Shown: positions 1 to 64,000 of the stretch, one piece after another | How positions within the stretch are numbered: the first letter of the stretch is position 1 | Layout: the number at the start of each line of letters is the position of its first letter | Origin: Bdellovibrio svalbardensis | Lineage (GTDB): Bacteria; Bdellovibrionota; Bdellovibrionia; Bdellovibrionales; Bdellovibrionaceae | DNA: 64,000 bases | Assembly: GCF_029531655.1 (NCBI RefSeq) | Contig: NZ_JANRMI010000004.1 | Span: 124,001 to 188,000, forward strand | Direction: 5' to 3' | Position numbers and translations under genes: made by a program | Notes under the pieces: generated by a model | Seen by the model: the letters and a program-made list of their open reading frames with translations, nothing else | Database searches by the model: none | What the model was told of the DNA's origin: nothing

Positions 1-1
1 A

Positions 2-1042
2 TACCTTGAGACACCACAAAGCCCTTCTCCATTTTCAATGGATCAATTTACACCTACCGCATTTTTTATAATTTCAAATGAGGACGATGAAACTGACTTC
101 AACCTCGCCTGGTTTCAAAATGGCTCTTGCCTAAAAGGTTATTTAATGAAGTGGACCGTTTCACCAACGACCTATAATTATTGGGGCAGAAACCAACAGA
201 AGGTATTTAACTTCTCTGCAAACGTTCTTTTGGATGGAGCTCCTGCGACCCTAAATGCTCTTTTTTCTACCAGCACATCGTATGATAGCAAATACATCAA
301 TGGTGATTCTTGCGATGCCGATATCGCAACCATGAACTCCGCAGCAGCGGAAAAAATGATTTCTCAGACAGTAGCTACAAGCTATCCTAACTATAAATAT
401 ATTCCAGGCAGCGGTTTTACATTAACTAAATGCCTTGTCCAAACCCCTTACTTCATAATTAAGCTGGGACTTCCCAGCCCCGATGCAACCATTTGCCCAG
501 CCTTTGAATCTTCAAACCCACCATCTTCAAGCTACATCCCGGGATCATGCTACGAACGTTACGATAACATAGGCACGCAGGGCGGGAGCGTTCAAAGCTA
601 TCCTCTGATGCCGGGAATTTCGAATCCCGTTGATGCCGCATACAAATCCATTCAAGATCATTTAAACTTAGCAAATGTTCTTTACATACCCATAGTACAC
701 ACTGACGCCACGACCTGCACTCTTACTCCGGGCTCCCAAGTGGGAACCCGCTATATGGCCCTCGGCAACAAACCGGGAATCAACTCCAAACCAATACCAA
801 TTTGCAGCCCAGACTATTCAGCACACTTAAGTAAACTTGACCAGTGGATTGCGGATTTTGCAGCCAATGATCTGCAATTGTCACCTTCCGTTGCGGCGAA
901 CTTCAGCTCAGTCGAATTATCTCGAAATGGAGCCACGATCACTCTGACCTCGAATGTGGATTTTTCACTCGTGGGCACGACTCTTTCTTTCAAGCCAGGA
1001 ATACTCCAGCCCAACGATGTCATACGGGTTTACTTAAAGTAA
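2..1042 (+). CDS. Hypothetical exported Cys-containing protein, 5' end outside window
   Basis: The reading frame is open from base 2 and passes through the first ATG at 38 without a stop upstream, so the gene very probably starts before the window and only its C-terminal 346 residues are seen. The visible part is rich in Ser, Thr, Pro, Tyr and Cys, with no membrane segment, as expected of an extracellular or surface protein. Its last ~60 residues alternate hydrophobic positions and end in VIRVYLK, suggesting a beta-sandwich tail. It ends one base before the ATG of a pseudopilin-like gene, so the two are probably translated together and may form one surface assembly. I do not recognise a family; a pilus-tip or adhesin-like role is only a guess from context. 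Confidence 0.6.
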   Translation, partial: YLETPQSPSPFSMDQFTPTAFFIISNEDDETDFNLAWFQNGSCLKGYLMKWTVSPTTYNYWGRNQQKVFNFSANVLLDGAPATLNALFSTSTSYDSKYINGDSCDADIATMNSAAAEKMISQTVATSYPNYKYIPGSGFTLTKCLVQTPYFIIKLGLPSPDATICPAFESSNPPSSSYIPGSCYERYDNIGTQGGSVQSYPLMPGISNPVDAAYKSIQDHLNLANVLYIPIVHTDATTCTLTPGSQVGTRYMALGNKPGINSKPIPICSPDYSAHLSKLDQWIADFAANDLQLSPSVAANFSSVELSRNGATITLTSNVDFSLVGTTLSFKPGILQPNDVIRVYLK

Positions 1043-1043
1043 C

Positions 1044-1949
1044 ATGAACAACAAAGGCTTCACCCTTTTAGAAATTATAATATGCATAGCTCTTATGGGA
1101 GTTGTCGCATTGATCATAATGGTTCCGCAGTTGGAAATTCAAAAGCATTATAAAACAAATGAAAATAAAATATCTCGAGTTCTGGAAAACCAAAATTTAC
1201 AGCTCAAGATCACGTCTACTGATTTTTTATTAGAAAAAAGCGCGAAAGTCAGTCCTATTAACGACAGCTTATGTCCCTGCGTGATAGGCGGAAAAATGCA
1301 ATCGGGGGGAGTCAATATTTGCGTTAAGAACATATGCACCGCAAATATTGCCACAGACTTTACATTCTATGATAGCTCCGCAAATCCCCTTACAGCTTTG
1401 GCCGGGCCTACGACAGCACCTGTATACTATGACCTAATAGGCGCTCCCTGCAGTCCTGACCCAAACAAGAACATCACTTGTGCCTATCAGTCCTCCGTTA
1501 AATTCACCGCTCATTGCCCTGGAAACTTGCCATCCTGTGACCATGCAGACTACCTCGCCATAGAACTCTCACTAACGCCCGTAGGAACACAATTTTTCTC
1601 TGAAAGCAAAAAGGTATTTATCTATCCCGTCAACCTGAACTATCAACCCTTTATTGCACCAATCCCCAATCAAACTTTGCCGCTTCCCTTTGACAAAAAA
1701 ATTCCCATCAACGCAAACTCCGGCGATGCCTCTGAAAGTCAAAACTTCATTTTTGAAACTTGTAGCAGCTCTGATACGAGTATTGTTGAAATCCATTGCT
1801 ATAAATTCATTAACTCCATAGGGCAAATCATACTCACACCTAAATCCGCAGGCGTGGCCAAAATCTCCCTACAAATCAATGATGGCGGACTTGAGAACAA
1901 TCTTTCTCAAGTCTTCACTTTTGACGCCACCGCGGAATCTTCCCCGTAA
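1044..1949 (+). CDS. Orphan pseudopilin-like protein with C-terminal Ig-like domain
   Basis: Residues 4-8 (KGFTL) and the Glu at mature position 5 form a textbook class III prepilin-peptidase site, KG^FTLLE, followed by a hydrophobic helix up to about residue 28. That is the N-terminal signature of type IV pilins and T2SS pseudopilins. The rest (301 aa) is much longer than a major pilin. It has several Cys pairs in the middle and a C-terminal part from about residue 205 (PIPNQTLPLPF...) that resembles a cadherin or Ig-like repeat. No strong Shine-Dalgarno is visible; the ATG lies one base after the preceding stop, so translational coupling is likely. It is far from the gsp operon. Probably a minor pilin of a type IV pilus-like system; processing would need a prepilin peptidase encoded elsewhere. 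Confidence 0.75.
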   Translation: MNNKGFTLLEIIICIALMGVVALIIMVPQLEIQKHYKTNENKISRVLENQNLQLKITSTDFLLEKSAKVSPINDSLCPCVIGGKMQSGGVNICVKNICTANIATDFTFYDSSANPLTALAGPTTAPVYYDLIGAPCSPDPNKNITCAYQSSVKFTAHCPGNLPSCDHADYLAIELSLTPVGTQFFSESKKVFIYPVNLNYQPFIAPIPNQTLPLPFDKKIPINANSGDASESQNFIFETCSSSDTSIVEIHCYKFINSIGQIILTPKSAGVAKISLQINDGGLENNLSQVFTFDATAESSP

Positions 1950-1956
1950 ATTTGCG

Positions 1957-2286
1957 CTAGCTTTCGACGAATTTCAGACCAAGAATTCCGCCGACGATCA
2001 TTCCTAAGAAGACCAACTTCATGAGTGACAAGGGTTCTTTAAAAACAAGGACCCCAATGACAATGGCGCCCACAGCTCCAATGCCTGTCCAAACTGTGTA
2101 TGAGACTCCGACGGGGAGCACTTTCATTGACAGAGATAGCAGATAAAAACTAATCCCCATCGTTATCAACGTAAACACCGAAGGCCAGAGCTTCGTAAAA
2201 CCTTCGGAATACTTCAGGCCTGTGGCCCAAACAAATTCCAAAATCCCTGCAATAAGTAAAACAATCCAAGCTGTTGAGGTCGACAT
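1957..2286 (-). CDS. sugE: Small multidrug resistance exporter, SugE/Gdx type
   Basis: A 109-aa protein with four hydrophobic segments, the usual size of the SMR family. Glu17 (ILEFVWATGLKYSEGF) is the conserved charged residue of transmembrane helix 1, and the region with LPVGVSYTVWTGIGAVG matches the SugE/Gdx subtype rather than EmrE. Gdx proteins are inner-membrane proton-coupled dimeric exporters of guanidinium; some also give resistance to quaternary ammonium compounds. AAGGAG lies 7 nt before the ATG. The gene converges with the pseudopilin gene with only 7 nt between stops and no terminator visible there. The subtype assignment is from sequence pattern; the substrate is inferred from the family. 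Confidence 0.85.
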   Translation of the reverse strand: MSTSTAWIVLLIAGILEFVWATGLKYSEGFTKLWPSVFTLITMGISFYLLSLSMKVLPVGVSYTVWTGIGAVGAIVIGVLVFKEPLSLMKLVFLGMIVGGILGLKFVES

Positions 2287-2530
2287 AACCCAACTCCTTC
2301 TTCCCCACTCCGATAATGTCAGAGCGTAGATATCATTTTTTGCAAGTCGTTGCCGTTAAGCTAACAGAGGGAGACTTTATAATCCCAGACAAGCACCAAG
2401 AACCTCGATGGAATTCAGAGGTCTGATCATGAGTGCCAGATGATTCAATGTTCGCACAATTCCGCTATAGATCAAAGGGCAAAATGCCTCGCGTTCTATT
2501 CGACAAAAGTTAACCATCCACTGTGAGACG

Positions 2531-2558
2531 AAAATAAAAAAGGAAGCTTGCGCTTCCT
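2531..2558 (-). terminator. Intrinsic terminator of thrS-infC
   Basis: On the minus strand a 7-bp hairpin (AGGAAGC, loop GCAA, GCTTCCT), extendable by flanking A-T pairs, is followed by TTTTTATTTT. It lies about 50 nt after the infC stop, beyond the family B palindrome, and is the strongest stop signal for the thrS-infC transcript. Confidence 0.8.
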
Positions 2559-2579
2559 TTCTATGACTCTCTGAGTGAA

Positions 2580-2604
2580 GCAAAAGGTGCCTGGCACCTT
2601 TTGC
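2580..2604. repeat. Family B palindrome, copy 1
   Basis: A perfect 25-nt palindrome: GCAAAAGGTGCC, central T, then its reverse complement. GTGAAG precedes it, the reverse of the TTCAC seen next to the other two copies (48759-48783, 49438-49460). It starts 7 nt after the infC stop codon. Confidence 0.85.
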
Positions 2605-2610
2605 GGATTC

Positions 2611-3285
2611 CTACTCTTCGTCTTCTTCCTCAACGTCTTTAAGTTCGTCGAGTTCTTTGGAGTCTTGCTTAGATTTATTCGGATGTGCTTTTTGGTACTC
2701 TTTGATCTTCAATGGATCTGGAGCCAGCATTAGGAACAACTGCTTTCCTTCCATTTTAGGTTGAGATTCCACCAAGGCCAAATCGTCAACGAAAGCGATC
2801 GCTTTTTTGATCACTTCCAAACCGACTTCTTGATGGGCCAATTCACGACCCATGAAACGCAATGACACTTTCACTTTGTCGCCTTCAAGAAGGAAACGAC
2901 GTGCGTGATTCATCTTAGTTTCAAAGTCATGCTGGTCCGTACGAGGACGCATTTGAACTTCTTTGATCGTTACAACAGTTTGTTTTTTACGAGCAGCAGT
3001 TGCTTGTTTCTTTTTCTCATACTTCCACTTGCCGTAATCCATGATTTTGCAAGTAGGAGGAGTTGCTGTTGGAGCAATCTCAAGAAGATCGAGGCCGCGA
3101 TCTTCAGCAATACGTAACGCCTCTGGAACAGTCATAACGCCCAACATGTTACCTTCGTCGTCGATAACGCGAATTTGTTGAGCACGGATCTCACGATTCA
3201 CTCTGAGAGAATCCTTAGAATCTTTCTTATTGCGATCAAAACGGCCGCCGCCGCCGCCAAAAGAATTTCCTGAAAACTTGCTAAT
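2611..3285 (-). CDS. infC: Translation initiation factor IF-3, probable AUU start
   Basis: IF-3 binds the 30S subunit, prevents early 50S joining and checks start codon and initiator tRNA. The N domain (VIDDEGNMLGVM, LDLLEIAP, TCKIMDYGK) and C domain (VVTIKEVQMRP, HARRFLLEGDKVKV, LRFMGRE) are both clear. A GTG at 3201 would omit the usual leader. Twenty-eight codons upstream in the same open frame lies ATT (3285-3283), 6 nt after GGAGG (3296-3292). infC of many bacteria begins with AUU, used for autoregulation, so I choose ATT (224 aa). The extra N-terminus has five consecutive Gly. The C-terminus has an unusual acidic tail (about 20 residues, ending EEEDEE). It follows thrS by 59 nt, with a CTAACTA/TAGTTAG hairpin (3326-3344) between them. 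rpmI and rplT, the usual next genes, are absent. Confidence 0.93.
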   Translation of the reverse strand: MSKFSGNSFGGGGGRFDRNKKDSKDSLRVNREIRAQQIRVIDDEGNMLGVMTVPEALRIAEDRGLDLLEIAPTATPPTCKIMDYGKWKYEKKKQATAARKKQTVVTIKEVQMRPRTDQHDFETKMNHARRFLLEGDKVKVSLRFMGRELAHQEVGLEVIKKAIAFVDDLALVESQPKMEGKQLFLMLAPDPLKIKEYQKAHPNKSKQDSKELDELKDVEEEDEE

Positions 3286-3344
3286 GGTAAACCTCCACGG
3301 TTTTGTTTAAATGTATCAGCGTTGGCTAACTATTTATTAGTTAG

Positions 3345-5315
3345 TCAGCCTTCGGCTGAACTTGCAGACTTCGCAAGAGAGCTCTGCAAACTTCTTGTAT
3401 TAATATCTGTCGTAATCAAATTCATCACTGCTTCCACGGTCAAGCCCTTGTGTTCAGAGCCATCACGCAAGCGCAATGAAACCGTTCTGCTTTCTGCTTC
3501 TTTATCCCCGACAATAATCATGTAAGGAATCTTCTGCAGTTGAGCTTCACGGATTTTATAGTTTAATTTCTCATTTCGGCGATCAAATTCAACGCGAACT
3601 TTTGATTCTTTGAGAGAATTCATAAGTTCTTCACAGAATACGTTCACACGGTCTGTAACGTTCAAAATCGCCACTTGAGTTGGACACAACCAAGGCGGCA
3701 AATGCCCTGCTGTATGCTCAAGGTAAACACCGATGAATCTCTCCAAAGAACCCAAGATCGCACGGTGAAGCATGATCGGACGGTGTTCTTTGTTATCTTC
3801 GCCCGTGTATTTCAAATCAAAGGCTTCTGGCAAGTTCGGGTCTACTTGTAAAGTTCCCAACTGCCAAGGACGGCTCAAAGCATCCACGAACATAATATCC
3901 AGCTTCGGCCCGTAGAACGCTCCGTCGCCAGGGTTGATCGTGTATGGCAAATTCAAAGAGGTCAAAGCCTCAGCCAAGGCATTTTCAGCCTTATCCCAGT
4001 ACTCTTCACTGCCCATACGGTTGTCTGGACGAGTGGATAGATAAATTTTGTAATTGCTCATGCCCAATTTGTCGTAAACTTTATTGAGCAAGTGCATGAA
4101 CTTCGCAATTTCTTCCTGCAATTGATCCACACGACAGAAAATGTGCGCATCGTCCTGACAGAAAGTACGAACACGAGTCAAACCGTGCATCGCGCCTGAT
4201 TTTTCATAACGGTGCAAACGACCGAAGTCGGCCATTTTGATTGGCAAATCACGGTATGAATACTTATCCGAGTTGAACAGCAAACAGTGCGAAGGACAGT
4301 TCATCGGCTTCGAAGCAAAATCGCGCTCGTCCACTTTCGTGAAGAACATGTTTTCTTTATAATTCTGGTAGTGACCAGAAGTATGGAACAAGTTCACGTC
4401 GAAAATCTGTGGCGTGATAACTTCCTGGTAACCGGTCTCAAAATACAATTCACGCAGGTAAGTTTGCAACGCTGTGTAGACGGTTGCACCCTTCCCGGTA
4501 AAGAACGGAGAACCTGGTGCCAGCTCATTAAAATGGAACAAGCCAAGTTCTTTACCCAATTTGCGGTGATCGCGTTTTTTAGCCTCTTCGATATTGTGAA
4601 GATACAAATCGAGATCTTTTTTATCGCCGAAAGCAGTTGCGTAGACACGTTGAAGTTGCGCATTTTTCTCATCGCCTCTCCAGTATGCTCCCGCCACGCT
4701 CAACAATTTGAATGACTTAATTTGACCGGTTGATTGCACGTGAGGTCCACGACACAAGTCAAACCAGTTTGTTCCATTGAAGTAGATCCCAACAACGGTC
4801 TCACCTTTAGCGGCCAAGTCTTGAATCAACTCAACCTTGAAACGTTCATTCATTTTCTGGAACGTCTCAATGGCTTTATTAATTGGCCAGTCTTCACGAT
4901 GAATCGGAAGATCCTTAGACACGATCTCGGCCATTTTCTTTTCGATTTTTTCGAAATGCTCTTCAGTGAAGGCAAACGGAGAATCGAAGTCGTAATAGAA
5001 ACCATTTTCAATCACAGGACCGATAGTCACTTTAACTTCCGGCCAAATATCTTGAATAGCTTGAGCCATGATATGAGCACAAGAGTGACGGATCACTTCC
5101 AAGGCCTCAGGAGATTTTGTGGTGATCAAGGCTACTTTAGTTTGATCTTTAATTTTGGTGCGAAGATCTGAAATGACATTAGAACCATCAAGCTTAGCGC
5201 CCAATGTTTCTTTGGCAAGACGTGGACCGATTGATTGTGCTACTTCTAGCGCTGTCGGTTCGTGATCAAAAACCTTCGTAGAGTTGTCCGGCAAAATAAT
5301 TGTAACTTGTGACAT
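3345..5315 (-). CDS. thrS: Threonyl-tRNA synthetase
   Basis: A 656-aa class II synthetase that charges tRNA-Thr in the cytoplasm. Domains in order: TGS (1-60), the editing/SAD domain with HSCAHIMAQA and GFYYDF, the catalytic core (about 270-530) with the zinc-site Cys in KPMNCPSHC and motif 3 GSLERF, and the anticodon-binding domain to about 640. Length matches the family. The ATG has only a weak ribosome-binding sequence. A family A palindrome sits in its 5' leader. I see no T-box, as expected outside Gram-positives. A small hairpin (AGCC TTC GGCT) covers the last codons. Confidence 0.97.
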   Translation of the reverse strand: MSQVTIILPDNSTKVFDHEPTALEVAQSIGPRLAKETLGAKLDGSNVISDLRTKIKDQTKVALITTKSPEALEVIRHSCAHIMAQAIQDIWPEVKVTIGPVIENGFYYDFDSPFAFTEEHFEKIEKKMAEIVSKDLPIHREDWPINKAIETFQKMNERFKVELIQDLAAKGETVVGIYFNGTNWFDLCRGPHVQSTGQIKSFKLLSVAGAYWRGDEKNAQLQRVYATAFGDKKDLDLYLHNIEEAKKRDHRKLGKELGLFHFNELAPGSPFFTGKGATVYTALQTYLRELYFETGYQEVITPQIFDVNLFHTSGHYQNYKENMFFTKVDERDFASKPMNCPSHCLLFNSDKYSYRDLPIKMADFGRLHRYEKSGAMHGLTRVRTFCQDDAHIFCRVDQLQEEIAKFMHLLNKVYDKLGMSNYKIYLSTRPDNRMGSEEYWDKAENALAEALTSLNLPYTINPGDGAFYGPKLDIMFVDALSRPWQLGTLQVDPNLPEAFDLKYTGEDNKEHRPIMLHRAILGSLERFIGVYLEHTAGHLPPWLCPTQVAILNVTDRVNVFCEELMNSLKESKVRVEFDRRNEKLNYKIREAQLQKIPYMIIVGDKEAESRTVSLRLRDGSEHKGLTVEAVMNLITTDINTRSLQSSLAKSASSAEG

Positions 5316-5327
5316 TAGCTGGTCTTC

Positions 5328-5346
5328 ACTCCGACTTCGCCGGAGT
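5328..5346. repeat. Family A palindrome in the thrS leader
   Basis: ACTCCGACTTCGCCGGAGT, a 19-nt stem-loop of the family also found at 37539, 44344, 59899 and in four units at 63303-63412. It lies just 5' of the thrS start and would form a hairpin in the thrS mRNA leader. Confidence 0.8.
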
Positions 5347-5419
5347 AGGTAGAGTGATCGCGGAGTTGCGATAACTAGTTGATTGTGATGAAAGAATAAG
5401 CAAATTTTGCATCACATTA

Positions 5420-5448
5420 TTTGTAATCCCCCACCGTCAGAGGGTCAA
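5420..5448 (-). promoter_or_regulatory. Candidate sigma-70 promoter for thrS
   Basis: On the minus strand TTGACC (5448-5443) and TACAAA (5425-5420) are separated by 17 nt, about 105 nt before the thrS ATG. The -35 overlaps the end of the PilZ gene. The match is reasonable but the -10 agrees with TATAAT at only four positions. Confidence 0.4.
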
Positions 5449-6122
5449 GCAGAGACCGCAAGAAATTGCACACCAATAATCTGCTGTCCGGTAACGGATG
5501 CTGCTATCCAGCGGACTTGAGACTCAACCGAGACCCACTTTCCACACTGGTCCTGATACATCAAGCTCACGAAGTCTTTCACGCGGACCAAACCTTGGGT
5601 GACCTCGATTTGAGCTCCACCTTGAGAAAAGTCAGTCATGGAGCCCTCACGAAGAAACTGGACCCCACCGCCTGTTGGCGACTGCTCGGCGACCATGGAC
5701 TTCTTCAACATAACCGGTGATTGAACCGGTTGACGTTCAGACTTACGACTTTTCATCCCTTGGCCATTAAGGCATCGAGTCACAATTCCGGTGATTGCTG
5801 CACCCTCTGACTCTCTCAAAAAAAGCACCGTCGAGGATCCTAAACCTAATTGATAAACTGAGTTTTCAATAGTTTGCGCAATAAAAATAAAGGACATCTT
5901 AACTTTCAACTGTGTCCAACTGATGAAGGCTTGTACAGTGCGCGGACTAAGAAAATCAGAGCGTACGATCACGCAGATCTCTCCTTGTTGATTATTAATA
6001 AGTTGCTTTAACTTCTCAGGCGATTGAACCCAACGCCATCTGACTCCCCTAAGTTGAGTCAGATAGTTCGGGAGCGTTTGGCTCGAACTGAGATAAATGA
6101 TGTCTCGAATTGGTTCTTGCAT
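5445..6122 (-). CDS. PilZ-domain protein, probable cyclic-di-GMP receptor
   Basis: 225 aa. The C-terminal ~100 residues carry both PilZ ligand motifs: RxxxR as RKSER (126-130) and D/NxSxxG as DFSQGG (164-169), followed by the expected beta-barrel strands (WVSVESQVRW, IIGVQFL). PilZ domains bind cyclic-di-GMP and signal to motility, pili or secretion. The N-terminal ~115 residues look like a small alpha/beta fold, perhaps a degenerate receiver domain, without a clear phosphoacceptor Asp. No signal peptide or membrane segment, so cytoplasmic. Upstream of thrS with a promoter-like site between, so probably its own unit. Confidence 0.8.
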   Translation of the reverse strand: MQEPIRDIIYLSSSQTLPNYLTQLRGVRWRWVQSPEKLKQLINNQQGEICVIVRSDFLSPRTVQAFISWTQLKVKMSFIFIAQTIENSVYQLGLGSSTVLFLRESEGAAITGIVTRCLNGQGMKSRKSERQPVQSPVMLKKSMVAEQSPTGGGVQFLREGSMTDFSQGGAQIEVTQGLVRVKDFVSLMYQDQCGKWVSVESQVRWIAASVTGQQIIGVQFLAVSA

Positions 6123-6312
6123 CCTACAAAGGTTTACTGCAAGGAAGACGCCCGCGCTTCATCTCCAATAGATTTCAAATCATCACAAATAACCGTCAAG
6201 CCCGTGGACACCTGAATAGAAAGCTTTAAACAACATTGTCAAATTACTGATTTACCAGAGCAATTCCACATATAACTATCAAGACACAAATATTATTCAC
6301 AAAGGAGAATTT

Positions 6313-6573
6313 ATGAAGTTCATGATCGCAGCTCTTACGACATCCCTTTTCTGCACTTTGGCGTTTGCACAATATGACACTGAAAAAATGCAGCAACAGG
6401 CCACAGAAGCGGCCGACAAAATGGACAAATCCAATAAAGAAGCTTCGGACAAAATGAAGATGGAGCAGGAAAAGGCCAATGCAGAAAAAAAGAAACACGC
6501 CAAGAAAGCCAAAAAAGACATCAAAGAAACCAGCAAGAAGGCTGAAGAAGAAATAGATGAAATGTCTAAGTAG
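6313..6573 (+). CDS. Small exported Lys/Glu-rich helical protein
   Basis: 86 aa. An N-terminal signal peptide (MKFMIAALTTSLFCTLAFA, cleavage likely before QYD) is followed by a segment almost wholly of Lys, Glu, Ala, Asp, Met and Gln, predicted as one long charged helix or coiled coil with periodic Met. A good ribosome-binding site (AAAGGAG) lies about 7 nt before the ATG. A perfect 14-bp hairpin follows the gene. Likely a periplasmic or envelope protein. The composition resembles small structural or apolipoprotein-like coiled coils, but no family is recognised. Confidence 0.7.
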   Translation: MKFMIAALTTSLFCTLAFAQYDTEKMQQQATEAADKMDKSNKEASDKMKMEQEKANAEKKKHAKKAKKDIKETSKKAEEEIDEMSK

Positions 6574-6584
6574 CCTCCTCCCCT

Positions 6585-6618
6585 TAAAGCACTTGAAGCA
6601 AAACCTTCAAGTGCTTTA
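6585..6618. terminator. Perfect 14-bp hairpin between convergent genes
   Basis: TAAAGCACTTGAAG and its exact reverse complement flank a 6-nt loop. It lies between the stops of two convergent genes and can act on both strands. It has no long T tract, so terminator function is inferred from place and strength of the stem. Confidence 0.6.
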
Positions 6619-6632
6619 CATCGCAACCTTCC

Positions 6633-7187
6633 CTACCGACACTGATCTGCAACTCGACGAAGCTCAGAAAGTTCATCACACTCGAAGCGCGAAAGCCTAG
6701 AACAGACATAATCAATACAGCTGATATCCAAAAGACCGCGACACATTCCCGTGACCGTAAAGAGCTCGACCTTTTCATCACACTCAAAACGACTCACCCG
6801 ATTGCAGATTGCATTCACACAGTTCGCATTCACATTTCGGCAATTTCGAGAGACCTCAGCCAGCTCACTTTGTTCATCGCAGTCAAAACGACTGACATGA
6901 TTGCAGACAGCTTCGATGCAACCCTTTGGAAAACCACCTGAAGGCGGACAATTTCCCGGTGGATATGGAGGGTGTGGCGGATTCTGATCCGGCGGATTCC
7001 CTGGATAAGGATTGTTGGGGTCATCCGGCAATGGTTGCGGCCCTTGCCCCGCCATAATGGCTTTGAAGACTTGAATTTTGTCAAAATCAGCGACCAACTT
7101 TTTAATTTTAGCCGCATCCGCTGCATAGCTCATCGACGCCAAACAAAGAACCAAAACCCCCAGCAAATACCTGCTTCCAATCTTCAT
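6633..7187 (-). CDS. Exported protein with Pro-rich linker and three Cys-rich repeats
   Basis: The start is taken at the ATG 7187, preceded by GGAGG at 5-nt spacing and opening a signal peptide (MKIGSRYLLGVLVLCLASMSYA); a longer frame runs further upstream without such support. The 184-aa product has a short charged segment, a Pro/Asn/Gly-rich linker (48-88) and three tandem repeats beginning at Cys90, Cys123 and Cys157, period 33-34. Each has the pattern C-x4-C-x3-S-R-F-[DE]-C-D-E-x2-E-L-x6-C, so four Cys per repeat. Twelve spaced Cys in an exported protein suggest disulfide-linked small modules for binding outside the cell. No known domain recognised. Confidence 0.75.
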   Translation of the reverse strand: MKIGSRYLLGVLVLCLASMSYAADAAKIKKLVADFDKIQVFKAIMAGQGPQPLPDDPNNPYPGNPPDQNPPHPPYPPGNCPPSGGFPKGCIEAVCNHVSRFDCDEQSELAEVSRNCRNVNANCVNAICNRVSRFECDEKVELFTVTGMCRGLLDISCIDYVCSRLSRFECDELSELRRVADQCR

Positions 7188-7267
7188 GAAGCCTCCAGTG
7201 CCACCAGTCTCCTCGATCCCCGGCAACTCCCACAAGAAAAGCCCTCTCCCGATTTCAAAAAACAATT

Positions 7268-7330
7268 TTGGGGGTACGCCGTACCTTTTTGCCATGCGGG
7301 GCATCGCAAAAAGGTACGGCGTACCCCCAA
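7268..7330. repeat. Near-perfect 63-nt palindrome with long hairpin
   Basis: Arms 7268-7292 and 7306-7330 are exact reverse complements (25 nt each, containing GGTACGGCGTACC). The 13-nt centre adds an ATGC/GCAT inner stem after one mismatch. It lies between the actF terminator and the start of the Cys-rich repeat gene, so it would also fold in that gene's leader. Its AAAAGGTACGG core also occurs, reversed, in the direct repeats at 29399-29508. Confidence 0.85.
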
Positions 7331-7340
7331 GCCCTCAAAT

Positions 7341-7374
7341 AAAAAAAGCCATCCTTTTGGGATGGCTTTTTTTT
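7341..7374 (-). terminator. Terminator of the act operon
   Basis: Hairpin AAAGCCATCC / GGATGGCTTT with A7 on one side and T8 on the other, 24 nt after the actF stop. On the minus strand it ends in a T run, so it is a standard intrinsic terminator; it could work in both directions. Confidence 0.85.
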
Positions 7375-7397
7375 GCTAATTCGAAGTTTTGACTGAA

Positions 7398-8597
7398 TTA
7401 GTATGCTACGTGATGGCTCAATGCCTCGTGCATGCGTGGGTCTTTCAGAGGTACCAGGCTGTGTTTGCTCCAGAAAGAGAACAGGCACAACATGAATAGA
7501 CCGGCGAAACCTGCGAAGATACCAATTTCCCAGAAGCCGAATGTTACTTGGCCGTCGAAGAAGTTTGGATATACCAACCAGTAGATGTCTACGTATTGCA
7601 TAATCAATACAAGAACAGAAACTGCGATCACGTTATTGTCAGAGCGCTTCGCGCCTCTTGGCAACAATGCGATGAAAGGAACTACGAAACGGAAGATCAA
7701 CAAAGCTGTTGAGATAGACATCCAACCGCCCAAAGATCTCATGATGTAGAACTCAGTTTCCTCTGGCAAATTGGCATACCACATAAGCATGAACTGAGAG
7801 AATGCAATGTAAGCCCAGAACACTGTGAAACCCTTAAGGTACTTCACAACGTCATGTTGGTGCTCAACAGTTACATAGCCTTTAACCATGCCAGATCTTT
7901 TCATCAAAACGATAACGATCGCCAAGAATGCCAAACCAGCCTGGAACAAACCAGCAAAAGTGTAGATTCCATAGATTGTTGAGTACCAAGTCGGAAGAAG
8001 TGACATCAACAAGTCAACACTGAAGAAAGAGAACATCAAAGCGAAGAACACCAAGAACGCGATCGAAGGACCAACGTTTTTATGGGTAAGATTCGCATCG
8101 CCATTCTGATCTTGTTTCAAAGAGTTACCAACGATGATCCAACGGAACACCAAGCAACCCACAACGAAAACAAACAAACGAACCAAGAAGAATCCTGTGT
8201 TCAAGTATGCTGTTTTCGCAGCGATCACTGGGTTTGCAGCAACTGCAGCCGGATCAGCCCACAAGTAAAGCTTTTTGAAACCCAGAAGCAAAACCAAACC
8301 GCCCACAAAAATCCATGGGATGAATGAAGTTGTTGCTTCAGCAAAACGACGAATGGTTACTGACCAACCTGCTTTTGCAGTGTTGTTCAAAGCCACCCAG
8401 AAAAGTCCGCTGAGGCCCAAGCAGGAGAAGAAGAAGAAAGCAACTAGATAAGAAGTCCAAAGACGATCTGGATTTTTCATCAAGCCGATAACGAAGGTCA
8501 AAAGACCGATCGCTACCAAAGCAAAACTCAAAGTTTTAAGTTTCGCAGGAGCTTCGAATTTAGAGACATGAAGGTTTGCGTGATTATGATCAGCCAT
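7398..8597 (-). CDS. actF: Alternative complex III membrane subunit ActF
   Basis: 399 aa with about ten hydrophobic segments and the conserved-looking SWM-type stretches of the ActF family (RSLGGWMSISTALLIFRF, QYVDIYWLVYPNF). In alternative complex III, ActF is an inner-membrane subunit homologous to ActC and helps form the quinol-side membrane core. Last gene of the actABCDEF series, 8 nt after actE, with a strong terminator behind it. No cytochrome oxidase genes follow, unlike in many ACIII clusters. Confidence 0.88.
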   Translation of the reverse strand: MADHNHANLHVSKFEAPAKLKTLSFALVAIGLLTFVIGLMKNPDRLWTSYLVAFFFFSCLGLSGLFWVALNNTAKAGWSVTIRRFAEATTSFIPWIFVGGLVLLLGFKKLYLWADPAAVAANPVIAAKTAYLNTGFFLVRLFVFVVGCLVFRWIIVGNSLKQDQNGDANLTHKNVGPSIAFLVFFALMFSFFSVDLLMSLLPTWYSTIYGIYTFAGLFQAGLAFLAIVIVLMKRSGMVKGYVTVEHQHDVVKYLKGFTVFWAYIAFSQFMLMWYANLPEETEFYIMRSLGGWMSISTALLIFRFVVPFIALLPRGAKRSDNNVIAVSVLVLIMQYVDIYWLVYPNFFDGQVTFGFWEIGIFAGFAGLFMLCLFSFWSKHSLVPLKDPRMHEALSHHVAY

Positions 8598-8605
8598 ACC
8601 GATTC

Positions 8606-9187
8606 CTATTTACCATCACGCTTCTCAAGGAAGCGAATGTAGTTAACAACTTGCCAACGATACTTTTGTGGAATGTGAGAAGCGTAAGGCCCCATCACAC
8701 CCTGCCCCATTGTGATAACATGGTAAAGGTGTCCATCTGGCCAGCCTTTAACTTTATCAGACAACATTGGAGGTGGCTTCAACGCCATTTTACTTGCCGC
8801 CGGAGCATTCGCAGCTACCGCGCCTTCACCCTTGAACCCGTGGCAAACTGCACAGTTTGTCTCGTAGTATTTTTGACCAGTCAGAAGAGTTTCCTCATCC
8901 ATCTTGCCAGCAATTGGGTTTTTCAAATTCTTTGCAGCACCTTCAACATCTGTCGCATATCTGTAGGGTTCAAAGCCCACAGGCGCTGTGTTTTCAGGCG
9001 GAACTCTCATTCCACTGTGGTGTGGAGATGTTTCGTCGTACTCCTGAGCTTTGATCGCCGGAGACTCCATCATATCCTGGATGATTTCAACGTTTGGTTT
9101 GTTACCGCTTGGACCACAGCCAGAAAGAGCAAGTGCTGCCAATCCTGCCGCTGCGATACCCATAGAGATATTAACAAGGCTTCTCAT
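8606..9187 (-). CDS. actE: Alternative complex III mono-heme cytochrome c lipoprotein ActE
   Basis: 193 aa. Signal peptide with lipobox LSGC (Cys24) suggests a lipid anchor on the periplasmic side. One heme site, CAVCH at 112-116, with Met160 or Met165 (ITMGQGVMGPYA) as likely axial ligand. It is the mono-heme cytochrome expected at this position of an ACIII operon and would pass electrons from the complex to a soluble cytochrome or oxidase. Starts 2 nt after the end of actD. Confidence 0.92.
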   Translation of the reverse strand: MRSLVNISMGIAAAGLAALALSGCGPSGNKPNVEIIQDMMESPAIKAQEYDETSPHHSGMRVPPENTAPVGFEPYRYATDVEGAAKNLKNPIAGKMDEETLLTGQKYYETNCAVCHGFKGEGAVAANAPAASKMALKPPPMLSDKVKGWPDGHLYHVITMGQGVMGPYASHIPQKYRWQVVNYIRFLEKRDGK

Positions 9188-9189
9188 TA

Positions 9190-9714
9190 CTAGTACTCCG
9201 TCTTCTTAACCGTATTAGCGCCAAGGTCTTTGAACATTTTCTCAATTTTTGCTTCGTCATAACCAACATCATTGTGCGGAATGAAGATCGCAAACTTGTG
9301 ACAGCTCAAGTCTGGGTCAATAACTGGTGGATCCATACGAGGAATTTTACATGCGTAGAACAAAGCGCCTACAGATGAAAGAGCCGCGAACAAGATCGTC
9401 AATTCGAAAATAATAGGAATGAAAGCAGGCAAAGAGAAGAAAGGCTTACCGCCCACGTTCACTGCCCAATCAACCGCTGAAGTCCAATAAGTCAAAGCAA
9501 GACCTGCAGTTCCACCGATCAAAGCCGCTACAAAAGTAACGTAAGGGATCCATGAACGTTTGATACCACAAGCTTCTTCCATACCATGAACAGGATAAGC
9601 AGAAATAGCTTCGAACTTAGTGAAACCAGCTTCGCGAGTTTTCGCAGCTGCCTTCAAAATTAGTGCTTCGCTATCCCAAATGCCGGCAATACCTTTAGTG
9701 TATTGAGCTGCCAT
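9190..9714 (-). CDS. actD: Alternative complex III subunit ActD (DUF3341)
   Basis: 174 aa with two transmembrane helices (about 55-78 and 95-117), the FEAISAYPVHGMEEACG segment of the DUF3341 family before the first helix, and a short C-terminal domain. ActD is a structural membrane subunit without cofactor. Its ATG overlaps the actC stop by one base (TAATG). Confidence 0.92.
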   Translation of the reverse strand: MAAQYTKGIAGIWDSEALILKAAAKTREAGFTKFEAISAYPVHGMEEACGIKRSWIPYVTFVAALIGGTAGLALTYWTSAVDWAVNVGGKPFFSLPAFIPIIFELTILFAALSSVGALFYACKIPRMDPPVIDPDLSCHKFAIFIPHNDVGYDEAKIEKMFKDLGANTVKKTEY

Positions 9715-11075
9715 TAGTGGTGCCCTCCTTCATTATCATAACCTACGTGCAAAACGGGCTTCACTTCCGCGATAGAAACCGCAGGGAACAAGCGCAAATA
9801 CAACAAGAACAAAGTCAGGAACATACCGAACGATCCAACAAGAACGCCCGTATCGAACCAAGACCATTGGTACATACCCCAGTTCGCTGGCAAGAAATCT
9901 CTGTGCAATGAAGTCACAGTGATAACGAAACGCTCGAACCACATACCGATGTTTACGAAGATAGAAACAACGAACATCACAGGGATTGAACGACGCATTT
10001 TCTTGAACCAGAAAATTTGTGGGATCAATACGTTACAAGATACCATCACCCAGTAAGACCAACCGTAAGGACCAAAGGCACGGTTTACGAACACGAAGCG
10101 CTCGTAAGGATTGCCTGAGTACCAAGCGATAAAGAACTCTGAAGCGTAGGCGTAACCAACCAACATACCAGTTGTCATGATGATTTTATTCATCACTTCC
10201 ATATGATCTAGAGTTACGTAGTTTTGGAATTCTTTGAAACCAATACGAACCAAAGTCATCAAAGTCACAACCATCGCGAAACCAGAGAAGATTGCTCCGG
10301 CAACGAAGTATGGAGGGAAGATCGTTGTATGCCAACCTGGCAAGTTAGAAACCGCGAAGTCGAACGATACGATCGTATGAACTGAAAGAACTAGCGGAGT
10401 TGAAAGACCTGCAAGAAGCAAGTAAAGCATTTCATAGTGACTCCAGTTCTTAGCAGTACCTCTCCAGCCCAATGACAAAGCACCGTATACAGAGCGGCGA
10501 ATTTTGTTTTTCGCGCGATCTTTAATAGTTGCGAAGTCAGGAACCAAACCGATGTACCAGAACACCATTGAAACAGTCGCGTAAGTTGATACCGCGAAAA
10601 CGTCCCACAACAATGGAGAACGGAAGTTCACCCACAATGGACCACGCTGATTCGGATACGGGAACAACCAGTAGTCCAACCAAGGACGACCTGTATGAAG
10701 CAATGGGAAAAGACCCGCTGTCATAACGGCGAATACCGTCATGGCTTCCGCAGTTCTTGCCACCGATGTTCTCCACTTTTGGCGGAAGAGGAACAAAACG
10801 GCAGAGATCAAAGTACCAGCATGGCCGATACCGATCCAGAATACGAAAGTAACGATCATGGTACCCCAGAATACCGGATGAGTAACACCCAGCAAACCGA
10901 TACCCACACCTACAACTGCACCCAGGATGCAGATGTAGAATAACAACAATGTTTTCGCACCGAGGAACATTGCCACCCAGCTTTTGGATGGGAAACGTTC
11001 AAGCGGAGCGCAGATGTCATCAGTAACATCTTTCAGTGTCTTATTTCCAAGAACTAATGGATTGCGCTTAATCAT
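9714..11075 (-). CDS. actC: Alternative complex III quinol-binding subunit ActC (NrfD-like)
   Basis: 453 aa, about ten transmembrane helices, NrfD/PsrC family ([51 protein letters not shown]). In ACIII it holds the quinol site and passes electrons to the Fe-S subunit ActB. The gene overlaps actB by the ATGA junction (11072-11075), implying translational coupling and equal subunit supply. Confidence 0.94.
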
Positions 11076-14000
11076 GAGTGTTCACCTTGTTTCGCAGTTC
11101 CGTGACCTTCGTGGCCACCAACAGTTTCTTTATCGTTGTTACGGATCTTAGAAAGATAACGTACAGACGGTTTTGCATGCCATTCTTCAAGAAGTGCGTA
11201 GCCACGCTCTTCTTTTTTGAAGATTTTCGCAACAGCACTATCCGGATCATTCAAGTCACCGAACACGATACCACCTGCAGGACATGCAGTTTGGCAGGCC
11301 GTTTTAACATCGCCGTCTTTCAACTGGCGTTTTTCGTTACGAGCCGCTGTCTTAGCATCCTGGATCTTATGAACGCAGAATGTACACTTCTCCATCACCC
11401 CGCGAACGCGAACGCCCACTGAAGGATTCAAAGCCATGTGCATAGGTTTTTCGATCAACTTGGCATAATTGAACCAGTTGAAACGACGTACTTTGTACGG
11501 GCAGTTATTCGCGCAGTAACGAGTACCCACGCAACGGTTGTAAACCATGTCATTGAGACCTTCATCAGAGTGAACAGTCGCAAGAACCGGACAAACAGTC
11601 TCACATGGAGCATTGTCACAGTGTTGACACATAACTGGTTGGAAAACCGCTTGAGCATCCGCTGCATCACCCGTGTAGTAACGGTCGATACGCAACCAGT
11701 GCATAATACGACCTTCAAGAACATACTTCTTACCAACAACTGGAATGTTGTTTTCAGATTGGCAGGCTACGACGCAAGAAGAACAGCCTGTGCATGAGTG
11801 AAGATCAACAGCCATACCCCATTTGTGACCAGAGTATTGGTGGCCTGACCAGATTGACCAAGTTTCGTGCTGTTTAATTCCAGCACTTGCCTTCTTATTG
11901 TAGTCCTTCAAAGTAGCTTCCGCTACGATTTGACGGCCTTCCATAGAGAAGTGACCAGAAGTCGTTGCCAATGGATGAGATTTAGAAAGCTTAGTGATTG
12001 TCGCTGTCGCGCCAGAAGCCACTACTTTTCCGTCTTTAGAAATAGACATCAAAGCAAAAGCATTTTGACCAATGCCATTACCAACTTTACCAACCTTCGT
12101 GCGACCGTAGCCAACAGCTACTGCCAACACTTCGTCATGAAGACCTGGTTGAACGTAAACAGGCAATTCCATTTTTTTGTCGCCGACTTGCAACTCAACA
12201 ACAGAACCTTGTTTCAAGTGAAGCTTTTCAGCAGTTGCCAAAGAAACTGAAACATAGTTGTCCCAAGTGACTTTAGTTACTGGATCTGGAAGTTCATGCA
12301 ACCAAGGAACGTTCGCCAATGAGCCATCGCCCATTTGAGAAGTTGAGTACAACACCAACTCAAAGCCTTCAGAAGATTTAGCTGGCTTGATCGCTGTGAA
12401 AGCATCAACTTTGAATGAACGAGCCGAAGAACCTTTAGAGATTTCCCCAACAAAACCTTTTTGAAGAACTTCTTGCCAGAAATCTTCGAAAGCTTGGCCT
12501 TTGCCATGCTTAGGATGGATGTCAGTTTTCCAGAAGACGCGAAGGTAGTCATAGAAAGTCTCATAGTCGCGAAGACGCTGAGGACCTGTTTTCGCCATGA
12601 ATGCCCAGTTCATCAAAGACAATTGGAATGAACGAGTGTCATACATAGGACGAATCGCAGGTTGGCAAATTGTGTATACACCGTTTGCCAATTCCATATC
12701 ATTCCAAGACTCAAGGAAATGATTGTCTGGAATCAAATAGTCCGCATGAACGCCCGTCTCATCGATACGGTCGCCAGTGTAAAGGACCATTTTAACTTTT
12801 TTAACTGCGTCTGCAAAGCCCAACTCTTTAGGCAATACATAACCAGGATTTACACGGTGGATGATCAAAGTTTTCACTTTACCATCGTTCATGTCCTTGA
12901 TCAATTGAGCCATGTCCTCGTAAGAACCTTTAAGAGCTGAGTTGCCTCCTTTTGAATCGATAGTTTTGCCATCGTTTTCCAAAACGGAGTTCAACATGTT
13001 CACAGCGATTTGCAATTCTTTGGACTTTTCAGTCAAAGTCGCCAAACCACCTGCAACAACAAGTGATTCACCTTTGTTTGACCAAAGATCTGCGGCTACT
13101 TTTGCGAACAATTCAGGTTCGATATTCAATTTCTTCGCTACGTCCGCGAATGGAGCCAAAGCCGCTTTTACGCCGGCGTTGCCAGCATGAGAAGAAGCAC
13201 CTTTCTTCACGATAATTTCATGAAGAAGGCCCATTACAACATCAAGTTGCTGAGAAGGTTTGATTTTAACACGGATATCCGCGTTCGCACCTGTCAGAGA
13301 GTAATTAGAATCGAATGACACCAAACGGTTCATGTTCTTAATGTCTTTACGACCTTGAACGAACTGATTAGTGAAAGCAGTTGGGCTGATCCAAGTTCCC
13401 AAGAAGTCCGCGTCTACAGACACGATCATTTTAGCTTTATCAAAACGGTAAGCAGGAACTACTTCTTCACCGTAAGAAGCTTTTTGACCAGCTGCTACGT
13501 CATCATTTGAAAGAGCATCCCAAACAACATGTTTTGCTTTGAAGCCCTGTGCGAAGTCAGAAACAACCGCACGAGTTGCTGGAGAAGAGATCGCACCAGA
13601 CAAGATAACAACGTCACCTTTTCCAAGTTGCTCAACTACTTTTTTATCAAGCTCTTCCCATTTCACATCAACCAATTGGCTGTTGCTTTTCTTTTCATTG
13701 AACAGATTGCGTTTTGGTGCCTGAGCACGCTCAGGATCATACATATTCAACAAAGAGGCTTGTGAACGAATGTTCAAACCACTCACGCTGAATGGATGCC
13801 CAGGGTTTGCTTCAATTTTAACAGGACGTCCTTCGCGAGTCTTAACTAGAACCGCGAGGCCATCATTGCCATCAAAATAAGCTGAAGTGTAGTAGTTCGG
13901 AATACCCAAGGTAACTTCCTCAGGCATCTTGTTATATGGAACGATCTTCTGCACAGGACGACGGATACAACCCGCAGTCGCCATAGCCAAAGACGCGCCC

Positions 14001-14209
14001 ATCAATTTCAAGAATTCACGACGTGCAAAACCGTCTTCGCCGTCACCTTCACGCAATGGTGAAGACATGAATTCAGTTTGCGCTTTTTTCGCAAACTCAG
14101 GATCGTTGTTCAACTGTTCCAACGTTTCCCAGTATTTTGTGTCATGCTCTACTTTTGGACGAAGAGCCATTTTCATTTCTAATTCGTGATCGTGATGCAT
14201 TTCAGACAT
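11072..14209 (-). CDS. actB: Alternative complex III Fe-S / molybdopterin-like subunit ActB
   Basis: 1045 aa from the ATG at 14209, which has GGAAGG 4 nt upstream; a longer frame reaches 14239 without this site. A twin-arginine-type leader ([19 protein letters not shown]) indicates export of the folded protein. The N-terminal two thirds resemble molybdopterin oxidoreductases, which in ACIII carry no molybdenum cofactor. The C-terminal ferredoxin-like part has four Cys clusters ([39 protein letters not shown]), giving room for several Fe-S centres. The fused B1+B2 layout is typical. It links the ActC quinol site to the ActA hemes. Confidence 0.95.
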
Positions 14210-14226
14210 GATACCTTCCGAAACTC

Positions 14227-14766
14227 TTAGTAGTGACAAGTTGAACAGTTAAGAGGAGCTTTATTTTCAGGTTGACGGTGACAGTTCACACACCAGCCCA
14301 TAGAGAGATCAGAGAATTGCTCCACACGCTTCATCGTTTCGATTGGTCCGTGACATGTTTGGCAGTTCACGCCTTTCGCGATATGCGCATTGTGATTGAA
14401 GTGAACGAAGTCAGGAAGCATGTGAACGCGAACCCACTCAACAGAGCCGCCAGCGTCGTAAGCTTCACGCAATTTTTGAATTCCTGGTTTGTCAGTTGCT
14501 ACTTGCAAGTGACAGTTCATGCACGTTGATAGTGCTGGAATATTCGAGTGTTTAGATCTCTCCACTTGATTGTGGCAATACTGACACTGAATCTTGTTCG
14601 TTCCTACGTGCAATTGATGATCAAACGCAATTGGCTGCTCTGGAGCATACCCTTTGTTATAACCAATGCCCGGTTGAAACTTACAACCAGTAAGAAGTGT
14701 TGTAACCATAAGTGCGCTAAAAAAGGCAATCGCACTCGCCGCCGTACATTTAAATACCCGATGCAT
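14227..14766 (-). CDS. actA: Alternative complex III penta-heme cytochrome c ActA
   Basis: 179 aa from the ATG at 14766, chosen because AAAGGG lies 6 nt before it; in-frame ATG 14772 and a longer frame to 14799 are alternatives. Signal peptide with lipobox LLTGC (Cys28). Five CXXCH heme sites at 61, 82, 135, 159 and 174, exactly the number for ActA. It accepts electrons from ActB in the periplasm and passes them on to ActE. First gene of actABCDEF, separated by 233 nt from ccsA upstream. Confidence 0.94.
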   Translation of the reverse strand: MHRVFKCTAASAIAFFSALMVTTLLTGCKFQPGIGYNKGYAPEQPIAFDHQLHVGTNKIQCQYCHNQVERSKHSNIPALSTCMNCHLQVATDKPGIQKLREAYDAGGSVEWVRVHMLPDFVHFNHNAHIAKGVNCQTCHGPIETMKRVEQFSDLSMGWCVNCHRQPENKAPLNCSTCHY

Positions 14767-14999
14767 AATCATCCCTTTGCCAAACCTTCGCTGCCGCAAC
14801 TTATGTTTTCAAACTTTCGCAAAAAAACACTTGTTACTTCTGAGGCCAACAATGCTGTCCTATTTTTAATTTGCCTTATTTAAAGACCAAAAAGTCCAGT
14901 TGTCCATATTCTTTTTGCAAACCTATTGAAAAAGCCCGCGAAAACACAAGGGACTCCGCGGACTTCGCTCAAAAAGTATGCATGCTGATTCGAGCAGAA

Positions 15000-16637
15000 T
15001 CAGACTTTTTTAGTTCGGCCTTGGCGAACTATCGCCACATAAACCACCATCAAAAGATGTACTGCCACAAAAGCAGACACATACTCGACACCACCCGCAC
15101 CGAAGCCATAAGAATGGAGCCCCGCGCCAAGAACGAAGTTTACGCCGTACCACGCCATAATCACGAGCGAAAAGGCCACAATTCCCGTTGCCACCATACC
15201 GAAATTTTTAATCATTCCCGCATAGCGAGCGTGAAGAACCGCCAGATACCCAAGAAGTGCAATCAACGCCCAAGTTTCCTTAGGATCCCAGCCCCAGAAA
15301 CGCCCCCAAGAATAATCGGCCCAAATACCACCCAAAATAATTCCCGGCGCCAAGAACGCGACACCAATTTGCATAGCGCGATAGATCCCCATCACAATCG
15401 AACGAATTTGCTCATGATGTTTTTCTTCGCCGCGTAAATAATAGAACAGACCAATGTCCGCCAAACCAAAAGCCAAAAAGAAAGCTGCGTAACTGATAGT
15501 GATAGTCATCACATGAATCGTCAGCCAATAGTTACTGCGAAGCACCGGCTCCAATGGAGTCAATGTCGGGTCCAAAACTGCGGGAGCAAAATCTGCAATA
15601 ACCAAGGCAAATAAGCTCGCCAAAGTCCCCGCAAACAAAATCATTCTAAACTTATAGATCAACTCCAACACGGCCGCGAAGACAATGACACCCCATGAAA
15701 CCCAAATCACGGTTTCATACATATTTGAAACTGGCGCTCTGTCCATAATATACATGCGCAAGCCAAAACCATAAGTATGGAGAGCAAAACCGATTCCCAA
15801 AACAACCCATGCAAACTTCATCAGAGATTCTTTGTTAAGAACCCACACCAACAAGATGGCCGTCGCCGCCAGGAAATAGAAAATATAAGCCCAACGGAAC
15901 GGATGGAAGTCATTGTAGTGCACTTCTGCTTTGATTTTAGTGTCATGGTCGTAGGCTGCTGGATTTTCTGCGCGCGCTGAAGCCTCAAACTTCAAAACCG
16001 CCGCATCCAGCGCCGCACCAGTCTGTTCAAGAGTCGAAGCCGACTCCCCTTTCGCAATAGCACCAATGTTATTGACGAAGGCCTTCGTCAGCTCCAGGAA
16101 AAGTTCCTGCTGAGCAGCCGGAAGGTCAGAGACAGAAATCCACGCATTGCCCTCTTTAGGCGGAAGAACTTTCAGCAATCTGCCTGCGGCAATCTCTTGA
16201 AAAATAAAGAATTGATTCTCAAGGCGCTGAACCGCTTGATAATAAGGATTGAGTTTCTCTTTTGTTTCACGCTTCGCCTGAAGCTCTTGACGCAAAAGCT
16301 GGAAACGATCGCCGGCAAAAAGCTCATCACCAGAGAAATATCTCTGCTCTTTGGAAAGCTTCATCGCATCCAAAATCTGATGATTGCGAACTTCGAAGAT
16401 TTTCTTGTCTTGCCAAGCCTGCGGAGAAAGCATCCACGTCAAAACGATTTCCGTGGCAGCACGTCCTTCGAATTTGGTTTTGCCATAAATAATTTCCAAC
16501 ATCTCTCGAGAGAAAGAGTCGTAAGGCTTAATACGGCCACCATCTTGCACTGGCAGATACTTAAGAGCATCCCCGGTCTTTGCAAAAGACGATAAAGAAA
16601 TGAGTGAGGTCAATACGAGAACTAAAAGAGACTTCAT
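15000..16637 (-). CDS. ccsA: System II cytochrome c assembly protein CcsA (ResC)
   Basis: 545 aa. The C-terminal half has about eight membrane helices and the heme-handling WWD-type motif WGWDPKETWALI, the mark of the CcsA/CcmF/CcmC superfamily. Conserved His residues (LHTYGF, HVMTI, LHSYGFG) are present. An N-terminal signal-like helix is followed by a ~230-residue periplasmic domain. Together with ResB it delivers reduced heme to CXXCH motifs of exported cytochromes. ATG overlaps the resB stop by one base. A small CTGATTC/GAATCAG hairpin covers the stop, and the 233 nt to actA hold no strong promoter that I can defend. Confidence 0.93.
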   Translation of the reverse strand: MKSLLVLVLTSLISLSSFAKTGDALKYLPVQDGGRIKPYDSFSREMLEIIYGKTKFEGRAATEIVLTWMLSPQAWQDKKIFEVRNHQILDAMKLSKEQRYFSGDELFAGDRFQLLRQELQAKRETKEKLNPYYQAVQRLENQFFIFQEIAAGRLLKVLPPKEGNAWISVSDLPAAQQELFLELTKAFVNNIGAIAKGESASTLEQTGAALDAAVLKFEASARAENPAAYDHDTKIKAEVHYNDFHPFRWAYIFYFLAATAILLVWVLNKESLMKFAWVVLGIGFALHTYGFGLRMYIMDRAPVSNMYETVIWVSWGVIVFAAVLELIYKFRMILFAGTLASLFALVIADFAPAVLDPTLTPLEPVLRSNYWLTIHVMTITISYAAFFLAFGLADIGLFYYLRGEEKHHEQIRSIVMGIYRAMQIGVAFLAPGIILGGIWADYSWGRFWGWDPKETWALIALLGYLAVLHARYAGMIKNFGMVATGIVAFSLVIMAWYGVNFVLGAGLHSYGFGAGGVEYVSAFVAVHLLMVVYVAIVRQGRTKKV

Positions 16638-18079
16638 TACTTTTTCTCTCCCTTAACATCAGGTTTCACGCCTGCTTTTTTACCAATTTTAAAATCAAGA
16701 TGCTTAAACCACATCAACAAAATCACACCAAGGGTCATGATCAACGAACCTAAATATTTGATAAAGCGACCCGGGTCCGCGTTCACGGAAAAAATAGAAG
16801 CAACCGGCTGCCCATTTTCCTCTTGGAAACTTGCCTGATAGATCGTCAAACCTTTGTATTTCAAAGGCTCATTCATCGAGATTACGTGCTCACCCAACTC
16901 AGGAACTTCGACGATGCTTTTATAAGCCATCGCCCGGGTGGTCCCTTGATAGCGATCCACCTCAAAAGATTTAAGTTTCAATGGGAAACCAATATCGATA
17001 CGGCGGTTGCCATAAGTGAGAAGATAAACACTGTTATTCGTGAAAAGTTTCACCATGTCATTCAAGAGGACCCAATGCTCTTTTCCCTCAAAGGCAATCT
17101 TCACGGCTGAAGTCGTCAGAGGCGTCGGCTGCTCTAAGGTTTGCAGATCCCAGTCTTCAACAGCGGAAGGCATAAAACGCAAAACTCGGAACTCCATGGC
17201 CATTTTAAATCCAGGATCAAAGACATCGCCCTCTTTCAGGAAGCCTTTTTTGCCGGGCTTGTCAGACTCTTTGTAGAAAACAGCGTAGCGAAGACGCCAC
17301 TCGTCCTTGGGACCTTTTTCAGGGCTGAGATAGATTTCATTCCTCATGAAACCTTTTTCAGGAATAGGCCCCAGGTGAACCTGCGCTGGACCGAAGTTAT
17401 GAGTGGCCACAGCATTCGGTTTTCTTTGCACCAACCACTCAATGACATTCACGTTGGGATTTTGGATTTGAAAACGCAACCCTGCACCCGCTTTTCCAGA
17501 CTCATCCACTACAACTTTACGGGATGGCAAAACATACTTCTTGTAGTCGACAACTTTAATGGAACCTTCGACCGCAGGAATTTCCAAAGGTTTCTGTTCG
17601 CTTGGTGGTTTTCTGAAGAAATCCACTTCGCTCTCAAAAGTTTTTGAATAACGGTCCCCATCGAATGACGAATAAACGACTAGATCCGTTTCGGATGTTT
17701 GCACAAAGGTGTTGCTGTCACCAATTCCCACGCGCATAGAGCCATCAAGCCCATATTTTGCTGTGATCAAAGCGCCAAGCAAAAGAACCAGAATACCAAT
17801 ATGAGCCAAAACGAAAGACGCATGTCTTTTCTTCCACGGCAAACGATCAATCATGACGCCAATTAGATTGATCGCAAGAAGTCCCATGATCGTATACATC
17901 ATCCACGTATCGTAAACGAGTTTCTTTGCCGCATAAGCATCGTACTTAGCTTCAATGATTGTCCCGACAGCCGTGATGACCGCAATACAGATAATGATGA
18001 AAACCGCGAGCCTTAAAGAAGCCAACGGCTTATTCAATTTTTTTAGCAAAGATTTCTTTTGCGGGCCAGGTGTGGTCAA
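16637..18079 (-). CDS. resB: System II cytochrome c assembly protein ResB (Ccs1)
   Basis: 480 aa. Three N-terminal membrane segments (from LASLRLAVFIIICIAVITAVG), a large periplasmic domain with beta-rich strands (about 125-410), and a last helix near 435-455: the layout of ResB/Ccs1, which pairs with CcsA for heme delivery to apocytochromes. The start is TTG, with GAGGAT 8 nt upstream; no better in-frame ATG is seen nearby. First gene of the block that makes and matures alternative complex III. Confidence 0.92.
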   Translation of the reverse strand: MTTPGPQKKSLLKKLNKPLASLRLAVFIIICIAVITAVGTIIEAKYDAYAAKKLVYDTWMMYTIMGLLAINLIGVMIDRLPWKKRHASFVLAHIGILVLLLGALITAKYGLDGSMRVGIGDSNTFVQTSETDLVVYSSFDGDRYSKTFESEVDFFRKPPSEQKPLEIPAVEGSIKVVDYKKYVLPSRKVVVDESGKAGAGLRFQIQNPNVNVIEWLVQRKPNAVATHNFGPAQVHLGPIPEKGFMRNEIYLSPEKGPKDEWRLRYAVFYKESDKPGKKGFLKEGDVFDPGFKMAMEFRVLRFMPSAVEDWDLQTLEQPTPLTTSAVKIAFEGKEHWVLLNDMVKLFTNNSVYLLTYGNRRIDIGFPLKLKSFEVDRYQGTTRAMAYKSIVEVPELGEHVISMNEPLKYKGLTIYQASFQEENGQPVASIFSVNADPGRFIKYLGSLIMTLGVILLMWFKHLDFKIGKKAGVKPDVKGEKK

Positions 18080-18209
18080 AGCTGTATCCTCACTGATAGC
18101 GTGAACAAATTCGATTCGCTCACTAATGATTTTTACTCACTGCTATCAATAATTTAGATCGCGTCCTCTGACTACGCTTTTCACCAATCGACGCCCAGGG
18201 TCGACCCCT

Positions 18210-18230
18210 GGAGCAACAATATGTTGCTCC
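18210..18230. repeat. GGAGC/GCTCC hairpin after the FGase-like gene
   Basis: GGAGCAACA-ATA-TGTTGCTCC, a perfect 9-bp stem 16 nt after the stop of the minus-strand gene at 18246. Similar short GGAGC...GCTCC hairpins lie at 23642-23659 and 43974-43988. May act as a transcript end; no T run. Confidence 0.55.
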
Positions 18231-18245
18231 TCAGAATCCAAAAAA

Positions 18246-19055
18246 CTAGGAAATGGTTGGAAGGTTCTTTTTGATATAATCCAAAGCAAAGAACACCTTT
18301 TCTTGAATTTTCTTCGCTTCCTCAGACTTCAACTTCTTGGTCTTCTCGTCCATATAAAGGGCACGATTCATCTCTACCTGAAGTGTATGTTGATCACGTG
18401 AAGGATTGCCGTACTGCTCTGTGACGCGACCGCCAAAATACGGCCAATTGTAGCCCACTTTAAAACCCGCAGTCACATAAGCCGCGATCACCAGATCTTT
18501 AAATCTTGGATCACAACTCTTCCCCTTGCTGTCACTCACCACAATGTCAGCCCGCAATTCACCCGGATCGCGATGCTCACTTGTGCCAACTGACGGCATG
18601 CTGTGCGCATCGATATGGAAAGTTCTTTTATAGCCCTTATCATGTAACGACTGATAGAGGTTGCGTATCCCCGCATGAAACGGTTCATAGACCAACTGCA
18701 CCAGCTCATTGTGGGCCTGCAAGCTCATTGGTTGAGGCATTAACTGATGCTTGTAGGTTGTAATCACCCAGTGAAATCCACGATTGTGCATTCCCGCCGG
18801 ATTTGCACTCCCCTGCACCGATGATGCGTCCACATCTTCAGGAACGCGATTCATATCCGCGGCATAGCGATGCCATTCGGTTTTCATAAAGGGAATTTTA
18901 AGTCTTTGCAGAGTCGGTTCGTAGAGAAAATCAACATAGCGATCGACATCGCACATAAGAACTTCCTCAGGCAAAGCATTCAACCACGGAGTTTGTGGAG
19001 GAACTTTTTCTCCTGAATGAGGAATCGTAACTATGAGAGGTGCAGTTATTTCCAT
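18246..19055 (-). CDS. N-formylglutamate amidohydrolase family protein
   Basis: 269 aa, matching the N-formylglutamate amidohydrolase family (HutG-like, zinc-dependent). Supporting stretches are IVTIPHSGEKVP near the N-terminus, DVDRYVD, ADMNRVP, the metal/catalytic-type IDAHSMPS (about 167-174) and LQVEMNRALYMD near the end. The known enzyme splits N-formyl-L-glutamate to glutamate and formate at the end of histidine breakdown. No hut genes are adjacent, so another amide substrate (for instance an N-acylated amino acid from prey or medium) is possible. Divergent from the cobalamin adenosyltransferase gene. No signal peptide; cytoplasmic. Confidence 0.85.
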   Translation of the reverse strand: MEITAPLIVTIPHSGEKVPPQTPWLNALPEEVLMCDVDRYVDFLYEPTLQRLKIPFMKTEWHRYAADMNRVPEDVDASSVQGSANPAGMHNRGFHWVITTYKHQLMPQPMSLQAHNELVQLVYEPFHAGIRNLYQSLHDKGYKRTFHIDAHSMPSVGTSEHRDPGELRADIVVSDSKGKSCDPRFKDLVIAAYVTAGFKVGYNWPYFGGRVTEQYGNPSRDQHTLQVEMNRALYMDEKTKKLKSEEAKKIQEKVFFALDYIKKNLPTIS

Positions 19056-19074
19056 GTTGTGCCTTTCTACTGGC

Positions 19075-19103
19075 TTGACCCTGACAGACTAAATCGCGAC
19101 AAT
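19075..19103 (+). promoter_or_regulatory. Candidate sigma-70 promoter for the adenosyltransferase gene
   Basis: TTGACC (19075-19080) and GACAAT (19098-19103) with 17-nt spacing, ending 22 nt before the ATG at 19126, in the 70-nt divergent gap. Confidence 0.5.
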
Positions 19104-19125
19104 TACTTTGAAAAGGGTAAATCTT

Positions 19126-19701
19126 ATGACAACACCTCCCAAAGCAAAAATCTACACTCGAACTGGCGACAAAGGAACAACTCGTCTTGTGGACGGTTCC
19201 TGTGTTGAAAAATTCAATCCTCGCGTTGAAGCTTACGGCACCGTAGATGAATTAAACAGCTACTTGGGCGTGGTGCGCTCTTCCTTGTCAGATCAAAACC
19301 TTTTCAAATCCATGGACCTGGTTCTTGAAAAAATTCAAAACGAACTCTTCAATATCGGCAGTCTTCTTGCGACTGAAAAAGATGAAGTTTTCAAAATGCT
19401 TCCAGCTATCACCGAAGAGCAGATTCAATTTCTTGAACATCAAATTGACGAACTGACACAGGGTCTTCCGGAACTGCGCAATTTTATTCTGCCGGCCGGC
19501 CACCCCGTCGCTTCACATCTGCATGTGGCGCGCACCTGTTGCCGCCGCAGCGAACGTCGTTCTGCGGAAATTGCAGTCAAAGATGATCGCTATGCGTTGG
19601 CCCTGCAATATCTCAACCGTCTAAGTGATTATCTTTTTGTCGCCGCCCGTTGGACCAACCACGCCACTGGTATTGCTGACGTTCTTTGGAAGAAGACTTA
19701 A
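19126..19701 (+). CDS. Cob(I)alamin adenosyltransferase, PduO type
   Basis: 191 aa from the ATG at 19126 (AAAAGGG upstream); a TTG six codons earlier is less likely. Family marks: YTRTGDKGTTRL at the N-terminus (ATP site), YGTVDELNSYLG, the RxxxR-containing CRRSERRSAEI, and RLSDYLFVAARW near the C-terminus. The enzyme transfers the 5'-deoxyadenosyl group from ATP to cob(I)alamin, giving adenosylcobalamin for B12-dependent mutases or ribonucleotide reductase. The stop overlaps the next start (TAATG), so the following GNAT-like gene is co-translated. Confidence 0.93.
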   Translation: MTTPPKAKIYTRTGDKGTTRLVDGSCVEKFNPRVEAYGTVDELNSYLGVVRSSLSDQNLFKSMDLVLEKIQNELFNIGSLLATEKDEVFKMLPAITEEQIQFLEHQIDELTQGLPELRNFILPAGHPVASHLHVARTCCRRSERRSAEIAVKDDRYALALQYLNRLSDYLFVAARWTNHATGIADVLWKKT

Positions 19702-20828
19702 TGAATCTTGAAGTTGCCAAACACGAAGATGCGGCCCTTTTAGCAGAATTTTACAAAAACTTCCCTGTGCGTGGTTTGGTTGAAATGAAAATCGACCGCG
19801 ATGGTGATTTTTTTGCGCCCTACGATATTCAAGCGGAACAGCACATCACTTATCTTCTCAAAGAAGAGGATAAACTTGAGGGCATGGCCAGCTTTGTTGT
19901 GCGCGATGTTCTTCTGAACAACACCCCTCAGACCGTGGCTTTTGGTCGCGATCTGCGCATCACTTCAAATCGTCGCGCGGTACTAGGATGGACTCAGCAC
20001 TTTCTGCCCGTGATGGAAGAGGTCTTTCAAACCTTCAACTGCAAACACTTGTTCTCCATCCTCAGCATGGGTGAAGTTCAGGCTTTGAATGCTTTTGTTC
20101 GTCCGCGCACGATGAAGCGTCCTTTGCCTCAGTATCATCTCTTCCGCCGCTTCAATATGGTTTCGGTTCATGGACGACTTCCCTGGGCCAGCAATCCTTT
20201 GCCAAAACTGAAAATTCGCCATGGCAACGCCCACAACGTGGATGCTTTGATCAATTATATTTGCCAGAAGTCCCGCGAAAAAGATCTTTCTACGGTTTGG
20301 GATAAGCAGAGCTTTTATGACAAACTGGAGCGCTGGAAGGGGCTAAAACTCGAGCACTTTCTAATCGCCTTTGATAAGGACGACAATATTGTTGGCTGCG
20401 TAGCACCTTGGTCTTCCGGCGGATTGCAAGATTTCATTCCGATGCAGTACTCTTTGAAAGCCCATAACTTTAGACAGTTTTTAAAGTTTGGAAAAATGCT
20501 GGGCTGGACAAGGACTTTAACTAAGCCCTATTCCCGTCTGAAAGTTGAAGCCAGTTTAAATTTCAAATATTTGAATTTTCTAAACGCGGAAAATGGCGAT
20601 ATTTTTGAAAGCTTATTGTGGAAAGCCTTTGATGACGCTCAGGAAAATGAATTCCTCGTCTACAATCAAATGCGCTCCGAATTCATCTACCGCCGGCCAC
20701 GCACGTGGATTTCAGCCAAAATGCCTTTTGGTGTTTATCTTCTGCAACCACCGGACAGCGAGCCACCGGCTTTCTTACATCCCTCTAATGAAAGATCCAT
20801 TGAGATTGAACCTTTCTTTGCGCTCTAA
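19701..20828 (+). CDS. GNAT-like acyltransferase family protein, unknown substrate
   Basis: 375 aa from the ATG at 19701 overlapping the previous stop; an in-frame start 15 nt earlier is unlikely. The N-terminal third (EDAALLAEFYKNFPVRGLVE, DKLEGMASFVVRDVLLNN, VAFGRDLRITSNRRAVLGW) follows the GNAT acyltransferase pattern, with GRDLRITSNRR where the acyl-CoA strand and loop would lie. A second half-domain follows. No signal peptide. Substrate unknown; coupling with cobalamin adenosyltransferase is unusual but does not by itself define a function. Confidence 0.65.
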   Translation: MNLEVAKHEDAALLAEFYKNFPVRGLVEMKIDRDGDFFAPYDIQAEQHITYLLKEEDKLEGMASFVVRDVLLNNTPQTVAFGRDLRITSNRRAVLGWTQHFLPVMEEVFQTFNCKHLFSILSMGEVQALNAFVRPRTMKRPLPQYHLFRRFNMVSVHGRLPWASNPLPKLKIRHGNAHNVDALINYICQKSREKDLSTVWDKQSFYDKLERWKGLKLEHFLIAFDKDDNIVGCVAPWSSGGLQDFIPMQYSLKAHNFRQFLKFGKMLGWTRTLTKPYSRLKVEASLNFKYLNFLNAENGDIFESLLWKAFDDAQENEFLVYNQMRSEFIYRRPRTWISAKMPFGVYLLQPPDSEPPAFLHPSNERSIEIEPFFAL

Positions 20829-20916
20829 AGAAAGCTGCGTTTTTTGTAAGGGATAAATACAAATTCTTGCGCAATTGAAATTGGTCTAATCATTCAAAGT
20901 TGTTTAGTTTGCGCGT

Positions 20917-21831
20917 ATGAAAAATACGATCATGCTTTTGATTTTTTTGGTAATGGGTTGCAGCTGCGCTCGCGTGGGCCGCGTGGGATTAACAATAGAC
21001 GATACAAAAAACTCTTCAGGGGTCGTTTACGTCAGCGATTCAAGAAAAGAGATTGGAGAAATTGAGGACCCGCAAATCCTTACCAACGCCAAATCCAATG
21101 TCGCCCTGATCGATGTCAAATACATTCAGGAAGATGGCAATTCAGTCGTCTTTGCGGGAGACCCTCTAACCACTCAATTCAACCTGTGTGCCGATCAAAG
21201 ATTCGCACAACAACAAAGCATTGCCAATTGCACGGGTGTCTTGATTTCCCCTCGGCATGTTTTGACGGCTGGCCATTGCCTCACCGAAGAAACTTGTGAT
21301 CAGTATAAAATCGCCTTCGATTTCCGTCACGACACTCAACACTACTCACCCGAGGCAGAAGTTTACCGCATCCCACGCTCACAGCTTTATTCCTGCAAAA
21401 AAATAGTTGCGCACGACTCCCAAGCCAGTTGGGCAATGCCAGATTATACTATTGTCGAACTTGATCGCCCCGTCCCTGGACGAGAACCTGCAAAATTGGA
21501 AGCTGACTCTTTGAAAGAATCAGACCCCTTGTACACTTTAGGATACCCTTTGGGAGCGGCTTTAAAATATGCCCATGGCCGTGTTCGCAAAGATATGAAT
21601 CCTCTGACTTACAAAGCCGCGATTGACACTTTCGCTGGGAATTCCGGTTCACCTGTTTACAACGAAAAAACCCATGCTTTAATTGGACTTCTTTCTGGAG
21701 GAGAAACCGATCTTAACTACAATCCTGAATATGGCTGCAACATGATCAATGTTTGCGATGCAAAAAAGTGCCTGGGCGAAAGAATTTTCAAAACTTCTTA
21801 TATCGCAGATATCATCAAAAAATTTCAGTAG
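20917..21831 (+). CDS. Trypsin-like serine protease, probable lipoprotein
   Basis: 304 aa with a complete chymotrypsin-fold triad: His120 in TAGHC, Asp176 in MPDYTIVEL and Ser243 in GNSGSP. Several Cys can form disulfides. The N-terminus (MKNTIMLLIFLVMGCSC) is a short signal with a lipobox-like VMGC, so probably a lipoprotein or at least exported. About 45 residues precede the protease domain and may be a linker or propeptide. Bdellovibrio-type predators encode many exported proteases, and digestion of prey or surface processing is plausible. Its T2SS neighbours begin 850 nt downstream. Confidence 0.88.
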   Translation: MKNTIMLLIFLVMGCSCARVGRVGLTIDDTKNSSGVVYVSDSRKEIGEIEDPQILTNAKSNVALIDVKYIQEDGNSVVFAGDPLTTQFNLCADQRFAQQQSIANCTGVLISPRHVLTAGHCLTEETCDQYKIAFDFRHDTQHYSPEAEVYRIPRSQLYSCKKIVAHDSQASWAMPDYTIVELDRPVPGREPAKLEADSLKESDPLYTLGYPLGAALKYAHGRVRKDMNPLTYKAAIDTFAGNSGSPVYNEKTHALIGLLSGGETDLNYNPEYGCNMINVCDAKKCLGERIFKTSYIADIIKKFQ

Positions 21832-21942
21832 CTTTTATTAAAGCAAACGAAACTGTGTTACTTGCGGCGCCGGTGTCGCGTCGCGCCTCAAGACGGCACT
21901 TTCATTTCGGGAGATACATTCGAAAGGCAAGTCGCAGCAATC

Positions 21943-22512
21943 TTAGATCATGGGGCTTTCGTTGCTGATATATGTCTCGCGCACTTGCGGCCAGAACCAA
22001 TCAAGTTGGGGGTCAGCGGCGATAACATCTTTGATAAGAACTTTCACATCAGAACGGGTTGCAATCTCTTTGCGCAACCACAATTCAACCTCATCGTAAC
22101 CGGGGCCGATGATTGTGATTTCGATATGACTCATGAAATGAAGAAGATGCAGGTCTTTCGTTGCGACCTGTTTCCCGTCTACTTTGCTTCGGATAAAGCG
22201 CAGCACCTCGGACTTCAAGTCCGCAAATGACCGATGATTGATTCTTCTCAGAATCAAATCAGCACGATGGTCGTGATTGACCCATCGTTGATGTAAGCCT
22301 CTTTGCACGAGGTTGATCAGTAGTGTGCGTAAAACGCTTGGCACCTGACGAAATTCATCATCAGGTAGTGCCATTACCTGCATCAAATCTACGTAACGAG
22401 CCTGTTCCTGGCCGCGACGAAGAGAGGTAAGCACTTCAGGGATCCGCAATAATGATTCGCGAATACCTGATAGATCAATTCCTGCTCCATCCGTGAAGTA
22501 GAGAATTCTCAT
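21943..22512 (-). CDS. Conserved-looking hypothetical protein
   Basis: 189 aa from the ATG at 22512 (MRILYFTDGAGIDLSG); the frame is open for 80 codons more but would run into the gspC promoter region, and only a weak AGG precedes the chosen ATG. Leu- and Arg-rich, mostly helical, no signal peptide, no membrane segment. It contains SHIEITIIGPGYDEVELWLRK, compatible with a strand-helix element, but I recognise no family. Divergent from gspC. Confidence 0.55.
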   Translation of the reverse strand: MRILYFTDGAGIDLSGIRESLLRIPEVLTSLRRGQEQARYVDLMQVMALPDDEFRQVPSVLRTLLINLVQRGLHQRWVNHDHRADLILRRINHRSFADLKSEVLRFIRSKVDGKQVATKDLHLLHFMSHIEITIIGPGYDEVELWLRKEIATRSDVKVLIKDVIAADPQLDWFWPQVRETYISNESPMI

Positions 22513-22564
22513 ATTTTTATCATGACCTAAGTTTTTAAAATGTGTGCAGTTTTTTTCAATCTCA

Positions 22565-22576
22565 AGACCATGGTCT
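22565..22576. promoter_or_regulatory. Perfect palindrome AGACCATGGTCT in the divergent gspC gap
   Basis: A 12-nt perfect palindrome with an AT-rich stretch (TAGTATGTATTTTTT) right after it, in the 170-nt gap between divergent genes. It could be an operator for gspC or its neighbour, but no promoter is certain. Confidence 0.35.
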
Positions 22577-22682
22577 AGTATGTATTTTTTGGTGCAGCTC
22601 CCCCGCCTTTTTGATAGTATGTCCTGAGGCCCAAGGACTAGGTGCCGAACAAACATTAGGTAAAACAAAGGATTGTAATACC

Positions 22683-23597
22683 GTGAGTTCAAAGAACCCC
22701 AAGAATCAACGCCCACCGTTTGAAAAGTGGTACTCTTATTTGCTTTTTGCATTTGTGGGTTATTGTGTCGCCGACCTTGCTATTTTGGCATATCGCGATC
22801 GCATGCTTCCTCAGTCCGCACCACCCGCTCATCCCAAAGCTCCACCTCCAGATAACTATATTAGTAGTGGCGCCTACAACAGCATCACGACTCGTAACAT
22901 TTTCGCTTCTAGCGGTGTTATTCCTGACGCTCTGGTTGATAAGTCAAAAGGCACAGAACAAAAAGAAAATGAACCTGTGCCTTCACAGTTGCCGCTCACT
23001 TTGATTGGCACTTTGGTGCATTCAAATCCTAACAAATCCATTGCTGCCATTGAAGTTCGTGGCAAAAACCAAGTGGTCTCTTACTCCCCTGGTAAAGACA
23101 TTGAAGGCATGGCTTCCATCATGAAAGTGGAACGTCAGAAAGTTATTTTCCGCAACTTAAATTCAAATCGCCTTGAATATCTTGAAATGAAAAAAGAAGG
23201 CAATAAAGTCGCCTTCGGTGGCAGCCCTAAAGCCGGCGCCGCTGGCGGAAAAGAAGTTCAAAAAGTCGGCGACAACACCTTTGCCATCAAACGCGCGGAT
23301 CTTTTGAAATACACGAACGATCTTTCCAGCATCTTGATGCAAGCCCGCGCGGTGCCAAATCGCGAACCAGGAACCGGAGCCATCAATGGCTTCCGTATTC
23401 TTGATATGCAACCAGGAAGTATTTACGAGCAATTGGGAATTCAGCGTATGGACGTCATCAAGTCTGTCGACGGCACCCCTGTCGACAGTCCTGCAAAAGC
23501 TATGGAGCTTTACAACACGTTGAAGAATTCCCCAAAAGTCAGCATTCAAGTCGAACGCAACGGCAAGAATGAAACAATGACTTATAACATTCAGTAG
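22683..23597 (+). CDS. gspC: Type II secretion protein GspC
   Basis: 304 aa from the GTG at 22683, which has AAAGGA about 10 nt upstream; the frame is open further but without start signals. One N-terminal membrane helix (WYSYLLFAFVGYCVADLAIL), a Pro-rich linker, the HR domain (LPLTLIGTLVHSNPNKSIAA) and a C-terminal PDZ domain (IKRADLLKY, GFRILDMQPGSIYEQLG, VDGTPVDSPAKAMEL). GspC sits in the inner membrane and contacts the secretin GspD through its HR domain; PDZ helps substrate choice. First gene of the cluster. The gap to gspD holds hairpins. Confidence 0.93.
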   Translation: MSSKNPKNQRPPFEKWYSYLLFAFVGYCVADLAILAYRDRMLPQSAPPAHPKAPPPDNYISSGAYNSITTRNIFASSGVIPDALVDKSKGTEQKENEPVPSQLPLTLIGTLVHSNPNKSIAAIEVRGKNQVVSYSPGKDIEGMASIMKVERQKVIFRNLNSNRLEYLEMKKEGNKVAFGGSPKAGAAGGKEVQKVGDNTFAIKRADLLKYTNDLSSILMQARAVPNREPGTGAINGFRILDMQPGSIYEQLGIQRMDVIKSVDGTPVDSPAKAMELYNTLKNSPKVSIQVERNGKNETMTYNIQ

Positions 23598-23641
23598 GCG
23601 CGCACGCGCGCAGTGCTGGAGCGACGGCAGTCGTGGAAGCT

Positions 23642-23690
23642 GGAGCAACTTCATGCTCCAAACGAAAAAAGAAACATCGGCAGATGTTTC
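23642..23690. repeat. Two small hairpins between gspC and gspD
   Basis: GGAGC-N8-GCTCC (23642-23659) and GAAACATC-GGCA-GATGTTTC (23671-23690). They follow a GC-rich GCGCGCACGCGCGC run. They may tune the ratio of gspC to the much more abundant gspD by stabilising mRNA ends; no T run, so full termination is not expected. Confidence 0.5.
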
Positions 23691-23735
23691 AACATTTGAT
23701 TTAGTACGTTTAACTCCTCAGGAGGAGAGAGAAAA

Positions 23736-26033
23736 ATGAAAAAACCGGTCAGCATAGGAATTGCTTCATTGATGACGGCTCAATTAATGGGCCCGGTAGC
23801 GAACGCGCAGTTCGAGGACTTCCCTCCTCCACCACCGCCTCCTGATTTTGGGCAAAATGCACCCGCAGAAGCTGATTCATTCCCAGCGCCACCATCCGCT
23901 CCGGCTGGCATGGGTGCTGGTGGAACTCGTGGTGGCAGCGCCCATTCTACCAACAGCACGGCCGGTGTTTTGTCTAAAAAAGAAAAAGACAAATTTGCCA
24001 AAGCCGCCATTGAAGATATCACAACCGAGAACTTCCCAGAGACGATTGAATCTTTCGACTTCCCGAACGTAGAGATCACCGACGTGATCAAAGCGATCAG
24101 CGAATTGACTGGGAAAAACTTTATCATCGATCCGGGCGTACGCGGAAAGATCACAATCGTGGCTCCATCTAAGATTTCAGTGGCTGAAGCTTACAAAGCT
24201 TTCCTGTCAGCCCTTGCAATCAATGGTTTTACAGTTGTTCCTTCTGGCGCTTTCTTAAAAGTTAAATCTGCAAGAAACGCTCAACGTGACAATATCGACA
24301 CTTTCTCTGGCGCTTATTATCCAAATAGCGATCAGATGATCACTCGTATCATTCACTTGAAGCATATCTCTGCAGCCCAGGTGAATCGTGATCTTCGCAT
24401 CTTGCCTTCTAAAGACGGTGAGATGAATATCTACGAGCCGACAAACTCCATCATCATCTCAGACTACGGTTCTAATATTGACCGCGTGATGAAAATCATC
24501 AGCCAATTGGACGTTCCGGGCTTTGAAGAACAGCTGGAAGTAATTCCTATCAAATATGCGAAAGCAAAAGACTTGTCTGACCTCGTTGATAAGATCGTTA
24601 ACAAAGGAAGCAAGACTCAAGGTGGCGCACCCGGCACTTTCACTGCAGGGGTTCCTCGCTTCAGTCGTTCCACAGGCGCCTCATCGCAACAAGGCGCGAG
24701 TTTCTTCATGGCGATCCCGGATGATAGAACCAACTCGATCATCGTGGTGGGTAACAAATCAGGCATCGTGCGCATCAAAAAGCTTATCGGTCAGCTTGAT
24801 TTCAAAATCCGCGCAGAAGAATCTGGCGGCGTTTATGTTTATTACGTAAAAAACGGTGACGCAGAGAAAATTGCACAAACTCTTTCCGGCGTCACAAAAG
24901 AAGCTGCTCCAAAACCAATGACGGGAGGAAGTCTTCTCTCCCCTCTTGGCCCTTCTGGTGCCATGGAAGCCAAAGCTGAAATATTCGGTGGCGATGTGAA
25001 AATCACTGCTGACAAAACAACGAACAGCCTTGTGATCACAGCCAGTAAGCAAGACTACGAAGTTGTGTTGAATATTTTGAATAAAATCGATATTGCACGC
25101 GATCAAGTTTACGTTGAAGCGATCATCATGGAGATGAGTGCAAATGACGGTAACAGCTGGGGTATCGGTTACTACCAATACGGCAGCAACGGTTACGGTA
25201 AAGTGGGCTTTAACGGCGGTCTTGATTTGAACACTATGTTAAGCCCGACTGGCGGAACCGGTGCGATCATCGGTTTTGGCTCTGGAAAAACTGTTCAAGT
25301 AACAAATCCAGCAGACGGCAAGCAAATCTCGATCCCAAGCTTGATTGGCTTCATCAACTTCTTGAAGACAACCAAAAAAGCCAACATTCTATCGACTCCG
25401 CAAATCATGGCTCTTGATAACCAAGAAGCTGAGATCGAAGTCGGTGATAAAGTTGTAACGGGCTCTCAACAAAGCTCTACTGGTACCAGCGGCACGACAA
25501 TCACGACGCCAACGTTTGACGATGCGACGATCAAGCTGAACATCAAACCGTTTATAAGCCCCGCTTCAAACTCGATCCGCATGGAAATCAAGCAACAGGT
25601 TTCTCAGCTTTCAACAGCTTCGACTCCGAAAGCTTTCCAGGATTCAACTCAACCGATTGCAAAACGTTCGATCAAAACCATGATCAACGTGAACAACGGT
25701 GATACGGCCATCCTGGGCGGATTGATCAAAGAAGATGATACAGAATCCATCATCAAAGTTCCTTTGTTGGGCGATATTCCAATCATCGGTTGGTTGTTCA
25801 AGTCTTCAACTCGCGTGAAGAATAAAACCAATATGATCGTGTTCCTGACACCAAAAATTGTGAGAAACAATGCAGATTCAAACTCAATCATCTCCAAAAA
25901 ACTGGATGAACGTTTGGATTACATCAAGGCTGAGGGCGGTAAAGATCCATTTGGTCGTCAGTTGGATGAAATTACTCGTAAGGTACAAGGTAATGCAGCT
26001 CCGGTTGTAAAACCTGAAGTGGAAAAGGAATAA
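23736..26033 (+). CDS. gspD: Type II secretion outer-membrane secretin GspD
   Basis: 765 aa. Signal peptide ends near ANA (residue 24), then a Pro/Ala/Gly-rich stretch. The N0 domain (FDFPNVEITDVIKAISELTG) is followed by N1-N3 repeats (ITRIIHLKHISAAQVNRDLR; LEVIPIKYAKAKDLSDLVDK; VYYVKNGDAEKIAQTLSG) and the C-terminal secretin barrel ending VPLLGDIPIIGWLF...TNMIVFLTPKIV. Twelve to fifteen copies form the outer-membrane channel. Strong ribosome-binding site (GGAGGAG) 9 nt upstream. No clear pilotin-binding tail is recognised beyond the secretin domain. Confidence 0.96.
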   Translation: MKKPVSIGIASLMTAQLMGPVANAQFEDFPPPPPPPDFGQNAPAEADSFPAPPSAPAGMGAGGTRGGSAHSTNSTAGVLSKKEKDKFAKAAIEDITTENFPETIESFDFPNVEITDVIKAISELTGKNFIIDPGVRGKITIVAPSKISVAEAYKAFLSALAINGFTVVPSGAFLKVKSARNAQRDNIDTFSGAYYPNSDQMITRIIHLKHISAAQVNRDLRILPSKDGEMNIYEPTNSIIISDYGSNIDRVMKIISQLDVPGFEEQLEVIPIKYAKAKDLSDLVDKIVNKGSKTQGGAPGTFTAGVPRFSRSTGASSQQGASFFMAIPDDRTNSIIVVGNKSGIVRIKKLIGQLDFKIRAEESGGVYVYYVKNGDAEKIAQTLSGVTKEAAPKPMTGGSLLSPLGPSGAMEAKAEIFGGDVKITADKTTNSLVITASKQDYEVVLNILNKIDIARDQVYVEAIIMEMSANDGNSWGIGYYQYGSNGYGKVGFNGGLDLNTMLSPTGGTGAIIGFGSGKTVQVTNPADGKQISIPSLIGFINFLKTTKKANILSTPQIMALDNQEAEIEVGDKVVTGSQQSSTGTSGTTITTPTFDDATIKLNIKPFISPASNSIRMEIKQQVSQLSTASTPKAFQDSTQPIAKRSIKTMINVNNGDTAILGGLIKEDDTESIIKVPLLGDIPIIGWLFKSSTRVKNKTNMIVFLTPKIVRNNADSNSIISKKLDERLDYIKAEGGKDPFGRQLDEITRKVQGNAAPVVKPEVEKE

Positions 26034-26039
26034 TAAACG

Positions 26040-27731
26040 ATGGCCTCCGTGGATGTTCTAACGATCCTAGCTAAAGCAACTTCACTGACTCAAGATCAAA
26101 TCAAGTCAGTGCTTAACAACCCTTCGGTGGTGAGACCCGTCACCGTAGGCGAAGCTTTGAATGCGAAGGAATTTTCCACGGCGGATGAAGTGGTCGCTGA
26201 TCTTTGCAAAGAATTGGGTTTGGAATTTATTAAAGACATTCCCGTTGCAGATATCTCCGTCGACTTGATCCGTGATGTCCCTATCAATTACGCCAAACAA
26301 CATCAAGTTCTTCCCTACAAAGAAGATGCAGATACATTGACGGCGTTAATTAGCAACCCTGTGAACATGAAAGTCCTTGATGACTTGAAGGTTCTCTTTG
26401 GCAAAAGAGTTCGTCCGCTGGTGACAACTTCAAGCCGTATTCAAGACGCCATCAATAAAGTCTACGAAAAAAGCACGGCGAATCTTTCCGGCATGGATGA
26501 GATCGACGAGGAAGACTACGATCTGGATGACCCGATCGTCGACTTGCTGGACGCTGGCGAAGACGATGCACCGGTCATCAAACTTGTGAACAGCCTCCTC
26601 TTCCGCGCCGTCAAAGAAAAAGCTTCCGATATCCATATTGAACCTTATGAAAAAGATATGGTTGTACGCCTTCGCACCGACGGTGTTTTGAATGACGTTT
26701 ACAAACCACCTAAGAAACTTCAAAACGCGATCACTTCGCGTATTAAAGTTATGGCCAATTTGAATATCGCTGAAAAACGTTTGCCTCAAGATGGCCGTAT
26801 TCCTTTGAAAGTGGGCGGCAAAGATATCGATATCCGTCTTTCCACAGTCCCAACCGCGCATGGCGAACGCTTGGTTATGCGTATTCAAGATAGATCCACA
26901 GTTGTTCTTGAACTTGAACAACTGGGTTTCTCGAAAGAAAACCTGATTCGCCTTGATGACCTTCTTTCACGCAATGATGGTATCTTGCTGGTTACCGGCC
27001 CTACGGGATCTGGTAAATCGACGACCTTGTATGGAGCGTTGACGAAATTAAATAAGCCTGACGTGAACATCCTCACCGTGGAAGATCCGGTGGAGCAACG
27101 TATTCATGGTTTAGGACAAGTGCAGGTCAATTCCAAGATCGGCCTGACATTTGCCGCGGGATTAAGATCCTTCCTTCGTCAAGACCCTGACATTATCATG
27201 GTCGGTGAGATTCGTGACTTGGAAACAGCCGAACTTGCGATCCAAGCCTCTCTTACGGGTCACTTGGTTTTATCTACACTGCATACGAATGACTCTGCCG
27301 GTGCCTTCCCGCGTTTGATCGACTTTGGAGTTGAGCCCTTCTTGATTGCAACATCCGTCATGGGTGTCGTCGCGCAACGTCTGGTACGCGTTCTCTGCCC
27401 GCACTGCAAAGCTCCTCATGAACCCTCTGACTTTGAACTTTCTCTTTTGGGAATTTCTCGTGAGCAGGCGCAAGGACATCATATCTGCAAGGCCATGGGT
27501 TGTAGTCAATGTGGACAGAAAGGCTACTCAGGTCGTACGACGATCAGTGAGCTTTTGGTTGTCACCGACGATATCCGCTCTTTGATTATGCAAAGACAGG
27601 ATGGTAACTCGATTAAGAAAGTTTCCGTCGCCAATGGCATGAAAACTTTCCGCGATCACGGCATAGCAAAAGTTCTTGCCGGCATCACGACGATCGAACA
27701 ATTAACTACGAATACGCAATTGGATATTTAG
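26040..27731 (+). CDS. gspE: Type II secretion ATPase GspE
   Basis: 563 aa. N1E domain (1-140), then the motor: DIHIEPYEKD, Walker A GPTGSGKS (320-327), Asp box, Walker B with DPDIIMVGEIRD (382-393), His box TGHLVLSTLHTNDS, and the four-Cys zinc element CPHC...CSQC near 453-490. It is the hexameric cytoplasmic ATPase that drives pseudopilus assembly together with GspL and GspF. Starts 6 nt after gspD stop. Confidence 0.97.
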   Translation: MASVDVLTILAKATSLTQDQIKSVLNNPSVVRPVTVGEALNAKEFSTADEVVADLCKELGLEFIKDIPVADISVDLIRDVPINYAKQHQVLPYKEDADTLTALISNPVNMKVLDDLKVLFGKRVRPLVTTSSRIQDAINKVYEKSTANLSGMDEIDEEDYDLDDPIVDLLDAGEDDAPVIKLVNSLLFRAVKEKASDIHIEPYEKDMVVRLRTDGVLNDVYKPPKKLQNAITSRIKVMANLNIAEKRLPQDGRIPLKVGGKDIDIRLSTVPTAHGERLVMRIQDRSTVVLELEQLGFSKENLIRLDDLLSRNDGILLVTGPTGSGKSTTLYGALTKLNKPDVNILTVEDPVEQRIHGLGQVQVNSKIGLTFAAGLRSFLRQDPDIIMVGEIRDLETAELAIQASLTGHLVLSTLHTNDSAGAFPRLIDFGVEPFLIATSVMGVVAQRLVRVLCPHCKAPHEPSDFELSLLGISREQAQGHHICKAMGCSQCGQKGYSGRTTISELLVVTDDIRSLIMQRQDGNSIKKVSVANGMKTFRDHGIAKVLAGITTIEQLTTNTQLDI

Positions 27732-27746
27732 TTGGGTTGGCCTCCC

Positions 27747-27764
27747 CTCCGGCTCGCACCGGAG
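27747..27764. repeat. Family A-like palindrome between gspE and gspF
   Basis: CTCCGGCTCGCACCGGAG, an 18-nt imperfect stem-loop sharing the CTCCGG/CCGGAG core of family A. It fills most of the 66-nt gap. Confidence 0.6.
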
Positions 27765-27797
27765 CAGAGCAACTCAGCAAGCTAGGAAGATTAAGAA

Positions 27798-29015
27798 ATG
27801 CCGATTTTTGAGTATAAAGGTTTAACCCGAGACGGAAGAAACACCAAAGGCACCATCGACGCTGAAAATCAGCGCGCGGCCCGTGCCAAGCTCAAAAAAG
27901 ACAATATCTTTGTCGTCGATATCAAAGACAAAAAGAAACTGGATCCAAAAAAGAAGCAAGGCCCTCGCTCTACGAAAAAAGTTGGCGTTAAAGACCTGGC
28001 TTTGATGACTCGTCAGCTTGCCACATTGATTAAGGCCAATATCCCCTTGGTAGACGCCCTGCTGGCCGTTTCCGAACAGGTGGAAAACCCCACTTTGGCT
28101 GAAGCTGTTGCTGACTGTAAGAACATGGTCAACGAAGGTTCGCCTTTCTTTAAAGCCTTACAAAAGTATCCGAATATTTTCACCAACATCTATATCTCCA
28201 TGGTGGAAGCCGGTGAAATGTCAGGAAGCTTGGACACTCTTTTGTTGCGTCTTGCGGAATTCCTTGAAGCCCAGGCCGAACTTCGCGCTAAAGTTTCCAG
28301 CGCCATGACCTATCCTGTGATCATGTTGGTGGTGACCGGCGGTCTTCTCTCATTCTTATTCATTTTCTTGATTCCAAAGATGGTCACGGTCTTCGAATCA
28401 GCCCCTCAGCTGGTTTTACCTTGGTACACTGTGGGTTTGATCGCCATGAGTCAGTTCATGGTCAACTATTGGTATATCATTTTCGGCAGCCTCTTCTTGG
28501 CCATTGTGCTATTTAGAAACTGGAAGAGCACCCCTGCTGGAAAAGATCAATGGGATGCGATCTCATTAAGACTTCCTTTGATGGGACCGACTGTGCGCAT
28601 GGTCGCGGTGTCTCGCTTTACCAGAACTTTGGGAACTTTGCTCAGCGGGGGCGTTCCCATGCTTACCGCTTTGGATATCGTTCGAAACGTCGTCGACAAC
28701 CACGTTCTAGCAGTCGCCATCGACGAAGCCCGCAGCAATATCTCCGAAGGGGAAACAATCTCTGGACCTTTGAAAAAATCAGGCCAATTCCCACCGATCG
28801 TGATCCACATGGTCAACATCGGTGAAAAAACCGGCGACCTCGAAAACATGTTGATGCAAGTTTCCGACGCCTACGACTTCCAGGTAAAAAATAAACTCGA
28901 AGCCCTCACCAGCTTGATGGGACCCGTCGTCATCGTCATCATGGGCTTCGCCATCGCCGCCATCGTATTCGCGGTCATGATCCCAATGTTCGAAATGACC
29001 AACCTCGCCGGCTAA
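27798..29015 (+). CDS. gspF: Type II secretion inner-membrane platform protein GspF
   Basis: 405 aa, two homologous cytoplasmic T2SSF domains (about 65-165 and 268-370) and three membrane helices (near 168-190, 215-240, 377-399). MPIFEYKGLTRDGR at the start and ISMVEAGEMSGSLD / VHMVNIGEKTGDLE are diagnostic. It forms the platform that turns with GspE to lift pseudopilins. A terminator follows 25 nt after the stop, separating gspCDEF from gspG onward. Confidence 0.96.
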   Translation: MPIFEYKGLTRDGRNTKGTIDAENQRAARAKLKKDNIFVVDIKDKKKLDPKKKQGPRSTKKVGVKDLALMTRQLATLIKANIPLVDALLAVSEQVENPTLAEAVADCKNMVNEGSPFFKALQKYPNIFTNIYISMVEAGEMSGSLDTLLLRLAEFLEAQAELRAKVSSAMTYPVIMLVVTGGLLSFLFIFLIPKMVTVFESAPQLVLPWYTVGLIAMSQFMVNYWYIIFGSLFLAIVLFRNWKSTPAGKDQWDAISLRLPLMGPTVRMVAVSRFTRTLGTLLSGGVPMLTALDIVRNVVDNHVLAVAIDEARSNISEGETISGPLKKSGQFPPIVIHMVNIGEKTGDLENMLMQVSDAYDFQVKNKLEALTSLMGPVVIVIMGFAIAAIVFAVMIPMFEMTNLAG

Positions 29016-29040
29016 AAAAATTAAAAAAGGTTTTCTATTC

Positions 29041-29073
29041 CCCACAATTCCGACAAATTGTGGGTTTTCCTTT
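29041..29073 (+). terminator. Intrinsic terminator after gspF
   Basis: CCCACAATT / AATTGTGGG, 9-bp perfect stem with 6-nt loop, followed by TTTTCCTTTT. Confidence 0.8.
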
Positions 29074-29398
29074 TATGGATCTAACGTAAATTTTTTCTAA
29101 AACAACGCCGGCGCCGGTGTTGCATTGCTTCTTCCGTTGAAAAAACCACTTCAAAGACATCTCTTATCAGCCAATAAAAACTTAAACCAATACTTCAGCT
29201 CCAACAAAACCAACTCATTCAGAGGTCACTTGATTGAAGCTCAATCTGTCAATCAACTTAAAGTAACTTCCAAGATAATTCACTAAGTATCCATAACTAC
29301 TAATTTGAAGGCGCATCATTAAATTCGAATTACACAATTGTGAACATTCAAAGGGTCCTCAAAAAATTTTATCTCAATAAAAAACACCACCAACTCTA

Positions 29399-29508
29399 AT
29401 AACGCAGTAGCGACACCAAAAGTAAGTCCGTACCTTTTCTCAAAAACACACCATCAATCCACATAACGCAATAGCGACACCAAAAGTAAGGCCATACCTT
29501 TTCCCAAA
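29399..29508. repeat. Pair of 46-nt direct repeats, period 64
   Basis: Copies 29399-29444 and 29463-29508 share ATAACGC, TAGCGACACCAAAAGTAAG and TACCTTTTC with about five differences. On the minus strand each reads AAAAGGTA...CTTACTTTT, able to form a weak AAAAG/CTTTT stem, and shares AAAAGGTACGG with the 7268-7330 hairpin. Confidence 0.8.
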
Positions 29509-29521
29509 TCATCGAAGCCGA

Positions 29522-29669
29522 GATTTTGAAGTTTCACTTAGCCAGTGCCTGACCGAAGAGAGGCCTTCGCCGGCGCCGGATGCGCGAACCGGGCAAAGCC
29601 CGGCGGCGACGAGGCAGGATGCCGTGCCGAACGAAGCGTCAGGCACTGGCTAAGTGAAACTTCAAAATC
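29522..29669. repeat. 148-bp element with perfect 32-bp inverted repeats and structured core
   Basis: Arms 29522-29553 and 29638-29669 are exact reverse complements (starting GATTTTGAAGTTTCACTTAG). The 84-nt core is far richer in GC than the flanks and can itself form CGAAG/CTTCG, CCGGCGCCGG, CCGGGC-AAA-GCCCGG and GGCA-GGA-TGCC hairpins. No clear target duplication and no transposase. Could be a non-autonomous mobile palindrome or a multi-branched RNA. Confidence 0.85.
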
Positions 29670-29789
29670 CCTCGCACCAAGAATTATTATGTGACAAAGG
29701 TCCGGCAAGAACAAAGCCAACGATGCTAACCGACTTTACCTGACATAAGAGGAGTGCTATTCTCCAAGTCTGTTAACAAGGAGAATTTA

Positions 29790-30200
29790 ATGTCACCCAT
29801 CAGCAACCGAAAAGGTATGACCTTGATCGAGATCATGATCGTACTAGCAATCATCGGTGGTATCGCAGCCCTTTTGTTGCCTCGTCTTACAGGTCAACTT
29901 GATAAAGCGAAACAAAAAGAAGCCCGCATTCAAATGTCACAAATCGTGAATGCTCTTTCCATGTACTACACAGATTGCGGAAAAAATCCTGCAGCCCTTG
30001 AGAACCTTGTGACTCAAGATGCAAATTGCAGCAACTGGGGACCGGAAGCTTATTTGAAGAAATCACCAAAAGATCCTTGGGGTCATGACTTCGTTTATGA
30101 ACTCAACGGCAACGAGTACAACCTTAAATGCTTGGGTAAAGACGGCAAAGAAGGTGGCTCTGGTTACGATTCAGATATCACCCTAGAAGATATCCAGTAA
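29790..30200 (+). CDS. gspG: Type II secretion major pseudopilin GspG
   Basis: 136 aa from the ATG at 29790 with AAGGAG upstream; the frame reaches 12 codons earlier without support. Prepilin site RKG^MTLIEIM (Met instead of Phe at +1, Glu at +5), hydrophobic helix, and the C-terminal loop typical of GspG with SPKDPWGHDFVYE and the acidic calcium-loop region near GYDSDI. It forms the pseudopilus shaft. Confidence 0.95.
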   Translation: MSPISNRKGMTLIEIMIVLAIIGGIAALLLPRLTGQLDKAKQKEARIQMSQIVNALSMYYTDCGKNPAALENLVTQDANCSNWGPEAYLKKSPKDPWGHDFVYELNGNEYNLKCLGKDGKEGGSGYDSDITLEDIQ

Positions 30201-30203
30201 TAT

Positions 30204-30797
30204 ATGAATCGCAGGGGCTTCACCCTTATAGAAGTGATGATTGTTTTGGCTCTGGTCGGAGCCCTCATCGCTTATGGAGCCCCGCGAATGTTCAAGAAAC
30301 AGAACAATATCAAATCCGTCGCTCGCCATTTCTTGGTTCTGAGCCGCGAGATCCGCAACAAAGCCCGCCTTTCAAACTCCACTTATCGTTTGGTTATTCA
30401 GATGGAAACCAACGACGAAAAGTATTGGGTTGAGAAAGCCAATGGCCCTACTCCGATTGACATCGAAGCTGCTGAAAAAGAGCGCGAAGAAGGCAAAAAT
30501 GGCGACAAAAAAGAGGACGCTCCTCCGCCACTTTTCCAGATCGACAAGTCCCTATCAAAAAAGCCTCAATCCCTGCCAGACGGACTTCGCTTTGCACAGG
30601 TAGAAACTGTGAATACGAAATCACCTCTCAGCTCTGGAACCGCTTATATTCACTTCTTTCCTGAAGGATTCGTGGAGGCCGCGGCCATCCAGATCACTGA
30701 TGGAAATAAATTAACTTGGACTCTTGTTTTTAATCCTTTAACGGGTCAAGCTGATATCATAGAAAAAGCTCAGTCGTTAAAGGACATTCAACGGTGA
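30204..30797 (+). CDS. gspH: Type II secretion pseudopilin GspH
   Basis: 197 aa. RRG^FTLIEVMIVLALVGALI marks a pseudopilin. Position between gspG and gspI and the GspH-like body (KSVARHFLVLSREIRNKARLS) fit a minor pseudopilin. An inserted charged, Lys/Glu-rich segment (about 90-110) makes it longer than many homologues. Starts 3 nt after gspG; its TGA overlaps the gspI start. Confidence 0.85.
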   Translation: MNRRGFTLIEVMIVLALVGALIAYGAPRMFKKQNNIKSVARHFLVLSREIRNKARLSNSTYRLVIQMETNDEKYWVEKANGPTPIDIEAAEKEREEGKNGDKKEDAPPPLFQIDKSLSKKPQSLPDGLRFAQVETVNTKSPLSSGTAYIHFFPEGFVEAAAIQITDGNKLTWTLVFNPLTGQADIIEKAQSLKDIQR

Positions 30798-31312
30798 TTC
30801 GCTCACGCAAAGGTTTTACACTTATTGAGACCGTGATAGCCATGGTCATACTTTCCTCAGGAATTATTTTGCTTACAAGCTCCTGGGGTGGAAGCTTCAT
30901 GCGTGTGAAAAAGACCCAGCTATCCACTGAGGTCACGGCCCTGCTGGAAAGAAAAATGGCCGAAGTTGAAATGGAATACACGGGCAAGCCTTTGGACTCC
31001 ATTCCAGAAGAAAAAGAAGACGACTTCGGGTCGGACTACCCTCAATACTCCTGGAAAATGGAATCAAAAGAGTTCGAAGTCCCCGACATCTCTGCCACTC
31101 TTACCGCAACCGACAAGGGTAATGGCGTCGATGAATTGCAATTAACAATGATGAAAACTTTAACTCAGCATCTTTCAAAAACCATCAAAGAGGTTAAAGT
31201 TTCTATCATTTATAAAGGCGGCAAAAAGCCTTTGCAGTTTTCTGCCACTCAATATTTTGTCGACTACGACAAAGAAATCTCAATGCCTTCCGGCCCTGGC
31301 GCAGGAGGTTGA
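30794..31312 (+). CDS. gspI: Type II secretion minor pseudopilin GspI
   Basis: 172 aa. GTG start overlapping the gspH stop (GTGA). RKG^FTLIETVIAMVILSSGI, then TQLSTEVTALLERKMAEVEME, as in GspI proteins. In the T2SS, GspI nucleates the tip complex with J and K. Confidence 0.85.
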   Translation: MIRSRKGFTLIETVIAMVILSSGIILLTSSWGGSFMRVKKTQLSTEVTALLERKMAEVEMEYTGKPLDSIPEEKEDDFGSDYPQYSWKMESKEFEVPDISATLTATDKGNGVDELQLTMMKTLTQHLSKTIKEVKVSIIYKGGKKPLQFSATQYFVDYDKEISMPSGPGAGG

Positions 31313-31315
31313 TAG

Positions 31316-32206
31316 ATGAAACGACAAGGGAAGTTTTCACCCGGTTTTACTCTGATTGAGGTCATGATCACCATTACGATTCTGGGAACACTCACCGTTT
31401 TGGCAGCGCAAGCTATTCAACAGGCCATCAAAGCCAAAGGTAAACTTCAATCGCAGATCGACGATGTTTCCCGCATGCGTGATGCCGTTCGCCTGATGGA
31501 ACGGGATATTAACTTGGCCTATCATTACCGCGATATTGAGAAGGAAATGCAGGCCTTGGTTAAAAAACAAGCCAGCTCTTCCACCACCAATCCTCCACCT
31601 GGTGGAGTCGTTCCTCAAACTGATCCCTATGATCCAACGGGTGGAATTTCCGCCATCGGCCCCAATGGCGAACAGCGTGAGGTTCCTCGCGTGGACCCTG
31701 TCACCAATCTGGTTGGCACCAACGAAACTTTAAACTTCGTCACCATGAACAATGCGCGCACGGTGAAAAACACCAAGCAAGCGGACTTCGTTGAAGTGGG
31801 TTATGCGCTGAAAGAGTGTAAGAGCCTGCGCGAAGACCGCGGCAACTCCAAGTGCCTTTGGCGTCGAAGTACTCCTTATGTGGATCTCGATGTCACAAAA
31901 GGTGGCGACGAAGTTGTCCTGATGGAAAATGTCTCGGAGTTTAAGCTTCGCTATATCGGAAAAGGCAAACAGGACTGGGTGAATGATTGGCGCACCGACG
32001 CTCAAGGTGACGGAGCAACGAAGGGCAAATTCCCTCAAGCCGTTGAAATCTCAGTCACCGTGAACAAAAAAGAAGGAACAAAAAACAAAAAATACTCTAT
32101 GCAAGTGGTCGTTCCTATCCACTTCCCTAACAACCCTGAGGAGAACGCAAATGGTCAAGGCACTGGTCAAGGTATGCCGACTTCGTTTGGCCTCCCCACT
32201 AAATAA
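31316..32206 (+). CDS. gspJ: Type II secretion minor pseudopilin GspJ
   Basis: 296 aa. Prepilin site SPG^FTLIEVMITITIL with Pro at -2, an uncommon residue there. The MRDAVRLMERDINLAY segment and the long beta-rich body fit GspJ; a Pro/Gly/Thr-rich insert lies near 88-115. Starts 3 nt after gspI. The last 56 nt overlap gspK. Confidence 0.85.
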   Translation: MKRQGKFSPGFTLIEVMITITILGTLTVLAAQAIQQAIKAKGKLQSQIDDVSRMRDAVRLMERDINLAYHYRDIEKEMQALVKKQASSSTTNPPPGGVVPQTDPYDPTGGISAIGPNGEQREVPRVDPVTNLVGTNETLNFVTMNNARTVKNTKQADFVEVGYALKECKSLREDRGNSKCLWRRSTPYVDLDVTKGGDEVVLMENVSEFKLRYIGKGKQDWVNDWRTDAQGDGATKGKFPQAVEISVTVNKKEGTKNKKYSMQVVVPIHFPNNPEENANGQGTGQGMPTSFGLPTK

Positions 32207-33410
32207 GCCATTAAACAACAACCGCGGCATTGCCCTCATGGTGGCCATCGCCTGCGTGATGATGATCATGTATTTTGCGATGGAAGTTTCCTATGACGCC
32301 AACGTTGAATATCTTGTGAACTCTCAAGGTTTGAATCGAGTTAAAGCTTACTATGCAGCCAAGTCCGGTATGCAGCTCAGCCTTCTTAGAATTAAAATCT
32401 ACCAACAAGCACAGGATAAATTTGGAGCTCAATTGGGCGCCAACAATGCCATGCTCGATCAAATCTGGCAGTTTCCTTTTGCCTGGCCTTTACCAATTCC
32501 CGATGAGATGAGCGTGGTCGACAAAGACAGCTTCAAAAAACTCGTCAAAGATTCTTCGATGGATGCCAGCTATATTGTGACCATCGAAGATGAAGGCTCT
32601 AAAATCGACATCAACGATTTAAACTCCCCTTCAAAAACTTTGCAGGAAATCACAAAAACTCAGCTTTTGAATATTTTCGAACAAAAAAAGAAATCCGACG
32701 AAGAATTCGCCCGCAAGTATAGCAATGTCCGCTTCGAGGAGCTAATCAACACGATCGCCGACTGGGGCAGTTCAAAAAGCCAGTCTTTGAATGGTGGCGA
32801 CAAAAGATCGCGTTTTTCTGAATTAAATCAAGAATCGCAAAGCGACAGTTACCCGCCCAATCGTGCCTTCCGCAGTCTTGCTGAAATGCATATGGTTCCT
32901 GGAATGACCGATGAGTTTTATGATCTTCTGGCTTCCCGAGTGACCATTTATGGAATGAAGGGCATCAATCCCAATATTGCCAGCAAAGAAGTCTTAAAAT
33001 CTTTGGACCCAGGTATGACCGACGAAGCCGTCAGCGCGATCATCAAACGCCGCAACGATGCGAACGAAGGGGGACCTTTTAAAAATGCCGAGGACTTCTG
33101 GGCCTTCGTGCAACAGAAAGGTGTTCGCACCGAAGGAAAAACCGATCTGGTTCCTTTGATTTTTGAGTCGGTATTCAATTTTAAAATTCGCAGTACCGGA
33201 GAGTTCGCAGGAGCGACACGCGAAATCACTGCCATTGTCATGGACTTCAACAAGACAGCAGCTAAAATCAAAACTTATACTGACAAAGACAAAAAAGATG
33301 CCGGTGGCGCACCTCCCCCTGGATCTGGCGGCGGCACGGGCGCAAAATCAGGCACTAAAATTCCATTGGCAAAAGGACCTCCGCGCATCGTCTACTGGAA
33401 TGAACGCTAA
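32151..33410 (+). CDS. gspK: Type II secretion minor pseudopilin GspK
   Basis: 419 aa. The ATG at 32151, inside the end of gspJ, has a strong GAGGAG. NNRG^IALMVAIACVMMIM is the GspK-type signal without Glu+5, as expected since GspK caps the tip. The large domain carries AYYAAKSGMQLSL and the helix-hairpin-helix-like FRSLAEMHMVPGM. A Gly/Ala/Pro-rich stretch precedes the C-terminus. Overlap with gspJ implies coupled synthesis. Confidence 0.9.
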   Translation: MVKALVKVCRLRLASPLNKPLNNNRGIALMVAIACVMMIMYFAMEVSYDANVEYLVNSQGLNRVKAYYAAKSGMQLSLLRIKIYQQAQDKFGAQLGANNAMLDQIWQFPFAWPLPIPDEMSVVDKDSFKKLVKDSSMDASYIVTIEDEGSKIDINDLNSPSKTLQEITKTQLLNIFEQKKKSDEEFARKYSNVRFEELINTIADWGSSKSQSLNGGDKRSRFSELNQESQSDSYPPNRAFRSLAEMHMVPGMTDEFYDLLASRVTIYGMKGINPNIASKEVLKSLDPGMTDEAVSAIIKRRNDANEGGPFKNAEDFWAFVQQKGVRTEGKTDLVPLIFESVFNFKIRSTGEFAGATREITAIVMDFNKTAAKIKTYTDKDKKDAGGAPPPGSGGGTGAKSGTKIPLAKGPPRIVYWNER

Positions 33411-33461
33411 CAGCCAAAGGTCCAGTTGAAATTCACGTCTTCAAAGAATGACCTTTGGCTG
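33411..33461. repeat. 12-bp stem-loop between gspK and gspL
   Basis: CAGCCAAAGGTC (33411-33422) pairs with GACCTTTGGCTG (33450-33461), right after the gspK stop. It may end or stabilise the upstream mRNA; a promoter-like site follows directly. Confidence 0.6.
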
Positions 33462-33470
33462 CTTAAAGAA

Positions 33471-33500
33471 TTGTACATAAATCAAAAGACATCCTATACT
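33471..33500 (+). promoter_or_regulatory. Candidate sigma-70 promoter for gspLMN
   Basis: TTGTAC (33471-33476), 18-nt spacer, TATACT (33495-33500), 60 nt before the gspL start. One of the better promoter matches of the window; suggests gspLMN can be transcribed separately. Confidence 0.6.
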
Positions 33501-33560
33501 TAGACCATCATCGCGTTATGCTTCTTGTTCACGGAGGAACTGAAAGAATATGGTGAGATT

Positions 33561-35228
33561 ATGTCGAAGTCGCTAGGTATAGACATCGGTTCCAGCAGTA
33601 TCAAAGTTGTCGAAATGCAGTCGACGTCAAAAGGCTTTCAAGTAAGCCATTTCTTCGAGCACCCTCTCAGCAACAAATTAGGCAGCGATCAAGAGCTCGA
33701 GGTCATTGAGTATCTTCGCGACCTCACATCGAAGTATGACGACTCAACTCGTTTCATTGTTGGTCTTCGTCAAGATCGCGTTGCTATTCGCAATAAATTT
33801 TTTCCCTTCAATGATCGCATCAAAATCTTTAAGAGTTTGGCTTTCGAGCTGGAGGAAGATCTTCCGTTTTCTTCTGACAATGCCATCTTCGACGCAAAAA
33901 TTATTCGTACAGTCGGAGGCGGAGCAGAAGTTCTTGCCTGTGCTGCTCCGAAAACGCATGTGCAAGCCTGCATTCAGCGCGCTCAAGATTCAGGCTTTGA
34001 GCCCTTCTTAGTTTCTCTTGAAGGCACAGCTCTCGCGAATGTTTTTGAAAAGTGGAACGAAGCTCCCCCTGCACTTGTGGCTCCGGCTCCTGTTTTCGAA
34101 GACATGGAAAGACCCGTTCGCCATGTTCAACTTATTTTGAATATGGGCCACACGCGCACGATCGTGAGCGCCTTTGAAGGACACTCGTTGATCGGCGTTC
34201 GTTCGATTCTTTGGGGTGGAAAAAATATCGCGGAAGCAATCGCCAAGAAATACGAAATCCCTTATGTTGAGGCTCTTAAAGAGTTGCAGACCAAGGCCTT
34301 CATTCTTACGAATAAACAAGGTGCAACTTTTGACCAAGTGACTTTCTCTGAAACCATCGGAAAAAGTGTTCGTGAGCTTGCCCGCGATTTGCAACTTTCT
34401 ATTCTGGAGTTCAAAGGTGAATTCAATGTGCAAATCGACAGCATTGGTTTGACTGGCGGCACATCGCAAATTCAAAATCTGGGTCCCTTCTTGACTCAGA
34501 TTCTTGAAGCCCCGGTGAATCGCATTCCAACTTTGGATCAAATTCCGAATGTCATGTTCGAGCGCACTCAGCAAGTATCTGCCAAGGCCGGAGTTGCTTT
34601 GGGTCTTGCAATTGAAGGCTTTAAAAAGCCTCGCAATCCTCCGATGAACTTTATGCGTGGTGAATTCGCTCGCGAAAATCACCAAATGAAGATGTTCTGG
34701 GAAAAATGGGGTCACACATTCAAAGTCGCTACGGCCGCCCTGGTGGTTCTGTTTGTTTACGCTTCATTGCGTTCCGACTTTGCGTTGAGCCTGACTGAAA
34801 GAACTCAAGATGTTCTGAAAAGCCAAGCCAAGAGTGTTGCAAACCTTAAAGGTAAAAACGCTTCGGAAGCAGGAATCAAAAAATATATCCGCGAAAATAA
34901 AAAGCGTGCTTCGGACCTTAAGACTTTGGCCAGCGTTGCCAATATGAATTCAGCGATGGATGTTCTTAAGAAAGTCAGCGATGCCACTCCTCCAAAGGGG
35001 GCAGTGACACTTGATGTTCACAGTTTGAACGTTCAGGATTCTCGCGTGACGATGGAAGGCTATGTGAGCTCTCCGCAAGAAATGAGTCTTCTGCAGAAGT
35101 CTTTGACCAATATCACGACTGATGGACAAGTGAAGACCGAGAGAAGTTCTTTAGGGACTCTACCAGGCCGCACTTCTTTCTCTTTTAGCTTCAATGTTGA
35201 CCGTGGAATCCAAAAGGTGACTCGATGA
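33561..35228 (+). CDS. gspL: Type II secretion GspL-like protein with PilM-type actin fold
   Basis: 555 aa from the ATG at 33561 (GGTGAG upstream). The N-terminal part (SLGIDIGSSSIKVVEMQS, LNMGHTRTIVSAF, IGLTGGTSQIQNLG) is an actin-like fold closer to PilM than to typical GspL. One membrane helix near 383-402 and a PilN/GspL-like periplasmic part follow. The layout thus equals PilM joined to PilN, the general GspL architecture. It links GspE to the membrane and to GspM. Its stop overlaps gspM (ATGA). Confidence 0.88.
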   Translation: MSKSLGIDIGSSSIKVVEMQSTSKGFQVSHFFEHPLSNKLGSDQELEVIEYLRDLTSKYDDSTRFIVGLRQDRVAIRNKFFPFNDRIKIFKSLAFELEEDLPFSSDNAIFDAKIIRTVGGGAEVLACAAPKTHVQACIQRAQDSGFEPFLVSLEGTALANVFEKWNEAPPALVAPAPVFEDMERPVRHVQLILNMGHTRTIVSAFEGHSLIGVRSILWGGKNIAEAIAKKYEIPYVEALKELQTKAFILTNKQGATFDQVTFSETIGKSVRELARDLQLSILEFKGEFNVQIDSIGLTGGTSQIQNLGPFLTQILEAPVNRIPTLDQIPNVMFERTQQVSAKAGVALGLAIEGFKKPRNPPMNFMRGEFARENHQMKMFWEKWGHTFKVATAALVVLFVYASLRSDFALSLTERTQDVLKSQAKSVANLKGKNASEAGIKKYIRENKKRASDLKTLASVANMNSAMDVLKKVSDATPPKGAVTLDVHSLNVQDSRVTMEGYVSSPQEMSLLQKSLTNITTDGQVKTERSSLGTLPGRTSFSFSFNVDRGIQKVTR

Positions 35229-35908
35229 ATTTAGACGATCTTAAAGATAAATTTGCTACGGAAGGCCGCGCCACTTGGGAAAGAATCCAAGAAAGCGATG
35301 CCTACAATCAACTTCGCGATCGTTATGAAAACCTGTCCCCGTCCATGCAAAAGGTGACTTTGTTTGGCGGCATCGCTGCGGTTGCCTTGCTCATCCTTTC
35401 AGTTCCCTATGGACACCTCACCCAGAGTTCTGAGTCTGTTGGCGAATTCGAAGGCAAGCGCATGACCATTCGCGAACTTCTTAAAGTCAGCCGTGAATCT
35501 GCCGATGTTCCTAATATTCAACCGGCGCCATCGATCGACATGCTTCGTGCAAACATCGACAATCAAATTAAAATGGCGAATCTTTTGCCCGAACAAATTA
35601 AAGGCACCCAGGATTCCCAAAACAATTCACAGCTTATCCCTGCAAACCTGACTGAGGGCGCCTTGGACATCCGACTTGAGAAGTTGAACCTTCGCCAAGT
35701 GATGGACATGGGTTATAAGTTTCAAAGCATCAATCCCAGCGTTAAGATGAAAGACATGGTGATTACAGCCAACCGTGCTGACAACCGCTATTTCGACGTT
35801 GTCTATAAATTGGTAGCTCTTGCCGTCCCGTCAGCCCCAGAACCTACCTTGGAAGAACCTCCTTCTAAGCTCAAAGGCCGCTTTAAGAAACAAGGATCGG
35901 AAGAATAG
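35225..35908 (+). CDS. gspM: Type II secretion protein GspM-like
   Basis: 227 aa with one membrane helix (VTLFGGIAAVALLILSVPYG, about 46-65) preceded by ENLSPSMQK and followed by a periplasmic domain with LEKLNLRQVMDMGYKFQSI, the GspM/PilO-like ferredoxin-type fold. Placement between gspL and gspN and the 4-nt overlap support GspM. Sequence similarity in this family is low, so context carries much of the call. Confidence 0.8.
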   Translation: MNLDDLKDKFATEGRATWERIQESDAYNQLRDRYENLSPSMQKVTLFGGIAAVALLILSVPYGHLTQSSESVGEFEGKRMTIRELLKVSRESADVPNIQPAPSIDMLRANIDNQIKMANLLPEQIKGTQDSQNNSQLIPANLTEGALDIRLEKLNLRQVMDMGYKFQSINPSVKMKDMVITANRADNRYFDVVYKLVALAVPSAPEPTLEEPPSKLKGRFKKQGSEE

Positions 35909-35910
35909 TC

Positions 35911-36876
35911 ATGGAGAACATCACTCAGTTTTTTAAGCTCCTAAAAGAAAACAAAGGGAAACTCTTTGTCGCTTTCTTTTCAGCGATTGTTTTCCTTTTC
36001 ATTCTTTTTCCTTTTGATGACTTGAGTGATTTGATTTCCTCGCAGGTTTCCAAACTTTCAAACAATTCGGTCTATGTGACATTTGACCGTTTGAAAATGA
36101 GCCTCTTCCCCACTCCAGGCGTGAAGATGGATCAAGTTTATATTGAATCTATCCGCACACCGGCTCTTTCCGCCTCTGAACTGACGATCACACCTTCTGT
36201 CAGTGGCTTGATTCAGCAAAAGCCTTACGGCCATGTTGCAGCTAAAGGTTTACTCAAAGGTGATGTGGATTTAAATGTCGGCAAAGGCACTCGCAGCGAC
36301 AATGGCGTCGAAAGACAGCGCATTGAAGTCAGCGCAAAAAAGATCTCTTTGCATGATTTGCGTGAACTGGCAAATTTGCCGGTTCTTCTGAAGGGTCAGT
36401 TGAATTTGCAAACAACGGCCTTGGCTGACCTCACTTTCCAAGAACAACCGGACGTGGATGTCGATCTGACGATTAATCAGTTCGAGCTTCCGCCTTCAAA
36501 CGTCAACACTCCAATGGGCCCATTGACTCTTCCTGATTTGAAACTCACGACAGTGGAACTTAAAGGTCGCTTGGCAGCAGGTCGCTTCATCATTGAAACG
36601 GGCACGATTGGTAAGCCGGGCGACGAACTTCAAGGAACTATTAAAGGTAATATCGGCATCAATATCATCAATCGCGGTGGTGGCTTTACTCACCAAATCG
36701 GCGCTTACACATTTGATATCGATCTAAAAGCTAAGAAGAGTTTTCAAGATCGGGCCGCTTTATTCCTGAGCTTTATTGATGGCTTCAAAAGCCCTACCAC
36801 TGAGGGTTCCCAGTACAAATTCAAGGTTTCAGCGACCAATCCGATGATGCCACCAAGTATTGGCGCTGCCCGTTAA
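35911..36876 (+). CDS. gspN: Type II secretion protein GspN
   Basis: 321 aa, one N-terminal helix (KLFVAFFSAIVFLFILFPFD), then a periplasmic beta-rich domain with repeated amphipathic strands, like the AsmA/GspN group found in delta-type T2SS clusters. GspN is not universal; its role is unclear. Ends the operon; a stem-loop follows. Confidence 0.8.
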   Translation: MENITQFFKLLKENKGKLFVAFFSAIVFLFILFPFDDLSDLISSQVSKLSNNSVYVTFDRLKMSLFPTPGVKMDQVYIESIRTPALSASELTITPSVSGLIQQKPYGHVAAKGLLKGDVDLNVGKGTRSDNGVERQRIEVSAKKISLHDLRELANLPVLLKGQLNLQTTALADLTFQEQPDVDVDLTINQFELPPSNVNTPMGPLTLPDLKLTTVELKGRLAAGRFIIETGTIGKPGDELQGTIKGNIGINIINRGGGFTHQIGAYTFDIDLKAKKSFQDRAALFLSFIDGFKSPTTEGSQYKFKVSATNPMMPPSIGAAR

Positions 36877-36927
36877 TTCCCGCCCCTAACACTTCGCATC
36901 AGTATCCGAAAATTAGCCATCCTTCAG

Positions 36928-36957
36928 ACCCCTTGTGAGTTGATTAGAACAAGGGGT
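36928..36957 (+). terminator. Stem-loop after gspN
   Basis: ACCCCTTGT / ACAAGGGGT, 9-bp stem with 12-nt loop, 52 nt after the gspN stop. Followed by AT-rich sequence rather than a clean T run. Confidence 0.6.
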
Positions 36958-37064
36958 GTGCTTAATTATTGCTCACCTTTTCCTCAATTAAATTAGAGTC
37001 CGAAGTCTTTATTGACTTCACTCTTAAACTGACCAAAAACCAAGTGGTCAAATCCGGAGGGAAA

Positions 37065-37502
37065 ATGTCTGTTAATAAAGTGATTATCGTAGGTCGTTTG
37101 GGTGCTGATCCTGAAGTTAAAGCTATCGGCAGCGGAAGCACTGTAGCTCGCTTGAATATCGCCACTTCTGAGTCTTGGGTTAAAGATGGCCAAAGACAAG
37201 AAAAGACAGAATGGCACCGTGTAACTGTTTGGGGCAAACTTGCAGAAATCTGCGGTAAGCACCTTGCAAAAGGTCGCCAAGTTTATGTTGAAGGCAAATT
37301 GCAAACTCGCCAGTGGGAAGACCAACAAGGCGCTAAACGCTATTCTACTGAAATCGTAGCAAGCACTGTTCAGTTCTTGGGCGCTGCAAACGGCGAAAGA
37401 TCTACATCGAACAGCCAATCTTCTGGTGGTGGCGATGATTTCAATTTCAACGATTTCGGACCTGAACCTAGCTTCAACTCGAACGACGAAATTCCGTTCT
37501 AA
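37065..37502 (+). CDS. ssb: Single-stranded DNA-binding protein
   Basis: 145 aa from the ATG at 37065 (GGAGGG upstream); a longer frame to 36969 lacks a start signal. OB-fold with [30 protein letters not shown] and [15 protein letters not shown], a Ser/Gly/Asp-rich linker and the acidic tip DEIPF that binds partner proteins. The leader contains GAAGTC-TTTATT-GACTTC (37002-37019), a small hairpin of unknown role. Four hairpins follow the gene. Confidence 0.97.
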
Positions 37503-37509
37503 CTAATTC

Positions 37510-37620
37510 TCCCGTAAAATCGGGAAATAGACTTGTCTACTCCGGCGGAGCCGGAGTGCAGACAGTAGTCTGGCAAAGCCAGACTAGGGCCCTGAAGTTT
37601 TCGGGGCCTTTTCATTTTTG
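37510..37620 (+). terminator. Four consecutive hairpins after ssb, the last a terminator
   Basis: In order: TCCCG/CGGGA (37510-37525); family A palindrome ACTCCGGCGGAGCCGGAGT (37539-37557); TAGTCTGGC-AAA-GCCAGACTA (37566-37586); and GGCCCTGAA/TTCGGGGCC (37588-37608) followed by TTTTCATTTTT, a clear intrinsic terminator. Confidence 0.8.
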
Positions 37621-37647
37621 CCTCTAACCCCCTATAATAAAAGGGTT

Positions 37648-38046
37648 ATGAAGAGCATCTTTGTTTTATCTCTTACTATTATCTTCTTAAGCGGTTGTTC
37701 ACTCTACAAGTCTGAAGGACGTAAAGAGTTCGAATCCAATGCCCCTGGCAAAGTCAAAACCTCGTCCACAGAGATTTTTCAACTCAAAGGCTGCAAAAAA
37801 GAAAGCTCTTTAGAATCTTGGTTCAATGCAGAGTTCCCGGCTGCTTCTTACGAACTTGTTGTCGCTGAAAATGATCTGGAAGTTTGGCGCACCACTCATC
37901 CTGGGACCGTCGAAGTCAAAGCCATTCAAAAAACTGAAACATCAACTCAGTCCTGCCTTTATGAATTTTCTACGAAGGCCGTATGGGACGGATACAAAGA
38001 GCAATTTATTCGCGAACTAGAAAACAACCTGATGACACAAGATTAG
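37648..38046 (+). CDS. Small hypothetical lipoprotein
   Basis: 132 aa from the ATG at 37648 with AAAAGGG upstream. Signal MKSIFVLSLTIIFLSGC with lipobox LSGC (Cys17); no Asp at +2. The mature part is small, soluble-looking, with two further Cys (in GCKKESS and QSCLYEF). No family recognised. 12 nt before the next gene, probably one operon. Confidence 0.7.
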   Translation: MKSIFVLSLTIIFLSGCSLYKSEGRKEFESNAPGKVKTSSTEIFQLKGCKKESSLESWFNAEFPAASYELVVAENDLEVWRTTHPGTVEVKAIQKTETSTQSCLYEFSTKAVWDGYKEQFIRELENNLMTQD

Positions 38047-38058
38047 GGATCGACGCAT

Positions 38059-39000
38059 TTGAAAAGCATCATCTTCGCTATCAGTCTTATTCTTTTTATC
38101 CACGGTACGAGCTTCGCAGCTTCTGTGACTCAAGTTAAAAATCAAAAAGTTCTGATCAATCTTGAGGGCGATGACGTCCTTGAGGGAGATGAATTTTTCC
38201 TACTCAACCCTGCCGGCAAAAAAACCGCCATCATTCGTGTAAAGCAAGTTAAGAATGGAAAAGCTCTTGCGGATATCTTAAAGGGAAAAGCCGATGTGGG
38301 TTTCACACTCCAGGCAAAAGCCTCTTCGGCGGCTGGTGCTGCGGCCGTGGCCCGATCCGCAGAAGCAGAAGCCACCTCGGAGCCGGCAATAAAAGAAGAA
38401 GCACCAAGCAAAGCCAATCGCGATACCGGATACCTTCGCAATTTAAAAGACTCTTATGGTCTTCTTGGTGAATACATCATGAATACCATGAATGTGAATG
38501 TAAAGAACACGGCCACAACTCCCGCCTTGACGGATACCCCTGTACTCAAAGGCACCAGCTTTGGAGTTGGCGGCTTTTATGATTACATCGCAACGCCAGA
38601 TATCGCCATACAAGTGGCCGCCTTCCTTGAACAAATCCAAGCTTCAGGCACAGCCACCATTCCCGGCTGTTCTGGTGGTACAAGCACTGATTGTAACGTC
38701 AATATCACTTACGGCAGTCTTTATGGCATGGGGAAATACTATCTCACCCAAAACCGCTATCGCATCTGGGCTGGCGTTGGAGGGGGCTTCTTGTTGGCTC
38801 TTTCAAAATCAGCGACAGCTTTGAATGAATCACAAATTGCGACAAATCAAATCGTCACGTTCTCGGTGGGCACCGATATTCAAATGGGTCGCAAGAACTA
38901 TATTCCAGTAAGTTTGCAATACAACTACTTCCCGCCATCTGACACCGTGAAAGCCAGCTCCATCGTGATCAAAGCGGGCTGGGCGTGGAATCAGAAATAA
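38059..39000 (+). CDS. Hypothetical exported beta-barrel-like protein
   Basis: 313 aa, TTG start with TAGGGA upstream. Signal MKSIIFAISLILFIHGTSFA. Residues 21-85 form a small beta-rich domain (KVLINLEGDDVLEGDEF), then an Ala/Glu-rich linker, then a C-terminal region with alternating aromatic strands (GVGGFYDYIATPDIAIQV, GSLYGMGKYYL, IPVSLQYNYF) that looks like an outer-membrane barrel. Last residues WAWNQK differ from the usual aromatic terminus. Convergent with the kinase gene, 4 nt apart. Confidence 0.65.
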   Translation: MKSIIFAISLILFIHGTSFAASVTQVKNQKVLINLEGDDVLEGDEFFLLNPAGKKTAIIRVKQVKNGKALADILKGKADVGFTLQAKASSAAGAAAVARSAEAEATSEPAIKEEAPSKANRDTGYLRNLKDSYGLLGEYIMNTMNVNVKNTATTPALTDTPVLKGTSFGVGGFYDYIATPDIAIQVAAFLEQIQASGTATIPGCSGGTSTDCNVNITYGSLYGMGKYYLTQNRYRIWAGVGGGFLLALSKSATALNESQIATNQIVTFSVGTDIQMGRKNYIPVSLQYNYFPPSDTVKASSIVIKAGWAWNQK

Positions 39001-39004
39001 GCAA

Positions 39005-41599
39005 TTAGGCCGGAAGCCAAATCACAAAACGTGTCTTGGCATGATTACTATCCAAGTAGAATTTTCCGCCATGCCCGTGGATAATTCCCGTCGAAATACT
39101 TAACCCCAAGCCCATCCCCTTACCGACTTCTTTCGTGGTAAAGAATGGCTGCATGATCTTTTCACGCAGCTCCGGGGACACGCCCGATCCAGAATCTGTC
39201 ACACTGACCTCAACGCCATCGCTCACTCGCTTGGCTTCGACGGCCACAATGCGCGTAGCTTCCCCAGAAACTGCATCATAGGCATTGTTCAATAGATTTA
39301 GAATAACCTGCGAAATCTGATAAGGGCGGCATTTGATCTGCAGATTCGGCTCAATATTCGCAAGCAAAGAGATTTCGTTGTTCTTAAACTTCTCTTGGCA
39401 AATCGCGAGTGTATCATCAATGATCAAATCAATATTCACAACCTCATCATCCCCGCCATGAGACTCTCTTGCATATGTTCGCAGGCCCCGGATGATTTTT
39501 GCAATACGCTGAACAGTGGCTTCGATAGAATCCATTCTGCGATTCAACTCGACATCTCCGCCCAAACCTTTTTGCGCCAAATTTTTTCTCAGCACACTGA
39601 CATAACCGGAAATAATCGTTAACGGATTATTAATCTCATGGGCAACGCCTGCCGCCATCTCACCTAGTGAAGCCAGGCGCGAAGACGTTTTGATCATTTT
39701 CTCTTGCTCCTGCAAAAGTTTCTCGCGTTGCTTCTTTTGAGTGACATCCTCAAAGATCGCCATGTAACCCGCAATCCGGCCTTGATCATCTTTAACCTGA
39801 CTGAATGAAGCTACAGTCGCAATTCTTTTCCCACTTTTAGTGATCAAAGTTCTTTCCTGAGCATCGTGGTACCCCAGCTCAAAATGCGCCTCGGCAAATG
39901 CCCGCGGAGTTTCCAACCGCCGAGCCAGTCTTTCTTCCAACTTACCACGCACCGCGAGCACTTCCTCGCGATCCACAAAGAAATGTGTTTCACGTCCAAC
40001 CAATTCTTCAGCAGAGTAACCCAAAACCTTCAGGGCTGAAGCGTTCACGTCACGAATCCTTAAATCCGAATCTGTCGATATCACCAATAGCGAGATGCTA
40101 TTGCGACCTGCATTTTGCCATTCCAAAGTCTCTCGAACTTTGCGCTCCGCCTCTTTACTTCTTTGATAGAAGCGAACCGCGATCGAAAGCAAAATCGAAA
40201 TCGTCACACCAAACAGCAAAACAAAGGCTGGCACCACGGAAGCATTTGCGCGGATCAACTCCAACTTCGGAGTCAAAACAAGTTCCCAATCAACTTTTAA
40301 ATTTTGATAGCGAGTGTGATAAGTCCAATCCCGACTGTAGACACTGTCTGGCTTGCCAGTTGAGATCAGCTCCGATCCATCTTCCAAAATCGTCAAATCA
40401 TAGCCCGGAATATTCGCAATACGTTCAAAGAACGGCTTCCCAGCCAGTGCCACCGAGACCATCCCGAAAAATACATCGTCGCGATAGATCGGAGAAAATA
40501 AAATAATTCCCCGCCCACCTGACTTCAGCTCAACACTGGGGGAAACCGCAGAAGTCCGACTCCGCATCACGGTTTCAACAGTTTGTCTTACACTTGGTTC
40601 AAGCAAAATATTTAAATTCAAAACAAGCTGGCCGTGATTATTCTTAGGAAAAACCCAGCGTGTGACAAAATCAGCATCGACCCAAGTTATCCGTCTCAGT
40701 CCATTAAAATCTTGAACAAAACTTTCAGCATCCAATTCCCACATTTCAAGATTTTTGTATCTCTTGAGGGCGAATCGATGCGCCATATTTTCCAAAGAAG
40801 TCACCAGAGGATAAAAAGAATTATCAATATTTGTTTTTAGAGCATCGGCGCGAATTGAAGTGATCCGACGATTTCTGTCAAAATCTTTAACCACCAGCAG
40901 CTGCCAAATCAGCAAAGAAGTTAAAATCCCCACGAAGAGCATGTAGAAAGGAACGAAATATCCAATGGGAGGATTGTCTTGGCGAATTTTCGCACGCACT
41001 TTTAACAGCAATGACAGCGATAAAAAAATGAAGCAAATCGCCGTATGAATGGCCATTCGAGAAAAATTACCCCAGCCATATTCAGAGCTGAAGCGCAGGA
41101 AGTATCCACAAAAACCGATGAGACCCAACCCAAAGGCAAGACTGGCGCAGGTCGCACGAACATACTGACAGACAGAGGTTTGCTTATTGAAAAACAAACC
41201 CACCGCAATCACCATCATGCTAATCGCGGTGCTGGCTGACATACGCCCCCCGACGACCACTCCAGAACCTTCAAAAGGTTTCAAAAAAAGAGTGTCAATT
41301 CCCAGATCTATCCCCAGCGGGTATTGAATGAAAACCAAAAATGCGAAAACAAAAACTGAAATCGCCAGCACTCGGCCCGTCTTAATATATCCATAATCAG
41401 ACAGAAACAAACCTATTGCGATGAATAGAAAAGAGATGGCGGTATTAATGACCATTGGTGCAAAGCTGGGATGAATCTGAACCAAAAATGGATCCTGAAG
41501 AATCCATCCCACCACCACTGACGCCGCGACGATCAACACCAGCAGTGCCAGGAGAGAGTGAAAACGAGATGAAATTTTAGTGAATGACACGTGATACAC
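39005..41599 (-). CDS. Hybrid-membrane sensor histidine kinase with CHASE and PAS domains
   Basis: 864 aa, GTG start; a GTG three codons on is possible. About seven N-terminal membrane helices (to ~236), a CHASE-type extracytoplasmic domain (~240-450, with LRRITWVDAD and ILFSPIYRDD), another helix, a PAS domain (~490-610), then HisKA with the phospho-His in AAGVAHEINNPLT (about residue 650) and the ATPase domain (NLLNNAYDAV, VTDSGSGV, GKGMGLGLSIS). It senses small external ligands and phosphorylates a response regulator, none of which is encoded nearby. Overlaps the end of the RelA/SpoT gene by 23 nt. Confidence 0.9.
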   Translation of the reverse strand: MYHVSFTKISSRFHSLLALLVLIVAASVVVGWILQDPFLVQIHPSFAPMVINTAISFLFIAIGLFLSDYGYIKTGRVLAISVFVFAFLVFIQYPLGIDLGIDTLFLKPFEGSGVVVGGRMSASTAISMMVIAVGLFFNKQTSVCQYVRATCASLAFGLGLIGFCGYFLRFSSEYGWGNFSRMAIHTAICFIFLSLSLLLKVRAKIRQDNPPIGYFVPFYMLFVGILTSLLIWQLLVVKDFDRNRRITSIRADALKTNIDNSFYPLVTSLENMAHRFALKRYKNLEMWELDAESFVQDFNGLRRITWVDADFVTRWVFPKNNHGQLVLNLNILLEPSVRQTVETVMRSRTSAVSPSVELKSGGRGIILFSPIYRDDVFFGMVSVALAGKPFFERIANIPGYDLTILEDGSELISTGKPDSVYSRDWTYHTRYQNLKVDWELVLTPKLELIRANASVVPAFVLLFGVTISILLSIAVRFYQRSKEAERKVRETLEWQNAGRNSISLLVISTDSDLRIRDVNASALKVLGYSAEELVGRETHFFVDREEVLAVRGKLEERLARRLETPRAFAEAHFELGYHDAQERTLITKSGKRIATVASFSQVKDDQGRIAGYMAIFEDVTQKKQREKLLQEQEKMIKTSSRLASLGEMAAGVAHEINNPLTIISGYVSVLRKNLAQKGLGGDVELNRRMDSIEATVQRIAKIIRGLRTYARESHGGDDEVVNIDLIIDDTLAICQEKFKNNEISLLANIEPNLQIKCRPYQISQVILNLLNNAYDAVSGEATRIVAVEAKRVSDGVEVSVTDSGSGVSPELREKIMQPFFTTKEVGKGMGLGLSISTGIIHGHGGKFYLDSNHAKTRFVIWLPA

Positions 41600-43793
41600 C
41601 GATAATGCCTTTGATCTTCTGAATCTCGTAAATCGCCTGATTCAGTTGGCCAGCATCTCGTACGCTCACCTCGAAATTACAAACTGCTTTTTTATCTTTG
41701 GTTGTGCGAATTTGGGCCGACTGGATATTGATACCTTGCTGCGCAAAGGCCTCTGACATCAACTTCAAAAGACCCGGCACGTCCTGGGAAATGATTTTCA
41801 AACGAACGATGCGTTCCTGGCCTTCACTTGCCTGCTTCACATTCCAATTCACATCTACTTTGCGTAGTTGATCGAATTCGAAAGCTTTGCGGCAGTCACT
41901 GCGATGAATGGTAATGCCACGACCACGGCTGATAAAGCCCACGATCGAGTCCCCAGGAATTGGATGACAGCACTTTGCATAATGCACAAGAACGTCGTCC
42001 ATTCCATCAACACTGATAAGTGAATTGCTTTTTTTGGTCTTTTGCGTCGCCGCCTTAAAGACCTTTTCCATGAAGGTGGAATCTTCGGTTTTTGCCGATT
42101 CTTTCGCGATAGCCTCAGGCGACACTCTTTCAACCAGCACTCTGGTCTCAAGCTTGCCATAACCAACAGTCACATAAAGTTCTTCAGTGTCTTTGATTCC
42201 GTGATCCTTGAGGTACTGCTCATAGTGAGCCCCTTTAAGATGCTTGACGGCAGCCATACCAAATTTACGGAACTCTTTTTCAACCAGCTCTTTACCAAGC
42301 AAGACCGCTCTGCGACGTTGTTCTTCTTTGACGAAGGCGCGAATCTTCGCTTTTGCTTTATTGGTAACGACAAACTTCAGCCAATCTTTCGATGGCTGTT
42401 GGGTTTTTGAACTTACAATTTCCACGGTATCGCCGTTTTGCAGCTGATGTTTCAGTGGAACCATCTTGCCGTTAACACGAGCTCCAACGCATTTATTTCC
42501 TAAATCCGTATGAACTGCGTAAGCAAAGTCGACAGGTGTTGCGCCCTCTGGGAATTCACGCACATCTCCATTCGGAGTGAAGACGTAAATTTCAGATTCA
42601 AACAAGTCCGTTTTAACGGTGTCTAAAAACTCGTCGGAGTTGCGCGTTTGCTGATGCAGGTTTACCAAATCGCGAAGCCAGTTGGCCTGCTGCAGATCTG
42701 AAGTGTCCTCCATCTTGCCGCGCTCTTTGTACTTCCAGTGAGCCGCGATCCCGCGCTCGGCAACCAAGTTCATCTCTTGAGTACGAATCTGGATTTCGAT
42801 GCGCTCCCCGCCAGGCCCAATCACCGTCGTATGAAGTGATTGATAGTTATTGGCTTTCGGCATGGCGATGAAATCTTTAAATCTTCCAGGAATTGGTTTC
42901 CAGAGTGAATGCACCAACCCCAAAGCGGCATAACACTCAGCCAAGGTGTCTACCAAGACACGGAAAGCCAGAACGTCGTAAACCTGATCGTAATCAATGT
43001 TACGCGACTGCATCTTTCGGTAGATTGACCATAAATGCTTCGATCGACCGAAAACTTCTGATTTGAATCCGGCCTTATTGAGCTCTTTGGAAATTTTTGA
43101 TTTTACATCGTCGATGTAGCGACTTTGTTCGGCTTCGGTCTTTTTAACATGTTGAACTAGCGAGTAATACATCTCGGGGCGATAGTAACGGAAGCACAGG
43201 TCTTCCAATTCAATCTTCCAAGAGCTGATACCCATACGACCTGCAAGCGGACAATAAATCTCGAGCGTTTCAAGTGCGATGCGCTCTTGTTTATCGAACG
43301 GCATAAAGTTCATGGTGCGCATATTGTGCAGACGATCTGCCAACTTCACCAGAACGACACGAACGTCTTTTCCCATGGCCACGATCATCTTGCGAATGTT
43401 CTCGCCCTGCTTTTCGTGACTGTTTTTGAATTTCATTTGACCGATCTTGGTAACACCATCAACCAAGTGAGCGATCACATCACCGAATTCATTTCGAATA
43501 TCTTCAAGTGTTGCATGAGTGTCTTCAACCGTGTCATGTAAAAGACCGGTTGCTATCGTGTCTAAGTCCAAACGGAGATCAGCAAGAATGGCAGCGACTG
43601 AAAGAGGATGAGAAATATAAGGCTCACCACTTCGACGAATTTGCCCTTCGTGCGCCTTCTCTGAGAAGTAATAGGCTTTTTCAATAACTTTGAGATCCGC
43701 GTTCGGCCAAAAGCTACGAATGCGATTAAGAAGGTCGTCGACTGTTTTGACGGGCTTGGTGTTTGCTCCGTCCTCTTTCAGAAATTCTACCAT
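41577..43793 (-). CDS. Bifunctional (p)ppGpp synthetase/hydrolase, RelA/SpoT homologue
   Basis: 738 aa. HD hydrolase domain with HPLSVAAILADLRLD and HDTVEDT (about 60-95), synthetase domain (GRSKHLWSIYRKM, YQSLHTTVIGPGG, EIQIRT, ERGIAAHWKYKE), TGS domain (VFTPNGDVREFPEGATPVDF) and C-terminal ACT domain. The intact HDxxED motif suggests active hydrolysis as well as synthesis, i.e. a long Rsh (SpoT-like) enzyme controlling the starvation alarmone. Neighbours rpoZ and gmk fit: omega binds ppGpp at RNA polymerase in many bacteria, and Gmk is a ppGpp target. Confidence 0.95.
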   Translation of the reverse strand: MVEFLKEDGANTKPVKTVDDLLNRIRSFWPNADLKVIEKAYYFSEKAHEGQIRRSGEPYISHPLSVAAILADLRLDLDTIATGLLHDTVEDTHATLEDIRNEFGDVIAHLVDGVTKIGQMKFKNSHEKQGENIRKMIVAMGKDVRVVLVKLADRLHNMRTMNFMPFDKQERIALETLEIYCPLAGRMGISSWKIELEDLCFRYYRPEMYYSLVQHVKKTEAEQSRYIDDVKSKISKELNKAGFKSEVFGRSKHLWSIYRKMQSRNIDYDQVYDVLAFRVLVDTLAECYAALGLVHSLWKPIPGRFKDFIAMPKANNYQSLHTTVIGPGGERIEIQIRTQEMNLVAERGIAAHWKYKERGKMEDTSDLQQANWLRDLVNLHQQTRNSDEFLDTVKTDLFESEIYVFTPNGDVREFPEGATPVDFAYAVHTDLGNKCVGARVNGKMVPLKHQLQNGDTVEIVSSKTQQPSKDWLKFVVTNKAKAKIRAFVKEEQRRRAVLLGKELVEKEFRKFGMAAVKHLKGAHYEQYLKDHGIKDTEELYVTVGYGKLETRVLVERVSPEAIAKESAKTEDSTFMEKVFKAATQKTKKSNSLISVDGMDDVLVHYAKCCHPIPGDSIVGFISRGRGITIHRSDCRKAFEFDQLRKVDVNWNVKQASEGQERIVRLKIISQDVPGLLKLMSEAFAQQGINIQSAQIRTTKDKKAVCNFEVSVRDAGQLNQAIYEIQKIKGIIGVSRVIH

Positions 43794-44065
43794 ATCTCAT
43801 AAGCATACCTGAGGAGAGAGGACAGCTCCAACAGAAAGACTTGAAATTTCTTAGTATTTTTAAGGCTTTAGACCTTAGTCATGGTGTTTATGAAGAGACG
43901 GGATTTGGGGAGTATTTGGGAGGATCCAGAAGTGGTGGGATCTACTCCGTTGTCGAATAACTTTGTTTTTCTATGGAGCGGCTGGCTCCAACGGCAGTTC
44001 TGAGAGAGTACTCTCAGAACTCCTAGGTAGCTGGGGAGTTACGTCCCCTGCCCGAGTCAAAAAGA
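43794..44065. other. Intergenic region between rsh and rpoZ
   Basis: 272 nt without a supported gene. It contains GGAGC-GGCTG-GCTCC (43974-43988) and a perfect 11-bp stem AGTTCTGAGAG-AGTA-CTCTCAGAACT (43996-44021), both downstream of rpoZ, and a short T-rich stretch. The hairpins may form the 3' end of the rpoZ transcript. Confidence 0.55.
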
Positions 44066-44305
44066 CTATTTGTTCAGGTCTTTTTCGATTTGTTTTAGAG
44101 CTTCTTGGTTATCAAGATGTTCAGCATAACCAACGTTACCGATAGCAACTTCACGAAGTGCGCTAACGATGTATTTGTTGCTTCTAGTTGAAACAGTAGC
44201 TTCAGCACCTTTAAGAAGTTGCTTCGCTCTTTTAGCGACCATCAAAACAAGAGCAAATCTGTTAGGAACTTTTTCCAAGCAATCTTCAACGGTTACACGA
44301 GCCAT
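44066..44305 (-). CDS. rpoZ: RNA polymerase omega subunit
   Basis: 79 aa, [30 protein letters not shown] is diagnostic of omega. It helps assemble RNA polymerase by holding beta-prime and, where the N-terminal MARVTV motif is kept as here, forms part of a ppGpp site. Downstream of gmk as in many Proteobacteria. Confidence 0.96.
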
Positions 44306-44343
44306 TCTTGTCTCCTAGAATAGATACAATTAGAACACTTTGC

Positions 44344-44362
44344 ACTCCGGCTCCGCCGGAGT
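44344..44362. repeat. Family A palindrome between gmk and rpoZ
   Basis: ACTCCGGCTCCGCCGGAGT, perfect 8-bp stem with a 3-nt loop, in the 78-nt gap within the gmk-rpoZ transcript. Confidence 0.8.
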
Positions 44363-44383
44363 GTCCAGGGGGTTAAAGTACTC

Positions 44384-44941
44384 TTAACCTAGCAATTTTT
44401 CAATGATTTTTTTAAATTCGGCATAGGAATGCTCGAAGTTATCGTTCACGATCTGGTAATCGAATTTAGAAGCCTCTCGCAGCTCCTTTTCCGCATTTGC
44501 CATACGAACTTCAATATCAGCAGGCATCACCCCGTCACGCTTCTCAATGCGACGGCGCAACTCGTCAATTGACGGCGGCAGGATAAAAATGGTCTTAGCA
44601 TCGGGATATTTCGATTTGAAGGTCTGAACGCCCTGGATGTCGATATCCATAATGGCGCATTTCCCTACTTTCCAGGCGTTTTCCAAGGATTCATAGGAAG
44701 TCCCGTAAAAGTTAGTGTGAACCTTAGCCCACTCTACAAAGAAGTTTTCAGAGATCTTCTTTTGGAAGTCTTCGTGGTTAATGAAGTTATACTGAAGACC
44801 GTTGCTTTCACCCTTGCGGATGGAACGTGTCGTAAAAGTAACGATGTCCACCAAGCGATCATTATCCCTGGTGATTCTTTCGACAAAACTACTTTTTCCC
44901 GCACCGCTTGGGGCTGCGACGATAATCATACGCGTTTTCAC
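44384..44941 (-). CDS. gmk: Guanylate kinase
   Basis: 185 aa. P-loop APSGAGKSS, the GMP-binding TTRSIRKGESNG and HEDFQKKISENFFVEWAKVH..YG. Phosphorylates GMP to GDP in the cytoplasm. 18 nt after yicC; yicC-gmk-rpoZ is a common bacterial order. Confidence 0.96.
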   Translation of the reverse strand: MKTRMIIVAAPSGAGKSSFVERITRDNDRLVDIVTFTTRSIRKGESNGLQYNFINHEDFQKKISENFFVEWAKVHTNFYGTSYESLENAWKVGKCAIMDIDIQGVQTFKSKYPDAKTIFILPPSIDELRRRIEKRDGVMPADIEVRMANAEKELREASKFDYQIVNDNFEHSYAEFKKIIEKLLG

Positions 44942-44959
44942 GTTATTGCATTCTCATCA

Positions 44960-45838
44960 TTATTGCACGTTTTGAACCTGTTCTCTAAGTCTCTCAATAA
45001 GGGTTTTAGCTTCTACCACGGCTTGAGTGATCTTGGCTACTTGAGACTTTGACCCAATAGTATTCACTTCGCGGAGCAGCTCTTGGGTGTAAAAATCCAA
45101 CTTTTTTCCTTCCGCTGACTGGGAAGAAACAAGCTGACGGTAGTTTTTAATATGCTCACTCAAACGAGAAAGTTCTTCGTTGATATCCGCTTTTTCCAAC
45201 TGAATCACGATTTCTTGAGACAAGCGTGTTGGATCTATCTCATTGCCCTTAAGACGAGCACGGATTTTTTGTTCAAACTTATCTTGAAGTTGTGCATTAG
45301 CTTCTTCACGTAAGCTTGTGATGGCTTTGACTTGTTTCTCTAAAGAAATCAACAAGCCCTCAAGATCTTTACGCAAAGCTTTGCCTTCGCGAATGCGCTC
45401 TTTATCGCAGTTCTTGCAGGCTTCCGCGAAAGCCTTCTTCAAGATTTTCTCTTCGCCTGCAAACAACTCATAACTGTCTTCAATTTTAATAATCTCTGGA
45501 AGACGAGCCATCGCTTCAAGATGCACATTAAACGGGACACCCAATTCTTTAGACAAATGCTTATAAGCCGCCAGGTATTTTTTTGCGAGAGCATCGTTCA
45601 CCGTCATTTTAGACTTCCCGCCCGCGTTCTTCACACGACGAGAAACAAAGACATCAACCGTTCCACGCAACAAAGAGGCACCGAGTATTTTTTTAAGATC
45701 TGATTCGAAAGCAACAAACTCACGCGGAAGATGAAAGCGAGTTTCGAGAAAACGGCCATTCACCGAACGAATACTAACTTCGACCGTGACGTCTTTTGAT
45801 TGAGCTCTTGCGTTGCCGTAACCTGTCATGCTTTTCAT
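44960..45838 (-). CDS. yicC: YicC family protein (endoribonuclease-like)
   Basis: 292 aa from the ATG at 45838, giving the standard MKSMTGYGNA start; a longer frame begins 27 nt upstream. Conserved RSVNGRFLETRFHLP and the C-terminal EINTEIxR-like end (KADINEELSRLSEHIKNYR, GKKLDFYTQELLREVNTIGSK) match the YicC/YloC family, reported as an endoribonuclease involved in small RNA turnover in E. coli. Confidence 0.93.
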   Translation of the reverse strand: MKSMTGYGNARAQSKDVTVEVSIRSVNGRFLETRFHLPREFVAFESDLKKILGASLLRGTVDVFVSRRVKNAGGKSKMTVNDALAKKYLAAYKHLSKELGVPFNVHLEAMARLPEIIKIEDSYELFAGEEKILKKAFAEACKNCDKERIREGKALRKDLEGLLISLEKQVKAITSLREEANAQLQDKFEQKIRARLKGNEIDPTRLSQEIVIQLEKADINEELSRLSEHIKNYRQLVSSQSAEGKKLDFYTQELLREVNTIGSKSQVAKITQAVVEAKTLIERLREQVQNVQ

Positions 45839-45871
45839 ATTTTTACATTCTCCGTGTGCGTTCAATGAGGG

Positions 45872-46804
45872 TCAAGTTTTGAGAAATTTCTCGACCAGAG
45901 ATCGCGCCTCTGTATAACCCGAACTCCCGTCAAACCAATGAATCTCTTTATCTCTTTGAAACCATGTTCTTTGTCTTTTAGCCAATTGAGCAGTATTAAT
46001 CGAAAGCTCCTCAAGTAACTCAGTTTCCGTCAATTCACCATGTAGGAACTGAATGGCTTCTTTATAGCCAACACTGCTCATCGGGGCCCAAGATTCCAAA
46101 CCTTCGTCGAGGAGTTGGCGCACCTCTGCGATCAAACCTCGATCCAGCATAATTTGACAGCGCTGCCGAATGCGCGCCCTTAGAACTTCCCGATCCCAAG
46201 TCGGCCCCAACTTTAAAAGTGGGTAGGGAAATTCAACTCGCTGATCTTCAAACTCTTTTTGAATTTGCGTAACACTTTTACCCTGACTGCGAATCATCTC
46301 AATCGCCCGACCAATGCGATAGTGATCGGACAGATGAATCTTTGCCGCATATTCTGGATCGGCCTGAGTCAACTCGCGATGAAGCTTTTCAGCCCCACCT
46401 TGTTCAGCAATTTCCTTTTCCACCTGTTCTTTCAACTCGGGGGAAACTTTGGTGACAGGATACATGCCCTTTTCAATGGCCATAAAATAGAAACCTGTAC
46501 CACCCACGACAAACACCGGCGTGCCTTCGGGGATCCGCTCCATGCATGCAAAGAAATCACGTGCGTAGTTTCCCGCCGTCATTTCCTCTGGAGGAGAGAT
46601 ATAGTCCAACAGATAATGCGGCACCAGGGCTTGCTCTTCTTTCGAAGGCTTGGCCGAACCAATATCCAACTTTTTATAGAGCTGAACAGAGTCGCAGTTA
46701 ATGATGACGCCTTTGAACTCTTGCGCAAGCTTCAACGCCCACTCGGATTTCCCAGTGGCCGTTGCTCCAACGACAAAGATCACAGGCTTATTCTTTTTCA
46801 TCAT
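45872..46804 (-). CDS. miaA: tRNA dimethylallyltransferase
   Basis: 310 aa from the ATG at 46804 that shares its A with the mutL stop (TGATG); TTG 46807 and ATG 46801 are alternatives. P-loop GATATGKSEWAL, INCDSVQLYKKLDIGSAKP, and VVGGTGFYF are diagnostic. It adds a dimethylallyl group to A37 of tRNAs reading UNN codons. The mutL-miaA order is widespread. Confidence 0.96.
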   Translation of the reverse strand: MMKKNKPVIFVVGATATGKSEWALKLAQEFKGVIINCDSVQLYKKLDIGSAKPSKEEQALVPHYLLDYISPPEEMTAGNYARDFFACMERIPEGTPVFVVGGTGFYFMAIEKGMYPVTKVSPELKEQVEKEIAEQGGAEKLHRELTQADPEYAAKIHLSDHYRIGRAIEMIRSQGKSVTQIQKEFEDQRVEFPYPLLKLGPTWDREVLRARIRQRCQIMLDRGLIAEVRQLLDEGLESWAPMSSVGYKEAIQFLHGELTETELLEELSINTAQLAKRQRTWFQRDKEIHWFDGSSGYTEARSLVEKFLKT

Positions 46805-48699
46805 CAAACAATTCGACCAAAATCTTTTTCCAATTTATAGAACGGATACTCGACACTCACCGGACGCCCATGAGGGCAGAAACTTGAAAGTGGGAACTGA
46901 TCCATTTCACGAAGAAGATTCTTCATCTGATCCACACTCAAAGCTTGCCCCGCACGGACCACTGAGTGGCAGGCCATGGTGGCGCAAATATCGCCCACGG
47001 CTCGTTCCAAAGAATAACTTCCACCCTGCTCAACAACTTCGCCAGCCATGCGGTCCAGGACATTTCCCAGAATAGTGTCTTTAATAAATAAAGGGGCTGA
47101 TTTCACACCCACAGTGCCTGGCCCCAACGCTTCGATAAAGACACCGAGACGCTCGATCTCTTTAGACAGGGTCAAAATCGCTTCGACTTTTTCCGGAGAC
47201 ATATCAATTGCCAGCGGGAACAGGAAATCTTGAATATCAATTTTTCCACCCTTCCAGGCACTCATCAGTCTTTCAAATGCGACGCGCTCGTGGGCGGCGT
47301 GCTGATCAACGAAAACGATCTTCTCGCGATTCTGGGTCACGATATAAGTTAAATTCGCCTGCCCCAAAACTTCCAGGGAAGACCAATACCCCCGTGCTTC
47401 GGGAACTTCAGAAGAATTTGAAGTCTGAGGGCCTGCAAAATCCTGACGGGATTCCGCCGCTTGCGCCAAAGTTTGATAGTCAATTTTGGGCTGATTCACA
47501 GTCGTTGGGAATGAAAAATCTTTTTTCTGGAATTGGGTCACACTCAAACTTGCGTCTTCAAAAGAAAGATTCTCTTTGGGCATCGCCGGCATTTGCTTCG
47601 CAAAATTCGGAAGACCTTCTGTCGACTTAAAGTTCGAATTAAAATCATTGGCCTGAAATTCTGCTGACAGATGGGAGTTCACACCGCTATTCGCTGCAGC
47701 CCCCGCCGTTTTTGGGATCCACGGAGCTTGCTCTAACGTTGAACGCAAAGCACCCGCCACCGCTCTAAATGCCAAAGAAGGGTTTTGAAATTTCACTTGT
47801 GATTTTGTCGGATGAATATTCACGTCAACGCAGTCGGGATCGACTTCAACCCAAACAGCAGCAATCGGATACTCGCCGTGCATAAGAAGACTGCGATAAG
47901 CTTCATTCACGGCCGCTTGCAAACTGCGATCCTGAATCCAACGATTCTGCGCAAACATCCAAATATTACGAGCTGTTTTGGCGACGTTATGGGGATCCGC
48001 AAAAACCGCGTAGGCCTTCACATTTTCCCTCACAGCTTCGCCCTCATACATGGGCTTAATCTCAAGAATTTGTTCAACACGATCTTTGCGTGATTTACAA
48101 GCGGGCCAGAAGTTCACCAACTTGCCATTTTCCTGAATGCGGAATTCGACATCAAAATGCGATAAGGCCATCGCTTTCAAAGTGGTTTTGATGGCTGTAT
48201 TTTCAGCCGCATCAGATTTCAAAAACTTCAAGCGCGCCGGAGTGTTTTCAAAAAGATTCTCCATCAAGATTGTTGTCCCTTGGGAACCACCAACCTTGTC
48301 GATCTCACTTTTCTTACCATACTCACTGACCAACTGATGAGCCTGCTCGTCACCTTCACGGCGTGATGTCAGCGTGATTTTGCTGACTGACGCAATACTG
48401 GCCAAGGCTTCGCCACGGAATCCAAAAGTTTTTAACTTCCAAAGATCATCTGTTTTTGAAATTTTGCTGGTTGCAAATCGCTCTAAAGATTTAGGCAAGT
48501 CTTCCGGAGACATCCCCTTGCCATTGTCGATGACTTTAACAATGCGTCCGCCATCAAAGAACTCCACATGCACTCGCGTTGCTTTCGCATCGATGCTGTT
48601 TTCAACAAGTTCTTTAACCAAATGGGCTGGCCGCTCAACCACCTCGCCGGCAGCGATTTGGTCGACAACTTCTGGAGATAAAACGTGGATATCAGACAT
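46804..48699 (-). CDS. mutL: DNA mismatch repair protein MutL with endonuclease motif
   Basis: 631 aa. GHKL ATPase motifs at the N-terminus (ELVENSIDAKATRV, IDNGKGM, FGFRGEALASI), a Ser/Gln-rich linker and a C-terminal dimer domain. The C-terminal part keeps the metal-dependent nicking motif DQHAxxExxxxE as DQHAAHERVAFE, plus ACHSVVRAG and CPHGRP, so this is the endonuclease-type MutL of bacteria without MutH/Dam. No good ribosome-binding site upstream. Confidence 0.96.
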   Translation of the reverse strand: MSDIHVLSPEVVDQIAAGEVVERPAHLVKELVENSIDAKATRVHVEFFDGGRIVKVIDNGKGMSPEDLPKSLERFATSKISKTDDLWKLKTFGFRGEALASIASVSKITLTSRREGDEQAHQLVSEYGKKSEIDKVGGSQGTTILMENLFENTPARLKFLKSDAAENTAIKTTLKAMALSHFDVEFRIQENGKLVNFWPACKSRKDRVEQILEIKPMYEGEAVRENVKAYAVFADPHNVAKTARNIWMFAQNRWIQDRSLQAAVNEAYRSLLMHGEYPIAAVWVEVDPDCVDVNIHPTKSQVKFQNPSLAFRAVAGALRSTLEQAPWIPKTAGAAANSGVNSHLSAEFQANDFNSNFKSTEGLPNFAKQMPAMPKENLSFEDASLSVTQFQKKDFSFPTTVNQPKIDYQTLAQAAESRQDFAGPQTSNSSEVPEARGYWSSLEVLGQANLTYIVTQNREKIVFVDQHAAHERVAFERLMSAWKGGKIDIQDFLFPLAIDMSPEKVEAILTLSKEIERLGVFIEALGPGTVGVKSAPLFIKDTILGNVLDRMAGEVVEQGGSYSLERAVGDICATMACHSVVRAGQALSVDQMKNLLREMDQFPLSSFCPHGRPVSVEYPFYKLEKDFGRIV

Positions 48700-48758
48700 A
48701 ATTCAGCGACTCTGCATCAGCCACTCTGCTCTGTCAAAAGGTGCTGCAAACAGAGCCC

Positions 48759-48783
48759 GCAAAAGGTGCCAGGCACCTTTTGC
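48759..48783. repeat. Family B palindrome, copy 2
   Basis: GCAAAAGGTGCC, central A, then its reverse complement, followed by TTCACTCGCCGCGTT, 20 nt downstream of the minus-strand gene ending at 48804. Shares the 15-nt flank with copy 3. A broken piece (TCAAAAGGTGCTGCAAA) lies just before it at 48734-48750. Confidence 0.85.
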
Positions 48784-48803
48784 TTCACTCGCCGCGTTAT
48801 GGA

Positions 48804-49385
48804 CTATTCTGGTTTTGGGCAGGGGCCAAATGCCTGGCACTTGAGAAGCTGTGTACGCAACTCTCTGACTTCACTCATATTGAAATCCAACTCTTGGTCA
48901 AATCCGTGCTTTACGCCACCAGCATGGGAAACAAAAATAAACGGAAATGCATTTTGGAAATTTTCTGCCGTGAATTGTTCGTCAGTGTAAGAGGTGAATC
49001 TGATTTTCGAGGTGAACTTGGTCAGATTCCACATGAAGCGATCTCTTTGAACTTTGGCTTTATCCAAGCCGCTGCCATAGTTCTTCCAACACTTCACTTC
49101 TTCAACAAGAACGACTTTGCGAGTTTGCTTTTCCAGGATCACAAGATCCAACTCACCCAGGGTTTCACCACCGATATCATACTCGATGCCACCGGTAATA
49201 TCATAAGCTGACTCCGGATAGGTCACTCGCGCTTTGAGGATTGCCAGCTGTTCACAGACAGCCCCATCGGGCTCATAATTGACTTTGGAATTTTGAAGTG
49301 CAGCAAAGGCCGCCTGCAAATCGCCTGCAAATGAAGACGCAGAAACAAAAACTAAACTAAGAATAAGTGTAAAACGTAAAATCAT
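48804..49385 (-). CDS. Exported protein with PD-(D/E)xK nuclease-like motif
   Basis: 193 aa. Signal peptide MILRFTLILSLVFVSASSFA. In the middle GELDLVILEKQTRKVVLVEE leads into VKC: Asp80 in GELDLV, then Glu96-Val-Lys98 after a beta strand, the spacing of PD-(D/E)xK nucleases such as the UPF0102 group (GEIDLI...VFVEVK). Three or four Cys follow. If folded so, it would be a secreted or periplasmic nuclease, useful for degrading prey DNA. The motif is clear, the family call is inference. No strong ribosome-binding site. Confidence 0.6.
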   Translation of the reverse strand: MILRFTLILSLVFVSASSFAGDLQAAFAALQNSKVNYEPDGAVCEQLAILKARVTYPESAYDITGGIEYDIGGETLGELDLVILEKQTRKVVLVEEVKCWKNYGSGLDKAKVQRDRFMWNLTKFTSKIRFTSYTDEQFTAENFQNAFPFIFVSHAGGVKHGFDQELDFNMSEVRELRTQLLKCQAFGPCPKPE

Positions 49386-49437
49386 GGAAAACTTGTGCCC
49401 GAGTCGTCAGATCTTGTCGACCAAAAAAAAGGGGGAT

Positions 49438-49460
49438 AAAAGGTGCCTGGCACCTTTTGC
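49438..49460. repeat. Family B palindrome, copy 3
   Basis: AAAAGGTGCC, central T, GGCACCTTTT, then GC and the same TTCACTCGCCGCGTT flank as copy 2. It lies 18 nt downstream of the minus-strand gene ending at 49479. Confidence 0.85.
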
Positions 49461-49478
49461 TTCACTCGCCGCGTTGAA

Positions 49479-50339
49479 TTAAAACTCCCAGCCGAGATTC
49501 ACGCCCAGGCCATAGTATTTATTTTTTTCCCAATAGTAGCGGGCGTCTGTGCGCACTGAAACTCTGCCAATGCGATAGCCGACACCGACATCAAAGAGAA
49601 TACCCAGCGCCATATCGTCAGCGGAGTACTCACTCACCGTCGAACCATTTGTCAGATGAAGGTCAAAATGCGAATAGCGCCAGGTCGGACCGAAGCCATA
49701 GTAAAACAACATCGACTTGCTGACAGAACTGACTGTTTGTAAAAGAAAATTCGCATTAACGATAAAGCCGCCAGCACTTTGCCCCGTGAGGTCTTGATAG
49801 TAACTGGGAGCGCCGCTATGAAATAAAATCTCTGCATCGGTGTAAATTTCACCGCTAAAAATTGTATTGTAGCCGTTCCACTTCAGACCATAGAAAAGAG
49901 TCCCAGCGGAGCGCTCGTCGCCCATGGTGTCTTCTGTATAATTCAAATACTCGGCCACCGGCCCCCAATAGCGAGTCGCAAAAAACGGACGCTTTTTACT
50001 CTCTAACGCTTGCTGCTCTTTCAGCTTTTCAACTTCGGCCTGGGTTTCCGGAGTTACCTTAAAGACTCCTGGATGAATATCAGAATCAACGATCCACCCC
50101 ACAGTCCCCGGTTTGACACGAATCTTATAGAAAGGGCCTTTTTTGGCTTTGGAAATGCTGTAGACGGATCCCATCGGGACTACGGTTATAATCGGAGAAT
50201 CAAAATCAGGATCCTGATAAACTTGAGCTTCATCGCCAACGACGGTTCCCTGCTGAGCTTGTGCCCAGACAAAGACCGGAAATAAGAGCGTAACGAAGAG
50301 GAGTGAGACTCCTCTATTTAAAACGCATGAGCCAAACAC
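49479..50339 (-). CDS. Exported SH3-domain protein with outer-membrane barrel-like C-terminus
   Basis: 286 aa, GTG start overlapping the end of the upstream gene by 26 nt. Signal peptide ends near VWAQA. Residues 30-92 are a bacterial SH3-type domain (GDEAQVYQDPDFDSPIITVV, FYKIRVKPGTVGWIVDSDI). The rest has alternating aromatic strands (LFYYGFGPTWRYSHFDLHL, VSVRTDARYYWEKNKYYGL) ending in NLGWEF, with the terminal Phe typical of outer-membrane barrels. SH3 domains in the periplasm often bind peptidoglycan, so this may tether the wall to the outer membrane. Confidence 0.75.
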   Translation of the reverse strand: MFGSCVLNRGVSLLFVTLLFPVFVWAQAQQGTVVGDEAQVYQDPDFDSPIITVVPMGSVYSISKAKKGPFYKIRVKPGTVGWIVDSDIHPGVFKVTPETQAEVEKLKEQQALESKKRPFFATRYWGPVAEYLNYTEDTMGDERSAGTLFYGLKWNGYNTIFSGEIYTDAEILFHSGAPSYYQDLTGQSAGGFIVNANFLLQTVSSVSKSMLFYYGFGPTWRYSHFDLHLTNGSTVSEYSADDMALGILFDVGVGYRIGRVSVRTDARYYWEKNKYYGLGVNLGWEF

Positions 50340-51009
50340 GATAGAACGCCTCGATCACAATTTTCATGGACATTTTACTTTGACCAACGCGACGATCTTC
50401 AAACACGATCGGAGACTCTGCTCCTTTGAAACCTTTTTTCAAAGCCTTGTATTTAAGTTCAATTTGAAAGCTGTAGCCATTGGACTCCACTGTCGAAAGA
50501 TCGATGCCATGAAGAACTTCCTTCTTCCACGCATTGAAGCCGCCTGTCCAGTCGTTCAACGGAAAACCTAAAATCAAACGAGAATAAATCCCGCCACCAC
50601 GAGAAATAATCTTACGCATAAGACCCCAGTTCACGGTTCTGCCACCTTCGACATAACGAGAACCCACCGCAAAATCATTGGCCTGCATAGTCTTAATCAA
50701 AGGTCCGAGATCTTCCGGGCGGTGAGAAAAATCCGCATCCATTTCAACCAAGGCGTCAAAACCATGATCCATACCCCAGCGAAATCCGGCGATATAAGCT
50801 TTTCCCAACCCCTGTTTTCCAGGGCGAGAGAGAAGATGTAACTGCGGAAGGGATTTTTGCATCTCTCGAACGATTGCACCCGTGCCATCCGGAGAATTGT
50901 CATCCACAACCAGGATTTCAACTCCCAGGTTTTGCGCCAAAATAGCCGGCACAATTGTTTGCACATTTTCTTTCTCATTATAGGTAGGAACAATGACCAA
51001 TGTTTTCAT
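50314..51009 (-). CDS. Polyprenol-phosphate mannosyltransferase-like glycosyltransferase (GT2)
   Basis: 231 aa, DPM1-type GT2: TLVIVPTYNEKENV, ILVVDDNSPDGTG (first Asp pair), VEMDADFSHRPEDL (DxD), GSRYVEGG and WTGGFNAWKKEVL. It lacks the C-terminal membrane helices of longer homologues. It would transfer a sugar (often mannose) from a nucleotide to a polyprenyl phosphate at the inner face of the membrane for protein or glycan decoration. A GAGGAGT/ACTCCTC hairpin overlaps its end. Confidence 0.88.
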   Translation of the reverse strand: MKTLVIVPTYNEKENVQTIVPAILAQNLGVEILVVDDNSPDGTGAIVREMQKSLPQLHLLSRPGKQGLGKAYIAGFRWGMDHGFDALVEMDADFSHRPEDLGPLIKTMQANDFAVGSRYVEGGRTVNWGLMRKIISRGGGIYSRLILGFPLNDWTGGFNAWKKEVLHGIDLSTVESNGYSFQIELKYKALKKGFKGAESPIVFEDRRVGQSKMSMKIVIEAFYRVWLMRFK

Positions 51010-51106
51010 GGCTCTAAAGTGTCATAAACAGCACAGCAAGGCAATAACTAGCTGCCGGGCCAACCCCGCAGAATCACGACTTTAAGGGCTTAAAATGAAG
51101 CCAATT

Positions 51107-51541
51107 TTAGATGGAGCGAGAAACCAGGCGACCTTTTTCTTTTGTAGCCAGGGCTTTTGATTTTTCCGCCGAAATTGCGGGCAAATTTAATGGTTTTGCC
51201 AATAAATATTTTGGATCTTGCTTGCGCAGATCCAATTGCAGCTTCACCTTGGCAGAAGCTGCCTCCGGGTCCTTAACATAAAGAATCGGATCGAAACCGC
51301 AGGTTCTGCAAACAACCGCCAATCTCCAGCGAATCTGCACGAACACTTCTGAAATCGCCAAACATATAACGAAAACGATGATCGCGCGGGGATCGAATTC
51401 CTGCCAGATCGCGAACATCAAAACAACGCTAGCCATTAAGCTCGCAAAGATATTCATCACAGAAATATTTTTCTTGCGATAAATGCGGCGAGGGCTTTTA
51501 CAGAAGGCGCAGTAGCAATTGGATTTGGCTTTAAATAACAT
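51107..51541 (-). CDS. Small membrane protein with two Cys-x2-Cys pairs
   Basis: 144 aa from the ATG at 51541; a GTG seven codons upstream (51562) is equally possible. Early CAFC motif, a basic stretch, two hydrophobic segments (VMNIFASLMASVVLMFAIW and AIIVFVICLAISEVFVQI), a second CRTC motif and a Lys/Ala-rich tail. The two Cys pairs could bind one zinc ion across the membrane-flanking loops on the cytoplasmic side. No known function. Confidence 0.65.
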   Translation of the reverse strand: MLFKAKSNCYCAFCKSPRRIYRKKNISVMNIFASLMASVVLMFAIWQEFDPRAIIVFVICLAISEVFVQIRWRLAVVCRTCGFDPILYVKDPEAASAKVKLQLDLRKQDPKYLLAKPLNLPAISAEKSKALATKEKGRLVSRSI

Positions 51542-51587
51542 CTCTTTTAGTTTGCCAGTCACCTGGTCCAGAAAGAAAGATCAATTT

Positions 51588-51615
51588 TTGAAAAATGACA
51601 AAGCCTTGCTAGAAT
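51588..51615 (+). promoter_or_regulatory. Candidate promoter placing the start at the ATG
   Basis: TTGAAA (51588-51593), 16-nt spacer, TAGAAT (51610-51615). The ATG begins at 51622, just 6 nt after the -10, so the transcript would start at or near the ATG (leaderless). Confidence 0.5.
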
Positions 51616-51621
51616 CAAGAA

Positions 51622-52275
51622 ATGACATACAAAAACTCAGTAAAAGTTGTGTTGGCGAGCCTTTTTCTACTCATCACTCCGACCATGGTCTGGGCCGCTG
51701 CCGGCAAGGACTACGAGGAAGTCAGCTACGACGACCTTCTGAACGAACTGACATCTAAAAAACAAAAGCTTCAACATGAAAACAATACTGCTGACAATCC
51801 CCGTCTGCATGTGGGCATTGGTTACGCAAACTCCTTCTCGAACATCTCAACAGGTGGCGAAAAGTTCAGCCGCCATGCCACAGGCATCCAACTGAATGCA
51901 GGAACAGATTTGATTTCGCCAGAGTGGTATGCTGAAGGCATCTTTAGAAACTACGGCACGAACTCGAACGGTTCTGAGGATTTTTCTTTGCGCGAACTTG
52001 AAGGAAAAATTGGCTACACCAACCTCTTGCAAAATGTCTGGCACTATACAATCAGCACCGGCGTTTCCAACCGTTTCATGAAGTTCTCGGATTCAACTCG
52101 TAACATCAGTGTTGATGAGTCCACTCCTTCTCTGGTTATTTCATCTGGAATCCTGGCGCAAGTTCACAAGAATCTTTCGATTGGCGCCGAGGTCAGTGGC
52201 CGCACATCCATGGTCAACCGTTCTGCAGATCAGAACTCATTTGACTTTGCATTTCGCCTCAACACATCTCTATAA
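51622..52275 (+). CDS. Hypothetical exported outer-membrane barrel-like protein
   Basis: 217 aa with signal peptide ending near WAAA. After a short acidic helix (EEVSYDDLLNELTSKKQK) come alternating strands (RLHVGIGYANSF, HYTISTGVSNRFMKF, LSIGAEVSGRTSM, FDFAFRLNTSL), typical of a small outer-membrane barrel of about eight strands. No Shine-Dalgarno is visible, fitting the leaderless promoter upstream. 7 nt before the next gene. Confidence 0.7.
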   Translation: MTYKNSVKVVLASLFLLITPTMVWAAAGKDYEEVSYDDLLNELTSKKQKLQHENNTADNPRLHVGIGYANSFSNISTGGEKFSRHATGIQLNAGTDLISPEWYAEGIFRNYGTNSNGSEDFSLRELEGKIGYTNLLQNVWHYTISTGVSNRFMKFSDSTRNISVDESTPSLVISSGILAQVHKNLSIGAEVSGRTSMVNRSADQNSFDFAFRLNTSL

Positions 52276-52282
52276 TGTGTGA

Positions 52283-52945
52283 GTGGATGTCCTTTTAATT
52301 GTTCTTTCTCTATTTGTTTTTACGGTGGCCCTAGCTGTCTTCTCTAATCGCACTCGGGCCCGCAAAGAAATCCCCTTCGAACTTCATCCCAATTGTCTTT
52401 TAACTCGTTGGCCTCTTCTGTTTGTAACCGGCCCCCGCAGCTTCTTTTACTTCGACACCTATTGGAATGGCTATACCTCTTATCTGGCTGAACACGGCTA
52501 CGAAGTTTTCAAACTCCAGTTACCCTGGAACAAGAGCGAATATCGCCAGAAGCGTTTTCTGGAGTTTCTCACTCAGCAAGAAAGCCTCGGACGGAAGTTT
52601 CATCTTTTTGTGGACAGTCCGACCTATGCAGAAATGGAAACACTCTTACGGACACACAAGTTCTCTTCGATTATCAGTCTGACTGAAATCACTGCTCCCG
52701 ATGAAGACCATTTTTCAAACTCATTGAAAGCTTTGCCTTTTCCATTTGCGACTGTGGAGACTGTCCCTTCTCGTCATACATCCGTGCTAAGCAGATTAAC
52801 CTATGGACTTCATGTTGCCTCTTTGACGAGATTCAAACTTCCTTCATTAAGCACCCTGGGGGCCTGTGAAGACACGGCACTTCTAAACGGTCGTCTCCTT
52901 TTGGAACGCGCAAACACCTTGGCCGAAACTGATTTGCGCGACTAA
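52283..52945 (+). CDS. Alpha/beta-hydrolase-like protein without evident catalytic triad
   Basis: 220 aa, GTG start. One N-terminal membrane helix (VLLIVLSLFVFTVALAVF), then WPLLFVTGPRSFFYFDTYWN and AEHGYEVFKLQLPW, which resemble the first strand, oxyanion region and second strand of triacylglycerol-lipase-like alpha/beta hydrolases. HLFVDSPTYAEMETLL sits where the nucleophile elbow GxSxG would be, but that motif is absent. Perhaps an inactive relative with a binding or structural role. Confidence 0.5.
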   Translation: MDVLLIVLSLFVFTVALAVFSNRTRARKEIPFELHPNCLLTRWPLLFVTGPRSFFYFDTYWNGYTSYLAEHGYEVFKLQLPWNKSEYRQKRFLEFLTQQESLGRKFHLFVDSPTYAEMETLLRTHKFSSIISLTEITAPDEDHFSNSLKALPFPFATVETVPSRHTSVLSRLTYGLHVASLTRFKLPSLSTLGACEDTALLNGRLLLERANTLAETDLRD

Positions 52946-52989
52946 TAATACGCCTTGCCAGAGTCCAGGGATGATGCTGCAATTATTCC

Positions 52990-53556
52990 ATGAGCGACTA
53001 CAGAGATGTGACACCAAATCAGCAGCAAGATTCCACTCAAAATGCCAAAGAGGTCGTCAAATATATCGTCGACTACCTCCGACATCCCATTCACAAAATC
53101 AAAGTCATCCCTGACTGGAACTGGACAACGTTGATCATTACTCTGGTCGCCGTCTCCATGATTTCCGGAGTTATCTCTGGCATCGTGCCACCTAATTTTT
53201 TCCGCATCATGAGTGGCATTATCGTCTCGCCATTAGTGGCCGTCGTCACAGGCTTCATCGGTTCAATGTTTGTGTATTATTATTTCCAGGTTTTTGAAAA
53301 GCGCACCTGTTCGCTTCGCAAGATCTTCACATTGATCTTATTCGCGGATATTCCGTTCTTCATTTTCCAAACCGGCAGCGAACTGATCCCACCTATCACC
53401 TTGGTAGGCTTCGCATTCACATCTTTGCTGATGGCCGTTGGTTTGACTGAAAACTTCCAAATGGAAAAACGCCGCGCCCTGCGCCTGGTAACAATTCTAT
53501 TCGCCATCGTTTTTGTTTTGTGGCTGTGGAATAGAATCGACGCTTCTCGCCTTTAA
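52990..53556 (+). CDS. Yip1-like multi-spanning membrane protein
   Basis: 188 aa. A ~40-residue cytoplasmic N-terminus with DYLRHPIHKIKVIPDWNW, then about five hydrophobic segments (LIITLVAVSMISGVISGIV, SPLVAVVTGFIGSMFVYYYF, IFTLILFADIPFFIF, ITLVGFAFTSLLMAVGL, VTILFAIVFVLWLW). The pattern is that of the Yip1 domain group. Function in bacteria unknown. Followed by a 9-bp hairpin. Confidence 0.65.
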   Translation: MSDYRDVTPNQQQDSTQNAKEVVKYIVDYLRHPIHKIKVIPDWNWTTLIITLVAVSMISGVISGIVPPNFFRIMSGIIVSPLVAVVTGFIGSMFVYYYFQVFEKRTCSLRKIFTLILFADIPFFIFQTGSELIPPITLVGFAFTSLLMAVGLTENFQMEKRRALRLVTILFAIVFVLWLWNRIDASRL

Positions 53557-53562
53557 AAATTC

Positions 53563-53584
53563 CCGCTGAAGTAATCTTCAGCGG
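53563..53584 (+). terminator. CCGCTGAAG/CTTCAGCGG hairpin
   Basis: Perfect 9-bp stem with a TAAT loop, 7 nt after the stop of the Yip1-like gene; no T run follows, so efficiency is uncertain. Confidence 0.55.
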
Positions 53585-53891
53585 ATCCTCCTGCCCGGCT
53601 TAAACCACACCGCCCTTTAATCCGTAGACATACGCCATCTTTTCAGATCTTCGGAATATTTGTGAGGGTCTAAATGTTTTTACTCCCCGATCAGGAATAA
53701 CCAAAAAACACTGGTTACAAGTCAGAGTTGTTTGTTTACTCAAGATGACCGTAGTTACCCTATTTTGCACTATGAATTCTCATTAGACGGATGCCCTGCT
53801 GCCTAAGCAGCTTCTAATCGTTCTCCTCAGATATTTGTTAGGTATGCTCTTTGCTGAATAAAATCCCATAAACATTCTTTAAGGAGATTTT
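53585..53891 (+). other. Intergenic leader of the next gene
   Basis: 307 nt without a coding frame. It holds a GCTGC-CTAA-GCAGC mini-hairpin (53798-53811), TAAAAT near 53857 as a possible -10, and AAGGAG about 7 nt before the ATG at 53892. No other structure is seen. Confidence 0.5.
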
Positions 53892-54389
53892 ATGGTACGT
53901 TTTAGTCGCCTCATAATTGCTTTCGGTTTAGTAATGCCAAGTTTGTCATTTGCAGATCAGCTGTGGGACCATTCTTACACCCCGCAGGCCGAGCTTGAAG
54001 TTATTTATAATCAGTCTCAGGGAGATTGCCCTCGCACTATCAGTTTTGAGACTAATTCTGCTAATGAGATTCACATGAGAGCAGAAGGTGGTTATTTTTC
54101 AACTATGGATGCTTTCGGAGTGATGGACGGCAAAGACAGAAGTATTGGCGGCTTCAACACTTCTTTCCAGGTTAAAAATGGCAGTCTTTTAGTAACTTAT
54201 GTCAGTGGCGGATCGGGCTGGGGAACTAGCAACTTCGCTTCTTCTAAGGTCAAAATGACTTTGTCTCGCGATAAAGCAAGCGGCCTGTATTCTGCAGAAC
54301 TTGAGCAATCACGCAAAGAATCTCTGATTGGATTTTATCACCTTACAAGCTCTTCAAGCTGTAAATTCAAGAACACTCTAATCAAGTAA
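53892..54389 (+). CDS. Hypothetical secreted protein
   Basis: 165 aa with signal peptide MVRFSRLIIAFGLVMPSLSFA and a good AAGGAG site. The mature part is small, beta-rich, with Gly/Ser runs (VTYVSGGSGWGTSNF) and two Cys (DCPRTI, SSCKFKN) probably joined as a disulfide across the domain. No known family. Single-gene unit with its own terminator. Confidence 0.7.
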   Translation: MVRFSRLIIAFGLVMPSLSFADQLWDHSYTPQAELEVIYNQSQGDCPRTISFETNSANEIHMRAEGGYFSTMDAFGVMDGKDRSIGGFNTSFQVKNGSLLVTYVSGGSGWGTSNFASSKVKMTLSRDKASGLYSAELEQSRKESLIGFYHLTSSSSCKFKNTLIK

Positions 54390-54422
54390 AGTTAAAAGTG
54401 CGGATGAATTTTAAATTTATAA

Positions 54423-54504
54423 AAGAGTCGACCTCTCCGGGTTGGCTCTTTTTTTTTGAGCTCAGATGAGAGCTCAAAAAAAAAGGGCCTCTTCCGAAGC
54501 CCTT
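54423..54504. terminator. Back-to-back terminators between convergent genes
   Basis: Plus strand: AAGAG...CTCTT hairpin with GGTT/ACC core (54423-54450) followed by T8. Middle: TTTTTTTGAGCTC/GAGCTCAAAAAAA palindrome (54449-54484). Minus strand: AAGGGC/GCCCTT (54483-54504) whose T run is the plus-strand A run. Together a bidirectional terminator for the secreted protein gene and dut. Confidence 0.8.
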
Positions 54505-54533
54505 AAAATAATCTATTTTTTTTTAATGAGCCC

Positions 54534-54983
54534 TTAAGCTCTACCAGTAGATCCGAAACCACCAGCACCACGTTCAGTGTCGGAAAGCTCGTTCACCAAT
54601 TCAAAAGTTGCTTGATAAACCGGAGCCACGACAAGCTGAGCGCAACGCTCTTGATCGCTAATGGTCACAGGTTCATTGCCAAGATTGATCACGATGATTT
54701 TCACTTCACCACGATAGTCGGCATCGATGGTGCCCGGCGTATTCAAAACAGTCAGTCCACTTTTTGCGGCCCAACCACTGCGCGGACGTGCTTGGATTTC
54801 GAAACCCAGTGGAATCTCGAAGCTCAAGCCTGTAGGAATCATCGCACGCTCGCCAGGTTTCAAAGTCACTGGACCTGAAAGTTGTGCGCGCACGTCAACA
54901 CCACTAGCACCTGCAGATTGATATGCAGGAAGTTCACCGTGGAAGTTATCAAGTTTTTTAATTTTTACTGTGAGTTTATTCAT
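54534..54983 (-). CDS. dut: dUTP diphosphatase
   Basis: 149 aa from the ATG at 54983, which overlaps the protease stop (ATGA). Motifs: AGASGVDVRA, PRSGWAAKSGLTVLNTPGTI with DADYRGE, and the C-terminal RGAGGFGSTGR (motif V). Splits dUTP to dUMP and pyrophosphate, keeping uracil out of DNA. The pnp, M16 protease, dut order is found in several bacteria. Confidence 0.96.
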   Translation of the reverse strand: MNKLTVKIKKLDNFHGELPAYQSAGASGVDVRAQLSGPVTLKPGERAMIPTGLSFEIPLGFEIQARPRSGWAAKSGLTVLNTPGTIDADYRGEVKIIVINLGNEPVTISDQERCAQLVVAPVYQATFELVNELSDTERGAGGFGSTGRA

Positions 54984-56248
54984 AGTTCTAGGTCTCCCCA
55001 CCACTCTTTAAGGTCATTCACGCCAGGCCCAAGCAAAACACCGGAAGCCTGACCGAGGTCAATTTCATTGCGCAAGTAATAGTTCACAGAGTCCACTGTG
55101 ACTTCATTGATTTCTTCAATCACTGATTCAACAGAGCGATACTCTCCAAAGACCATTTCATTGACGGCCAATGAGGTCATACGATTTTCAATATCGTCAG
55201 ATCCCAGCAGGATACTACCCGTCACCTGAGTCTTAAACATCTCAACGTCGTTTTTCGTCACGCCGCTTTTGCGAATTTTTGCGAACTCTTTAGAAATCAA
55301 ATCACCGACTTTGCGAACATTTTTAGCTTCAGTGCCCGCATAGATGTTCAACATTCCGGAGTCGATATTGGTGTTCAAGCTAGAGAAGATCGAATAAACG
55401 AGTCCCTTCTTTTCGCGAACACTTTGATAAAGCTTCGACGTCATCCCACCACCCAAAAGGGTGTTTAAAATGACCGCTTCAAAGCGATATTGATCTTTGA
55501 AACTTGCCGTCGGTAAGCCCATCAACATATGCACTTGCTCAGCCTGTTTTTCCACGACATGGCGTCGTTTCATCCAGCGTGGCTTTTTACGGGTGTTTTT
55601 TTGTGCGTACTTGGGTTTCTTACCGAGATGCTTTTGAACTCCAGCCATGAACTCCTCATGATCAAGGCAGCCTGCTGCACTGATGATGATGTTCTTGCCC
55701 GTGTAGTTCTTTTTATAATAAGTCATCACCTGTTTTTGATTCATCAAAGCGATCGACTTTGGAGTCCCAAGAATGGGCCTGCCCAAGGGATGGTTTCCAT
55801 AAACTTGATCATAGAAAATATCATAGATCACGTCTTCATGATTATCCTCGGACATCGCGATCTCTTGCAAGATCACACCTTTTTCAAGGCCAAACTCTTT
55901 TTGCGTCAAATGCATATGAGACACTAAGTCCGAAAGGACATCGAGCGCCTTCTGCCAATGATCCTTCAAAACCAGAGCATGGTAACAAGTGTATTCACGC
56001 GTGGTATAGGCATTGAGGTCACCACCAAGGGCTTCCAATGATTTCGCGATTTGATAGGCAGATCTGGAGTCAGTTCCCTTGAACACAAGATGCTCAAGAA
56101 GATGCGACATACCGGCAATCTCAGGGACCTCATCACGAGTTCCCGTCAATACCCAGACACCGATAGAAACGGCACGGGACCCTGGATGAAATTCACTCAT
56201 CACCCGGATCCCGTTTGGTAGCTCAGATTTTTTGAACTTAGTATTCAT
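54980..56248 (-). CDS. M16 family zinc peptidase (processing-peptidase-like)
   Basis: 422 aa. The inverted zinc motif HxxEH is HLLEH (His49, Glu52, His53), followed by the third-ligand region YTTREYTCYHALVL, and a C-terminal M16C domain with KGLVYSIFSSLN. No signal peptide; cytoplasmic. Related to bacterial PepR-type and mitochondrial processing peptidases. Directly downstream of pnp (14 nt), a conserved pairing. Confidence 0.93.
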   Translation of the reverse strand: MNTKFKKSELPNGIRVMSEFHPGSRAVSIGVWVLTGTRDEVPEIAGMSHLLEHLVFKGTDSRSAYQIAKSLEALGGDLNAYTTREYTCYHALVLKDHWQKALDVLSDLVSHMHLTQKEFGLEKGVILQEIAMSEDNHEDVIYDIFYDQVYGNHPLGRPILGTPKSIALMNQKQVMTYYKKNYTGKNIIISAAGCLDHEEFMAGVQKHLGKKPKYAQKNTRKKPRWMKRRHVVEKQAEQVHMLMGLPTASFKDQYRFEAVILNTLLGGGMTSKLYQSVREKKGLVYSIFSSLNTNIDSGMLNIYAGTEAKNVRKVGDLISKEFAKIRKSGVTKNDVEMFKTQVTGSILLGSDDIENRMTSLAVNEMVFGEYRSVESVIEEINEVTVDSVNYYLRNEIDLGQASGVLLGPGVNDLKEWWGDLEL

Positions 56249-56262
56249 TAAATCTCTTTGGC

Positions 56263-58356
56263 TTAGTTAAGAACAGCCTTGCGAGAAAGTTTCACGCGAC
56301 CAGAACGGTCTACTTCAAGAACTTTCACGTCAATAATCTCACCCTCTTTAAGTACGTCAGTAACTGCGCGCACTCTTTCATTTGAGATTTCAGAGATGTG
56401 CAACAAACCTTGAGTGTTCGGCAAGATTTCAACAAAGGCACCGAATTCCGCGATTTTTACAACGCGACCTTGGTAGATTTTGCCTACTTCAGCTTCAGCA
56501 ACGATGTCGTTGATCATTGCAATAGCCTTTTTTGTTGCCAATGGATCTGCAGAAGCAATGTTGATCGTTCCATCGTCTTGGATTTCGATTTTCACGCCAG
56601 TTGCTTCAGTGATTCCACGGATAACTTTACCGCCAGAACCGATAACTTCGCGGATCTTGTCTGGTCTGATTTTGATCGTCTCGATACGTGGAGCATACTC
56701 AGAGATTTGTCCACGTGGAGTTTTGATCACTTTTTCCATTTCATTCAAGATATGAGAACGACCTTCTTTAGCTTGCGCCAAAGCTTGTTCCATAACGTCG
56801 AATGAGACAGAGTCAATTTTGATATCCATTTGAAGAGCCGTGATACCTTGATTAGATCCCGCTACTTTGAAGTCCATGTCACCCAAGTGATCTTCATCAC
56901 CCAAGATGTCAGTCAAAACAGCAACGCGGTTTCCTTCTTTGATAAGGCCCATTGCCACACCGGCAACGTTAGCTTTCAAAGGCACACCAGCATCTAACAA
57001 CGCTGTCGTACCAGAGCAAACAGTACCCATTGAAGAAGATCCATTTGATTCCAAAACTTCAGCTACGATACGGATTGTGTATGGGAACTTTTCGTAATCT
57101 GGAAGAACAGCCTTCAACGCACGTTCAGCCAAGTTTCCGTGACCGATTTCGCGACGACCTGTTCCGCTCATACGACCCACTTCACCTACAGAGTATGGAG
57201 GGAAGTTGTAGTGAAGCATGAACTTACGTTTTTGCATGCCAAGCAATGAATCAACCATTTGCTCATCATCACCAGTACCCAAAGTTACTGTGCCTAGAAC
57301 TTGAGTCTCACCACGAGTGAAAAGACCAGATCCGTGAGCACGTGGCAACAAACCAACTTCATTCGCGATAGGACGTACAGTTTTTACGTCACGACCGTCG
57401 ATACGAACCGCTCTGTCCAAGATCATTGAACGAGCTTCGTGGTATTTAAGTTCTTCCACGATAGTGTTGATGTCTTTTTTACGTTGTTTCAACAAATCTT
57501 TATCTGCGATATCAGCAAGAAGCATTTTCTCTGCTTCAGCTTGAGCCGCATAACCAGCAGCATAACGATCTTGTTTTTCTTTGATCGCCAAAGCTGCAGC
57601 GATTTTAGGTTTCAAAATAGCTTCCGCTTTAGTTTTGAAGTCTGCATCGATCGTTGGAGCTGTGAAAGCACGTTTCGCAGTAGAGCCCATTTTCTCACGC
57701 AATTCATCTTGCGCATTCAACAAAGGCATCATTGATTGATGACCGAATTTCAAAGCAGCCAAAACGTCTGCTTCAGAGATGAATTTCGTTTCACCTTCAA
57801 CCATCAATAGACCATTGCGAGTTCCCGCAACGATCATATCCATATCAGATTTTTCCATTTGTTGCGGAGTTGGATTTGCAACGAATTGACCATCTACGCG
57901 ACCGATTTGGATCGCAGCAGTTGGACCGTTGAATGGAATATCAGAAACGTGAAGAGCTGCTGAAGCTCCCAAGCTTGCAAGAATTTCTAGAGGGAATGCG
58001 CCGTCTGCAGAAAGCACTGTCGCCACGATTTGTGTTTCATGACGGTAGCCTTCAGGGAAAGAAGGACGAATTGGACGGTCGATCAAACGAGCGATCAAAA
58101 CCGCATCATTAGTTGGTTTTGCTTCACGTTTGAAATAGCCACCAGGAATTTTACCTGTAGCGTAGAATTTTTCGATGTATTCAACTGTCAAAGGGAAGAA
58201 ATCAAGCTCAGAAGCTTTTTTAGAAGACACTGCTGTAACAAGAACCATGTTGTTACCACAAGTGACTAGTGCGGAACCATCCGCTTGTTTTGCCAAACGG
58301 CCTGTTTCGATGGTGATCTGTTTTCCACCTACCGAAGTAGTTACAGTCGTTTTCAT
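56263..58356 (-). CDS. pnp: Polyribonucleotide nucleotidyltransferase (PNPase)
   Basis: 697 aa from the ATG at 58356 with AAGGAG upstream; the frame extends 18 codons further without support. Two RNase PH domains (FPLTVEYIEKFYATGKIPGG; RAHGSGLFTRGETQVLG), KH domain (REVIGSGGKVIRGITEATG) and S1 domain (GRVVKIAEFGAFVEILP, GLLHISEIS). It degrades RNA 3' to 5' with phosphate. Follows rpsO, the classic autoregulated arrangement. Confidence 0.97.
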   Translation of the reverse strand: MKTTVTTSVGGKQITIETGRLAKQADGSALVTCGNNMVLVTAVSSKKASELDFFPLTVEYIEKFYATGKIPGGYFKREAKPTNDAVLIARLIDRPIRPSFPEGYRHETQIVATVLSADGAFPLEILASLGASAALHVSDIPFNGPTAAIQIGRVDGQFVANPTPQQMEKSDMDMIVAGTRNGLLMVEGETKFISEADVLAALKFGHQSMMPLLNAQDELREKMGSTAKRAFTAPTIDADFKTKAEAILKPKIAAALAIKEKQDRYAAGYAAQAEAEKMLLADIADKDLLKQRKKDINTIVEELKYHEARSMILDRAVRIDGRDVKTVRPIANEVGLLPRAHGSGLFTRGETQVLGTVTLGTGDDEQMVDSLLGMQKRKFMLHYNFPPYSVGEVGRMSGTGRREIGHGNLAERALKAVLPDYEKFPYTIRIVAEVLESNGSSSMGTVCSGTTALLDAGVPLKANVAGVAMGLIKEGNRVAVLTDILGDEDHLGDMDFKVAGSNQGITALQMDIKIDSVSFDVMEQALAQAKEGRSHILNEMEKVIKTPRGQISEYAPRIETIKIRPDKIREVIGSGGKVIRGITEATGVKIEIQDDGTINIASADPLATKKAIAMINDIVAEAEVGKIYQGRVVKIAEFGAFVEILPNTQGLLHISEISNERVRAVTDVLKEGEIIDVKVLEVDRSGRVKLSRKAVLN

Positions 58357-58486
58357 AATTTCTCCTTGAAATATTATTCGAGAGCTCATGCTCCCGCTGT
58401 GTGGATTCATCTTTTTCTTTTGATGAACCCGTTATTCTTATTTGTGACTTTATTTAATATTCAATTTTTGCGTAGGTCAAAAAGTA

Positions 58487-58509
58487 AGAAGGGGCTTTTC
58501 GCCCCTTCT
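58487..58509 (-). terminator. Hairpin after rpsO
   Basis: AGAAGGGGC / GCCCCTTCT, 9-bp stem, with TTACTTTTTG following on the minus strand, 10 nt after the rpsO stop. Probably partial termination or the processing site between rpsO and pnp. Confidence 0.7.
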
Positions 58510-58518
58510 AATTTCAGA

Positions 58519-58788
58519 TTACTTACGGATATCCAAAGCTTTAAGAACAGCTTGGTAAGACGTAGCGTCTTTACGGTGAAGGTAATCCAAAAGTTTTCTT
58601 CTTTGGTTAACCAAAGTTACAAGACCACGACGACCGTGGAAATCTTTTTTGTGCTTAGAAAAGTGACCAGTCAAATCGTTGATTCTAGCTGTCAAAAGAG
58701 CGATTTGCACTTCTGCAGAACCAGTATCTAGGTCGCTAGTTTGGAATTTTTTGATGATTTGCTGTGTTTGTTCTTTAGTGACTGCCAT
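58519..58788 (-). CDS. rpsO: 30S ribosomal protein S15
   Basis: 89 aa; [46 protein letters not shown] are diagnostic. Binds 16S rRNA at the three-way junction. Strong AGGAGG before the ATG. Its leader holds two perfect hairpins, likely for feedback control. Confidence 0.98.
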
Positions 58789-58806
58789 TAAAGTCCTCCT
58801 AGTAGA

Positions 58807-58861
58807 TCAGCAGATTACTGCTGAAAATTTATTATTTTAGTCATCAGGTAAGCTGATGACT
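58807..58861 (-). promoter_or_regulatory. rpsO leader hairpins, candidate S15 autoregulatory element
   Basis: TCAGCAG-ATTA-CTGCTGA (58807-58824) and AGTCATCAG-GTAAG-CTGATGACT (58839-58861) lie in the ~190-nt leader just 5' of the ribosome-binding site. Upstream, TTGACC (58970-58965) and TATAGA (58949-58944) suggest a promoter, though the 15-nt spacing is short. S15 represses its own mRNA in several phyla through unrelated leader structures. Confidence 0.5.
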
Positions 58862-58984
58862 TTAAGAAGCCCCTCCGCAAAATGCTTCAGAAGCTTTACC
58901 CACCGGGGTCGTCATGGCTGTCGACCTAGCAGGAAGTTAAGGTTCTATATGTTCCTTCAAGAACGGTCAAGTCCTCAAAATCAC

Positions 58985-59932
58985 CTAATATTTAAAGACT
59001 CTTTTTAGGACAAAACCGCGCCCTGATTCTAACCCTATAAGAGCCAAAAGCTTGCCCGAATCTTGAGCAAGAATTTGGATATATTGGTCCTCATCAGGCT
59101 TAAAGAGTGAGATAAGCTGAGCTCTGAGGTCATGACTAATCTGCCCATTCCCCAAAAGCACCTGATCCTGCCCCTTAACTCGAATTCGTTTGATTTGAGG
59201 CAAAGAGACTTCCATGCTGACGAAAGCAGGCCCAAAAGTGCCTTTTTTCACACAGTCTTCAATCAATTCCAAAGTTTGCGCTTGTTCCAAAACGTAAGGA
59301 GCTGAATAAGTACGACGAAGCGCACTCATTGCCGCCCCAGGCCCCATGGCCTGCCCCAAAAGATCCACCCAAGTGCGAATATAGCTTCCCTTAGAGCAGC
59401 GAAGATTGAACTCAGCCCAATCCTCCCCCATTCCCAGGAACTCAATATCCCAGAAGTTCATGACCTTTTTAGGGATCACCACTTCCTTTTCTTCACGGGC
59501 ATATTCGTAAAGCTTTTTACCCTGAATTTTAATCGCAGAGTAAATCGGCACTTCGACTTCCATTTCACCGGAAAGCTTAAAGGCCTCATGCAGAAGCATT
59601 TCTTTTTCAAGTTTACCAACGGGTTTGGTTTCCAAAACTTCACCAGTTGTATCCAATGTATCAGTGCGAACACCGAACTGCATACGAACCCGGTAGCCTT
59701 TGTCACCTTCAAGAATATATTGGCTCAGTTTTGTGCCTTCGTTAATCAAACAGGCCATCAAACCGGAGGCCATGGGATCTAAAGTCCCCGAATGACCCAC
59801 GGATCTTGTACCTAAAATACGACGAAGACGTGCGACCACGTCATGACTGGAAATCCCTGATGGCTTATCAACCAACAGCAGACCGTTAAACAGCTTGCAC
59901 TCCGACTCCGTCGGAGTATTTCTACTCATCAT
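58985..59932 (-). CDS. truB: tRNA pseudouridine(55) synthase TruB
   Basis: 315 aa; NGLLLVDKPSGISSHDVV, the catalytic Asp in GHSGTLDPMASG, and RCSKGSYIRT are diagnostic. Makes pseudouridine 55 in the T loop of tRNAs. The ATG (59932 or 59929) overlaps the rbfA stop. Residues 5-12 (NTPTESEC) are encoded by a family A palindrome, so this short N-terminal segment looks like a repeat that became coding. No alternative start is visible after it. Confidence 0.95.
   Translation of the reverse strand: MMSRNTPTESECKLFNGLLLVDKPSGISSHDVVARLRRILGTRSVGHSGTLDPMASGLMACLINEGTKLSQYILEGDKGYRVRMQFGVRTDTLDTTGEVLETKPVGKLEKEMLLHEAFKLSGEMEVEVPIYSAIKIQGKKLYEYAREEKEVVIPKKVMNFWDIEFLGMGEDWAEFNLRCSKGSYIRTWVDLLGQAMGPGAAMSALRRTYSAPYVLEQAQTLELIEDCVKKGTFGPAFVSMEVSLPQIKRIRVKGQDQVLLGNGQISHDLRAQLISLFKPDEDQYIQILAQDSGKLLALIGLESGRGFVLKRVFKY
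59899..59917. repeat. Family A palindrome inside the truB 5' end
   Basis: ACTCCGACTCCGTCGGAGT, same motif as the intergenic copies, located in codons 5-11 or so of truB. Confidence 0.85.
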
Positions 59933-60326
59933 CAGATTCTGATTCTTCTGTTTTTGGATTGTTAGCTTGGCGTTCGAGCTCTAGCTCGTGAAGAATGCGC
60001 TCCACCTTCAAGACCTCAGTTGTCTGATGATCTGGGTAGAAGGAAAGTTTTGGGCAATAACGCATTTTCAATTCTTTGCCGATGAAATTTTGAATTTCAA
60101 AAGCGCGCTCCTGAAGAAGTTCAAGAGCTTCGGCTTCTTGCTCTGCAGAGCCCAGGACACTGACATAAACTTTAGCAGCACGAAGATCCGCAGGCATTTT
60201 CACCGAAGCCACGGTCACAAGACCTGGCAACGGAGATTTGAAACCACGGATCAAAAACTGAGCGATGGTAGCTTGAATTTCTCGTTCTACGCGAGCGACA
60301 CGGCGCCCATCACCCATATTCTTCAT
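59922..60326 (-). CDS. rbfA: Ribosome-binding factor A
   Basis: 134 aa; RRVARVEREIQATIAQFL, VTVASVKMPADLRAAKVYVSV and the KH-like IGKELKMRYCPKLSFYPD are typical. It matures the 16S rRNA 5' end during cold growth. Acidic tail (EESESDDE). 2 nt after the infB stop. Confidence 0.95.
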   Translation of the reverse strand: MKNMGDGRRVARVEREIQATIAQFLIRGFKSPLPGLVTVASVKMPADLRAAKVYVSVLGSAEQEAEALELLQERAFEIQNFIGKELKMRYCPKLSFYPDHQTTEVLKVERILHELELERQANNPKTEESESDDE

Positions 60327-60328
60327 AC

Positions 60329-63286
60329 TTAAGCCTTATCACCTAGTTCGCGAGCAATTTCTTTCTTAACGAAAGCTTCCATCATATCGCCAACTTTAAC
60401 GTCGTTATAGTTTTCAATTCCGATACCGCACTCGTAGCCTGAAGCCACTTCTTTAGCGTCGTCTTTGAAACGTTTAAGAGACGAGATTTTTCCTTCGTAA
60501 ACAATTTTGTTCTCACGAAGCAAACGGATTGAGTTGTTACGTTGAACTTTACCATCAAGTACGAAGCAACCAGCGATCAAGCCGATTTTCGGTACGTTGA
60601 AGGTGTTACGAACTTCCGCACGACCCATAACTTCTTCAACCACATCTGGAGAAAGAAGACCGGACATAGCGGCTTTCATTTGATCAACCAATTCGTAAAC
60701 GATTGAGTAAGTTCTGATATCAACGCCCAATTGTTTCGCTTTGGCCTGTGCACCCAAGTCTGGACGTACGTTGAAACCAATAACGATACCTTTAGAAGTG
60801 TTCGCCAAAGAGACGTCACCTTCATTGATACCACCTACTGCCGAGTGAATAACGCGAGCCTTCACTTCAGAAGTAGAAAGTTTAGAAATCATACCGTTGA
60901 TGGCCTCAAGAGATCCATGAACGTCTGCTTTCAAGATGATCGCCAATTCTTTAACGTCACCAGTTTTAACTTTAGAGAAGATCTCATCCAAAGACATTTT
61001 TGCAGTCGGAGTTGAAGCCGCCTTCAAAGCTTGTTCTTTTCTTAGAGATGACATCTCTTCAGCTGTCTTTTCATCTTTAACAACGTCGAATTTATCGCCC
61101 GCTGCTGGAACTGCATCAAGACCCAAAACTTCGGCTGGCAAACCAGGACCGACAGATTGAACTCTTTCGCCTTTATCATTCGTCAAAGAACGAACGCGGC
61201 CCTTCATAGTTCCGGCAACAATGTACTGACCAACTTCAACAGTTCCGTCTTTAACTAGAAGTGTTGCAACAGGCCCTTTACCTTTTTCCATTTTCGCTTC
61301 GATCACAAGACCTGTGCCCGAACGCTTAGGATTGGCTTTAAGTTCCGCAACTTCTGCAACAAGTTTGATTTGTTCAAGAAGCTCTTTGATACCTGTTTTT
61401 TTCAAAGCAGATACTTCCACGAAGATCGTGTTTCCACCCCATTCTTCGGGAACAATTTGTAATTCAGTTAATTGCTGCTTAATACGATCTGGATTCGCAC
61501 CAGGCTTATCCATTTTATTTACCGCAACGATGATTGGAACGCCTGCAGCTTTAGCATGATTAATAGACTCTTGAGTCTGAGGCATCATACCGTCATCTGC
61601 CGCTACCACGATCACCGCGATATCTGTTGCATTCGCACCACGAGTACGCATTGCCGTGAAGGCTTCATGGCCCGGAGTATCCAGGAATGTGATCAAAGAT
61701 CCATCTTCCAATTTAACAGAGTATGCACCGATATGCTGAGTGATGCCGCCGGCTTCGCCTTTAGCAACGTCTGCATTACGGATAGTATCCAGCAATGATG
61801 TTTTACCATGGTCGACGTGACCCATGATTGTCACAACTGGTGGACGAGTTACTTTTTCAGCATCCAAGTCACCGAAAGCGTTTTCAGAAGCGACGTTATC
61901 CGCAGTTTTGAAAACGTTTTGAGCTTCCCAACCGAACTCTGGAACGATCAAAGCGATCGTATCAAAATCAAGATCCGTATTCATGTTGGCCATCACACCG
62001 TTCGTCATCAAAACTTTGACAAGTTGCGGAGCTTTCAAGCCCATTTCCATAGCCAAATCAGTCAACTTCATCGTGTTGTTAACTTTAACAACACGTTTGT
62101 GAGCTGCCGCTGTGGTGATTTGCGTTCTCATAGCATCGCGATCAAGTACGCCTTTTTTCTTTTTAGGCTGGAATACCATTTCACGTTTACGGAACTCAAC
62201 CGGATTGAAGACTTTGATCTCTTCTTCTTTTTCTTTTTCACGAGCACTTGGACCTGCGCCAAAACCTGCAGCTGGAGCTGCTGGGGCACCGAATCTCTTA
62301 CGCTTGTCGAAATCTCTATTTTGGAAATGACCCGCACCTTCAGTTGGAGGCAATTCGGCTGGAGCAGCTTGCGCTACGAAACCAGGGCGAATGTTACGCT
62401 GAGGAGCGCCACCTGCTGGACGGTTGAAACCGCCGGCTTGGTAACCACCAGGACGAGGCGTGTAACCGCCACCTGGAGCACCTGGAGGTGGACGTTCACC
62501 TTGAGGGCGAGGAACGTAACCACCTTGAGGGCGATCACCTTGCTGGCGCTGTGGGGCTTGCGTTTGAACGCGGGAAAGATCCATACGTCCAATGATATTT
62601 CTTTTTACTGTTGTTGCTGGTGTCGAAGAGCTTGCAACTCCACTTGTACCCACCACGACCTCTTTCTTACGAGCTTGAGGAGCCACATGTTGTTCAACAG
62701 GGGCTGCTGGTGCAGGGGCCGCTGGAGCTGGTGTTGCTTCTACTTTTTTGACTGGAGCTTCCACTTTCGCTTCAACTACAGGCGCTTCAACTTTAACCGT
62801 TGGAGCTTTTTTAACTTCTTCAACTACCGGCGCCGCTACTACTTCCGGTTCCGGAGCAGGAGCTGCAACTTTTTTAGTTACAACACGAGTTGTTTTTGGA
62901 GCAGCTGTCTCTTCAACGGCGGCTGGAGCAGGCTCTGCCACTTCTGGCTTGGAGATTACTTTCACTTTCGTTTCGACAGGAGCTGGCTCCTCTTTTTTAC
63001 GACGAATCACAGGGGCTTTCGCCGATGCAGATTCAGCTTCAGGAGCCGCAGCTACTGGAGCGGCTTTCTTTGCTGGAGCTTTTCTAGTCGCCGCTTTTTT
63101 AGGCTTAGCTTCTTCAGAGGATGATCCTCCACCGCTAAGTTTGATTTTAATTTGCTCAAGAACGCTTGGTTCCAACTCCGCCATGTGACTCTTCACAGGC
63201 AAATTCCACTCGCGGATTTTATCCATGAGGGCTAGCGGGGTCATCCCGACTTCTTTTGCAAATTCAAAAACTTTTGGATTACTCAC
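60329..63286 (-). CDS. infB: Translation initiation factor IF-2
   Basis: 985 aa. IF2 N-domain ([19 protein letters not shown]), then a ~300-residue Ala/Pro/Val/Lys-rich and Arg/Gly/Pro/Gln-rich disordered linker, then the GTPase with GHVDHGKTS (near 493), [16 protein letters not shown], and domains II-IV. Brings formyl-Met-tRNA to the 30S. The linker contains an unusual Gly/Arg/Gln-Pro repeat stretch ([19 protein letters not shown]). Confidence 0.97.
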
Positions 63287-63302
63287 TCAGTCTCCTACTT
63301 AC

Positions 63303-63412
63303 ACTCCGGCTTTTTGCCGGAGTAGCCTCTTAGACTCCGGCTCCCGCCGAAGTAGCTCTTAAACTCTGATATACACCAGAGTAGCCTCTTACACTCCGGC
63401 AAATACCGGAGT
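63303..63412. repeat. Tandem array of four family A hairpins between nusA and infB
   Basis: Stem-loops at 63303-63323, 63334-63353, 63363-63382 and 63393-63412, spaced 29-31 nt and joined by TAGCCTCTTA-like linkers. Unit 1 and 4 are perfect (ACTCCGGC.../...CCGGAGT); unit 2 has one changed base (CCGAAGT); unit 3 changed both arms together (ACTCTG/CAGAGT), keeping the pairing. Confidence 0.9.
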
Positions 63413-63428
63413 AGCAAAAACAAAAATA

Positions 63429-64000
63429 CTATTCTTCTTCAGCTTCTTGAGAGTTTAATTTCTTCAACTCTTGTTTCAAGAGTGCATCTGCTTGTTCTTT
63501 AGCAGAATTACCCGCTGATTGCTTCGTAGATGCTGACGGCACAGATGCCGTTGGCACCGCCACGCCTTCAGATTCATACTTTTTAACCAAAGCTTTCGCT
63601 TCGCTCAAAAGTTTCTCTGCCTTTTCAGGATCATCGTAACCTGGGATTGTCATGATATCCTGGACTGAAGCCGAAGCCACAGACTGGAATGATCCGAAAC
63701 CAGATTGGAAGATGTTTTGCGCCATTGTGTCGCTCATGCCAGGGATCAACATCAAATTGAAGATTGATTCCGCAGTACGAGACGCCGCTGAAGAGTCAGA
63801 AATAATATCCAACTTCCAAGTCGTCAATTTAGCTGCCAAGCGGACGTTTTGACCACGTTTACCGATTGCCAAGCTCAATTGAGAATCTGGAACAACGATT
63901 TCCATTTCACGGTTTCCGTCATCAAGGAATACGCGGGAAATTTCAGCCGGAGCCAAGGCATTACATGCGAAACGAGTGATGTCTTCGTCCCAAGGAACGA
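63429..64000 (-). CDS. nusA: Transcription factor NusA, C-terminal part (5' end outside window)
   Basis: Only the last ~190 residues lie in the window; the frame stays open to base 64000 (reading PWDEDITRFACNALAPAEIS). The KH2 domain SLAIGKRGQNVRLAAKLTTW and a C-terminal helix-hairpin-helix-like repeat (FNLMLIPGMSDTMAQNIF; IMTIPGYDDPEKAEKLL) with an acidic tail are present. NusA binds RNA polymerase and controls pausing, termination and antitermination. The order nusA-infB-rbfA-truB is conserved. Confidence 0.95.
   Translation of the reverse strand, partial: VPWDEDITRFACNALAPAEISRVFLDDGNREMEIVVPDSQLSLAIGKRGQNVRLAAKLTTWKLDIISDSSAASRTAESIFNLMLIPGMSDTMAQNIFQSGFGSFQSVASASVQDIMTIPGYDDPEKAEKLLSEAKALVKKYESEGVAVPTASVPSASTKQSAGNSAKEQADALLKQELKKLNSQEAEEE

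Follow-up and report, generated by a model that had tools for sequence, protein, structure and literature searches.

The window analysed here, a stretch of 64,000 nucleotides of Bdellovibrio svalbardensis DNA, contains within its T2SS cluster a long palindrome between gspF, which ends at 29015, and gspG. The question that it raises is whether this sequence regulates gspG, forms a structured RNA or is a mobile DNA element. Its two 32-nt arms are exact reverse complements placed 84 nt apart, as the initial annotation had reported, and they enclose a GC-rich core (GC 0.73, against 0.44 in the arms and 0.38 and 0.45 in the 200-bp flanks). Chance can be excluded for arms of this length, since the perfect inverted repeats in 60 first-order resamples of the window reached at most 17 nt. 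The core carries several small helices in addition to the arm stem, which agrees with the multiple small hairpins that had been proposed for it, and the RNA folding energy of the element is -91.6 kcal/mol (z = -10.9), a value equalled by none of 200 shuffles. The absence of a coding frame was likewise borne out, as no ORF of at least 80 aa overlaps the element. The parts of the palindrome and two nearby pattern matches are as follows:

29522..29669, + strand: whole element; + is the strand whose fold is apparently conserved family-wide, the strand being read from the mispair asymmetry described below
29522..29553, + strand: left arm, 32 nt, locus-specific sequence
29638..29669, + strand: right arm, 32 nt, which pairs with the left arm at every position
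29554..29637, + strand: conserved 84-nt head, common to all copies (83-95% in the same genome)
29562..29564, + strand: head helix P2, 5' side, pairing with 29626-29628; 6-7 compensated pairs in some copies
29626..29628, + strand: head helix P2, 3' side
29567..29572, + strand: head helix P4, 5' side, pairing with 29604-29609
29604..29609, + strand: head helix P4, 3' side
29573..29585, + strand: hairpin P6 (GCGC-CGGAT-GCGC)
29589..29603, + strand: hairpin P5 (CCGGGC-AAA-GCCCGG), compensated in many copies
29613..29623, + strand: hairpin P3 (GGC-AGGAT-GCC)
29041..29064, + strand: hairpin resembling an intrinsic terminator, which closely follows gspF and precedes the element (pattern match only)
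29661..29690, + strand: promoter-like sequence for gspG (pattern match only), with its -35 predicted to lie within the right arm

The palindrome is one copy of a real, previously unnamed Bdellovibrio family of ~150-bp intergenic repeats. In the B. svalbardensis genome, the 84-nt core matches ten further places at 83-95% identity (blastn), and a covariance model of the family, built from four copies (R1), finds 16 copies, which with one partner copy in a retrieved locus sequence makes ~17. The same model detects 2 to ~30 copies per genome in 22 of the 24 genomes of the genus, the two without copies being draft assemblies, and in only 3 of the 42 other genomes of the bacterial family. The element is thus not single-copy in related genomes, and the earlier suggestion of a dispersed, apparently non-autonomous element is borne out by its multicopy head. 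An exact-pattern scan of contigs, for which the pattern was too strict, matched only one Bdellovibrio MAG contig. Rfam gave no match at the gathering score and nothing relevant at a relaxed threshold, and literature searches found no published description of the ~150-bp Bdellovibrio repeat. A phage origin was rejected after a search of 50,697 phage records returned 0 matches.

The family also has structural variants. A subtype with a shorter head (52-72 nt) is found at L124 (4761-5189), L123 (5067-5200) and L183 (3503-3632), and in L124 it forms a head-to-head doublet, with rpoB-like and rplJ-like genes nearby. At L168 (G012, 10144-10358), P6 carries an insert of two hairpins (loops AGGAT and AGGAG) linked by CGCGTTAGCCCGTAGGG, and a palindrome in L092 holds a module that resembles this insert, with different stems.

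The position of copies varies between species, and empty or reduced sites exist at orthologous loci; one copy elsewhere, for example, has an empty site in G005 and others. The gspF-gspG copy is itself such a case, being absent from this spacer in the other readable Bdellovibrio genomes, the closest included. The proposed effect on gspG expression is therefore unsupported, as is a specific role in T2SS expression. The TATTATGTGAC sequence around the promoter-like -10 of gspG occurs also in species without the element, and the ATTATTATGTGAC stretch downstream of the element is conserved in species that lack it.

The same spacer harbors other long-arm palindromes with different heads in several genomes: an AT-rich head of ~110 nt in L094/L095 (G012 and G022); a related, longer one in L092 (G021); and a third, of ~70 nt, in L111 (G013). 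The gspF-gspG spacer may thus be a palindrome hotspot or a sign of a wider class. Just upstream of the window element (29379-29506) are two 64-bp direct repeats, 84% identical, with ACCAAAAGTAAGKCCRTACCTTTT, and one half of a hairpin at L122 (5224-5287) resembles them. A near-perfect 30-bp hairpin with a 3-nt loop (TTGGGGGTACGCCGTACCTTTTTGCC...) at 7268-7330 of the window has the GTACCTTTTT motif in common with these direct repeats.

Each copy in the B. svalbardensis genome has its own arms of ~29-32 nt, which in most copies are near-perfectly complementary. Among 90 copies, those at different loci with heads 97-100% identical have arms that are similar only at about the random level; orthologous copies in the same set mostly share their arms. 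Perfect arms had been taken as a possible sign of recent spread, a reading that this sample contradicts, since non-orthologous copies do not share arms despite near-identical heads. At the same time, several copies in the B. svalbardensis genome have a common outer GCGGGGATTTG and a loose arm consensus, and a G005 copy at a non-orthologous locus has the same arms as a G000 copy. The arms of separate copies are, to judge from this sharing, related by descent.

How the arms diverge can be followed in the sister genomes G012 and G022, where 14 of the first 20 fetched copies occupy the same positions in surroundings that are ~90% identical, with arm identities from ~0.3 to 1.0. At the orthologous loci whose arms have an identity of 0.6 or higher, 78 changes are double (paired) and 35 single, and 64 of the 78 double changes swap one Watson-Crick pair for another. 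This is the strong covariation that had been suggested as a check on the arms. Some loci combine many double changes with just one single change; in the pair L134/L151, 20 changes are double and 1 is one-sided. Arms and head can also change separately: L137/L158 kept the arms and changed the head; L128/L159 kept the head and changed the arms.

The mismatches that remain in the arms are strongly asymmetric. Read in the + sense of the window, an ungapped search with equal penalty for all mismatches gave 141 G.A, 46 G.U, 6 A.C, 6 A.A, 4 G.G, a few others and no U.C. A structure-guided recount on the covariance-model alignment, again read on the window + strand, gave 150 A.G, 59 G.T, 15 A.A, 8 A.C, 4 T.T, 3 G.G, 2 C.C and 1 C.T; the model itself has the opposite orientation, and any preference of its own for G.U would therefore work against this result. 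When one of each orthologous pair is removed, 84 A.G and 35 G.T are left. Such strand-specific mispairs indicate that one particular folded strand is what is kept, and this strand appears to keep a fixed relation to the head in every copy; in the window copy it is the + strand. In the arms of all copies, the mismatched A lies in 5'-GAY for 62 of the 84 A.G mispairs, mainly opposite 5'-RGC, and such mispairs tend to be separated from one another by 4 or 6 pairs. A replication-strand bias was rejected, as there is no orientation bias between the replication halves.

The mispair spectrum also bears on which polymer folds. An excess of G.U over A.C might be read as proof of RNA, and this argument was dropped after a control with RNase P RNA from 22 of the same genomes, in which 11.5% of pairs are G.U and 0.16% A.G. 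In the element, G.U (G.T) makes up 2.0% of the arm pairs and 0.14% of the varying head pairs. In RNA nearest-neighbor terms A.G and C.U cost the same (5.4) and G.U is cheap (1.3), whereas in DNA terms A.G costs 3.0, less than C.T (4.3) or A.C (4.5). With DNA parameters, 94 of 98 copies are more stable when folded as the strand identified from the mispairs than as its complement, although the folding parameters for isolated mispairs are crude. The fit to DNA is incomplete: the DNA energy file gives G.T a high cost (4.8), which leaves the second commonest mispair without explanation by these parameters, and the context preference of A.G fits only weakly (rho -0.39 and -0.52). Taken together, the scarcity of G.U relative to RNase P, the energy ranking of A.G and C.T and the stability of the chosen strand favor a folded single DNA strand over RNA as the probable working form. 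The asymmetry test, combined with an RNA control from the same genomes, is cheap and can be applied generally to covarying palindromes in order to distinguish RNA from DNA and one strand from the other.

The main rival, which we rate as possible but on balance unlikely, is the structured RNA that the initial annotation had also considered: a 3'-UTR, intergenic or small RNA transcribed from the window + strand, in which the conserved head would bind a protein or protect or end the mRNA and the stem would be constrained in pairing only. Strong stem covariation and a single favored strand are as expected for such an RNA, and so is the location of the copies, which in the B. svalbardensis genome lie mostly close behind stop codons and often between convergent genes. 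Over many loci, divergent contexts are rarest (9 of 96, from crude ORF calls that are too noisy for orientation statistics). The G006 genome, which may be that of B. bacteriovorus HD100, holds 13 copies. If that identity holds, the copy at 1339121-1339274 is located inside APsRNA6, a small RNA of the attack phase that has a FliA promoter (1,338,787-1,339,441, + strand; PMC3627812). This overlap suggests that transcription can reach at least one copy, although one such case among 13 copies is not compelling and APsRNA6 is transcribed in the direction opposite to the mispair-favored fold. The RNA reading is disfavored by the G.U frequencies given above, the large excess of A.G over C.U despite equal RNA energies, the lack of a U-tract following the stem, the absence of an Rfam match, and the terminator-like hairpin upstream and promoter-like site downstream of the window copy. 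Csr/Rsm small RNAs carry CAGGAU-like hairpin loops, as do many Bdellovibrio heads; unlike them, however, the element does not conserve GGA, has many copies per genome and has G.U-poor helices. A CsrA sponge or CsrA-binding small RNA was rejected on the ground that GGA is not invariant (present in ~80% of P3 loops and about half of P6 loops, the remainder of the latter being mostly CGA), though CsrA is present in 24 of 24 genomes.

Three other explanations are rated lower still. Quasipalindrome correction, in which mutations of one arm are copied to the other at replication, could by itself keep the arms complementary in a neutral DNA fossil, with no selection, and the predominance of double over single changes, most marked in L134/L151, is what it would produce; it is nevertheless improbable, as it predicts neither the head-relative strand asymmetry (150 A.G versus 1 C.T) nor a conserved head, and the replication halves show no orientation bias. 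At one convergent locus of the B. svalbardensis genome, the element stands where an ordinary intrinsic terminator is found in six other species; it may have replaced a terminator or inserted near one. Several copies in this genome are only 22-46 nt from both stop codons. That the element serves generally as a functional replacement of bidirectional terminators, ending transcription of convergent genes, is however very improbable: there is no U-tract in the favored sense (TTTT occurs in 33% of the downstream 60-nt stretches), copies occur in tandem contexts too, the window copy is preceded by a terminator-like hairpin that is not part of it, and neither the conserved head nor the DNA-like mispairs would be explained. 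The unrelated arms on near-identical heads at different loci, together with the terminator hairpin at one empty site, could also mean that the arms were captured from the target, the head entering pre-existing palindromes or duplicating target sequence in inverted order. This we consider scarcely credible, since the loose consensus and outer GCGGGGATTTG and the arms common to the G005 and G000 copies point to shared arm ancestry, which contradicts target-derived arms, and a search of 649 kb turned up few head-less palindromes of such length.

The arrangement of the copies provides a further clue. All 17 close pairs (copies at most 1.5 kb apart; observed spacing 132-565 nt, in nine genomes) are head to head, where ~1.8 would be expected by chance, although the 17 are not all independent since some may be orthologous between close genomes. 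Inverted doublets are characteristic of REPINs, which also show compensatory stem changes and for which a ssDNA form has been proposed (PMC3116915), and the working analogy is therefore close. Like the REP/REPIN and RAYT system (PMC3116915, PMC2817692), the Bdellovibrio family consists of short, dispersed, non-coding extragenic repeats with inverted doublets and a covarying hairpin. There are clear differences, however: REPINs conserve outer 16-mers and vary inside, whereas the Bdellovibrio family conserves the inner head and varies in the stem; each element is ~150 nt long instead of 20-40; and the copies are mostly singlets, the pairs being a minority of the 193 counted copies, with no GTAG-type tag seen, no strong flank consensus seen around them and no linked RAYT. 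A linked RAYT was rejected because the ten Y1 genes examined have no palindrome within 1.5 kb, the number of Y1 transposases shows no significant correlation with that of the element copies (rho 0.31, p 0.14), and G008, G013 and G017 have no Y1_Tnp despite 6-11 element copies.

Other known repeats resemble the element in part. ERIC, NEMIS/Correia and YPAL (PMC2267715) are likewise palindromic intergenic sequences of 100-170 bp, with many copies per genome and a predicted fold, but they keep one shared stem sequence, whereas Bdellovibrio loci each have their own arms. A MITE would have terminal inverted repeats in common between loci and a duplicated target; here the arms are unshared between loci and no duplication was seen at the compared sites, none of which was a perfectly clean insertion; no excision was seen. 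In integron attC sites, one DNA strand folds, structure outweighs sequence and variation is paired. The Bdellovibrio element is similar in its apparent single-strand DNA folding, its structure over sequence and its paired variation, but its copies are scattered and not seen in integron gene arrays, its doublets are inverted rather than tandem, and it has a conserved multibranched head.

The explanation that we prefer, with about as much confidence as doubt, is a folded-ssDNA element, REPIN-like and non-autonomous, whose architecture is new in that the inner head is conserved and the stem varies. Its working form would be a folded single DNA strand, in which a long hairpin stem of ~30 bp, free in sequence, bears the conserved multibranched head. 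Copies would be inherited together with their arms and then diverge through paired changes; selection for the hairpin would maintain arm complementarity while the sequence drifts, possibly assisted by correction events in which one arm of the hairpin serves as template for the other. As the element is non-coding and forms head-to-head doublets, it may work like a REPIN or another ssDNA-hairpin element and be mobilized in trans. The ssDNA working form, this mobility and the reason for which the element is maintained are thus proposals drawn from the pattern of copies and mispairs. A stronger proposal, which we make tentatively and consider rather unlikely, is that this is a new bacterial DNA element with one folded strand, a branched head and a locus-individual stem actively kept self-complementary, recognized by an enzyme that has no relation to RAYT or integron systems.

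If the preferred explanation is true, the family would add a second architecture, with a conserved head and a free stem, to the few bacterial repeats that seemingly live as folded ssDNA, and would do so in Bdellovibrio, the model genus of predatory bacteria. Its mobilizing enzyme, if one exists, would have as its substrate a structure whose stem is almost free of fixed sequence.
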